Positions 1-37,672 of a DNA stretch of 37,672 nt are shown here, one piece after another. Within the stretch, counting starts at the first letter, position 1, and each line of letters begins with the position of its first letter. The stretch is taken from NCBI GenBank assembly GCA_024639505.1, contig JAHEIE010000010.1, positions 1 to 37,672 of the forward strand. Reading direction: 5' to 3'. Source of the stretch: Crocinitomicaceae bacterium (GTDB taxonomy: Bacteria; Bacteroidota; Bacteroidia; Flavobacteriales_D; CAJJDF01). Under the pieces are notes generated by a model. That model searched no databases. It worked only from the letters and a program-made list of their open reading frames with translations, and was not told where the DNA came from. The position numbers were made by a program, and so were the translations under genes.

Positions 1-1156
1 CTTTCCTATTTGGAGTGGCAATTCCATAGGGTGACATATTGTTGTAACCTGCGAAATAGGGTAGGAGTCGTTCACTGATTTTAAATGAATTTTCTGTATT
101 TCCACTAATTACATCCGTATAGCTAATAGGTCTTCCTAAAGCATTATTTGTGATTTGTTGATAAAGACCTGGGAATCGAGAATAATCTATTCGTCTCGTT
201 TGTGCTCCTGAGGAGAGAAAATCAGCGCCAACGTCTTTGTAACCAAGTTGAATTTTTAGATTTTTATTTTTCAGGTGAGAAACTAAAGCTATGTCATAAA
301 ACCAATCTTCAATAGATTCAGGAGCACGGTTATCGTTGTAGTTGCTGTAACTTGTGCTTGATATTCCTGCTTCAGATTTCATTCCAATGTCGGTTGTTTT
401 ATTTATGTCTTTAGTGTAAAGCATATCAAAAGTTTGGACATTATTTTTGTACTGAATACTATCTTGTATGGTTTCGGAAAGATCAAATACGTTGACTGAA
501 TTAAATCCAAAAGTTAGATGGTCACTTTGTTTTATTTTGATAGTTCCTCCTCCATAAAGCCGCTCTGGTTCGACAATTCCATCGGTAGGTCTCTGTCTTG
601 TAATAAATCCTTTAACGTCAATCTCTTTAAGGAATTCACCAAATTCTAATCCGAAATTCATTTTTGCACCTTGCATTCTCCAGGTGTTATCATCATTATA
701 AAACATATCATAATGAACGATTTCCCTTCTCAAATCAAAAACATCTCCTTCATTTATCACTCCTTCTTCAAGAGTATTGTGTAGGGTGTAAGGCGTCATT
801 TTCAAGTCAATATCCCCAATTTCATATTTCACAATATTACCAGCGACACCTTTCAGTGATAGCTGTCGAACATCAAAGGTGACTCCACCTCCCCAAAAAC
901 CACCTAGTTCGTTTCTTATCCTAAACATACCAATTACTTCAGTATTTGAATTAGGACTAAGACTAAACCCTAGATCCAATAATGTATGTCCATAATTGGA
1001 TTTACGAGTCGTGACTGAATCTAAAGATTCGTCTAGGTTCAAATTGTTTGATAGAAAATAGCCTCGTGCAGCACCGTTTATTTGGAATTTTTTTTGTTGA
1101 CCAATTGTAAAATTGGCTAATATTATCAATAAAAAAGTAAGTGTTTTTCTTTTCAT
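1..1156 (-). CDS. Outer-membrane beta-barrel protein, 3' part outside window
   Basis: Translating the complement from the ATG at 1156-1154 gives 385 codons without a stop up to the left edge, so the C-terminus is missing. The protein starts with a signal peptide (MKRKTLTFLLIILANFTIGQ, cleavage likely just after). Behind it are alternating hydrophobic/polar strands rich in aromatic and Gly residues, as in outer-membrane barrels. No plug or TonB box was recognised. Its start codon shares one base with the stop of the upstream barrel gene (TAATG), so the two are probably translationally coupled. In this operon, behind a sugar symporter, a role in sugar or oligosaccharide passage, or assembly of a surface protein, is an inference. 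The family was not recognised; the barrel call rests on composition and signal peptide. Confidence 0.75.
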   Translation of the reverse strand, partial: MKRKTLTFLLIILANFTIGQQKKFQINGAARGYFLSNNLNLDESLDSVTTRKSNYGHTLLDLGFSLSPNSNTEVIGMFRIRNELGGFWGGGVTFDVRQLSLKGVAGNIVKYEIGDIDLKMTPYTLHNTLEEGVINEGDVFDLRREIVHYDMFYNDDNTWRMQGAKMNFGLEFGEFLKEIDVKGFITRQRPTDGIVEPERLYGGGTIKIKQSDHLTFGFNSVNVFDLSETIQDSIQYKNNVQTFDMLYTKDINKTTDIGMKSEAGISSTSYSNYNDNRAPESIEDWFYDIALVSHLKNKNLKIQLGYKDVGADFLSSGAQTRRIDYSRFPGLYQQITNNALGRPISYTDVISGNTENSFKISERLLPYFAGYNNMSPYGIATPNRK

Positions 1157-3051
1157 TAGAAAATTATTTTTAGTTCAATAGTAGTTTCATGACCTTTAAA
1201 TTGATCAAGTTCAAAATTTCTGTCGTCCAAGGAGAAGTAACGATGCCTTAAATATATTGCAGTGTTTTTAGCTAACATGTAATCAACCCCAAACCCTAAT
1301 CCAATTCCTTCTTGGTTTCGAGGTTTACTCGATTCTATATTAATTTCTGTTGAATAATTTGCTATGGCTCGTTCCCAACCTAAATATTGCGAAACTACAA
1401 CTTTAGGGTGGATTCTGTAATAACTCTCTAATTGGTGGGAATAAAATCGAAGATAGGCTTCTTCTGTAAAAACTGTGACAGGAGAAAATTTAGTTTGAAC
1501 TGAATTGTATGACCCTAAATAAAATAAATGCCATGGATTTCCAAAAAGGTTTAATTTATACTTTACTTGTGCCTCTATATTATTGAAAAATTTATCATTT
1601 ACTACCTCACCTTTGTTGTCTAAGTCGTTTAAATTAATTGTTTGAAAAACATTTCTGAATAGAACAGATGTGGTGTTGTAGGGTCCAACATTTGATGGAA
1701 AGCTAAATCTCCAAAATCGAGACATAGTTAATCCATTGACTGCATGACCATATGAAATGTTATTGTTTTCGTTAATAATTTCTTTAGCAACACCGTTTCC
1801 AATTGAAACAGTAGCATCCTTTATTTTAAATTCAGTATTAATATTTAAACCTTGTCTGTTATTGGCCATTTGACCCATGCCTAGCATAGCACTTCCATTC
1901 TGCTGAAGCACTCCATTTGCACCTATAACTTGATTAGTGCCCACGGAAGCTGAAGTAGCCTCATTTACTGATGTATTTACAAATTCTGCGTTATTATTGA
2001 CCACATTAGGACTAATTCTATAGTAGTGAAGTTCGAGTGGGATTTTAGTTAGTCTTTTTTTTAGGTTCAATTTAAGAGATATCATTTCACCATTACCTAG
2101 ATCTTTAAATTCGTCTTGATAATGTCCACCTCCAACTTCTCCAAGAATTGAAAATGATTTTAAATCAAAAAAGAATTCACTCGTTAGAATGTTGTTCGAT
2201 ATAACTTTTGTGGCTAATTCATCGGAATAAGTTTTTCTGTTGAAACTATTTATGCTGATTCTATGTTTTTTAAAAGTTTTTGTAATACTCCCTGCTATTA
2301 CATTATTAGGAATAGTGTTGTCATAAAACTTTATAAAATTATCGTTTGTACTGTCATTAGAGACGTTTGATAAGTCTCTGAAGGCCGAACCAGCATTTTG
2401 GGTTTTTCCATACATCATGTTTAAAGTTAAACCCAGCGGTAATTCTGTTAAATCTAGAATGAATCCTTGCACAGCTTGCTGAGACCATCTTGTATCCTGC
2501 GAAATAGCTCCATTTTTATAATAATCCTCATACCTTTTATTTATATCTTTAAACTGGGGATCCCAAGGGTTGCGGTCAAAAATACTATAACGGTTATAAC
2601 CTGCGAAAGATTTCATTGTGAAGGCAGTCATGCTATGCCAATGAATTCCTCCAGCTCTTACTGACATGTTTCCAAATTTAGTTTTGAAATTTCCGTAGAG
2701 ATTAATTCCTAATTGCAAATTGTGATAGTAATCAAAGTTTCCATTATTTTGATTCCAGACAACCAAATCTGTACCAAAAGAGGTTCCTTTTGATGGACTT
2801 CCTGTCAAATTTAAAGTTAGTTCTGGAAGTTGTGATGCATCACCTACTATTATTGACCTATTAGGTAAATAAAGTGGTTGATCATTAAGTACACTGTACG
2901 TATATGGGTTTGTAAATAATCTATGCTGAGCAAAAAATCGATAATTTCCACTAACACTAAATGATTCAAGTGGAGCAGGTTTCACAATAGTATCTTGAGC
3001 AGATAAGTGAAAAGTGAAGAATAAAAATAAATAGGGGTAAAGTGATTTCAT
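1156..3051 (-). CDS. Exported outer-membrane beta-barrel protein, porin-like
   Basis: This 631-aa protein has a signal peptide (MKSLYPYLFLFFTFHLSAQ, cut before DTIVK). It is built of amphipathic strands with many Asn, Tyr, Phe and Gly and ends in IELKIIF, a terminal aromatic residue typical of barrel proteins that BamA recognises. The ATG lies one base after the symporter stop, and its own stop overlaps the start of the next barrel gene, so all three form one transcript. By position it should carry the symporter's substrate, or a larger glycan containing it, across the outer membrane. No SusC/SusD signature (TonB plug, carboxypeptidase-like N-terminal domain) was seen, so this is not a classical Sus pair. 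Function is inferred from context. Confidence 0.75.
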   Translation of the reverse strand: MKSLYPYLFLFFTFHLSAQDTIVKPAPLESFSVSGNYRFFAQHRLFTNPYTYSVLNDQPLYLPNRSIIVGDASQLPELTLNLTGSPSKGTSFGTDLVVWNQNNGNFDYYHNLQLGINLYGNFKTKFGNMSVRAGGIHWHSMTAFTMKSFAGYNRYSIFDRNPWDPQFKDINKRYEDYYKNGAISQDTRWSQQAVQGFILDLTELPLGLTLNMMYGKTQNAGSAFRDLSNVSNDSTNDNFIKFYDNTIPNNVIAGSITKTFKKHRISINSFNRKTYSDELATKVISNNILTSEFFFDLKSFSILGEVGGGHYQDEFKDLGNGEMISLKLNLKKRLTKIPLELHYYRISPNVVNNNAEFVNTSVNEATSASVGTNQVIGANGVLQQNGSAMLGMGQMANNRQGLNINTEFKIKDATVSIGNGVAKEIINENNNISYGHAVNGLTMSRFWRFSFPSNVGPYNTTSVLFRNVFQTINLNDLDNKGEVVNDKFFNNIEAQVKYKLNLFGNPWHLFYLGSYNSVQTKFSPVTVFTEEAYLRFYSHQLESYYRIHPKVVVSQYLGWERAIANYSTEINIESSKPRNQEGIGLGFGVDYMLAKNTAIYLRHRYFSLDDRNFELDQFKGHETTIELKIIF

Positions 3052-3052
3052 A

Positions 3053-4696
3053 TTACCAGAAAATTGTATAAAGTACTATTAACATTATTATTACAGCATA
3101 CGAAAGAACATTGTAAGTTTTGTCGGTTTTGAAAAAACCTTTTTCAATTTCAATTCCTTTAACATCATCTTTACCTTTATTTTGATTTAATGAAATACCA
3201 ATCATTATTAAGCAAGTTGATAAAAATGTTATTGACATTTGATGCATGAACGGAAGGTTAGGGAAGAGTGGATTGTTTTCCCAGATTTGAGGACCGAATT
3301 TTAGATAAAAAGCAATAGGGATAGAAACTAAAGCACCAATAATTGCTGCTCTGGCAGTAGTTTTTTTCCAAAATAATCCTAGAATAAAAATAGCTAAAAT
3401 ACCCGGGCTCACAAGTCCTGTATACTCTTGGATGAACTGAAATACTTGATCAATTCCTCCTAGGATTGGAGCTAAAACTGCTGCAATAACAAGAGCTATT
3501 ACTCCTGTTAATCTTCCTACTGTTACTAATTGTTTTTCGGATGCATTCTTATTAATTAGGGGTTTATATAAATCCATAGTAAAAATGGTAGCTGTACTAT
3601 TTAACATTGAAGCTAAAGATGAAACAATTGCCGCGGCCAAAGCAGCTAATACTAATCCTTTAAGTCCAACAGGCACAAATGTAGAAACCAGCCAAGGATA
3701 TGCTTTATCATTTTGATGATTTCCTGAAGCATCTAAAAATTCACTGGCAATATCTGGATTTTCAGAATACATTACGTAGGCTATAATTCCTGGAATTATA
3801 ACAATAAGCGGAACAATCATTTTTAAAATTGCAGCAAACACAATTCCTTTTTGTGATTCTTTTAGACTTTTTGCAGCAAAAGTTCTCTGAATAATATATT
3901 GGTTGAATCCCCAATAGTAAATGTTAGCAATCCAAATACCGCCTACCAAGACTGCGATTCCAGGTAAATTATTATATTCTTTATGACCTTTTTCTAATAT
4001 CATGTCAAATTTCTCCGGAGCTTTTGAGAAAATATATTCCATACCACCCCACAAGGAATGGTCTGGCGAAACATGATAAAGTGCAATCCCGGTCGTAATT
4101 AATCCTCCTATTATTAGTATTGCAACTTGAATTACATCAGTCCAAGCTACAGAGGATAGCCCTCCCCATACTGAGTAAGCAGTAGTAAATAAAGCTAAAA
4201 CTATTATACTAGAAAGAATTAATGAGCCGTCTCCATTTCCAATAATTGTATCCATTGCTGTTGCTCCTAGGAACATCACGGCAGTTAAGTTTACAAATAC
4301 GAATAAGGCAATCCAAAAAATTGCTATAATTGATTTAACTCTTGCATTGTATCTTTTTTCTAGAAATTGCGGAATAGTGTAAAGACCTTTCTCAATAAAA
4401 ATAGGTAGAAAGTATTTACCCACGATAATAAGTGTAAGTGCAGCCATCCATTCATACGAAGCAATTGCAAGCCCTACAGCAAAACCAGAACCCGACATTC
4501 CAATGAATTGCTCAGCAGATATGTTTGCAGCAATTAATGAAGCTCCAACTGCCCACCAAGGTAACGACTTACTTGCTAAGAAATAGTCACTGGAGTTTAC
4601 TTCATTTGTTTTTTTTCTTGAGACAAAAAGTCCAACGGATAGTATTAATACTGAGTAAATTACTAAAACGAATATGTCCAGAGTTTCTAAATTCAT
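3053..4696 (-). CDS. Sodium/sugar symporter, vSGLT-like (SSS family)
   Basis: Inner-membrane Na+-coupled sugar importer of 547 aa with about 14 membrane spans. It resembles Vibrio parahaemolyticus vSGLT along its whole length. The residues known there for sugar binding and gating have counterparts here: Gln63 in ISAEQFIG, Glu82 in SYEW, Asn265 in WGFNQYI, Lys292 in LKMIVP and Gln423 in FIQEYTG. The Na2-site serines of vSGLT match Ser359-Ser360 in AAIVSSLASM. This supports a galactose/glucose-type hexose substrate, though the exact sugar cannot be read from sequence. The gene follows the Nudix regulator by 66 bases and is one base from the first barrel gene. The start ATG directly precedes the first hydrophobic segment. 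Confidence 0.93.
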   Translation of the reverse strand: MNLETLDIFVLVIYSVLILSVGLFVSRKKTNEVNSSDYFLASKSLPWWAVGASLIAANISAEQFIGMSGSGFAVGLAIASYEWMAALTLIIVGKYFLPIFIEKGLYTIPQFLEKRYNARVKSIIAIFWIALFVFVNLTAVMFLGATAMDTIIGNGDGSLILSSIIVLALFTTAYSVWGGLSSVAWTDVIQVAILIIGGLITTGIALYHVSPDHSLWGGMEYIFSKAPEKFDMILEKGHKEYNNLPGIAVLVGGIWIANIYYWGFNQYIIQRTFAAKSLKESQKGIVFAAILKMIVPLIVIIPGIIAYVMYSENPDIASEFLDASGNHQNDKAYPWLVSTFVPVGLKGLVLAALAAAIVSSLASMLNSTATIFTMDLYKPLINKNASEKQLVTVGRLTGVIALVIAAVLAPILGGIDQVFQFIQEYTGLVSPGILAIFILGLFWKKTTARAAIIGALVSIPIAFYLKFGPQIWENNPLFPNLPFMHQMSITFLSTCLIMIGISLNQNKGKDDVKGIEIEKGFFKTDKTYNVLSYAVIIMLIVLYTIFW

Positions 4697-4725
4697 ATAA
4701 AAAGTTTAATAGGTAATTGGCTTAC

Positions 4726-4738
4726 TACTTATTGTAGA
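4726..4738. promoter_or_regulatory. Weak inverted repeat before symporter gene
   Basis: CTAC and GTAG arms surround a 5-base spacer in the 66-base gap between the regulator and symporter genes. It could be an operator half for the Nudix regulator, but four-base arms are easily found by chance. Confidence 0.2.
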
Positions 4739-4762
4739 TAGGACACTAAGTTAATAAAATTT

Positions 4763-5461
4763 TTATACTTCGAAACTAAATCCTTGTTTTTTCAACAATT
4801 CATATCGGTCAATATCAAAAGTATATAATTTGGCAGGACGGTGAGAAACATTGGACTGCAGTGTGTCTGTTTCTCTCAAAAATTTCTTTTGAAGAATTTT
4901 TTTTCTGAAATTTCTGGTATCCAATTTTATGTTTAAAATTGCCTCGTAAAGTGTTTGAAGCTCAGTTAGGGTAAACTTATGATTGATAAGTTCAAAACCT
5001 ATTGGCCTTGTTCTAATTGAGTCTTGAAGTTTTTTGAAACATTTGTCTAAAATTAAGTTGTGGTCAAAGGCAAGTTTGAGCTCATTTGCATCTTCAATTT
5101 TCCACCATTTGGCTTTTGAAGCAAATGAAGAAGGATTGACTTCATATTTATTAATATTAACTAAGGTGAAATAACTAGTTGTGATAACTCTACCTAAAGG
5201 ATGCCTATTGATATCACCAAAAGTTTCAACTTGCTCGAAAAATAAATCGCTTAATCCTGTAAGTTTTTTTAGAATAAAATTGACTGAGTCGTCTAAATCT
5301 TCTTTTGGATCTAATAAATCTCCAGGAAGTGCCCATTGATTTTTAAAAGGGATTTCGTTCCTTTCGATTAGCAATATTTTAAGATCTGTTCCATCAAACC
5401 CAAAGACTACGCAATCAATTGATAAGGCAAATGTAAAATAGTGTAATAATTCTTTGTTCAA
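4763..5461 (-). CDS. Nudix-fold sugar-responsive transcriptional regulator (NrtR/AraR-like)
   Basis: A 232-aa protein with an N-terminal Nudix-like domain (about residues 9-150) and a C-terminal winged helix (about 159-213, containing FTLTELQTLYEAIL). This is the architecture of NrtR-type regulators, which in Bacteroidota include regulators of sugar genes such as AraR. The Nudix box region (47-70) keeps the glycines, but the REUxEE metal-binding core is replaced by FILKKL, so hydrolase activity is very unlikely and ligand sensing is the probable role. Its neighbour downstream is the vSGLT-like symporter, the likely target. The start is a TTG: no ATG lies near, and the domain begins by residue 10. 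A TATCTTTG box lies 12 bases upstream (5473-5480). Confidence 0.85.
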   Translation of the reverse strand: MNKELLHYFTFALSIDCVVFGFDGTDLKILLIERNEIPFKNQWALPGDLLDPKEDLDDSVNFILKKLTGLSDLFFEQVETFGDINRHPLGRVITTSYFTLVNINKYEVNPSSFASKAKWWKIEDANELKLAFDHNLILDKCFKKLQDSIRTRPIGFELINHKFTLTELQTLYEAILNIKLDTRNFRKKILQKKFLRETDTLQSNVSHRPAKLYTFDIDRYELLKKQGFSFEV

Positions 5462-5472
5462 TTTTTTTTTTA

Positions 5473-5480
5473 CAAAGATA
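5473..5480 (-). promoter_or_regulatory. -7 box (TATCTTTG) for Nudix regulator gene
   Basis: Exact match to the Bacteroidota -7 consensus TAnnTTTG on the minus strand, 12 bases before the TTG start. The transcript would have a very short leader. No clear TTTG -33 box was found at the usual spacing. Confidence 0.5.
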
Positions 5481-5797
5481 AAAAAGTTCCGAAATTAAAA
5501 AAAACTGGGTAAGAATCACCAGCTTCCAATTTATTAGAAAATTATGGTTCTGTCGCATTAAATTCATTATCGATAGTAAATTTAATTTTTTACTTTGTTA
5601 AGCAACTAACCTACAGGATCGCTTTAGTACTCGATACAAACGAATAAAGTTTTTAAAAGCACTCTTTTCAAAATAGCGCCATGAAGAATTTATTTAACAG
5701 GAGAGTTTTACCTATGACTTTGGTCTTAAAAAATTCGTCATTATAACCTGCGATGAATAGAGATAAAAAAATAAATCTCGTTCTATGGAAATTAGAT
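5481..5797. other. Gene-free stretch
   Basis: About 320 AT-rich bases between the Nudix regulator and the 90-aa orphan gene. No ORF with coding character, no tRNA and no convincing hairpin were seen. It probably holds further upstream control for the regulator gene and the 3' untranslated part of the orphan. Confidence 0.5.
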
Positions 5798-6070
5798 TCA
5801 AAGGTTAGGTTTTTGTGCAATGCTCAACTTGTCAATTTTATCTCCGTTTATGATTATGGTTTGTTTTGGGTCATTATTACTATTCTTATATTTCACAGAG
5901 TTGTTGTTTTCAATGAACCGCCATTGATTTTTTTGTCTTAGTTCATCAAAGTCACCAATGAGATTTTCAAAGAACCCAACTTTGAAAGAGCTGTCAATAA
6001 AGTCTATTCGAACAGAATCGTATGTGATTGGATGTCCAAGTAAAAACTGGTCTATATCTCGTTGCTTCAT
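5798..6070 (-). CDS. Small protein of unknown function, 90 aa
   Basis: An ATG-started frame of 90 codons with a protein-like composition: no signal peptide, no membrane segment, a mixed-charge N-terminal half with helix-like stretches (DIDQFLLGHPITYDSVRIDF) and a polar C-terminal half ending GDKIDKLSIAQKPNL. I do not recognise a family. It stands alone in a gene-poor region, more than 300 bases from its neighbours on both sides. The plus-strand frame over it (5753-5941) has poor coding character and was left out. It may be a lineage-specific orphan or a remnant; a coding role is moderately likely. Confidence 0.5.
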   Translation of the reverse strand: MKQRDIDQFLLGHPITYDSVRIDFIDSSFKVGFFENLIGDFDELRQKNQWRFIENNNSVKYKNSNNDPKQTIIINGDKIDKLSIAQKPNL

Positions 6071-6482
6071 AATTATCTGCTTTTAATGTTAAACCTTAGC
6101 AGGATAGATAACACTCTGTATGTCATATACTCTAAATGTTGATTTGAATTTAATAAATCAATTACACTTTTTATCCCAAATAACTGATTAATTAACCAAT
6201 GTGTTTATTTTTAATTGATTCCCCATGTCTACTGTTATTTGTTGGAACAGTTTGTTGTTAAGAGTATATGGAAAATATCGGTTCGAAAAAATCTATAAAA
6301 GCAAAGGCTCATAACTATTTACAGATTATCTTGTTTCCATATATCTGTTTCTTAAACGAGGTATGTCTTTTAACAAAGAAATTTACTCTTAATAGTTACT
6401 GCATAATTTGCGTTGATTTTTGATGAATGAGAGCTATATATTTTTTTTTGGTTGTGGAAAGAAACTTTCTTCAATAAAATTT
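6071..6482. other. Gene-free AT-rich stretch with inverted repeats
   Basis: No ORF or known RNA was recognised. The segment around 6258-6274 (TTAAGAGTATATGGAAA) has inverted partners at 6124-6133 (CATATACTCT), 6334-6343 (TTTCCATATA) and 6384-6392 (TACTCTTAA), so several alternative pairings are possible. It could hold the leader of the 90-aa gene, a structured RNA, or a decayed element. Confidence 0.35.
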
Positions 6483-6505
6483 GGGAGCAGTTTCTCACTG
6501 CTCCC
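6483..6505 (-). terminator. Strong 9-bp hairpin, possible terminator
   Basis: GGGAGCAGT and ACTGCTCCC form a perfect nine-base stem with a five-base loop. On the minus strand the stem is followed by AAATTTTATT, a weak U-tract; on the plus strand there is none. It lies about 140 bases past the tRNA terminator, so it could be a second stop or the 3' end of an unidentified minus-strand RNA starting near 6640. Confidence 0.45.
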
Positions 6506-6642
6506 CGTCATAGCAAACCTTAGGTCGCTGGTGCTTGTTTTCAACGAGTGCCAAAACTTATCGTTGCGTTTTTAACGTGGGTTATGAAATGATAAATCCT
6601 GAAAGGTTCCGATTCTATTAAGTTTTAACGAAAGTTTGATGC

Positions 6643-6675
6643 AAAAAAAATGCTCATCCTACAGGACAAGCATTT
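6643..6675 (-). terminator. Rho-independent terminator of tRNA-Arg
   Basis: Read on the minus strand, AAATGCTTGTCC and GGATGAGCATTT form a 12-bp stem with two G-U pairs and a TGTA loop, directly followed by a run of T. It begins six bases after the tRNA 3' end. Confidence 0.85.
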
Positions 6676-6680
6676 ATTTG

Positions 6681-6754
6681 TGAGCGCGAAAGGATTCGAA
6701 CCTTTGACCGCCTCCTTAGAAGGGAGGTGCTCTATCCAGCTGAGCTACGCGCCC
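6681..6754 (-). tRNA. tRNA-Arg (anticodon UCU)
   Basis: 74 bases fold as a full cloverleaf on the minus strand. The acceptor stem pairs GGGCGCG with CGCGCTC (one G-U) and has discriminator A. The D arm is TAGCTCAGCTGGATAGAGC. The anticodon stem CCTCC/GGAGG holds loop CTTCTAA with anticodon TCT, reading AGA/AGG. The T arm is AAAGG-TTCGAAT-CCTTT. CCA is not encoded, so it must be added after transcription. It has its own upstream promoter and downstream terminator. Confidence 0.97.
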
Positions 6755-6830
6755 GATATTTTAAAGTCAGACGAATCTAATTTTTATCAGGTTATGTTAC
6801 TTAAACGAACAGTTGTTTGTTTGAGTGGTG

Positions 6831-6861
6831 CAAAGATAGTAGTCCTATTTAATTTTCCAAA
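6831..6861 (-). promoter_or_regulatory. Bacteroidota-type promoter for tRNA-Arg
   Basis: On the minus strand TTTG (6861-6858) is followed after 19 bases by TATCTTTG (6838-6831), matching the TTTG / TAnnTTTG promoter of Bacteroidota with normal spacing. Transcription would start near 6825, about 70 bases before the mature tRNA, inside the gap after the heptose gene. Confidence 0.75.
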
Positions 6862-6864
6862 GTT

Positions 6865-8091
6865 TTATGAGATACTTTTTGTAAATTTTTCCAAACTTGA
6901 GAAACACCTGTCGGCAAGTCTGTTTAATTCATTCGAAATGAGAACCGTTTTCATGTTTTTTCTATTTCCAAATTCTATGTCGGATATAGAGTCACCCACC
7001 ATTACTGATTTAGTAAAATCTATTTCAGGGAAGTCGTTCCTAGCTAACTCTGCCATTCCCGAATTTGGTTTTCTGAGCTCACTGTTTTCTGATGCCAGAT
7101 TTGGAGCATAATACACTTTGTCAATCTTTCCATTTGCCTTTTCAATGTCTTTGCACATAGCCAAATGAATAGATTCTAGCTCTTGTCTTGAAATAATTCC
7201 TTTTCCGATACATTGTTGATTGGTTACAATTACAATTCTCCCAAAAATTTTAGAAAGGGTTTTTATCGAATCGAGAACCCCAGGGATAAATTCAAAGAGT
7301 GCTTCGCTTGTTACATAGCCACCTTTTATTTGTTTGTTAATCACACCGTCTCTGTCAAGAAATAGGGTCCAGGTTGCATCAATTTCCCAATCTTTGTAAG
7401 ATTTAAAATCTTGCTGAGCTTGTTCGTAATCCTCAGGAATTCCTATATCTAAAAAGTAACTTGTGGAAGGATAACCATAAAAATTAAAGTTGTTGAATTG
7501 TGATTCTAAAAACTCTTTTTCAAAAGAATAGGCTTTAGGAAATTTTAAACTGCCGAATTTTAATTTATTAAGAATGTACACACCGCCATTTATATGACCT
7601 TCCTGCTGATGTTGTTTTTCTTCAAAATCTATTATTTTTTGGTTGTCGTCCATTTTTACAACTCCATATCGGTCAAAATTCTTTAGTTTTTTGAGAGCAA
7701 CAGAAAAATCAGCTTGTTTTTGTAAGTGTGAATCAAAGAATTCTTTGAGGTCAATGGTAAATATAGAATCCCCATTTAATACCAGAATATCATTAGTCTT
7801 CGTATGGGAAATTGCTTGAGAAATTGCCCCTCCAGTTCCTAGAGGTTCATTTTCTTTAATGTACTCCAGATTAAGTCCTTGGTAGGAATTACCGTAGTAG
7901 TTTTTTATCAATTCTGATAGGTGACCCACAGCCAAATATGCAGTTTTGATTTCGTGCTTTAATAAAAGATTAAATTGATAGGACAAAAAAGGAATTCCAT
8001 TGATAGGAGCCATAGATTTAGGGAGTTTTGAAACTATGGATTGCAGTCTAGTTCCTTTTCCTCCGGCTAATATTAAAGCTTCTTCTATCAT
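6865..8091 (-). CDS. Fused heptose-1-P nucleotidyltransferase / heptose-bisphosphate phosphatase (HddC-GmhB)
   Basis: 408 aa with two enzymes in one chain. Residues 1-235 are a nucleotidyltransferase with the signature GGKGTRLQ (10-17) and NGDSIF; by family this fits D-glycero-D-manno-heptose 1-phosphate guanylyltransferase (HddC). Residues 240-390 are a HAD phosphatase of the GmhB/HisB type with DRDGV (246-250), VTNQQ (289-293), a conserved Lys in RKPNSGM and GDSISD (366-371). The cysteines of the usual GmhB zinc loop are absent. A longer frame starts at 8130, but the ATG at 8091 overlaps the gmhA stop as ATGA and gives the normal N-terminus, so it is preferred. The product would be an activated heptose for a surface glycan. 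The heptose kinase (HddA/HldE) is not in the window. Confidence 0.88.
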   Translation of the reverse strand: MIEEALILAGGKGTRLQSIVSKLPKSMAPINGIPFLSYQFNLLLKHEIKTAYLAVGHLSELIKNYYGNSYQGLNLEYIKENEPLGTGGAISQAISHTKTNDILVLNGDSIFTIDLKEFFDSHLQKQADFSVALKKLKNFDRYGVVKMDDNQKIIDFEEKQHQQEGHINGGVYILNKLKFGSLKFPKAYSFEKEFLESQFNNFNFYGYPSTSYFLDIGIPEDYEQAQQDFKSYKDWEIDATWTLFLDRDGVINKQIKGGYVTSEALFEFIPGVLDSIKTLSKIFGRIVIVTNQQCIGKGIISRQELESIHLAMCKDIEKANGKIDKVYYAPNLASENSELRKPNSGMAELARNDFPEIDFTKSVMVGDSISDIEFGNRKNMKTVLISNELNRLADRCFSSLEKFTKSIS

Positions 8092-8666
8092 TTGTTTTGC
8101 GCAAATAAGTCTTCTTCTACCAATTGGCAAATAATGTGTCCAATTAATATATGTGCTTCTTGAATTCTTGGAGTATCCTCGCAGGGAACTGGAATCAAAA
8201 AATCACACAATTCTTTCATTTTCCCACCTGTTTTTCCGGATAATCCAACTATCTGCATTCCTTGTTCTTTGGCTTGGATCATCGCATTCAGTACATTTTG
8301 GGAGTTTCCAGATGTAGAAATAGCAACCAAAATATCGCCTTTTCTTCCTTTTGCTTTTACGATACGGGCATAAATTTCTTGGTACGAGTAATCGTTGCCA
8401 ACGGCCGTGAGGTAAGAGGTGTTTACATGCAAAGCCTCAGAATTTAGTGGTTCTCTGTCAAAATAGAATTTACCAGACAATTCTGCCGCCAAATGTTGAG
8501 CATCTGCTGCACTTCCTCCGTTTCCACAGAAAAGCACTTTTCCATCGTTTTTGTAGCAATTCACAATGGAATCAGTAACGGTTTGAATTGTTTGAATCAA
8601 TTCACCATCTTCCAAAATTTGCTTTTTTACCTTAATTGATTGCTCTATTATGTGGTTTATTTTCAT
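8088..8666 (-). CDS. gmhA: Sedoheptulose-7-phosphate isomerase GmhA
   Basis: A cytoplasmic SIS-domain isomerase, 192 aa, the normal GmhA length. It turns sedoheptulose 7-phosphate into D-glycero-D-manno-heptose 7-phosphate, the first step toward activated heptose. The phosphosugar site CGNGGSAADAQHLAAELSG (47-65) and STSGNS (117-122) are intact. Residues matching the zinc ligands of the E. coli enzyme are visible as His58, Glu62, Gln169 and His177. It lies six bases after the GH3 fusion gene and overlaps the downstream HddC-GmhB gene by four bases, so the three are cotranscribed, and two successive steps of the same pathway are adjacent. Confidence 0.95.
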   Translation of the reverse strand: MKINHIIEQSIKVKKQILEDGELIQTIQTVTDSIVNCYKNDGKVLFCGNGGSAADAQHLAAELSGKFYFDREPLNSEALHVNTSYLTAVGNDYSYQEIYARIVKAKGRKGDILVAISTSGNSQNVLNAMIQAKEQGMQIVGLSGKTGGKMKELCDFLIPVPCEDTPRIQEAHILIGHIICQLVEEDLFAQNK

Positions 8667-8672
8667 CTCAAT

Positions 8673-11633
8673 TTATTTTTGAAGAAAAGAATTGTAAATC
8701 ACCTTTTCTATTCTTGTTCGGATGTCGTTCTTGACCAATTTCCAATTTTCTGCATCGGGATATACTCTATTTGATAAAAATATATAAACTAAATCATGCT
8801 CAGGATCCGCCCAAGCTCTTGTACCTGTAAATCCAGAGTGGCCATAACTTTTCATTGAAACAGCATCGCAAGTTGGCCCGTTTTCCAGATCCGTTGTAGG
8901 TTTATCAAAACCAATTCCTCTTCTGTTTTTTGTAACAGAATTGAGGTATGGCGCAGTTGTAAATTCTAGAATTGTAGAATCGCCAAAATAGGTATCCCCA
9001 CCATAAACTCCACCATTCAAAAATAATTGCATAATTGTAGCAAGTTCTGTAGAATTTGAGAATAATCCTGCATGTCCGCCAATTCCACCCATCATGGCAG
9101 CCGCCTGATCATGGACGTAACCCTGTATGAGTTGTTTCCTGAAAATGTTATCTTTTTCTGTAGGTGTGATTTGATTTTTATCAAATTTAGTTAATGGATT
9201 GTATGTAGTAAATTGCAACCCCAAAGGCTTGTAATAAAGACTATCAGCTATCAAGTCTAAACTTCGGTTAAATTTAGTTTCAATAATTTCTTTCAAAAAA
9301 TAATAACCTAAATCACTATATCGGTAATTTTTAGAAGAAAGTAATTCAGTACTAACAATTCGAGTAAGAATTGCTTTGTTGTAGTTTTTAAAAATGAAAA
9401 TATCCTTTGCAACTTCCGAGTTGTAGAATTCTGATTTTTTATCCGAATAAAAGCGCTTGTTTAAGTTTCCGTTTTCATCTAATGTGGCTGAATAAAAAGG
9501 AATCCAAGGCTTGAACTTAGCTTGGTGAGTCAACATTTCTTTCAAAATAACAGACTCATAATCAGTTCCTTTTACATACTCGGGCAAGTAATCGCCCAAA
9601 GTTTTATTCAAATCTATCTCGCCATTCTCCACCATTTTCATTAGGATTGCAGTAGTAGCGGCAACTTTTGTGATAGAAGCAAGGTCGTACAGTGTTTCGT
9701 TCCCTACTTTTTTAGAACCAGCAGAGTAAGTGTAGTTTCCAAAATTCTCCTGATAAATTATTTTACCTTCTTTGGCTACCAACACTTGACAACCAGGAAA
9801 GGCTCCGTCTTTTATTGCTTCTCTTGCAATCCAGCCTATTCCTGCTAGTTTTTTACTAGGAATTCCCAATTCTTCCGGCATCGCATACTTGAATCGAATA
9901 GGTTCTGTTTCTATTCCAGTTTCCACAGGAAATACAGAAGAACCAGTGACAGGAAGTTTACCTTTTGCTCCAATTCCTCCAAATATTAGTTGACCAACAA
10001 GATCTTGTGTGTACTCATTGTCTTCGTATGATACAATGATGGTTTCAATGTTTTTTGCATCGCCCAATTTAGCAAGAGCATAGGCATTTGTTGGGTAGTT
10101 AAGAATTACATGGTGATTCTTGGCAATGGAATTGATGATTAAAATGTCATTTTTGAATACTCCATAGCTGCCATTCATTTTGGTTCCGTGCAGGCTTACA
10201 ATCACTTTGTCATAACCTTTTAGTTTTTTCAACAAAGCATTTATGTTTTCTTGCGAAGCTTTTTTAGAAATACCAAAATGTGCCACTTTGGTGTATCTAC
10301 TCAACCCATTTTGAAATGAATTTGGAGATTTTTCTCCTATCACAACAGAAGCTATTTTTGTTGTGTCTAATCTTTTTATAGGAATCAAGTCAGTTTTGTT
10401 TTTAACTAAAGTAAGAGCATTTTCAAATAGAAGTTTATTCGTTAACTGAGAAGATTTTGGATTCAAATCAGACTTTAGGTTTTTGTCGAAAATTGTGTCA
10501 GTTGAAATATTCATCCACTGCTTAGCGTACAATATTTTCTTAACACTCTTCCACACTCGTTCTTTTGTTATTTCACCGTTTTTTATTGCTTTTTTTACTT
10601 CCTTAATAGCTGTAGGAACATCTTCAGAAAAAAGAAGAATGTCATTTCCTGCAATGAGTGCTTTCACATCCACAACGCCAGGTTTGTAATAAGAACTTAC
10701 TCCTTTCATATTCAAAGCATCAGTAAAAATCAATCCTTCAAAACCCATTTCGGTTTGTAATAAATCTGTCACCACTTTTTTGGAAAGAGTGGTGGCTGTA
10801 TTGGGAGTGCTATCCAGTGCAGGAATAAACAAATGAGCTACCATCATGCTACCAATTCCTTCTTTTATAAGTTGTTTGAATGGATAGAATTCAACAGAAT
10901 CGAGCCTTTTGTATTTGTGAGTAATTACGGGCAAAGCTTTGTGTGAATCTTTATCCGTGTCGCCATGCCCGGGGAAATGTTTGGCGCAAGCTAATACTCC
11001 GTTGTCTTGCATTCCTTGCATGTAAGCAATTCCTTTTTTTGTTACATTTTCTCTTTGCTCACCAAATGAACGGTAGTTAATAACCGGGTTTTTTCTATTG
11101 TTATTTACATCAATTACTGGAGCAAAGTTCACATGAATCCCAATGCGTTTGCAGTGAAGAGCCATTTCTTTTCCCATGTCGTAAATTAGTGAATCGTGCT
11201 GAATTGCACCCAAAGTCATTTGTTTTGGAAACTTAAAGGTATTTTGCAATCTCATTGGAAGTCCCCATTCTCCATCAATGGCAATCATCAAAGGAGTTTT
11301 GGCTTGAGATTGGTACAAATTGGTTAATTCTATTTCTTTTTCGGGTGTTCCTTGCATAAAAATAAGCCCCCCAAGATTGTAAGTAGAAACTAGGTTCGAA
11401 ATATAATTTTCATGCTCTTTTCCTTTGTTAGAATAGGCAGCAACCATAAACAATTGAGCAATTCTTTGATCTTCTGTTAGAGTATCAAACACAGAATCGG
11501 CCCAAGCATGATTCTGAGTAAGAAATTCGGGTGCTGTTTTTTTATTTTCCAAAATAGCTTCTGGAGCATTTGAAGTAGTGCTAAGCAAAAAGCTAGAAAT
11601 TGCCGCAACGGATAGGTAAAATAATGATTTCAT
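8673..11633 (-). CDS. Exported GH3 (NagZ-like) / class C beta-lactamase-like fusion
   Basis: 986 aa counted from the ATG at 11633, which gives a proper signal peptide (MKSLFYLSVAAISSFLL). The frame could be extended to a TTG at 11645, but this adds only four residues. Residues about 40-375 are a glycoside hydrolase family 3 domain of beta-N-acetylhexosaminidase type, with KHFPGHGDTDKDSH (218-231, containing the NagZ-type acid/base His) and the nucleophile Asp305 in TDALNMKG. A GH3 C-terminal-like domain follows to about 570. Residues 590-980 are a serine beta-lactamase/esterase domain with SITK (653-656), a YSD motif and HSGFTGT. It probably trims peptidoglycan fragments in the periplasm. First gene of the heptose operon, hinting at envelope recycling, though the link is not proven. 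Confidence 0.9.
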   Translation of the reverse strand: MKSLFYLSVAAISSFLLSTTSNAPEAILENKKTAPEFLTQNHAWADSVFDTLTEDQRIAQLFMVAAYSNKGKEHENYISNLVSTYNLGGLIFMQGTPEKEIELTNLYQSQAKTPLMIAIDGEWGLPMRLQNTFKFPKQMTLGAIQHDSLIYDMGKEMALHCKRIGIHVNFAPVIDVNNNRKNPVINYRSFGEQRENVTKKGIAYMQGMQDNGVLACAKHFPGHGDTDKDSHKALPVITHKYKRLDSVEFYPFKQLIKEGIGSMMVAHLFIPALDSTPNTATTLSKKVVTDLLQTEMGFEGLIFTDALNMKGVSSYYKPGVVDVKALIAGNDILLFSEDVPTAIKEVKKAIKNGEITKERVWKSVKKILYAKQWMNISTDTIFDKNLKSDLNPKSSQLTNKLLFENALTLVKNKTDLIPIKRLDTTKIASVVIGEKSPNSFQNGLSRYTKVAHFGISKKASQENINALLKKLKGYDKVIVSLHGTKMNGSYGVFKNDILIINSIAKNHHVILNYPTNAYALAKLGDAKNIETIIVSYEDNEYTQDLVGQLIFGGIGAKGKLPVTGSSVFPVETGIETEPIRFKYAMPEELGIPSKKLAGIGWIAREAIKDGAFPGCQVLVAKEGKIIYQENFGNYTYSAGSKKVGNETLYDLASITKVAATTAILMKMVENGEIDLNKTLGDYLPEYVKGTDYESVILKEMLTHQAKFKPWIPFYSATLDENGNLNKRFYSDKKSEFYNSEVAKDIFIFKNYNKAILTRIVSTELLSSKNYRYSDLGYYFLKEIIETKFNRSLDLIADSLYYKPLGLQFTTYNPLTKFDKNQITPTEKDNIFRKQLIQGYVHDQAAAMMGGIGGHAGLFSNSTELATIMQLFLNGGVYGGDTYFGDSTILEFTTAPYLNSVTKNRRGIGFDKPTTDLENGPTCDAVSMKSYGHSGFTGTRAWADPEHDLVYIFLSNRVYPDAENWKLVKNDIRTRIEKVIYNSFLQK

Positions 11634-11828
11634 AATAGACTTCAAAAATAAAATACAATGGAAGAATATGAGCAGTTCTCGTTCTTTTTTATCCCCATTT
11701 TAATTAACAAAATAACAATCAACAAAATTGTGCCACTTTCAATTTATATTAAAATGAAATTACCTTTTAGCTTACTCTTAACATATGCGCCAAAAAAACC
11801 TAGAAATAAAGAGTTTACTTTTAAGAGT

Positions 11829-11848
11829 AAAAAAAGCAGTTTTCTGCT
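11829..11848 (-). terminator. Terminator overlapping rodA stop
   Basis: On the minus strand AGCAG-AAAA-CTGCT is followed by seven T. The stem is short (5 bp) and begins inside the last bases of rodA. A second AT-rich palindrome (TTTACT/AGTAAA) follows within 25 bases. Confidence 0.5.
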
Positions 11849-13166
11849 ATCTAAAAGACTCTAATCTATCGGAGTCAAACTTCAATAATAAAAATATCAT
11901 AATACTGAATGAAAGCAGGGAAGAGCCTCCGTAGCTAAAGAAAGGCAATGGAATACCAATGATTGGAGCAAGACCCAACACCATGCCAATATTGATAGCG
12001 AAATGAATAAAAAAGATACTTGCAATGGAATACGCAAATACACGATTAAATGTAGAACGCTGCCTTTCGGCAATTGATATTATTTTTAAAATAAGAACCA
12101 TGTACATGGAAAACAAAATAAATCCTCCAAGAAAACCCCATTCTTCTGCCACGGTACAAAAAATAAAATCAGTGCTTTGCTCAGGAACTTGGCTGTAGGT
12201 ATCATTGGCTAAGGTTGCATTTTTGTATCCTTTTCCTAAAAATTTCCCTGATCCAATGGCAGATAATGCCTGATGCGAATTATATCCAACTCCCCGAGGA
12301 TCTTGTTTCAATCCCAAAATAATTTCTATTCTTACTCTTTGGTAGTGGTTTTCTGGAATTTTTTCAAAACCATATTTCATCATGGGTACGAGCACAATTG
12401 CAGCTAATGTCACCAAAATAATACGAATGTATTTGTTCTTTCTGTATCGTTGATAGGTTGTAACATTCACACCCATAGTTACCAAAATAGCTACAACAAT
12501 TAGTGTAAAAATAAAAATGTAATGAGCGTGAACCAAAAAGCCGAAAAATGGAGTGATTGTGTCTTTTATCAATAATGAAACCACTCCTACAATTACCAGC
12601 AAAAGTCCGTAAAGCAAAACGTTTCCAATGATTCCTTCTCTATAAAGAACCAATATAAACCCCAAGAATACCAATACAGTTCCCAAATCTGGTTGGCGGA
12701 GGATAAGAAAAACTGGCATAAAAATGATAATGGAAAGCCAAACTCTGGTTTGCTGTCGCAATAATATGGTGTTGGTGTTAGAAATGAAAAGTGCGACCAT
12801 CAAACTCACGGATATTTTGGCAAATTCGGCAGGTTGAATTCCAAAACTTCCTACTCCAAACCAAGCTTTAGCTCCATTTCTTTCTGTACCAATGAGCAAT
12901 ACCAAAACCAATAAAAGCATAGTAAAGGCATAAAAAACAGGAATAGATTTCTTAATGAATTCTTTGTCCAAAAGAAGAATTACTATCCCAATACAACTAC
13001 TTATTCCAAACCACATGATTTGTTTTCCGTAGGATTTACTCAAAGAAAATATAGATGAATAATTCTCGTCATACGTAGTGGAGAAGATGCTAAAAATTCC
13101 CAAAATTACGAGCAGGAAATATATTCCAAGTAGCTGTTTGTCTATATTTTTAAAAATATGATTCAT
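11847..13166 (-). CDS. rodA: Peptidoglycan glycosyltransferase RodA
   Basis: A SEDS-family polytopic membrane protein of 439 aa that polymerises lipid II during cell elongation. Family landmarks are GIQPAEFAK (109-117), RQPDLGT (157-163), the extracytoplasmic QDPRGVGYN segment whose Asp289 matches the essential SEDS aspartate, VPEQSTDFIF (327-336) and the C-terminal GIPLPFFSYGGSS. RodA rather than FtsW is supported by the tight pairing with the class B PBP immediately upstream (one base between stop and start) and by the absence of division genes. An insertion of extra membrane segments around 185-265 makes it somewhat longer than enteric RodA, as in other Bacteroidota. Confidence 0.93.
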   Translation of the reverse strand: MNHIFKNIDKQLLGIYFLLVILGIFSIFSTTYDENYSSIFSLSKSYGKQIMWFGISSCIGIVILLLDKEFIKKSIPVFYAFTMLLLVLVLLIGTERNGAKAWFGVGSFGIQPAEFAKISVSLMVALFISNTNTILLRQQTRVWLSIIIFMPVFLILRQPDLGTVLVFLGFILVLYREGIIGNVLLYGLLLVIVGVVSLLIKDTITPFFGFLVHAHYIFIFTLIVVAILVTMGVNVTTYQRYRKNKYIRIILVTLAAIVLVPMMKYGFEKIPENHYQRVRIEIILGLKQDPRGVGYNSHQALSAIGSGKFLGKGYKNATLANDTYSQVPEQSTDFIFCTVAEEWGFLGGFILFSMYMVLILKIISIAERQRSTFNRVFAYSIASIFFIHFAINIGMVLGLAPIIGIPLPFFSYGGSSLLSFSIMIFLLLKFDSDRLESFR

Positions 13167-13167
13167 T

Positions 13168-14970
13168 CTATGGAATTAGATTTGCATCAATGATCCTTTT
13201 TTCTTTGGCAGGATTGCTAATGCTGTCATTCAAGTATTTTTCTATCATCAAACTTGCAACTGGAGCAGCCCAAGTTCCACCAAATCCCGCATTTTCGATG
13301 TACACTGCAATAGCAATTTTTGGATTGTGTTTAGGAGCAAAAGCAATAAATACAGAGTGATCTTTTCCTCTGGAATTTTCTACCGTTCCTGTTTTTCCGC
13401 ACAATTCTATTCCTTCTATTCTGGCTCTGCTTGCGGTTCCGCCAGCTCCTTCTACCACTTGTTGCATGGCATCTGCTATGAGTTCAAATTTTTCAGAACC
13501 TATCTTTGTATACTGTTTTGATTGGTATAAATTATCAAGAGTACTTCCCTTAATACTTTTTATAAAATGAGGAAAATAAAAGTAACCTCTGTTTGCTATA
13601 ATGCAAGCAAGGTTTGCCATTTGATATGGAGTTACCAACATTTCGCCTTGTCCAATAGCCAAGGAGTTACATGTTCTGAAATTCCATCGCATGTTGTTCT
13701 TATACATTTTGTCGTAGGTTGCAGGTGAAGGAATATTACCAATTGAGTAGCCAGGGAAATCAATATTCAAATTCATTCCTAATCCGAAGGAAGTAACATA
13801 TTCGTTCCATATAGCTAATCCTTTTCTGGATTTTTCATGCATATCTTTCCCTTCATTCATGGTGCTCATTCGCTTGAATGTTTCATAAAAATAGGGGTTA
13901 CAAGATACCTTGATTGCATCGGGTAAACCTTGAACTGGATTGTGGTTGTGACAACCCACAAGACCTTTGTCGCATTGTATTTTTGTTGTTTTGTCAATAA
14001 TGCCTAGTTCCCAAGAAGATAAACCTTGCACCATCTTGAAAATTGAGCCTGGAGAGTAACGAGAAAGAAGTGCTCTGTTAAAAAGAGGCTTTAGAGAATC
14101 ATTTCGATACAATCTATTCCAGTTTTTACTCATTGTGTCGCCACTTAGCAAATTAGGATCAAAGGATGGAGCCGATACCATACTCAGAATTTCGCCCGTA
14201 GAAGGTTCTATGGCAACTACACAGCCTATTTTGTTCTGCATGAGTTGTTCTCCATACTTTTGTAAAACCAAATCAATGGAACTCATCAAATTGTTACCCG
14301 ATTTTGCTGTATCCGATTCGGTAAGTTGCTTCAAGTTTCCAAAAGCATCTCTTAAAAATTGATTTTTTCCTCTGCTTCCTCGCAAATCATCTTCGTAGAA
14401 TTTTTCTAAACCAGAAATTCCAATTCGATCTCCACCACGGTAGTATGGTTTTTTCTTTACTATTTCTCCATCTACTTCTCGCACATAACCAAGCAAGTGA
14501 GCTGCGGCATGACCAGGATAAGTTCTGATAGATTTTTCTACCATCGCAAATCCAGGATATTTATACATCAAAGAAGTAAATTTTGCTACATTCTGTTCGG
14601 GAATTGTCTTCACCAAAACTTGCTGGAGTCTGCGGTATCTTTTTAGTTCTTTCAGCTTTGTTTTGAGGGAATCTTTTGTTATTAATATCAGATTACATAA
14701 TTCTGTCGTGTCAAATTCTTGAATTTTGGAAGGAGTCAGCCTCAATTCATAAATTGTTTTGTTCGCTGCAAGTAATTTTCCGTTTCTATCAAAAATAAGA
14801 CCTCTTTCTGGCTCAATAATTCTCTTGGTTTCAGAAATTTTGAGAGATTCTTCGTTCCATTTTGGGCTCAATACCTGAACAAACAAAAGCCTAAGCGAAA
14901 AAATTATCCCTATTGAAATTACAATAGCAAGAATAACAATTTTTCTACTTTCGAAAGATTGGTTTGGCAT
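13168..14970 (-). CDS. mrdA: Penicillin-binding protein 2 (elongation transpeptidase)
   Basis: A class B PBP of 600 aa with one N-terminal membrane anchor (residues 10-30), a dimerisation/pedestal region including RGLIFDRNG (56-64), and a transpeptidase domain. Active-site motifs are intact: SIFK with nucleophile Ser309, SCN at 356-358 and KTG at 526-528. It cross-links glycan strands made by RodA; the two genes are separated by one base. Two cysteines close to the active site (333 and 340, with His341 and His343) resemble the metal-binding Cys/His cluster reported in some PBP2 proteins. It is the first gene of its transcript, divergent from trkA; mreB, mreC and mreD are not adjacent. Confidence 0.94.
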   Translation of the reverse strand: MPNQSFESRKIVILAIVISIGIIFSLRLLFVQVLSPKWNEESLKISETKRIIEPERGLIFDRNGKLLAANKTIYELRLTPSKIQEFDTTELCNLILITKDSLKTKLKELKRYRRLQQVLVKTIPEQNVAKFTSLMYKYPGFAMVEKSIRTYPGHAAAHLLGYVREVDGEIVKKKPYYRGGDRIGISGLEKFYEDDLRGSRGKNQFLRDAFGNLKQLTESDTAKSGNNLMSSIDLVLQKYGEQLMQNKIGCVVAIEPSTGEILSMVSAPSFDPNLLSGDTMSKNWNRLYRNDSLKPLFNRALLSRYSPGSIFKMVQGLSSWELGIIDKTTKIQCDKGLVGCHNHNPVQGLPDAIKVSCNPYFYETFKRMSTMNEGKDMHEKSRKGLAIWNEYVTSFGLGMNLNIDFPGYSIGNIPSPATYDKMYKNNMRWNFRTCNSLAIGQGEMLVTPYQMANLACIIANRGYFYFPHFIKSIKGSTLDNLYQSKQYTKIGSEKFELIADAMQQVVEGAGGTASRARIEGIELCGKTGTVENSRGKDHSVFIAFAPKHNPKIAIAVYIENAGFGGTWAAPVASLMIEKYLNDSISNPAKEKRIIDANLIP

Positions 14971-15008
14971 TTTTGTGTAGCTCTTTTTTGGGTGAATGAA
15001 TAGAGATT

Positions 15009-15016
15009 CAAAGATA
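15009..15016 (-). promoter_or_regulatory. -7 box (TATCTTTG) for mrdA-rodA
   Basis: Exact TAnnTTTG match on the minus strand, 38 bases before the mrdA start. No -33 TTTG at ideal spacing; the nearest TTTG is 27 bases upstream. Confidence 0.5.
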
Positions 15017-15078
15017 CACGGTTTATTCCATTTTTTAGTTTACCAAAGAAGATAATTTATTTTTAGGTTTAAAAAAGC

Positions 15079-15086
15079 TAACTTTG
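15079..15086 (+). promoter_or_regulatory. -7 box (TAACTTTG) for trkA-trkH
   Basis: Exact TAnnTTTG match 31 bases before the trkA ATG, giving a leader of roughly 25 bases. The -33 region is only T-rich. Confidence 0.55.
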
Positions 15087-15117
15087 TCTGTTAATTCCAG
15101 AATTTTTAACCATACTT

Positions 15118-16458
15118 ATGAAGATAATTATCACCGGAGCAGGGGATGTAGGCTATCATCTTGCTAAAATGCTTTCGAGCGAATTGCAAGATATTTATGT
15201 GATAGATGAAGATGAATCTAGGTTGGATTACGTGCAATCTCATATTGATATTTTTCCTATTTTGGGTGATGCAAAATCTTTTGAGATATTATCAGAAGCC
15301 AAAGTAAATCAATGTGATTTGTTGATAGCTGTTACTTCATCCGAAGAGACAAATTTACTTGTTTCTATCATGGCCAAAAAGTATGGAGCTAAAAAGACCA
15401 TTGCGAGAGTTAGTACTCTTGAGAATCTGTCGGATGATAGACAAGAAATGTTCAAGGATTTGGGTATAGATACTTTAATTTCTCCAGATATATTAGCAGC
15501 AGAAGAGATTGAAAGGCTGGTAAAAAAATCAGCTTTTACAGACAATATCGAATTTGAAGGAGGAAAACTGACTGTTTTTGGAATTGCAATTGGTGATAAA
15601 TCAAAACTCCGAGATCAAACGGTTGGTGAAAGTTCTTATTTGAATCCAAACCTGTCATTTAAACCCATTGCTATTCATAGAAACGAAGGAACTATTATAG
15701 TAAATAGAGACACAACGATTAGAGAGCATGATATTGTGTATTTCATTTCAACTCCAGAATCTATTGATAAAATCACAGAATTTTGCGATCAAAAATGTTT
15801 TGAAATAAGAAACATTATGATTTTGGGAGGAAATAGATTGGGTGAATTAACAGCCAGAATATTTCAGGATAATTACAAAGTAATTGTGATAGAAGGAGAT
15901 GAGAAAAAATGCGAAATGCTGGCCAATAACCTCAACAACACACTTATTTTGAATATTGATGGGAGAGATGTAGAAACAATGAAAGAGGAAGGTTTGGGAG
16001 ATATGGATGCACTCATTTCTGTGACTCAAAATTCTGAAACAAATATCATTTCTTCGCTTGTGGCCAAAAATCATGGAGTAAGGAAGACAATTGCCCGAGT
16101 AGAAAATATTGATTACATCCACTTGTCTCAAAATATTGGGGTAGATACACTTATCAATAAAAAAGTAATTGCGGCAAGCAATATTTTTAAGCACATCAGA
16201 AAAGGACATGTAGATGCCATAGCAAACTTACATGGAGTAGATGCCGAAATTATTGAGTTTACGGTAAAGCCAAATTCTAAAGTGACTCAAAAAAGAATAA
16301 AGAATCTTAAGTTTCCAAAAACAGCAAATATTTCTGGAGTGATTCGTGGAGATGAAAGTTTAATTCCATTTGGAGATTTTCAATTGAACGAGGGCGACAA
16401 AGCCGTTGTGTTTTGTTTGACTCAATCTATTCACCAAATAGAAAGGTATTTTCAATAA
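15118..16458 (+). CDS. trkA: Trk potassium uptake regulator TrkA
   Basis: Cytoplasmic NAD-binding gating subunit of the Trk K+ system, 446 aa, the usual length for the double-RCK form. The first half opens with the Rossmann loop GAGDVGYHLA (7-16) and acidic residues after strand two (VIDEDE). The second repeat begins with GGNRLGELTA near residue 240 and VIVIEGDE. Each half ends with a TrkA-C-like lobe (KLRDQTVGES; SKVTQKRIKNL). It is followed after three bases by trkH, so the channel and its gate are translated together. TrkA binds nucleotide and controls opening of the TrkH pore. Confidence 0.95.
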   Translation: MKIIITGAGDVGYHLAKMLSSELQDIYVIDEDESRLDYVQSHIDIFPILGDAKSFEILSEAKVNQCDLLIAVTSSEETNLLVSIMAKKYGAKKTIARVSTLENLSDDRQEMFKDLGIDTLISPDILAAEEIERLVKKSAFTDNIEFEGGKLTVFGIAIGDKSKLRDQTVGESSYLNPNLSFKPIAIHRNEGTIIVNRDTTIREHDIVYFISTPESIDKITEFCDQKCFEIRNIMILGGNRLGELTARIFQDNYKVIVIEGDEKKCEMLANNLNNTLILNIDGRDVETMKEEGLGDMDALISVTQNSETNIISSLVAKNHGVRKTIARVENIDYIHLSQNIGVDTLINKKVIAASNIFKHIRKGHVDAIANLHGVDAEIIEFTVKPNSKVTQKRIKNLKFPKTANISGVIRGDESLIPFGDFQLNEGDKAVVFCLTQSIHQIERYFQ

Positions 16459-16461
16459 AAA

Positions 16462-17952
16462 ATGGGAGGGACTAATAAACTGATAAACTTTGGAGTAATT
16501 GGATACGTAATCGGATCTTTACTTCTTATCAATGGATTCTTGATGGCTTTGCCTTTAGGTTTTTCTTATTTCTACGGAGATGGAGCTCACTTTTCATTTT
16601 TAATGGCTAGTGGATTGACCTTCGCAGTTGGTTTATCTTTCCGTTACTTTTTAAGAAAATATAAAGAAGCTGAAATAAAACGGAGAGAGGGATTCATTAT
16701 CGTTTCTTTTAGTTGGATTGCAATGACTCTGTTTGGAACTCTTCCTTATGTTTTGTCAGAATCTATCCCCAATTTTTCAAATGCTTTTTTCGAAACCATG
16801 TCAGGATTTTCAACTACTGGAGCGTCCATTTTGAATAATATTGAAGAAATGCCCGAGAGTATTTTGTTCTGGCGAAGCATGACCCAGTGGATAGGAGGAA
16901 TGGGGATTATTGTACTTACCATTGCTATTTTACCACTTCTGGGAATTGGAGGAATGGAGCTTTTTGTAAACGAAGCACCCGGACCAACAAAAGATAAAAT
17001 TCATCCAAGAATAAAAGAAACAGCCAAGCGATTGTGGGTTATTTATTTGTTTCTTACTCTGGCAGAAACCATTGTACTTATGTTTTGTGGGATGAACTTT
17101 TTTGATGCAATCAATCATTCATTAACCACAACCTCAACTGGTGGTTTCTCCACAAAACAAGCTAGTATCGCTCATTATGATTCTCCTCTTATAGAAATTG
17201 TAATTCTGATTTTTATGTTCATTGCTGGAACAAATTTTACTCTTATTTATTTTGGTTTCAAAGGTAAGATTTCCAAATTGTGGCAAAATGATGAATTCAA
17301 ATGGTACCTGATGGCGGTTCTTGGTTTTATAGCGGTGTTAACCCCAGCGGTATTTTTGGATGTAGAAAACATGAATAATGGGTTTTCGCTTTTGGAGTCT
17401 TTTCGATTGGTTTCTTTCCAGGTAGTGAGTGTAATCACCACAACAGGATTTGCAAGTGGAATTTTTACTGAATGGGGAGTTTTTGCAACTTTCATCTTTT
17501 TTCTGTTGTTATTTTCGGGAGCATCTGCTGGTTCTACCAGTGGAGGAATGAAGATTGTAAGAATTGTTATTTTGATAAAAAATGGATTCTTGGAGTTCAA
17601 ACGAAGAATTCATCCTAACGCTATTGTACCTGTTCACCTCAACGGAAAATCAATCAACAACAAAGTAATTTACAACCTACTTGCGTTTTTATTTCTGTAC
17701 CTATTTATGTTTGTAATGGGCAGTATTATTATGGCAGCAATGCCAGGAGTAGATATTCTCACAGCAATTAGTTCTGTAGCCACATCGCTTGGTAACGTAG
17801 GCCCGGGTATTGCCTCAGTAGATCCCTCACAAAGTTTTGCTCACTTACCCGATGCTGGAAAATGGGTACTTTCTTTCCTTATGCTTTTTGGTAGGTTAGA
17901 GTTATTTACAGTTGCTGTGCTTTTTTCTCCGTATTTCTGGAGAGTGAATTAA
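16462..17952 (+). CDS. trkH: Trk potassium uptake pore protein TrkH
   Basis: Inner-membrane K+ translocating subunit, 496 aa, with the four-fold MPM repeat of the Trk/Ktr/HKT superfamily. The four selectivity-filter loops are visible: GFSTTGAS (115-122), TSTGGFST (224-231), ITTTGFAS (325-332) and TSLGNVGPG (441-449), each with the conserved glycine. The intramembrane gate loop GSTSGGMK (357-364) precedes the third repeat's long helix. It forms a two-gene operon with trkA. A palindromic terminator candidate lies 147 bases downstream. Confidence 0.95.
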   Translation: MGGTNKLINFGVIGYVIGSLLLINGFLMALPLGFSYFYGDGAHFSFLMASGLTFAVGLSFRYFLRKYKEAEIKRREGFIIVSFSWIAMTLFGTLPYVLSESIPNFSNAFFETMSGFSTTGASILNNIEEMPESILFWRSMTQWIGGMGIIVLTIAILPLLGIGGMELFVNEAPGPTKDKIHPRIKETAKRLWVIYLFLTLAETIVLMFCGMNFFDAINHSLTTTSTGGFSTKQASIAHYDSPLIEIVILIFMFIAGTNFTLIYFGFKGKISKLWQNDEFKWYLMAVLGFIAVLTPAVFLDVENMNNGFSLLESFRLVSFQVVSVITTTGFASGIFTEWGVFATFIFFLLLFSGASAGSTSGGMKIVRIVILIKNGFLEFKRRIHPNAIVPVHLNGKSINNKVIYNLLAFLFLYLFMFVMGSIIMAAMPGVDILTAISSVATSLGNVGPGIASVDPSQSFAHLPDAGKWVLSFLMLFGRLELFTVAVLFSPYFWRVN

Positions 17953-18029
17953 GTTGAGTTAGTTAGTGTTTAGTTCGAAGGAGCGGTAGCGGATTCGAGT
18001 ATCGAAGCCCAACTTCGAAGATTCATTTT

Positions 18030-18064
18030 TTCATTGTCATTCCTGCGAAGGCAGGAATCTATAA
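18030..18064 (+). repeat. REP-like palindromic repeat, copy A
   Basis: Contains ATTCCTGC-GAAG-GCAGGAAT, an eight-base stem with four-base loop, preceded by TTCATTGTC and followed by CTATAA. The same 35-base unit recurs at 18973-19007 with about three differences, on the other side of the methyltransferase gene. Confidence 0.8.
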
Positions 18065-18098
18065 AAGGAGCAACTTTATAAAGTTACCTTTCGAGACA

Positions 18099-18126
18099 TT
18101 TTATCCCGAAAAAAATCGGGATAAAA
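18099..18126 (+). terminator. Long A-loop hairpin, likely trkH terminator
   Basis: TTTTATCCCGA and TCGGGATAAAA form a perfect 11-bp stem around six A. A- and T-rich flanks let it work in either direction. It sits between trkH and the methyltransferase gene. Confidence 0.6.
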
Positions 18127-18182
18127 CCCTCAGGATTCAGATTGTTGAAGTAAATTGCAACATACAATTAGCTTACCAGAAC

Positions 18183-18971
18183 ATGGATTACCTAAAAATT
18201 AACAGAGAATCTTGGAACAAACGAACAGAAGTTCATTATGAATCAGAATTTTATGACAACGAAACATTCAAAAAAAGGGGGAATTCTTTGAATGAAATAG
18301 AAATGGAGTTTTTGACAGAAATTCAAGGTAAAAAAGTACTACATCTTCAATGTCACTTTGGTCAAGACAGCATTTCGTTGAGTAAATTGGGAGCAATAGT
18401 TACAGGAGTAGATTTATCAGATTTAGCGATTGAAAAAGCCCAAAATCTGGCGAAAGAAATGGAAGTTGATACAAAGTTTATATGCTCAGATGTGTACAGT
18501 TTTCCTCAATTGCATAAAGAGCAATATGATTATGTCTTTGCTAGCTACGGCACAGTAGGCTGGTTGCCAGATTCCAATCAGTGGGCAGAGGTTATTTCTC
18601 ATTTTCTTAAACCAGGAGGGAAGTTCGTTTTTGCCGAATTTCATCCAGTTGTTTGGATGTTTGACGATGCAGTAGACAAAGTGGTTTATCGATATTTTAA
18701 TGCGGAACCAATTGTAGAAACAGACCTAGGAACATACACAGATACTAAAAAAGAAATAAAAGAAACTTGTGTGACTTGGAACCACAGTTTGTCTGAGATT
18801 TTTAATAGTTTAAAAAACAATGGATTGCCTGTAATTGAGTTTCGCGAATACGACTATTCACCTTATAATTGTTTCCAGGAGTTAGAAGAGTTTGAACCCA
18901 AAAAATTCCGATTCAAAAAGCATGGAGATAAACTACCTATGGTGTATGCTTTGGTAGCACAAAAAAAATAA
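18183..18971 (+). CDS. Class I SAM-dependent methyltransferase, substrate unknown
   Basis: 262 aa with a Rossmann-type methyltransferase core. Motif I is VLHLQCHFGQDS (52-63) followed by the acidic ribose ligand in VTGVDLSD (73-80); motif IV is FASYGTVGWLPD and the post-IV strand is FLKPGGKFVFAEFHPV. The HLQCHFGQD form of motif I is shared by a subgroup of bacterial small-molecule methyltransferases; the substrate cannot be deduced. It is isolated, bracketed by REP-like palindromes on both sides, and convergent with the DinB-like gene. The ATG at 18183 is the first in frame and directly precedes the conserved N-terminus (YLKINRESWNKR). Confidence 0.88.
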   Translation: MDYLKINRESWNKRTEVHYESEFYDNETFKKRGNSLNEIEMEFLTEIQGKKVLHLQCHFGQDSISLSKLGAIVTGVDLSDLAIEKAQNLAKEMEVDTKFICSDVYSFPQLHKEQYDYVFASYGTVGWLPDSNQWAEVISHFLKPGGKFVFAEFHPVVWMFDDAVDKVVYRYFNAEPIVETDLGTYTDTKKEIKETCVTWNHSLSEIFNSLKNNGLPVIEFREYDYSPYNCFQELEEFEPKKFRFKKHGDKLPMVYALVAQKK

Positions 18972-18972
18972 T

Positions 18973-19007
18973 ATTCATTGTCATTCTTGCGAGGTCAGGA
19001 ATCTATA
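18973..19007 (+). repeat. REP-like palindromic repeat, copy B
   Basis: About 32 of 35 bases match copy A at 18030-18064, in the same orientation; the core reads ATTCTTGC-GAGG-TCAGGAAT. It starts just after the methyltransferase stop. Confidence 0.8.
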
Positions 19008-19031
19008 ATACGAGAATTAGCCTGATGAATA

Positions 19032-19053
19032 GGATTCCGGCCTTCGCAGGAAT
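19032..19053 (-). repeat. REP-like palindromic repeat, copy C, inverted
   Basis: Read on the minus strand it gives GATTCCTGCGAAGGCCGGAA, matching the core of copy A in opposite orientation. Copies B and C face each other and could fold together as one larger hairpin between two convergent genes, where it would also act as a transcription barrier. Confidence 0.75.
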
Positions 19054-19059
19054 CACAAA

Positions 19060-19518
19060 TTATTTAGAAATTAATTTTCTTATTGCCATAGCATACCCAA
19101 GATGAAGACCTTCGTGTACATTGTTAAATTTTACAGCTTCTTCAATATTGGTTAATGTTACATTAAAACTAGTGGTGTATTCTTTGTACTCCTGGAAAAT
19201 GTCTGTCTGTATGTCCTCCTTCATTTTAGTAGGAAGTTCAAGAGCCAACTGCTTCAAATTCTCAATTTCCTCCTCAGAAACAATTTCTTCAGGTTTAGTT
19301 CCTATTCGATATTTGTGCACAAGTTCTTTATTCACATGCATTCTGCTTCCCGATAGGTTGTAGCACAGCAATTGCTGAGTAACAATAGAATGACCAAAAT
19401 TCCAAATGATGTTATTATTCAGTCCTTGTGGGATGTAATTCAATTGTTCAGTTGTCAATGAGTTGACAACAGAAAGAAAGTTCTTTCTTGTTTCGATGAG
19501 GTGAGTTATTTCTGTCAT
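19060..19518 (-). CDS. DinB-like four-helix metal-binding protein
   Basis: 152 aa, about the normal size for DinB/YfiT superfamily proteins. The metal-site histidines expected for this fold are in place: His43 in WNFGH and the pair His135/His139 in VHEGLHLGYAM. Members include metal-dependent thiol transferases and stress-induced proteins, so a specific reaction cannot be assigned. It lies directly downstream of the attC-like site that ends the esterase cassette and may or may not share its transcript. It is convergent with the methyltransferase gene. Confidence 0.85.
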   Translation of the reverse strand: MTEITHLIETRKNFLSVVNSLTTEQLNYIPQGLNNNIIWNFGHSIVTQQLLCYNLSGSRMHVNKELVHKYRIGTKPEEIVSEEEIENLKQLALELPTKMKEDIQTDIFQEYKEYTTSFNVTLTNIEEAVKFNNVHEGLHLGYAMAIRKLISK

Positions 19519-19569
19519 TTTATTTGAAAAAAGTATTGGTTTGATAAGTAGGGCTTTAAGATTTTTTTC

Positions 19570-19628
19570 AACGTATGGTGTATGTGGCGTTGCCAGCTTT
19601 TGCTGGCTATGAACACATACACATTGTT
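19570..19628 (-). repeat. attC-like recombination hairpin
   Basis: Read on the minus strand, the 59-base unit begins AAC (end of GCATAAC) and ends GTT (start of GTTGAAA). It contains a perfect 9-bp arm pair GTGTATGTG/CACATACAC, an unpaired spacer, and a central GCCAGC-AAAA-GCTGGC hairpin. This order, with AAC and GTT at the outer ends, is the plan of an integron attC site and falls within the known attC length range. It lies immediately after the esterase stop, where a cassette's attC belongs. The core bases deviate from the strict RYYYAAC/GTTRRRY consensus by one position each. Confidence 0.5.
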
Positions 19629-19643
19629 ATGCACTTTTATTCT

Positions 19644-20540
19644 TTATCTCAGTCCATTTATGTCATAACGTGATACAAAATTCCAGACCAATTCAGAAGC
19701 ATTTTGACCTTGAAAGGTTGAATTAAACCAAACGTGGTCTCCTCCGATATATTTGTAATGTTCAACGGAAACTAAGCTGTCTCCTTGGTCATATATATAA
19801 TGTTCAATTGTCATTCCTCCGTTATTGTCGCTGCTTACAGTTGGGTTTGTAGTCGTGTTATTGAAATTCATCCAATGGTCTAATGTACTTTGCGCAGAGT
19901 TCCAGCCACTTCCACCATTATAGGGCAGAACGCCATCAGAGGTTCCGTGAAGATGAACTACTGGCATTGGATGACTTGTTGGTCCAGTACAATCTAACAT
20001 AACACCTGAAACAGAGGCTACCGCAGCAATTAAATCACTTTTATAGTTAGCAAGTCCATATGCCATCATACCACCGTTTGAGTATCCAGCAGCATAAATT
20101 CTTTCCATATCAATGTTATATTGCGATGAAATCTCATTAATCATTGATTCAACAAAACCAAAATCATCAGCATTACTTTTATTGTCTCCTCCCGATGGAC
20201 AAGCATTCCAATGAGAAGAACCATCTGAACAACTACCTTGGGGATAGATTAAAATAAAAGTGTCAGCTTCTGCCAATGAGCGCATATCTGCTTCTTGCAT
20301 ATAATCTCTTGCACTACCACCAAACCCATGAAAATTTAACATTAATGGAACAGCAGATGTCCCATCATAGGAGTTAGGTATATACAATACATACTCTCTA
20401 TTGATACCGTCATGAACTAAGGTTTGTGCATTAGTATTCGAATAGCAACTCTCTGAATTGTTATTATCATCTTTTTTACAACTACCAATGGTTATTGATA
20501 GGAGAACAAAAAACAAAATTGAATTTTTAGTCTTAATCAT
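19644..20540 (-). CDS. Lipoprotein esterase, PHB-depolymerase/feruloyl-esterase type (LpqC-like)
   Basis: 298 aa with a lipoprotein signal peptide: a hydrophobic stretch ending ITIGSC with lipidated Cys21, then a Lys/Asp/Asn-rich linker. The rest is an alpha/beta hydrolase of the poly(3-hydroxybutyrate) depolymerase / carbohydrate esterase 1-like family. The oxyanion region is HGFGGSARDY (71-80), the nucleophile Ser154 is in GYSNGGMM, the likely acid is Asp202 in LHGTSDGVLPYNG, and the His is His269 in GGDHVWF. It would act at the cell surface or periplasmic face on an ester of a polymer or plant glycan. It is enclosed by an 11-bp inverted repeat and followed by an attC-like hairpin, so it may be a mobile cassette. 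Confidence 0.88.
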   Translation of the reverse strand: MIKTKNSILFFVLLSITIGSCKKDDNNNSESCYSNTNAQTLVHDGINREYVLYIPNSYDGTSAVPLMLNFHGFGGSARDYMQEADMRSLAEADTFILIYPQGSCSDGSSHWNACPSGGDNKSNADDFGFVESMINEISSQYNIDMERIYAAGYSNGGMMAYGLANYKSDLIAAVASVSGVMLDCTGPTSHPMPVVHLHGTSDGVLPYNGGSGWNSAQSTLDHWMNFNNTTTNPTVSSDNNGGMTIEHYIYDQGDSLVSVEHYKYIGGDHVWFNSTFQGQNASELVWNFVSRYDINGLR

Positions 20541-20558
20541 ATCGCCTCTTTTTTAATT

Positions 20559-20569
20559 GTGCATAACAA
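20559..20569 (-). repeat. Upstream boundary core (TTGTTATGCAC) of esterase cassette
   Basis: The 11 bases are the exact inverted copy of 19624-19634 on the other side of the esterase gene. In a gene cassette this would be the GTT-containing crossover core at the 5' junction, with the start codon 19 bases downstream. Confidence 0.5.
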
Positions 20570-20734
20570 CCGAATAAAAAACACTTTAGTAATTTACGCA
20601 GCTCGTTCCACAAACTTAATCAATAACCATAACATTATGAATTTAATGTAATCTAACCCGTTACTTTTTTCTTCCTCCTGCATTACACAGATGAAAAAAA
20701 AGAAACAATCGATTGGCTTTTTCATATTTATTCA

Positions 20735-20749
20735 CACTTTCTTAAAGTG
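20735..20749. promoter_or_regulatory. Short palindrome upstream of small ORF
   Basis: CACTTT-CTT-AAAGTG is a perfect six-base inverted repeat 42 bases before the 41-codon ORF. The remaining gap (20570-20790) shows no other convincing signal. Confidence 0.25.
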
Positions 20750-20790
20750 AACATTAATTGTAAGAAGAAAACTACAAGCTTACCGAGAAT

Positions 20791-20916
20791 ATGAAAACAA
20801 GAATAAAGAGTTTGAGAAGAGGTGATAGAATTATATTTACGAATATATTGTACAAGCCTCAAGGAGCCAGAAATTCAATTCCTTACGGGAACGATGTTTC
20901 TTTCAGAGCTGGATGA
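20791..20916 (+). CDS. Possible small basic protein, 41 aa
   Basis: An ATG-to-TGA frame of 41 codons beginning MKTRIKSLRRGDRIIF and ending GNDVSFRAG. It is rich in Arg and Lys, with no signal peptide or membrane segment. It ends one base before the convergent response-regulator stop. I do not recognise it; the compact, non-repetitive composition is more protein-like than its surroundings, but a chance frame or the remnant of a longer gene is equally possible. Confidence 0.4.
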   Translation: MKTRIKSLRRGDRIIFTNILYKPQGARNSIPYGNDVSFRAG

Positions 20917-20917
20917 T

Positions 20918-21553
20918 TTATTTAAGGAGATTTAATCTCATCCCTTTTTTTACCAATTCTGCTGTGTTGTGAACATCAAATTTTTTAAGAATATTTTGTC
21001 GATGAGCATCCACCGTTCTTTTACTAATACTCAAGAGAGCTGAAATCTCTTTGTTTGTGCAACCTTTGCCTATCAATTCAAATATTTCAGTTTCTCTTTT
21101 TGTCAAGTTGGGAGCAGTTTCGGTGCTAGAAAATCCTAAACTTTCATTGATTAACTTCTCTTTCAGCCTCTTGTCGATATAGTTCTGACCGCTTAAAACT
21201 GTTTTTATTGCAAAAATTATTTCTTTTTTGTCCGTAGACTTCAATAAATAACCTTTTGCACCAGCATTTGTCATGTTGTTGAGGTAGGAAATTTCCTCGT
21301 GACTAGAAATTGCAATAATTGGTATTTCAGGATGTTTTTCGTTTACTATTTTACAAAGATCAATCCCACTAATATCGGGAAGCTCTATATCCATAAGTAT
21401 AATATCTGGACTCTTTGTTTTTAAAAAATGAAGTAAATCTTCGCCATAACAATAGGTGCCATAAACACGGATGTTTTCAACTCCATCTATCATAGATTTT
21501 AGACCTTTCAAAATCATGATATGATCGTCAATTATGGTTACTTTAATTGTCAT
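20918..21553 (-). CDS. NarL/LuxR-family response regulator
   Basis: 211 aa from the ATG at 21553. Residues 3-120 are a receiver domain: acidic pair Asp9-Asp10, phosphoacceptor Asp55 in LMDIELPD, the Ser of AISSHE, and Lys in KGYLLKS. Residues about 145-208 are a GerE/LuxR helix-turn-helix (LTKRETEIFELIGKG ... RTVDAHRQNILKK). A longer frame reaches 21592, but its first 13 residues precede the normal receiver start and overlap an 8-bp palindrome, so the shorter form is preferred. The TPR histidine kinase encoded divergently 0.7 kb away is the likely partner. Regulated genes are not evident. Confidence 0.92.
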   Translation of the reverse strand: MTIKVTIIDDHIMILKGLKSMIDGVENIRVYGTYCYGEDLLHFLKTKSPDIILMDIELPDISGIDLCKIVNEKHPEIPIIAISSHEEISYLNNMTNAGAKGYLLKSTDKKEIIFAIKTVLSGQNYIDKRLKEKLINESLGFSSTETAPNLTKRETEIFELIGKGCTNKEISALLSISKRTVDAHRQNILKKFDVHNTAELVKKGMRLNLLK

Positions 21554-21557
21554 TGTA

Positions 21558-21578
21558 ACTAATTTACGAAAAATTAGT
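21558..21578. promoter_or_regulatory. 8-bp palindrome at response-regulator start
   Basis: ACTAATTT-ACGAA-AAATTAGT is a perfect inverted repeat ending four bases before the ATG at 21553 on the minus strand. It could be an operator for autoregulation or an mRNA hairpin limiting ribosome access. Confidence 0.45.
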
Positions 21579-21628
21579 GGTATTTCGCACAAGGCTTTGA
21601 GCCTAATATATGTAAAAACATGGTAAAC

Positions 21629-21664
21629 AAGTATTTGGTTTTTTCAAACTAGGTACAAATACTT
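21629..21664. promoter_or_regulatory. 9-bp inverted repeat in divergent gap
   Basis: AAGTATTTG and CAAATACTT are separated by 18 bases; ATTTTTTGG follows on the plus strand. No gene ends here, so an operator or leader attenuator is more likely than an ordinary terminator. Confidence 0.35.
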
Positions 21665-21714
21665 ATTTTTTGGATAAGTAGGTTATGTGTGTTTTTTGCA
21701 ATAATTTGTTTAAA

Positions 21715-21731
21715 AACCCACAAAATGGGTT
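21715..21731. promoter_or_regulatory. 6-bp hairpin AACCCA/TGGGTT
   Basis: A perfect six-base stem with loop CAAAA, 80 bases before the 129-aa gene. It shares the divergent gap with two other inverted repeats. Confidence 0.3.
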
Positions 21732-21810
21732 GATATTTATTGAATTAAGATTGTAGTCAAAAGCTATTTTTCTTTGTTTTGTTTCAGCTATTAACTAAAT
21801 CTAACAGAAG

Positions 21811-22200
21811 ATGAGTTCAAATTATCAAGATTATTTCAAACAGCCTTTTTCACTTAATGCTTTTTTTCCGGTGCAAGTAACTACCAATGACGGAACACCA
21901 GCTTTTGATTTTCCCATTGCCAAAATTTCTTCCAATGTGGAAGAGATAAGCGTGGAGCAGAAAAAAATAATTTTAAAAGCATTGAACGAGAAAAAGAAAT
22001 TTAAACTAAAAGGGATTACCGATATTTATCGTGAGGGAATTACGTTGTATTTTGATACATCAAAAAACAAACGACAAGAGTTACTTACAATAAGAGGTTT
22101 TGGCAAACTATCTAGTGATAAAGGTAAATTAGAAATAGATCAGGTAAGGAATACACAAGAAGTATTTGCCCAAGAAATTCTTAATACCCTAGTAGCATAA
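21811..22200 (+). CDS. Small cytoplasmic protein of unknown function, 129 aa
   Basis: A 129-aa protein with good coding character and an ATG preceded by AACAGAAG. It has no signal peptide or membrane span; the predicted pattern is beta-rich (ITLYFDTSKNKRQELLTIRGFGKL) with a Lys-rich middle. I do not recognise the family. It lies 53 bases before the histidine kinase in the same direction and is divergent from the response regulator, so it may be an accessory of that signalling pair, for example a small input or connector protein. That is inference from position only. Confidence 0.75.
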   Translation: MSSNYQDYFKQPFSLNAFFPVQVTTNDGTPAFDFPIAKISSNVEEISVEQKKIILKALNEKKKFKLKGITDIYREGITLYFDTSKNKRQELLTIRGFGKLSSDKGKLEIDQVRNTQEVFAQEILNTLVA

Positions 22201-22253
22201 TTTCAAAGTCCAAATTGTTTATTCGGTTTCTTTTATTTAGTATATTTAGAGCT

Positions 22254-24197
22254 ATGACATTCAATTGGAACATAAAGTATTTGATTCAACTAAAAAGCAT
22301 GCTATTGTTTTGCATTTTGTCAGGTGCTATGTTTTCACAATCTTTCAATTTAAGTGCAGATAGCATAAAACAAACACTGAATAAGAACATTTCGAATCCA
22401 TTGTTCTATCAGGAATTAGAAACATCTTTTGATAAAATAGGAGAGGACTATAATTCGAAAAATAGTATTGTGTGCTACGCTTATATTTTATGTAATTATC
22501 GAAAAGAACAATACAATAAGGCAATTAAAGCCTTGTATTATTATGATAAAATAGAAAAACATTTGAGTAAATCTTTAAGAAAGGATTTATGTATGATTCA
22601 AGGAGACATCAATAAAATGAATTCAAATTTTATAATGTCATTGCAGTTTTTTTGGAAAGCAAATAAATTGTCTCATCAATTGCAAGATCAAAAAGGAGTG
22701 ATGAATTCCTACCAAGAGATAGGTGTGATTTATAGAGATGTGGGAAACTATCAAAAAGCAGAGGAATATCTCAATAAAGCTGAAGAAATACAGAAGTTAC
22801 ATTCTATTAATTTGAACAACAAGTTTTGGCTGAATATTCATTTTTCTAAACTCAACTATTTGCAAGGGGAATATCAAAAATCTAGAAAATTTTTGAATTT
22901 TTCTCTCAATGAAAAAAAAACGGAGTACAAAAACGAGTTAAATTGTTACGTTTACAAGGAGTTTGCAAATTTATTTGAATTGCTTAATCAGCCAGATTCT
23001 GTTGAATATTATTTGTCTAAAATAATAAACGATTACGGAGATAGTATGCGATTTTCCTACATTGGTTTAGATGCGCTGAATCACATGGCAATTTTATCCA
23101 TAGAAAAAGGTGATACTTCCAAGGCAATAAACGAATTCTGGGAGGTATTTCAAAATGCCAAAAAATCAGGAATAACCTCTTTTGCAATTGAATCCTCTGT
23201 GGCACTCCGAAAGTATCTCAATCCAAAGGATTTTCGATACAATGAGGTATCCGATTATTTCATCGAGAATTACGAAAACATGAGAGTGAATCATAGCGAA
23301 TTTGAAAAGTATGCCATACAAATAGAAGATTTGTTGCAAGCCCAGGAAGAGATTCTTAGAAACGAAGAAAAACTAGCACGAAGGCAATTCTATTTTTGGG
23401 TGATGACTTCGGCTTTTCTTGTATTTGTAATTTTGTTTTCTTTTGCTTTTTATCAAATGAAAAAGAACAAACTCCAAAAGCTTAAATTAAAACTCCTAAA
23501 TGAAAATTTATTCAATACCAATACAAAACTCGACAGATTTTCATCCGTTGTGGCACACGATATCAAAACTTCGGTATTGGGAATCAAGTACAATGCCCAA
23601 AGACTTTTGGAGGACATAGAAATCACCAAAACAAACAGTAGCGAATTGACAGAAGTGCTGGAAGAATGTAACAAAATGAATGAATTTATTGAGTTTTTAT
23701 TGGTTTCTGCCAAAACAAAAAAACTCAGTTACATTCAGCACGAATCAATAAATCTTAAACAATTGATTTCGGAAATAGAAAAGAACATTACGAAAACTCA
23801 TCAAAATGTTGATTATGAATTTGATACTCAAATAACCCACAAGGCACTGTATGGAAATTACCACGAGATAAAACAGTTGTTGAACAATTTAATAGAAAAC
23901 AGTTTTAAGTACAGAGAGCCAAGTAGAAAATTGAAAATACAAGTAAAAATTGAATCAAATTCTAACAAAACAAATCTTTCTGTTTCGGACAATGGAATAG
24001 GGATTTCAAAAGAAAATCAGAACAAAGTGTTTAATCTTTTTGCTCAAGGGGATTCCGAGACATTTTTGCATGGAGTGGGATTAGGATTGAACATCTGCAA
24101 GAATATTGCGATTAACAACAATGGAAAAATCTGGTTGGAATCCCAAAAGAATGTAGGTACTACTTTTTTTGTAGAACTTCCAAATTCTTTAAATTAA
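22254..24197 (+). CDS. TPR-containing sensor histidine kinase
   Basis: 647 aa from the ATG at 22254; the frame extends back to a TTG at 22215, but this ATG leaves a good signal sequence (positively charged start, then MLLFCILSGAMFSQ). Residues about 35-330 are TPR-like helical repeats (for example NYQKAEEYLNKAEEI), probably periplasmic. One membrane span lies at 378-400, followed by a short coiled segment. The HisKA domain has phosphoacceptor His435 in AHDIKTS. The ATPase domain shows an N box (NLIENSFKYR), DNGIGIS and GVGLGLNICKNI. The output partner is likely the NarL-type regulator encoded divergently; no receiver domain is fused. The signal sensed is unknown. Confidence 0.92.
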   Translation: MTFNWNIKYLIQLKSMLLFCILSGAMFSQSFNLSADSIKQTLNKNISNPLFYQELETSFDKIGEDYNSKNSIVCYAYILCNYRKEQYNKAIKALYYYDKIEKHLSKSLRKDLCMIQGDINKMNSNFIMSLQFFWKANKLSHQLQDQKGVMNSYQEIGVIYRDVGNYQKAEEYLNKAEEIQKLHSINLNNKFWLNIHFSKLNYLQGEYQKSRKFLNFSLNEKKTEYKNELNCYVYKEFANLFELLNQPDSVEYYLSKIINDYGDSMRFSYIGLDALNHMAILSIEKGDTSKAINEFWEVFQNAKKSGITSFAIESSVALRKYLNPKDFRYNEVSDYFIENYENMRVNHSEFEKYAIQIEDLLQAQEEILRNEEKLARRQFYFWVMTSAFLVFVILFSFAFYQMKKNKLQKLKLKLLNENLFNTNTKLDRFSSVVAHDIKTSVLGIKYNAQRLLEDIEITKTNSSELTEVLEECNKMNEFIEFLLVSAKTKKLSYIQHESINLKQLISEIEKNITKTHQNVDYEFDTQITHKALYGNYHEIKQLLNNLIENSFKYREPSRKLKIQVKIESNSNKTNLSVSDNGIGISKENQNKVFNLFAQGDSETFLHGVGLGLNICKNIAINNNGKIWLESQKNVGTTFFVELPNSLN

Positions 24198-24200
24198 TGA

Positions 24201-24208
24201 TACATTTG
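24201..24208 (+). promoter_or_regulatory. -7 box (TACATTTG) before amidotransferase gene
   Basis: Exact TAnnTTTG match 22 bases before the ATG at 24231 and just after the kinase stop. It suggests the amidotransferase has its own promoter. No clear -33 TTTG. Confidence 0.45.
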
Positions 24209-24230
24209 CAGGCAATTCAGTACTACTTCT

Positions 24231-24794
24231 ATGCAGATATTCATTGTTGATAATTACGATTCATTCACCTACAATTTGGTTCATTATGTAGAGTCATTGG
24301 GAGCTGAGGTTACCGTGAAACGAAACGATGAATTTGATATGGAAGAACTCGAGAAGTATGATAAAATAATATTGTCTCCGGGGCCAGGACTTCCAAAATA
24401 TGCAGGAAAACTTATTCAAGTAATAGAAACCTATTTTGCTACTAAGCCTATTCTAGGGGTTTGTTTAGGTCATCAAGCATTAGCCGAATTTTTTGGAGCC
24501 AAACTAATCAATTTGTCCGAAGTACATCATGGAGTTTCCTCCCAAATAGAAATAGATAATTCTCATTATTTATTCAAGGGAATGTCTGAGATTCAGGAGG
24601 TTGGTCGCTATCATTCCTGGGCAATAAAGGATTGGCCAAATACAATGCGAGAAATTGGCTACACTTCAGATGACTTTACAAACATGGCCTTTTCCCACAA
24701 CCACTACAATTGCATCGGAATTCAGTTTCACCCCGAATCGGTATTGACACCAAATGGGCTTCAGATGATAGAGAATTGGCTTTTGAATTCGTAA
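24231..24794 (+). CDS. pabA: Anthranilate/aminodeoxychorismate synthase glutaminase subunit (TrpG/PabA)
   Basis: Class I glutamine amidotransferase of 187 aa, the normal stand-alone length. It releases ammonia from glutamine for its chorismate-converting partner. The N-terminal signature VDNYDSFTYNLVHY, the oxyanion strand SPGPGLP, the nucleophile Cys78 in GVCLGHQ and the His167/Glu169 pair in FHPES are all intact. The partner (TrpE or PabB) is not in the window, so anthranilate or folate synthesis cannot be told apart; the isolated position outside a trp operon mildly favours PabA. Its neighbours are signalling and glycan genes with no shared pathway. Confidence 0.9.
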   Translation: MQIFIVDNYDSFTYNLVHYVESLGAEVTVKRNDEFDMEELEKYDKIILSPGPGLPKYAGKLIQVIETYFATKPILGVCLGHQALAEFFGAKLINLSEVHHGVSSQIEIDNSHYLFKGMSEIQEVGRYHSWAIKDWPNTMREIGYTSDDFTNMAFSHNHYNCIGIQFHPESVLTPNGLQMIENWLLNS

Positions 24795-24835
24795 AATTTT
24801 AAATTCTATTACCTTTACATCACAAAAATATTATT

Positions 24836-25426
24836 TTGATAAAAAGACTTTTTGATATACTTTCTTCTTTGGTTGGACTTGTGATTTTATGTCCAATTTT
24901 GTTCATCATTTCCCTTGTCGTTGTTTCAACAAGTAGAGGAGGAGTTTTTTATACTCAAATCCGAGTGGGCAAAAACAGCAAAGAGTTTAAGTTATTGAAA
25001 TTTAGAACAATGAAACCTGATTCTGACAAGTCGGGGCAATTGACAATTGGCGATAATGATTCTAGAATAACGGGTGTAGGAACACTATTAAGAAAATTCA
25101 AATTGGATGAAATCCCGCAATTACTCAATGTAATTAAAGGAGAAATGAGCATTGTGGGACCAAGACCAGAAGTGCCAAAATATGTGAATTTGTATTCAAA
25201 GGAGCAATTAAAAGTGCTCTCTGTTCGCCCGGGATTAACCGATTTGGCTTCTATTGAATTTATCAATGAAAATGAAATCTTAGGAAATTCAGAAAATCCT
25301 GAAAAAGAATACGTTGAGGTAATAATGCCAACAAAACTGGAATTGAACATTCAGTATATTGAAAATCAAAGTTTTTTGGGTGACATTAAACTAATTTTTA
25401 GAACTTTCGGAAAGATTTTAGGGTAA
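24836..25426 (+). CDS. Initiating undecaprenyl-phosphate sugar-phosphate transferase (PglC type)
   Basis: 196 aa, the size of the minimal monotopic phosphoglycosyl transferase without the extra membrane domain of WbaP. It has one N-terminal hydrophobic re-entrant segment (about 8-30), then RVGKNSKEFKLLKFRTMK (43-60), the catalytic Asp91-Glu92 pair in KLDEIPQ, GPRPE (108-112) and RPGLT (131-135). It moves a sugar phosphate from a nucleotide sugar to undecaprenyl phosphate, starting a surface glycan. The frame begins with TTG: no in-frame ATG occurs before residue 59, and MIKRLFD is the family's normal start. No other glycosyltransferase genes are adjacent. Confidence 0.9.
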   Translation: MIKRLFDILSSLVGLVILCPILFIISLVVVSTSRGGVFYTQIRVGKNSKEFKLLKFRTMKPDSDKSGQLTIGDNDSRITGVGTLLRKFKLDEIPQLLNVIKGEMSIVGPRPEVPKYVNLYSKEQLKVLSVRPGLTDLASIEFINENEILGNSENPEKEYVEVIMPTKLELNIQYIENQSFLGDIKLIFRTFGKILG

Positions 25427-25441
25427 TTTTAACTCCTCCGT

Positions 25442-25464
25442 TATTCCAAACTTGATTTGGAATA
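25442..25464 (+). terminator. Hairpin after sugar transferase gene
   Basis: TATTCCAAA and TTTGGAATA form a nine-base stem with a five-base loop, 15 bases past the stop. The following T-run is weak (ATAAAGATTTCC), so efficiency is doubtful. Confidence 0.45.
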
Positions 25465-25641
25465 TAAAGATTTCCATTTTCCATAAATGAAAGATGTGAA
25501 ATTGAGAATTAAAATCAACACAATATACGAATAAATTCACCAACAAATCTCTGTTATTCATTGTTAATTATCAATTAAAACGGTATTTTTAAAACTTGAA
25601 TCCTTGCCTCACTAAAAATGAGAGAACAAACAAGTTAATTG

Positions 25642-27279
25642 ATGGAAAAACAGGATATTACATTTAATAAAAACGAAGACTCCATGAAGCTTTTAATTTC
25701 CAAAATGGAAAGAAAGCTTGCCGCAATAAAGCTAGGTGGTGGACAGAAAAGTATAGATAAACATCATGCCAAAGGGAAACTTACAGCAAGAGAAAGAATA
25801 GAATTGTTACTCGATAAGGATTCTCCTCGACAAGAGATTGGTGCTTTTGTGGCTGATGGAATGTATGAAGAATACGGAGGTTGTCCAAGTGGAGGTGTAG
25901 TAATCAAAATTGGTTATGTTGCTGGAAAACAATGTATTGTTGTAGCAAATGATGCAACTGTAAAGGCTGGAGCTTGGTTTCCAATTGCAGCCAAAAAAAA
26001 CTTGAGAGCACAAGAAATTGCCATGGAAAATCGATTGCCAATTATTTACTTGGTAGATAGCGCAGGAGTTTTTCTTCCGATGCAAGACGAGATTTTTCCT
26101 GATAAAGAACACTTTGGTAGAATTTTCAGAAACAACGCTCGAATGAGTTCGATGGGAATTGTGCAAATTGCTGCCGTTATGGGAAGTTGTGTTGCTGGAG
26201 GAGCTTATTTACCTATCATGAGTGACGAATCGTTGATTGTAGATAAAACGGGGTCTATTTTCTTGGCAGGAAGTTATTTGGTGAAAGCTGCCATTGGCGA
26301 ATCCATTGACAACGAAACACTTGGCGGAGCAACTACTCACACAAGTATTTCGGGAGTATGCGATTACAAAAGCAAAGATGATGAAGATTGCCTTCAAACT
26401 ATTCGTAATTTGATGGATAAAATTGGAGATTTTGATAAAGCAGGTTTTGACAGAAAAGAATCGGCAAAACCAAAATTAAAGGAAGAAGAAATTTACGGAT
26501 TATTCCCAGAAGAAAGAACCAAGCCTTATGAAGTAAGAGATATCATTCACAGATTGGTTGATAATTCAGAGTTTGACGAATTTAAAGCTGATTACGGTCA
26601 AACGATTGTAACAGGATATGCCAGAATTGATGGTTGGGCAGTTGGAATTGTGGCAAATCAAAGAAAAATTGTGAAATCCAAGAAGACCGGAGTCCAGTTT
26701 GGAGGAGTTATTTATTCCGATTCGGCTGATAAAGCAGCCCGATTCATTATGAATTGTAACCAAAAGAAAATTCCCTTGGTGTTCTTGAAAGACGTAACAG
26801 GATTTATGGTTGGAAGTGCTTCAGAACATGGAGGAATCATAAAAGATGGAGCAAAATTAGTAAGTGCAATGGCTAATTCTGTAGTTCCTAAATTTACCAT
26901 AATTATGGGGAATAGCTATGGAGCTGGTGATTATGCAATGTGTGGAAAAGCTTATGACCCAAGAATAATTGTAGGTTGGCCAACAGCTGAAATTGCTGTT
27001 ATGGGAGGAGCTCAAGCAGCTAAAGTATTGGTTCAAATAGAAGTTGCTTCATTGAAGAAAAAGGGAGAAAAAATTACCGCAGCCAAAGAAAAAGAGATCT
27101 TTGATAATATTAAAAACAAATACGACAGCCAAATAAATCCTTACTATGCAGCTTCAAGATTATGGATTGATGCAATTATAGATCCTTTAGAAACAAGAAA
27201 AGTCATTTCAATGGGAATTGAAGCAGCAAATCATGCACCGATAACCGAAAGATATAATGTTGGGGCAATTCAGACGTGA
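25642..27279 (+). CDS. Acyl-CoA carboxylase beta (carboxyltransferase) subunit, methylcrotonyl-type
   Basis: 545 aa from the ATG at 25642 (a TTG directly before it adds nothing). It has two crotonase-fold halves: an N-terminal acyl-CoA domain (about 35-290, with KGKLTARERIELLLD, GGAYLPIMSDES and the oxyanion glycines) and a C-terminal carboxybiotin domain (about 300-530, with ITGF-like VTGFMVGSASE, GNSYGAGDYAMCG and AEIAVMGGAQAAKVL). The pattern FLAGSYLVKAAIGE is closest to methylcrotonyl-CoA carboxylase beta subunits of leucine breakdown, but propionyl- or other acyl-CoA use is not excluded. The biotin-carrying alpha subunit is not beside it. Confidence 0.88.
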   Translation: MEKQDITFNKNEDSMKLLISKMERKLAAIKLGGGQKSIDKHHAKGKLTARERIELLLDKDSPRQEIGAFVADGMYEEYGGCPSGGVVIKIGYVAGKQCIVVANDATVKAGAWFPIAAKKNLRAQEIAMENRLPIIYLVDSAGVFLPMQDEIFPDKEHFGRIFRNNARMSSMGIVQIAAVMGSCVAGGAYLPIMSDESLIVDKTGSIFLAGSYLVKAAIGESIDNETLGGATTHTSISGVCDYKSKDDEDCLQTIRNLMDKIGDFDKAGFDRKESAKPKLKEEEIYGLFPEERTKPYEVRDIIHRLVDNSEFDEFKADYGQTIVTGYARIDGWAVGIVANQRKIVKSKKTGVQFGGVIYSDSADKAARFIMNCNQKKIPLVFLKDVTGFMVGSASEHGGIIKDGAKLVSAMANSVVPKFTIIMGNSYGAGDYAMCGKAYDPRIIVGWPTAEIAVMGGAQAAKVLVQIEVASLKKKGEKITAAKEKEIFDNIKNKYDSQINPYYAASRLWIDAIIDPLETRKVISMGIEAANHAPITERYNVGAIQT

Positions 27280-27355
27280 TTGGTTCAATAATTATTTAAA
27301 AAAGAACACCAAAACTTGTTATCTTGTCCCCAAGCTTTAGAATCAGGATCTCACC

Positions 27356-27380
27356 GAGAATATTTTACTAAAGTATTCTC
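27356..27380 (+). terminator. Weak hairpin after carboxylase gene
   Basis: GAGAATA and TATTCTC flank an 11-base loop, 77 bases past the stop, followed by TAGTAATATTTT. The U-tract is poor, so it may only be a palindrome. Confidence 0.3.
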
Positions 27381-27481
27381 TAGTAATATTTTAATTAATA
27401 GAGTTACTAAGTCATATTTTGATAAACTCAACATAAGAGGTCAGCATAGCTTATGAAATCGAAACAAACTAAAAAAACTAA

Positions 27482-28009
27482 ATGATAACAATAATATCAG
27501 GTACAAACAGAAAGAATAGTAACTCAGCAAAAGTGGCTAGGTTATACCAAAACTTAATAAAAGAAAAAGGATTGGCAAGTCAAGTACTTGACTTGGCAGA
27601 GTTGTCAAGCGATTTTGTATCCAATATGTACAGTAATCACACTCAAGAGGTAGAGCAAGTAATTCAAAATTACGTTTCAGATATAAAACATTTTGTTTTT
27701 GTAATTCCTGAGTACAATGGATCTTTTACAGGAGCGATAAAATTATTTATGGATGGAATCTCACCGAAATATTTCAATCATAAATCGGCAATGCTGGTTG
27801 GTGTAGCTTCGGGAAGGGCAGGAAACATTGTGGGATTAAGTCAGTTTACTACGGTGTTAAATCACGTAAAAGTAGAAGTGTTTTCTAACAAAGTATTGCT
27901 ATCAGGAATCGATGGCTTGTTGGATGAAAGCGGAAAAATGACCAACGATAATCAATTGAAAATAATTGAAAATCAAATTGATACATACAAAAGTATACAT
28001 GGTTTATAA
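27482..28009 (+). CDS. NAD(P)H-dependent FMN reductase-like flavoprotein
   Basis: 175 aa with a flavodoxin-like fold. The FMN phosphate loop is GTNRKNSNSAKVA (7-19) and the isoalloxazine segment is PEYNGSFTGAIK (76-87), both diagnostic of the NADPH-dependent FMN reductase / ArsH / chromate reductase group. It reduces free flavin or small electrophiles in the cytoplasm; the physiological acceptor is unknown. It stands 200 bases after the carboxylase gene and 71 bases before tpiA, so joint transcription is uncertain. Confidence 0.9.
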   Translation: MITIISGTNRKNSNSAKVARLYQNLIKEKGLASQVLDLAELSSDFVSNMYSNHTQEVEQVIQNYVSDIKHFVFVIPEYNGSFTGAIKLFMDGISPKYFNHKSAMLVGVASGRAGNIVGLSQFTTVLNHVKVEVFSNKVLLSGIDGLLDESGKMTNDNQLKIIENQIDTYKSIHGL

Positions 28010-28047
28010 ATAAAATTTGAGAATTTATTATTAGTAACAACAAACAA

Positions 28048-28072
28048 CTAATAACTATTCACTAATTATTAG
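28048..28072. repeat. Inverted repeat before tpiA
   Basis: CTAATAA and TTATTAG with an 11-base spacer end nine bases before the tpiA ATG. The gap is very AT-rich and may hold a promoter or weak terminator; meaning uncertain. Confidence 0.25.
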
Positions 28073-28080
28073 AAAAGAAT

Positions 28081-28848
28081 ATGAGAAAAAAGCTTGTAGC
28101 AGGAAACTGGAAAATGAATTTGTTGGATGAGGAAGTAATCAACTACATCGTAAATTTTAATTCGCGTAAAAATGAAATAGAAAGTGATGCAGAAATCATT
28201 ATTTTACCAGCATCTATTTATTTGGATACCATGATAAGTATGCCAGATTGGGATATAAAAATTGGTGCTCAAAACTGTTCCCAGTTTAATAACGGAGCAT
28301 ATACAGGAGAAATTTCTGCAGCAATGTTGAGAGATTTTGATTACGACAGCGAAAATCTACATTATTGTTTGGTGGGGCATTCAGAAAGAAGAGCCTATTT
28401 TAAAGAATCGAACGAGGTATTGGCTCAAAAAGTAAATAGGTTGATAGAGAATCAATTGAAGCCAATTTTTTGCTGTGGAGAAGAGTTGGAACACCGAAAG
28501 AAAGAGAAACACTTTGATTTGGTAAAATCACAAATCTCCGAAGGGCTTTTTCATTTAAAAGAAGAAGAAATAAAACAAGTGGTAATTGCTTACGAACCTG
28601 TGTGGGCTATTGGAACAGGAGAAACTGCAACGAGCAATCAGGCTCAGGAAATGCATGCTTTCATCAGAACTATACTTGCAGAACAATTTAATCAAGACGT
28701 TGCTGATTCAATTTCAATTCTTTATGGAGGAAGTTGTAATTCAACCAATGCCAAAGAACTATTTGAACAACCAGATATCGATGGAGGATTGATAGGAGGA
28801 GCATCTTTGGAAGTAGAATCATTTATTCAAATCATTAACGCATTTTAA
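28081..28848 (+). CDS. tpiA: Triosephosphate isomerase
   Basis: 255 aa, normal for bacterial TIM-barrel triosephosphate isomerase, interconverting dihydroxyacetone phosphate and glyceraldehyde 3-phosphate in glycolysis. Catalytic residues are Lys11 in GNWKMN (with Asn9), His100 in VGHSERR and Glu172 in YEPVWAIGTG, the last at the base of flexible loop 6. The phosphate-binding ends YGGS and GLIGGASL are intact. The stop lies one base before the prmA start, so the two genes are translated from one message. Confidence 0.97.
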   Translation: MRKKLVAGNWKMNLLDEEVINYIVNFNSRKNEIESDAEIIILPASIYLDTMISMPDWDIKIGAQNCSQFNNGAYTGEISAAMLRDFDYDSENLHYCLVGHSERRAYFKESNEVLAQKVNRLIENQLKPIFCCGEELEHRKKEKHFDLVKSQISEGLFHLKEEEIKQVVIAYEPVWAIGTGETATSNQAQEMHAFIRTILAEQFNQDVADSISILYGGSCNSTNAKELFEQPDIDGGLIGGASLEVESFIQIINAF

Positions 28849-28849
28849 T

Positions 28850-29680
28850 ATGAATTACATTCACTGTCAATTTACACTTTCTGAACCAATTCCTTGGAGC
28901 GAAATTCTTATTACTTACCTTGCCGAGATAGAGTTTGAGAGTTTTGAGCAAACTGAAAATAGGGTAGAGGCTTATATCCAAAAACCTTTGTTTGATGAAA
29001 ATAAGGTAAAGGAAGTTTTGTCCACGATTCAGACTGAATTAGAATTTTCGTTTACCGAAATAGAAGACGAAAATTGGAATGCTCAATGGGAAAGTAGTTT
29101 TTCGCCTATTTATATTGATAAAAATTGCATCATACGAGCTCCATTTCACGAAAAAGAGGATGGGTTCAAACAAGAAATTATTATCAATCCACAAATGTCT
29201 TTTGGAACGGGTCACCACCAAACTACTTATTTGATAATGAGCGAAATGTTTGGCATAGATTTTGAAAATAAATCGGTATTGGATATGGGGTCAGGAACAG
29301 GGATTTTGGCCATATTGGCTGAGAAACTTGGTTGTAAAGAAGCTGTGGCAATAGATATTGATGAATGGGCTTACAAAAATACGATTGATAATTTAGAGCT
29401 AAACGATTGTAAAATAATAAGAGTTGAAGAAGGCGGAGCGGAATTACTAATTGAGTTAGAAAAATACGATATCGTTTTGGCTAATATCAATCGAAATATT
29501 CTGACGAATGACATGCACAAATACATTGCTAGCATGAAACCAAATGCTACCATTTACATGAGTGGTTTTTATACTTCTGATGTGGATATCCTTACAGAAA
29601 CGGCTAACAAAAATGGGCTAGAATATATAAATCAACAAGAACTCGAAGGATGGGCAATGGTTCAGTTTAAGAAACGTTAA
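28850..29680 (+). CDS. prmA: Ribosomal protein L11 methyltransferase PrmA
   Basis: 276 aa, the usual PrmA length, using SAM to trimethylate ribosomal protein L11. The N-terminal substrate-recognition domain covers about 1-75. The linker and catalytic domain follow with the PrmA signature MSFGTGHHQTT (116-126) and SAM motif DMGSGTGIL (145-153). AIDIDEWA marks the ribose-binding acid, and LANINRN stands in for the usual NPPY-like motif. It follows tpiA by one base; the 1475-aa gene begins 22 bases later. Confidence 0.95.
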   Translation: MNYIHCQFTLSEPIPWSEILITYLAEIEFESFEQTENRVEAYIQKPLFDENKVKEVLSTIQTELEFSFTEIEDENWNAQWESSFSPIYIDKNCIIRAPFHEKEDGFKQEIIINPQMSFGTGHHQTTYLIMSEMFGIDFENKSVLDMGSGTGILAILAEKLGCKEAVAIDIDEWAYKNTIDNLELNDCKIIRVEEGGAELLIELEKYDIVLANINRNILTNDMHKYIASMKPNATIYMSGFYTSDVDILTETANKNGLEYINQQELEGWAMVQFKKR

Positions 29681-29702
29681 GCTCTTGTAAAACCAATAAA
29701 CC

Positions 29703-32700
29703 ATGAAAAACTTTCTTACTTTATTCTTTGTCGTTTTCTTTTCATCTGTTTTTTCGCAGGTGAATGAATTTAGTTCAGTTTCTGCAGATTTTCCCGAAGA
29801 AGTGAAAAATTTCATCGAAGAATATGACAAATCATTGGCTAAAGAATATGCCAAGGATTTGGAAAAAATATGGGAAGTTTACCCAGAATCTCAAAGGCAA
29901 CTTATTATTTCTTTGGCGAATAAAATGCTTAAGAAAAAAGTTAAGTTAAGGCCACATTTTCTTCATTATTTCTCGTCAATTGCTAGTTTTGGAGCAAGTT
30001 CTAATTACTCTTCTCAGGGATTTGACAATTGGTCGGGAGTTGTTGCCAAACTTCTAGAAGCAAGGAATACCAGAAGATTTGATGATTTTATAGAGTTTTC
30101 TGATCCATTTTTTAAGGAATTAATTCTTTCAAAAAGCACTTCGGTGACCTGGAGAATAAACGGAAGCTATTCTTTTTACGAAAAAAACGGAGGTTTTGTA
30201 AAGTTAAAAAATGCAAAAGTGGTTGCTTTTTCCAAAAACGATAGCTCTGTCATTTACAAAGCAAGCGGAGATTTTAATATCACGACTCAATCCTTTTTTG
30301 GAACTGCCGGAACCGTCACTTGGGAAAGAGTAGAATTCCCAAAAGATAAAACCTTTGCCCAGTTATCTTCCTACAGAATAAATATGAAAACCGCGGGATA
30401 CGATGCCGATTCAGTCTTGTTGCATTCACCATATTTCAAAAACCCTGAGTTTGGAAAACTGCGCGAAAAAGTAGTTACATTTCGAGAAATTGGGGCCGTT
30501 CGATATCCAGAATTTACTTCCTATAATCAAGAAATCACTTTGAAAGAAATAGCTCCTAGCGTAGATTATACGGGAGAATTTACATTGGTTGGTGCAAGTT
30601 TTAAAGGAGGTGCAAGCGGAAGAAATACAGCAAGTATAACTATTTTGAGAAAAAATAAGCCGTTTGCAAAAATTGAATCAAAAAATGTAGATATTTTCCA
30701 AAATAAAATAAAAAGTAGAGAAGCGAAAGTCACATTTTTTTTAGCGAATTCCAATACCATTACTCAAAATCAGTGCGATGTAAATTATTCTATTGATGAA
30801 AAGGAATTGACGGTTTTTAAAAATGAAAAATCCAGTGTAGACTATCCATTCGTGAGTTCTTATCACCAAATGGCATTTCATGTAGGTAGAATTGTATGGA
30901 AAGAGGGAAGCGATTTTCTGGAATTAGGCTCTTTCGAATCTATGGGCGAAAGCATTGCAACTTTTGAGTCAGTTAATTATTTCAGTAGAGCTGAGTTTAA
31001 TTCTTTTAGCTTAGGAAACACCAATTTATTAAAATCACTCCTCGAATTTCAAGGTGGTGGAGAGAATGACACTCCGCTGTCTATGTCCGATTTTGCATCT
31101 TACAACAAAGTGCTGTTAGACGATTTGTTACCTTATTTATCTAAAATGGCAAACAAAGGACTTATTGAATACTCGAAAGTTAAAAATGAAATTATTATAA
31201 CAGCCAGAGCCGAACCTTATTTTATTTCTTCAAGCAAAGAGGGAGATTATGACGATGTATGGATACGTTCTAGTGCAAAAAGCAAAAACGGAACAATCGA
31301 TTTAAAAAGTTTAAGCCTGACTATCGAAGGGATTAGAAATTTTGATTTGAGTAAAAAGCAATTCGTTCGAGTTTATCCAAAACAAGGGCAAATTATTGTA
31401 AACAAAAATAGAAGTTTGGTGTTTGATGGAGTCATCAATGCGGGAAGAACTGAATGTTTTGGTTCGAATTTGGAGTTTGATTATCAAGAATATACGCTTA
31501 ATTTCTTGAAACTAGACTCATTGAGATTCAGAGTGTATTCTATGCATGATTCTATTCAGTCTGCTCAAGTTCGACTTTTATCCAAACTGAATAATGTGGA
31601 AGGGAAAATCGTGATCAATTCCACTTCCAACCTTTCTGGAATTAAAAAAGGATACGCTGAATATCCTATTTTGACGGTTAATAATTCTCCAAGGATTTAC
31701 TACAATCAATCCGAAATTTTGGGTGGTATTTACGACACTACTAGTTTTTATTTTGAGGCAGTGCCTTTTGACATGGATAGTTTGTTGACATTTTCAAATG
31801 AAAGTTTAAAATTTGACGGTAGCATTTACACTTCAGAAATTTTCCCACCATTTGTTACTTCCGTTACTTTGATGAATGACTATGTTTTAGGTTTTGATCT
31901 AAAAAAGGTTTCTGAAAAAATATACAGTGGAAATGCAGATTATAGCGATAATCTTAAGTTAAATAAAGAAGGATTGATAGGAAAAGGTAGATTTGGTTTT
32001 ATTACTTCCTCGGCTTATTCAAGTAAAATTACTTTTTTCCCTGATTCAATGGTGGCAAAAACAGGTCAGTACACGAATAAATCTCAAACTTTACCAAGTG
32101 TTCCAGAAATAATAGCAGACAATTGTCTCATTACTTTCCAACCTCAAAAAGGAATATGGAAAGCAAAAAACTTAGATGTGTTCATGAATATTTTTAGTGA
32201 CGGAAAATCACAATTCGATGGTACTATTGCGCTTCAAAAAGAAGGTATGATGGGAACAGGAGATTTTTCTTCTGAGCGAATTCAAGTGAACTCCAAAGAA
32301 TTTGAATTCTCCCAAAACGGATTGGAGGCCAACAAGGCTAATTTTACGCTAAATGGAGAAGAAGAAAATGATCCACCTGCTTTGGAAGCTGAAAACATGA
32401 AAATGGACCTAGATTTTGACAAACGAACCGGTAAATTTATTGCCAATTCGGGAATTGCAACAATTGATTTTCCGGCTAATAAGTTTACAGCAATAACCGA
32501 TGAATTTGATTGGTTTATGGATAAAAATCAAATGGATTTTAAGAAGGTAATTGATACAGCTAATTTTCAAAATTACGATGAGAATAAAAACTTAAAACCT
32601 AATTTTATATCAACGCTCAAAGAACATCAAGGTCTAGGTTTTTTCTCAGGATTTGCTAGTTACTTTGTCGATAGCAATATCCTTTTATGTCAAGAAATTC

Positions 32701-34130
32701 CGTACATCGTAGTTGCTGATTCTTGGATAATTCCGGATGGTGGAAAACTGAAAATTAAAGAAAAAGCAGAGCTGAGAACCTTATATAATTCTCAAATTTT
32801 AGCCAATTTCACTAATAAATATCATCACTTTACCAAAGCAGAAATTAGTATTTTTTCAAGCAAAGAATATTTGGCCAATGGAAATTACATCGTTTCATCT
32901 GATCCTACCATTAATAGTAAGGTGTTTTTTGACAACATAGAACCTAATATAGAAGGGATAACTGAGGCAAAAGGAAAAATTTTAATGGATTCTAACTTTT
33001 ACCTGAGTCCACAATTTAAATATTATGGAGATATTTTAATAAAAGGAAGTGACATTGGTGCAACCTACGATGGACTAACCAAAGTAATTACTAACTGTAA
33101 GGAGCTAGAACTAGATTGGATAGAATTTCAAGCAATCGTAGATACGAACAAAATAATCATTCCATTAGGAGAATCATTTGCTGATAAAGTTTCTGGACCC
33201 ACGATTTATAACGATGGTGAGATTTCTTTCTACACTGCATTCCTTGCTGATAAGAAATTTGAAACTGACCAAGCGATAACTCCTTCTGAAGGATTTTTAT
33301 CTTACAACAAAGACAAAGGTTTGTTTGAAATTGGAGCGAAGGAAAAACTAGTGAATAACAAAGCTGCAGGAAATTACATAAGTTTCGACAATGAAAACTG
33401 TAGTTTTAATTCCATTGGTACTTTGAATCTTTTCGGAGCCAATGATCAGTTTTCGCTAGAAGTTGTGGGAGAAATGAGTTACAATACATTAAGAGATACT
33501 GTTCTTAAAATGAACGTAACTATGAAAGTGGACTTTCCTTTTAATACATTGGTTACAAATCAAATGAGTACAGAAATAGTAAATACACCAATCATGCAGA
33601 TGTTTGAATTGGAAAAAACCAACTACGATTTGTTTTTGAATAATACAGTTTCTCCCTCAAAATCAGAACAAATCAATAATGAATTATTCAATAAAGGACG
33701 AATTTCACGATTACCCGAAGAGCTAATGAGTGTAATCACGTTGTTTGACCTGAACTTTTATTGGAGCGAAGATTTACAGTCTTTTGTTTCTAATGGTAAT
33801 GCAAATGTGGCAACAATTGGAGAAAATCAATTATACAAAAGGTGCAAGGTTTACGTTCAGATTCAAAAAAGAAGATCGGGTGATAAGTTTGCTCTTTTGA
33901 TTGAACATAAAGAAAATTCATTTTATTATTTCGATTACTTCAATGGTGAATTATTAACTTATTCTACAGATAAAACCTATTTGGAATTATTGGAAGCAAT
34001 ACCAGCTAAAGAAAAGAAGATAAAAGGTGAGAAGGACCAACAAGAGTTTTATTTTGGTATTTCTTCCAAGTCCAAACCTTATATGTTTCTTGATAATTTT
34101 GTAAAGGAAGATGGTTTTGATGAGGACTAA
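29703..34130 (+). CDS. Very large exported protein of unknown function, 1475 aa
   Basis: The largest gene in the window. A clear signal peptide (MKNFLTLFFVVFFSSVFSQ) sends it across the inner membrane; there is no lipobox or second membrane span. The body is almost entirely predicted beta strands with short turns. A loosely recurring unit can be seen, such as LKLNKEGLIGKGRFGF (near residue 752) and IALQKEGMMGTGDFSS (near 840), each followed by a strand naming a measured or hidden layer. The pattern recalls stacked beta-jellyroll or beta-helix proteins, as in LptA/AsmA-like envelope bridges, but no named domain was recognised. It sits between prmA and plsY, 11 bases before the latter, so it is probably expressed constitutively with housekeeping genes. 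Confidence 0.85.
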   Translation: MKNFLTLFFVVFFSSVFSQVNEFSSVSADFPEEVKNFIEEYDKSLAKEYAKDLEKIWEVYPESQRQLIISLANKMLKKKVKLRPHFLHYFSSIASFGASSNYSSQGFDNWSGVVAKLLEARNTRRFDDFIEFSDPFFKELILSKSTSVTWRINGSYSFYEKNGGFVKLKNAKVVAFSKNDSSVIYKASGDFNITTQSFFGTAGTVTWERVEFPKDKTFAQLSSYRINMKTAGYDADSVLLHSPYFKNPEFGKLREKVVTFREIGAVRYPEFTSYNQEITLKEIAPSVDYTGEFTLVGASFKGGASGRNTASITILRKNKPFAKIESKNVDIFQNKIKSREAKVTFFLANSNTITQNQCDVNYSIDEKELTVFKNEKSSVDYPFVSSYHQMAFHVGRIVWKEGSDFLELGSFESMGESIATFESVNYFSRAEFNSFSLGNTNLLKSLLEFQGGGENDTPLSMSDFASYNKVLLDDLLPYLSKMANKGLIEYSKVKNEIIITARAEPYFISSSKEGDYDDVWIRSSAKSKNGTIDLKSLSLTIEGIRNFDLSKKQFVRVYPKQGQIIVNKNRSLVFDGVINAGRTECFGSNLEFDYQEYTLNFLKLDSLRFRVYSMHDSIQSAQVRLLSKLNNVEGKIVINSTSNLSGIKKGYAEYPILTVNNSPRIYYNQSEILGGIYDTTSFYFEAVPFDMDSLLTFSNESLKFDGSIYTSEIFPPFVTSVTLMNDYVLGFDLKKVSEKIYSGNADYSDNLKLNKEGLIGKGRFGFITSSAYSSKITFFPDSMVAKTGQYTNKSQTLPSVPEIIADNCLITFQPQKGIWKAKNLDVFMNIFSDGKSQFDGTIALQKEGMMGTGDFSSERIQVNSKEFEFSQNGLEANKANFTLNGEEENDPPALEAENMKMDLDFDKRTGKFIANSGIATIDFPANKFTAITDEFDWFMDKNQMDFKKVIDTANFQNYDENKNLKPNFISTLKEHQGLGFFSGFASYFVDSNILLCQEIPYIVVADSWIIPDGGKLKIKEKAELRTLYNSQILANFTNKYHHFTKAEISIFSSKEYLANGNYIVSSDPTINSKVFFDNIEPNIEGITEAKGKILMDSNFYLSPQFKYYGDILIKGSDIGATYDGLTKVITNCKELELDWIEFQAIVDTNKIIIPLGESFADKVSGPTIYNDGEISFYTAFLADKKFETDQAITPSEGFLSYNKDKGLFEIGAKEKLVNNKAAGNYISFDNENCSFNSIGTLNLFGANDQFSLEVVGEMSYNTLRDTVLKMNVTMKVDFPFNTLVTNQMSTEIVNTPIMQMFELEKTNYDLFLNNTVSPSKSEQINNELFNKGRISRLPEELMSVITLFDLNFYWSEDLQSFVSNGNANVATIGENQLYKRCKVYVQIQKRRSGDKFALLIEHKENSFYYFDYFNGELLTYSTDKTYLELLEAIPAKEKKIKGEKDQQEFYFGISSKSKPYMFLDNFVKEDGFDED

Positions 34131-34141
34131 AAATAACTAAT

Positions 34142-34756
34142 ATGACAGTAGAATTTATTGCGTGTATTCTCATATCTTACCTCTTTGGATCGATACCAAC
34201 CGCAGTTTGGGTAGGGAAAATTTTCTACCAAAAAGACGTACGGGATTTTGGAAGTGGAAATGCAGGAGCTACCAATACTTTTCGAGTTTTGGGTGCCAAA
34301 GCAGGAATTCCAGTTCTTTTGTTTGATGTTATCAAAGGTTGGTTCTGTGCCTATGTTTTGGCTTGGCACTTTTATCCAAGTTTTTTATCAAACCCAGCAG
34401 TAAATACACAAATAACATTTGGGGTAGCTGCTATCATTGGTCATATTTATCCAGTTTTTGCTGGATTCAGAGGTGGAAAAGGTGTAGCAACAGCTTTGGG
34501 AATTATCATAGCACTTCATGTAGAAGCCTCGTTTTCATGTTTTGGAGTGTTCGTTATAATGTTGCTTTCAACCAGAATCGTATCGCTTTCATCCATGGTG
34601 GCTGCTGTCTCTTTTCCCTTGTTTGTAGGATTTGTTTTTCCAGAATCTTACAATTCATTAGTTGTATTTTCTATTGTAATGAGTCTTTTGATTGTTCTTA
34701 CTCACACAAAAAACATACAACGATTACTCAAAGGTGAAGAGAAGAGAATATTTTAA
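34142..34756 (+). CDS. plsY: Glycerol-3-phosphate acyltransferase PlsY
   Basis: 204-aa inner-membrane enzyme that transfers an acyl group from acyl phosphate to glycerol 3-phosphate, the first step of phospholipid synthesis. The three family motifs are present: SYLFGSIPTAVW (12-23), GSGNAGATNTFRVLG (37-51), and GHIYPVFAGFRGGKGVATALG (about 100-120). Length and hydrophobic pattern (about seven segments) match known PlsY. It follows the 1475-aa gene by 11 bases and is convergent with the Lrp-type gene 11 bases further on. Confidence 0.96.
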   Translation: MTVEFIACILISYLFGSIPTAVWVGKIFYQKDVRDFGSGNAGATNTFRVLGAKAGIPVLLFDVIKGWFCAYVLAWHFYPSFLSNPAVNTQITFGVAAIIGHIYPVFAGFRGGKGVATALGIIIALHVEASFSCFGVFVIMLLSTRIVSLSSMVAAVSFPLFVGFVFPESYNSLVVFSIVMSLLIVLTHTKNIQRLLKGEEKRIF

Positions 34757-34767
34757 TCTTTACTTAT

Positions 34768-35229
34768 CTATGCAATAGGAAATACGGTTGATTTTTTGAT
34801 TTCATTGAGCACAAAAGTACTTCGTATCTGGCTTAAATTTGGCAAAGCAGCTAATTTTCCAGAAGAAAACAAATGGTACTCGTTCAAATCCTTGACCACA
34901 ACTTTTAATAAAAAATCATTGGAACCTCCCATCAAATAACATTCTACAACTTCCGGGATGTTAGAAATAGCATCGTTAAATACATTTATTTGCTCTAGTT
35001 TTTGACTATCCAAAGTGACCGTACAAAACACAACCATGTTGGCATCTAGTTTATCTCTATTTACAACAGCTACATATTTGTCAATTACTCCAGATTTTTC
35101 TAATTTTTTAATCCTTTCGTAAACAGGTGTTTTTGTTAAATTCATTTTAGCCGCAATTTCTTTGATGTTCAGCTTAGAGTCATTTTGCAATAATTCCAGT
35201 ATTTTTTTGTCAATTGGATCTAATTTCAT
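34768..35229 (-). CDS. Lrp/AsnC-family transcriptional regulator
   Basis: 153 aa with the two standard domains: an N-terminal helix-turn-helix (KILELLQNDSKLNIKEIAAK ... KTPVYERIKKLEKSG, residues 9-47) and a C-terminal RAM/ACT-like ligand domain (about 65-145) with the effector-loop glycine in CYLMGGSNDFLLKVV. It forms octamer-type assemblies that wrap DNA in response to an amino acid. It is divergent from the PLP-dependent sulfur amino acid enzyme, with a 73-bp dyad-symmetric region between them; the layout is like mdeR-mdeA of Pseudomonas putida, where an Lrp-type protein controls methionine gamma-lyase. Confidence 0.94.
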   Translation of the reverse strand: MKLDPIDKKILELLQNDSKLNIKEIAAKMNLTKTPVYERIKKLEKSGVIDKYVAVVNRDKLDANMVVFCTVTLDSQKLEQINVFNDAISNIPEVVECYLMGGSNDFLLKVVVKDLNEYHLFSSGKLAALPNLSQIRSTFVLNEIKKSTVFPIA

Positions 35230-35238
35230 TTTGGGAAT

Positions 35239-35311
35239 TTTTCCTGAATATTATCATAAAAGTAATGAAATCATATTGATTTAACTGCATTGAGTATATT
35301 TTTCAGGAAAA
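35239..35311. promoter_or_regulatory. 73-bp dyad-symmetric operator candidate for Lrp-type regulator
   Basis: Outer arms TTTTCCTGAA (35239-35248) and TTCAGGAAAA (35302-35311) are perfect inverted copies. At the exact middle lies a third palindrome, AAATCA-TAT-TGATTT (35268-35282). The centres are 31.5 bp apart, three helical turns each, so all three face the same side of the DNA. Many bases between also pair across the same centre. This is what a wrapping Lrp-family multimer would need. Confidence 0.65.
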
Positions 35312-35356
35312 TAGTCTGGAATCGATTTCTAATTCAGAAATACAGAATTCTTGTTT

Positions 35357-35364
35357 TATTTTTG
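35357..35364 (+). promoter_or_regulatory. -7 box (TATTTTTG) of PLP enzyme gene
   Basis: Exact TAnnTTTG match 27 bases before the ATG at 35392 and about 45 bases downstream of the right arm of the dyad, so the bound regulator would sit at or just upstream of the -33 region. Confidence 0.55.
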
Positions 35365-35391
35365 TGTAAACACAATTTAATACTCAGCAAA

Positions 35392-36648
35392 ATGAAAGAA
35401 ACAAAAGACTACAAGCCAGAAAGTTTAATGATGTCTCACGGTTATAAGCCTGAGTTATCAGAAGGTGCAATAAAGCAACCTATTTTTATGACATCCACTT
35501 TTGTTTTTAAATCAGCTGAGGAAGGAAAGGCATTTTTTGAGGTAGCTTATGGATTGAGAGAAAAAGAAGCGGATGAGAATTTAGGATTGATATATAGCCG
35601 AATAAATAATCCAAACTTAGAAATAGTTGAGAATAGATTGTCGTTGTGGGGAAACTGTGACGATAGCGCAATTTTTGAAAGTGGAATGTCAGCAATTACA
35701 ACCGTTTTGTTGGAATTCCTGAAACCTGGTGATTTGCTGTTGTATAGCTCGCCAAATTATGGTGGAACGGATCATTTTATTCACCATTTTTTAGATAAAA
35801 TAGGAGTAAACACAGTATGTTTTGATGCCAAAGATTCGAAAGATGAGGTAATCGAAAAAATAAAACAAACCGGTAAAGCAGATAAGTTGACTCATATATT
35901 TGTAGAAACTCCTGCAAATCCTACAAATGCATTGATTGATATTGCTATGTGCAAAGAAATAGCAAATGAATTTAGCGCAACAAATGATGAGAATGTAATT
36001 TTTACTGTAGACAATACTTACATGGGGCCAATTTGGTCTAATCCAATGGAGCTAGGAGCTGATTTAGTTGTGTATTCTGCAACAAAATACATTGGGGGTC
36101 ACAGTGATTTGATTGCTGGAGCGGTTCTTGCCAATCAAGAATTAATGATTCGTGTAAAAACCTTGCGAACATTCTTGGGAAATATGGCAAATCCTCACAC
36201 TTGTTGGTTGCTATCTCGTAGTTTAGAAACTCTTATGATAAGAATGGAAAAACAACAAAGTAATGCGATTGAAGTAGCTAATTTCTTGAGCACTCACCCA
36301 AAAGTGAAAGAGTTATTTTATTTAGGAAATTTAGATAAAAACTCCAAAACGTATGAAATTTACAAAAAGCAATATAATTCGCCAGGAGCCATGATTTCTT
36401 TTGAAGTGAAAGGAGGAGAAAAAGAAGCTTTTACTTTTTTGAATAACTTAAAAGTGATTAAGTTAGCTGTAAGCCTAGGAAGCACAGAAAGTTTGGCTCA
36501 GCATCCTGCAAGTATGACTCACATTGGACTTGCTCCCGAAGACAAGGTGAAATTTGGAATTTCGCCTAGCTTGGTTAGGTTGTCAGTAGGTGTGGAAAAT
36601 GCACAAGATTTAATCGAGGAAATTGGATTAGCGCTAGATGCAATCTAA
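35392..36648 (+). CDS. PLP-dependent Cys/Met metabolism enzyme (cystathionine gamma-synthase / methionine gamma-lyase family)
   Basis: 418 aa from the ATG at 35392. The frame runs up to 35290, but that would add 34 unnatural residues and cover the promoter. Fold type I PLP enzyme: the cofactor lysine is Lys232 in SATKYIGGHSD, the ring-stacking Tyr123 is in NYGGTDHF, Asp207 in TVDNTYM contacts the pyridine nitrogen, and YSRINNPN (69-75 region) supplies the neighbouring subunit's Tyr/Arg. In methionine gamma-lyase a Cys follows the Tyr-Gly pair; here it is Gly125, so lyase activity toward methionine is not assured. The neighbouring Lrp-type regulator suggests amino acid catabolism. Gamma-elimination or gamma-replacement remain open. 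Confidence 0.88.
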   Translation: MKETKDYKPESLMMSHGYKPELSEGAIKQPIFMTSTFVFKSAEEGKAFFEVAYGLREKEADENLGLIYSRINNPNLEIVENRLSLWGNCDDSAIFESGMSAITTVLLEFLKPGDLLLYSSPNYGGTDHFIHHFLDKIGVNTVCFDAKDSKDEVIEKIKQTGKADKLTHIFVETPANPTNALIDIAMCKEIANEFSATNDENVIFTVDNTYMGPIWSNPMELGADLVVYSATKYIGGHSDLIAGAVLANQELMIRVKTLRTFLGNMANPHTCWLLSRSLETLMIRMEKQQSNAIEVANFLSTHPKVKELFYLGNLDKNSKTYEIYKKQYNSPGAMISFEVKGGEKEAFTFLNNLKVIKLAVSLGSTESLAQHPASMTHIGLAPEDKVKFGISPSLVRLSVGVENAQDLIEEIGLALDAI

Positions 36649-36662
36649 TAAAAATGAATAAT

Positions 36663-36711
36663 AGTTTACTTTGAATAATTGATTTTGTTCGAAGTAAACT
36701 GAAATTTTTAG
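36663..36711 (+). terminator. Rho-independent terminator of PLP enzyme gene
   Basis: AGTTTACTTTGAA pairs fully with TTCGAAGTAAACT (13 bp, one G-U) around a 12-base loop, followed by GAAATTTTTAG. It begins 15 bases after the stop. Confidence 0.7.
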
Positions 36712-36741
36712 TTACAAGAGGGTTTCTCTTCAATAAAACTG

Positions 36742-36749
36742 TATTTTTG
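36742..36749 (+). promoter_or_regulatory. -7 box (TATTTTTG) directly before nrnA-like gene
   Basis: Exact TAnnTTTG match only three bases before the ATG at 36753. If used, transcription would start at or within the start codon, giving a leaderless message. Confidence 0.4.
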
Positions 36750-36752
36750 GGT

Positions 36753-37672
36753 ATGATAAACCCAATTTACGAAACAGCAAAACTAAACTCACTTTTTGAA
36801 GTGTTGGACTCGGCCAAATCGATTCTGATTTTTGGACACAAAAGTCCCGATGGAGATTCCATTGGTTCTACATTGGCATTGCACCATTATTTGGCAGCCA
36901 AAGGAATACAATCGCAGGTGATTCATCCCGATGGGTTTCCTAATTTTTTGAACTGGATGAAAGGAACAGAATCCATTATTTTGTTTGATAAACAGGCAGA
37001 AAAAGTAAAAGAATTGATAGCGAATGCTGACGTAATTTTTAATTTAGATTACAACGAACAATCGAGAGTAGGAAAGGAGTTGGGTCAGTTGCTGAAAGAA
37101 GCCAGCGCTACTAAAGTAATGATAGATCATCACCAACAGCCCGATAATTTTGCAGAATTTACTTTCTCGGATACTTCTTCTTGTTCCACATGCCAATTGG
37201 TGTACGAATTGATAGAAGCTAAAGGTGACTGTGAACTCATTCATCCAGAAATGGGAAGTTGTATCTATACAGGAATACTTACGGATACAGGTTCTTTCAG
37301 ATTTTCGTCTGTCACCAGCAAAACGCACCAAATTGCAGGAGATTTAATACAAAGAGGAGTCGTTCATTCTCAAATTCACGAAGCAATTTTTGATGTGAAT
37401 ACTCCCGAAAGATTAACCTTGTTGGGTTACACACTGAACAATAAATTGGAAGTGTTACCCGAAATAAAAACAGCAATAATTAGTCTTACCAAAGAGGAAT
37501 TACTTGCTCACAACACTCAGAAAGGATACACAGAAGGATTTGTGAATATGGCGCTTTCTATCCTTGGGATTGAAATTGCTGTTTTTGTAAAAGAAGACGA
37601 TAAATTGGTGAAAATTTCGTTCCGATCCAATGGAGATATTCCTGTGAATGAGTTCTCCAAACAACATTTTGG
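36753..37672 (+). CDS. nrnA: DHH-family phosphoesterase, NrnA-like oligoribonuclease / pAp phosphatase, 3' part outside window
   Basis: 306 codons are open to the right edge, so the C-terminus is cut off. The start ATG (MINPIYETAK) precedes the N-terminal DHH domain. Metal-binding motifs are visible: GHKSPDGDSIGS (28-39), NLDYNE (the following aspartate motif), the name-giving IDHH with HQQP, and LTDTGSFRFSS. The DHHA1 domain begins near residue 235 (TAIISLTKEE) and its GFVNMALSILGIEIAVF and KISFRS strands are present before the edge. Such proteins degrade short RNA oligomers and 3'-phosphoadenosine 5'-phosphate in organisms without Orn. It follows the PLP enzyme but is separated by a terminator. 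Confidence 0.92.
   Translation, partial: MINPIYETAKLNSLFEVLDSAKSILIFGHKSPDGDSIGSTLALHHYLAAKGIQSQVIHPDGFPNFLNWMKGTESIILFDKQAEKVKELIANADVIFNLDYNEQSRVGKELGQLLKEASATKVMIDHHQQPDNFAEFTFSDTSSCSTCQLVYELIEAKGDCELIHPEMGSCIYTGILTDTGSFRFSSVTSKTHQIAGDLIQRGVVHSQIHEAIFDVNTPERLTLLGYTLNNKLEVLPEIKTAIISLTKEELLAHNTQKGYTEGFVNMALSILGIEIAVFVKEDDKLVKISFRSNGDIPVNEFSKQHF

Follow-up and report, generated by a model that had tools for sequence, protein, structure and literature searches.

An esterase gene framed as an integron-type cassette points to a probable integron system of Bacteroidota with a recombinase that has no IntI additional domain

The additional domain has been described as one that only IntI has and that IntI needs (Messier and Roy 2001, as cited in PMC9668308), and as required for activity (PMC8138268). 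Integron surveys take this domain as their mark, and by such surveys Bacteroidota are nearly integron-free (PMC9024848), although a complete integron of Salinibacter ruber and an In0 have already been reported from Bacteroidetes (PMC9024848). In Treponema, transcription of intI runs in the direction of attI and the cassettes (PMC3607928), and in archaea attI lies immediately downstream of intI (PMC9668308). A G follows AAC in most attC sites, matching the C before GTT (PMC2727003), and insertion at secondary sites of the attG type has been described (Loot et al. 2024, as cited in PMC12444791). In Riemerella anatipestifer, a 2026 paper described insertion without homology for aph(3')-IVb, lnu(H), and blaRATA, with a 140-bp attC-like 3' end, and left the mechanism open (PMC13148043). 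A “xerD” gene next to tet(X3) has been recorded without explanation (PMC7473080, PMC7494873).

We analyzed a stretch of 37,672 nucleotides from a Crocinitomicaceae bacterium (assembly GCA_024639505.1, contig JAHEIE010000010.1, positions 1 to 37,672), hereafter the window. A gene on its minus strand (19644..20540) encodes a lipoprotein esterase of 298 aa that belongs to the extracellular short-chain PHA depolymerase type 1 family (NF050058, 170.9 bits against a cut-off of 150; Pfam Esterase_PHB also matches). An earlier note, made from the sequence alone, had claimed that this gene is enclosed by an exact 11-bp inverted repeat and followed by a 59-base unit from AAC to GTT with paired arms, an unpaired spacer, and a central hairpin. 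Both elements were found as described. TTGTTATGCAC occupies 19624-19634, and GTGCATAACAA at 20559-20569 is its exact reverse complement, with no further exact copies in the window; the unit spans exactly 59 nt from AAC (19570-19572) to GTT (19626-19628). By a rough estimate, an exact inverted pair of 11 bp this near to both gene ends (within about 60 nt) has a chance of 0.3%.

Read along the gene, the hairpin lies at the 3' end and a GTT core at the 5' edge, as in a cassette. The predicted inserted unit is 995 bp long (19572..20566, minus strand), running from 20566, the T of G^TTATGCAC, to 19572, the G of the 3' core ..CATACG^TT. Its 5' core, the R'-type box GTTATGCAC (20559..20567, minus strand), has its expected cut between 20567 and 20566 on the same strand and is exactly complementary, in reverse, to the R'' box at the cassette's own 3' end. 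The attC-type recombination site (19566..19634, minus strand) consists of the 59 nt plus the outer core bases and was located by a structure finder and a covariance model. On the minus strand it comprises the R'' box GTGCATAAC (19626..19634), which fits RYYYAAC bar one base; a 3-nt spacer (19623-19625); the L'' arm GTGTATGTG (19614..19622); the central hairpin GCCAGC-AAAA-GCTGGC as variable terminal structure (19592..19607; GCCAGC-TTTT-GCTGGC on the plus strand); the L' arm CACATACAC (19578..19586); a 5-nt spacer (19573-19577); and the R' core GTTGAAA (19566..19572), preceded by C. Both arms were assigned from the fold, and on the plus strand they read GTGTATGTG at 19578-19586 and CACATACAC at 19614-19622, with spacers of 5 nt (GTATG) and 3 nt (ATT). 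Since the TT of the R' core and the bases that follow it are host sequence, we classify the junction as a secondary-site, attG-like one. Each core departs from RYYYAAC/GTTRRRY at one base, as the earlier note had pointed out.

The fold of this site is significant. As single-stranded DNA, the plus strand reaches -16.3 kcal/mol (z = -5.1, with none of 200 shuffles as good) and the minus strand -14.1 kcal/mol (z = -3.4); the better-folding plus strand is the bottom strand of the cassette, on which an attC is expected to fold better. When both strands of the whole 37.7-kb window were searched with a structure-only finder (TAAC, 1-4 nt, and a paired arm, followed by the second arm, 4-8 nt, and GTT), the site was the sole match. 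A covariance model of related sites (R1) also recovers it at 46.9 bits, a score that is not independent, as the site is itself among the 13 training rows; the structure-only finder is independent of that model. An Rfam scan of the region returned no relevant family. A BLASTN search with the hairpin against the genome that holds the window returned no further copy, as sites of this kind have structure and not sequence in common. The site has the R''/R' boxes with G^TT, the L''/L' arms, the unpaired spacers, and the covarying arms of an attC, bar one core base per side.

The distribution of the esterase argues for horizontal spread with exact edges. Of the homologues in the 40 nearest sampled genomes, the best (81% identity) belongs to another family, whereas the best in the genus itself reaches only about 41%, to be compared with 81-91% in other families. 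A scan of named genomes yielded 80 esterase loci at 63-91% identity in genomes labelled Flavobacteriaceae, Crocinitomicaceae, Saprospiraceae, Salinivirgaceae, and Cytophagales, as well as in metagenome-assembled genomes labelled Ignavibacteriales, Verrucomicrobia, and Neomarinimicrobiota, for which binning errors are possible. Of the 80 loci, 25 retain the 5' edge TTATGCACAA with at most one mismatch, 18 the 3' edge GTGCATAAC, and 14 both edges. In BLAST alignments, nucleotide similarity to the window begins at 20566/20567 in four loci (L046, L063, L041, L061) and stops at 19617-19625 in many. What follows the common gene end differs: it is the 59-nt site in the window, a site of about 131 nt of the AATGTATATAAAAAATAGGCG type in five loci (L038, L040, L044, L047, L050), and the GGCTATACG attC type in L063. 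It follows from these swapped attC types that either the gene recombined with different site types or the sites diverged under structural constraint. In five loci (L037, L044, L056, L060, L063), another site adjoins the esterase on the same strand, forming an array. Some of the 80 loci lack the cassette edges, and the gene has therefore also been inherited outside cassettes. In six Flavobacteriaceae loci (L045, L052, L055, L059, L061, L064), the cassette start TTATGCACAATAA comes directly after a hairpin AACGGTTATACT..AGTGTAACCGTTTTTT and no attC is left; these seem to represent a cassette that has turned into a fixed chromosomal gene. In L055, the sequence ahead of the cassette start resembles the end of a tRNA gene.

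The genome that holds the window carries further sites of this kind. Near the end of contig C58 (19013-19704), one strand bears a long site (E = 8.6e-22) and a short one; the small lipoprotein gene that separates them has the exact complements GTTATCTGT and ACAGATAAC at its ends, and no integrase accompanies this two-site array (L277). A third candidate site lies on contig C67 (5079-5147, E = 4e-4), and another genome of the genus (G017) has eight sites, one of them with perfectly matching cores around a single gene. The neighbors of the window cassette, DinB and a response regulator, are ordinary-looking chromosomal genes. A comparison with near relatives returned no clean empty site: the DinB orthologue in G017 has another upstream gene, in G037 the contig breaks off within DinB, and for the response regulator the genus offers no clear ortholog. 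Elsewhere in the window, between a methyltransferase gene and DinB (18978-19057), lies a palindromic repeat of about 80 bp that recurs many times, on both strands, in two genomes of the genus (G037 and G042). We class this palindrome as REP-like and not as a site of the cassette kind.

Arrays of such sites are headed by a tyrosine recombinase. In one complete genome (G002), the recombinase gene (L124, 11379-12524) is followed by a same-strand series of attC-like sites that are separated by single genes. Around 50 loci of such recombinases, sampled from the order and the phylum, the finder located 51 downstream sense sites in 435 kb, 5 downstream antisense sites, and 10 sites upstream (305 kb, both strands), compared with 4 sites in 380 kb around 20 XerC/XerD control loci. 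A C precedes GTT in 54 of the 56 array sites, a feature outside the search pattern, whereas the TAAC present in all 56 was imposed by the search. Arm covariation among 13 related sites was 0.628, against 0.178 in shuffled alignments (0/500), and two-sided changes occurred in 14 of 15 pairs among 20 long sites. Arm cells were paired in 86% of cases compared with 60% in shuffles, a percentage inflated by a finder and alignments that favor pairing sites, a preference by which the sense/antisense bias and the core matches are unaffected. Moreover, for adjacent sites less than 3.5 kb apart, and counting at least four of five outer bases as a match, the opening core is the reverse complement of the closing R'' box in 22 of 33 cassettes; 2.8 are expected from shuffles, and the maximum in any of 2000 shuffles was 10. 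Such a mutual core match marks units that have a circular form, and the same feature flanks the window esterase.

The family is widespread. A covariance model of the long sites (E <= 0.001) has matches in 85 of 148 Bacteroidota genomes and 56 of 83 genera, often several per contig on one strand, and only one strong match in 397 kb of the 20 Xer control loci; a fixed pattern, GGCAACGCC..CGTT, was too narrow and matched only three genomes. The cassette plan proposed in the earlier note (GTT core at the 5' edge, one gene, folded site at the 3' edge) is thus borne out by the edges, the spread, and the arrays in other genomes. The same hairpin plan is seen beside many other genes, in arrays, including in the same genome, and across dozens of genomes the surroundings of the gene differ and similarity ends where the edges were predicted, so that flanks shared by all relatives, which the note had named as a sign against a cassette, are not what is found. 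The note had further suggested a lone cassette with no integrase present, or a related but distinct recombination system in Bacteroidota. Genome-wide, no such integrase was recognized and only two Xer-like genes match (97.5% complete, 119 contigs), and therefore the window copy is best classed as a lone, SALIN/attG-type cassette; given this incompleteness, an integrase could be missing from the assembly. The second suggestion, a distinct system, is supported by the array-head recombinase, in which the IntI-specific domain is absent.

This recombinase (about 275-400 aa) is transcribed towards the array. When 199 genomes of the order were searched with the integron-integrase profile TIGR02249, none held a protein above the IntI cut-off; the array integrases reach 202-234 bits, compared with a cut-off of 265. 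Matches below the cut-off are found everywhere because the profile also responds to Xer genes, and these matches led us to the group without the IntI-specific stretch: across the 199 genomes, many tyrosine recombinases match the profile on either side of a gap. The interval between the GLR and LRH motifs is 93-98 aa in 50 Bacteroidota enzymes, 99-100 in Xer, and 135 in IntI1 and one chromosomal-type IntI, which served as the IntI references (IntI2 records were dropped, as their open frame stops early). Alignment to the Vibrio integrase structure 2a3v places the gap in the same region, so that about 40 residues are missing where IntI has its additional domain. As far as its sequence anatomy goes, the Bacteroidota system is an integron, yet its enzyme falls outside IntI.

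The stop codon of the recombinase is immediately followed by an attI-like site with GTT at its end. Three genomes of a single genus (G053, G098, G086) have a nearly identical attI stretch, and their sequences diverge right after GTT into different first cassettes; G029 and G056 likewise diverge right after the attI-like GTT. The contigs of G081 and G060 end at this GTT or one base beyond, as would be expected of an assembly broken by a repeated junction. Some recombinases of the group head no array: the finder located no downstream sites at L142, L193-L197, L199, L201, L206, L212, L216, L218, L219, and L221, nor at L252 and L253, which are associated with IS91. At these last two, the gene next downstream of the domain-less recombinase is a transposase with an IS91-family annotation, and at L131 and L132 the recombinase is followed by a frame that looks similar to this transposase. 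This IS91-associated group has several copies in G180, occurs on Tenacibaculum and Myroides plasmids, and has no attC arrays.

The same system appears, from its junctions, to have carried tet(X3). Plasmid relatives of the array-head enzyme at about 49-50% identity include the Acinetobacter “xerD” that adjoins tet(X3), and this “xerD” falls inside the clade of array-head recombinases in our tree. tet(X3) has exact cassette edges both in Acinetobacter (L250, NZ_CP096121.1, 6001-8178) and on a plasmid of Empedobacter brevis (L287, NZ_CP043635.1, 560-2065). In the former, it follows an attI-like stretch ending ..CCACTTG^TTATGTGCC, and in the latter, what precedes it is the right-hand half of a different attC, with the end ..CCCCGAAACG^TTATGTGCC; these upstream sequences diverge at G^TT. 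Behind the Empedobacter gene, a complete attC is recovered by the R2 model (E = 3e-15), with another upstream (2e-10), while the attC in Acinetobacter is cut by a res/ISVsa3 junction. On a second E. brevis plasmid (L288, NZ_CP043636.1, 3484-5157), arr and lnu(H) each have a Bacteroidota-type attC behind them and form an array with the matching cores GTTAGCGGT/ACCGCTAAC, and a phosphotransferase gene on an E. stercoris plasmid (L290, NZ_CP104212.1, 3694-4119) is also followed by a Bacteroidota-type attC.

Taking the window and the comparative data together, we consider it highly probable that the esterase is an integron-type cassette that travelled in circular form and integrated at a GTT of the chromosome, away from integrons, with a Bacteroidota integrase most likely responsible. 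In such a scheme, the ends GTTATGCAC and GTGCATAAC would pair in the excised circle and rebuild a complete attC, whose bottom strand would fold into a hairpin with an unpaired spacer, to be cut at G^TT by a tyrosine recombinase. The likely enzyme would be an integron-type integrase of about 275-400 aa without the additional domain and with attI behind its stop codon, and the window copy would have been inserted in trans at a secondary GTT of the attG type. We infer, in particular, that the array-head enzyme performs the reaction on single-stranded attC and that the window copy arose through such in-trans insertion. Because the literature describes the additional domain as required for activity, the Bacteroidota enzyme would then have to work somewhat differently.

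The simplest route for the window copy is insertion at a secondary GTT, and array decay is the alternative: the esterase could be the remnant of a former array that lost its integrase and other cassettes. The second pair of sites on C58 and the lack of a recognized integrase in the genome fit such decay, but DinB and the response regulator look like ordinary chromosomal flanks and no second site lies nearby, so we regard decay as possible but doubtful. That the hairpin is a mere transcription terminator or the palindrome of a repeat element, with the 11-bp inverted repeat arising by chance, we find scarcely credible: although a stable hairpin does lie directly behind the gene and the genus has several other palindromic repeats, the edges are common to many unrelated loci with differing flanks, and the 3-nt/5-nt spacer asymmetry, the C before GTT (54/56), and the core complementarity are not terminator features. 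Sites of pdif type are 28-bp XerC/XerD sites that flank both ends in inverted orientation; in place of such dif-like ends, the window has 11-bp ends and an asymmetric 59-nt hairpin at one end. Together with one folded site per gene, tandem arrays in one orientation, an attI, and units without a transposase, this makes it very improbable that the cassette is a pdif/Xer module or a hairpin-ended derivative of an IS200/IS605 or IS91/HUH single-strand transposon, even though Bacteroidota IS91-family elements have their own tyrosine recombinase, placed near the array clade in the tree.

The responsible enzyme might also be a different one. If the sites were integron-like but the cassettes were moved by housekeeping XerC/XerD or by a true IntI in trans, the domain-less recombinase would be a passenger. 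IntI is the only enzyme with demonstrated attC activity, its additional domain is reported as essential (PMC8138268, PMC9668308), and the window's genome has Xer-like genes only. Against this, no genome of the order (0/199) exceeds the IntI cut-off although several hold arrays, the sites are enriched only downstream and in sense of the domain-less recombinases and not around Xer genes, and the attI-like junctions lie directly behind these recombinases. We therefore judge a passenger role unlikely. Returning to the Bacteroidota integrase, we think it likely that the phylum has its own widespread class of integrons, run by an Xer/XerA-like recombinase in which the IntI additional domain was either never present or has been lost, and overlooked by methods that look for this domain; that this class spreads single genes across phyla in aquatic bacteria; and that it was the vehicle that mobilized tet(X3) and probably arr and lnu(H).

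Judged by the open-access literature in PubMed Central, the system is so far poorly recognized. More than half of the 148 sampled Bacteroidota genomes hold a coherent family of attC-like sites, and the arrays are headed by an enzyme without the domain. If the enzyme works as proposed, the IntI domain would be dispensable for cassette recombination, and a large gene-exchange system would have been undercounted.

The system shares with class 1 integrons and the Vibrio superintegron one gene with a 3' attC, the G^TT cut, RYYYAAC/GTTRRRY boxes, unpaired spacers, the C before GTT, the pairing of the 5' core with the cassette's own R'', and arrays in one orientation. It differs from them in an integrase without the additional domain, transcribed towards the array and with attI behind its stop codon, and in the arms and consensus of its attC sites. 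As in CALIN/SALIN and attG insertion, the cassette in the window stands alone, outside an integron, at a site of the chromosome that contains GTT; here, however, the proposed donor is the Bacteroidota system with its domain-less enzyme, and the window site is only a candidate for recent mobility. Transcription of the recombinase towards the array recalls Treponema, and the position of attI just behind the gene recalls the archaeal integrons, but the Treponema genes are classed as IntI and archaeal IntI have the additional domain, which the Bacteroidota enzyme lacks. The S. ruber integron and the In0 came from searches with the IntI profile, whereas this system lies below its cut-off (0/199 genomes). 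The Riemerella unit, from a host in Weeksellaceae, is close in plan (a 27-bp 5' UTR, the gene, and a 140-bp 3' stretch that folds like an attC), but no integron was found there and the recombinase and attI proposed here were not named (PMC13148043). Finally, the “xerD” beside tet(X3) in Acinetobacter falls in the array-head clade, whereas it was given as a XerD gene of unknown role and not as an integron integrase (PMC7494873, PMC7473080). The system described here thus offers candidate answers to two questions in this literature, namely the role of the tet(X) “xerD” (PMC7473080) and the entry of hairpin-ended resistance genes into Riemerella (PMC13148043).
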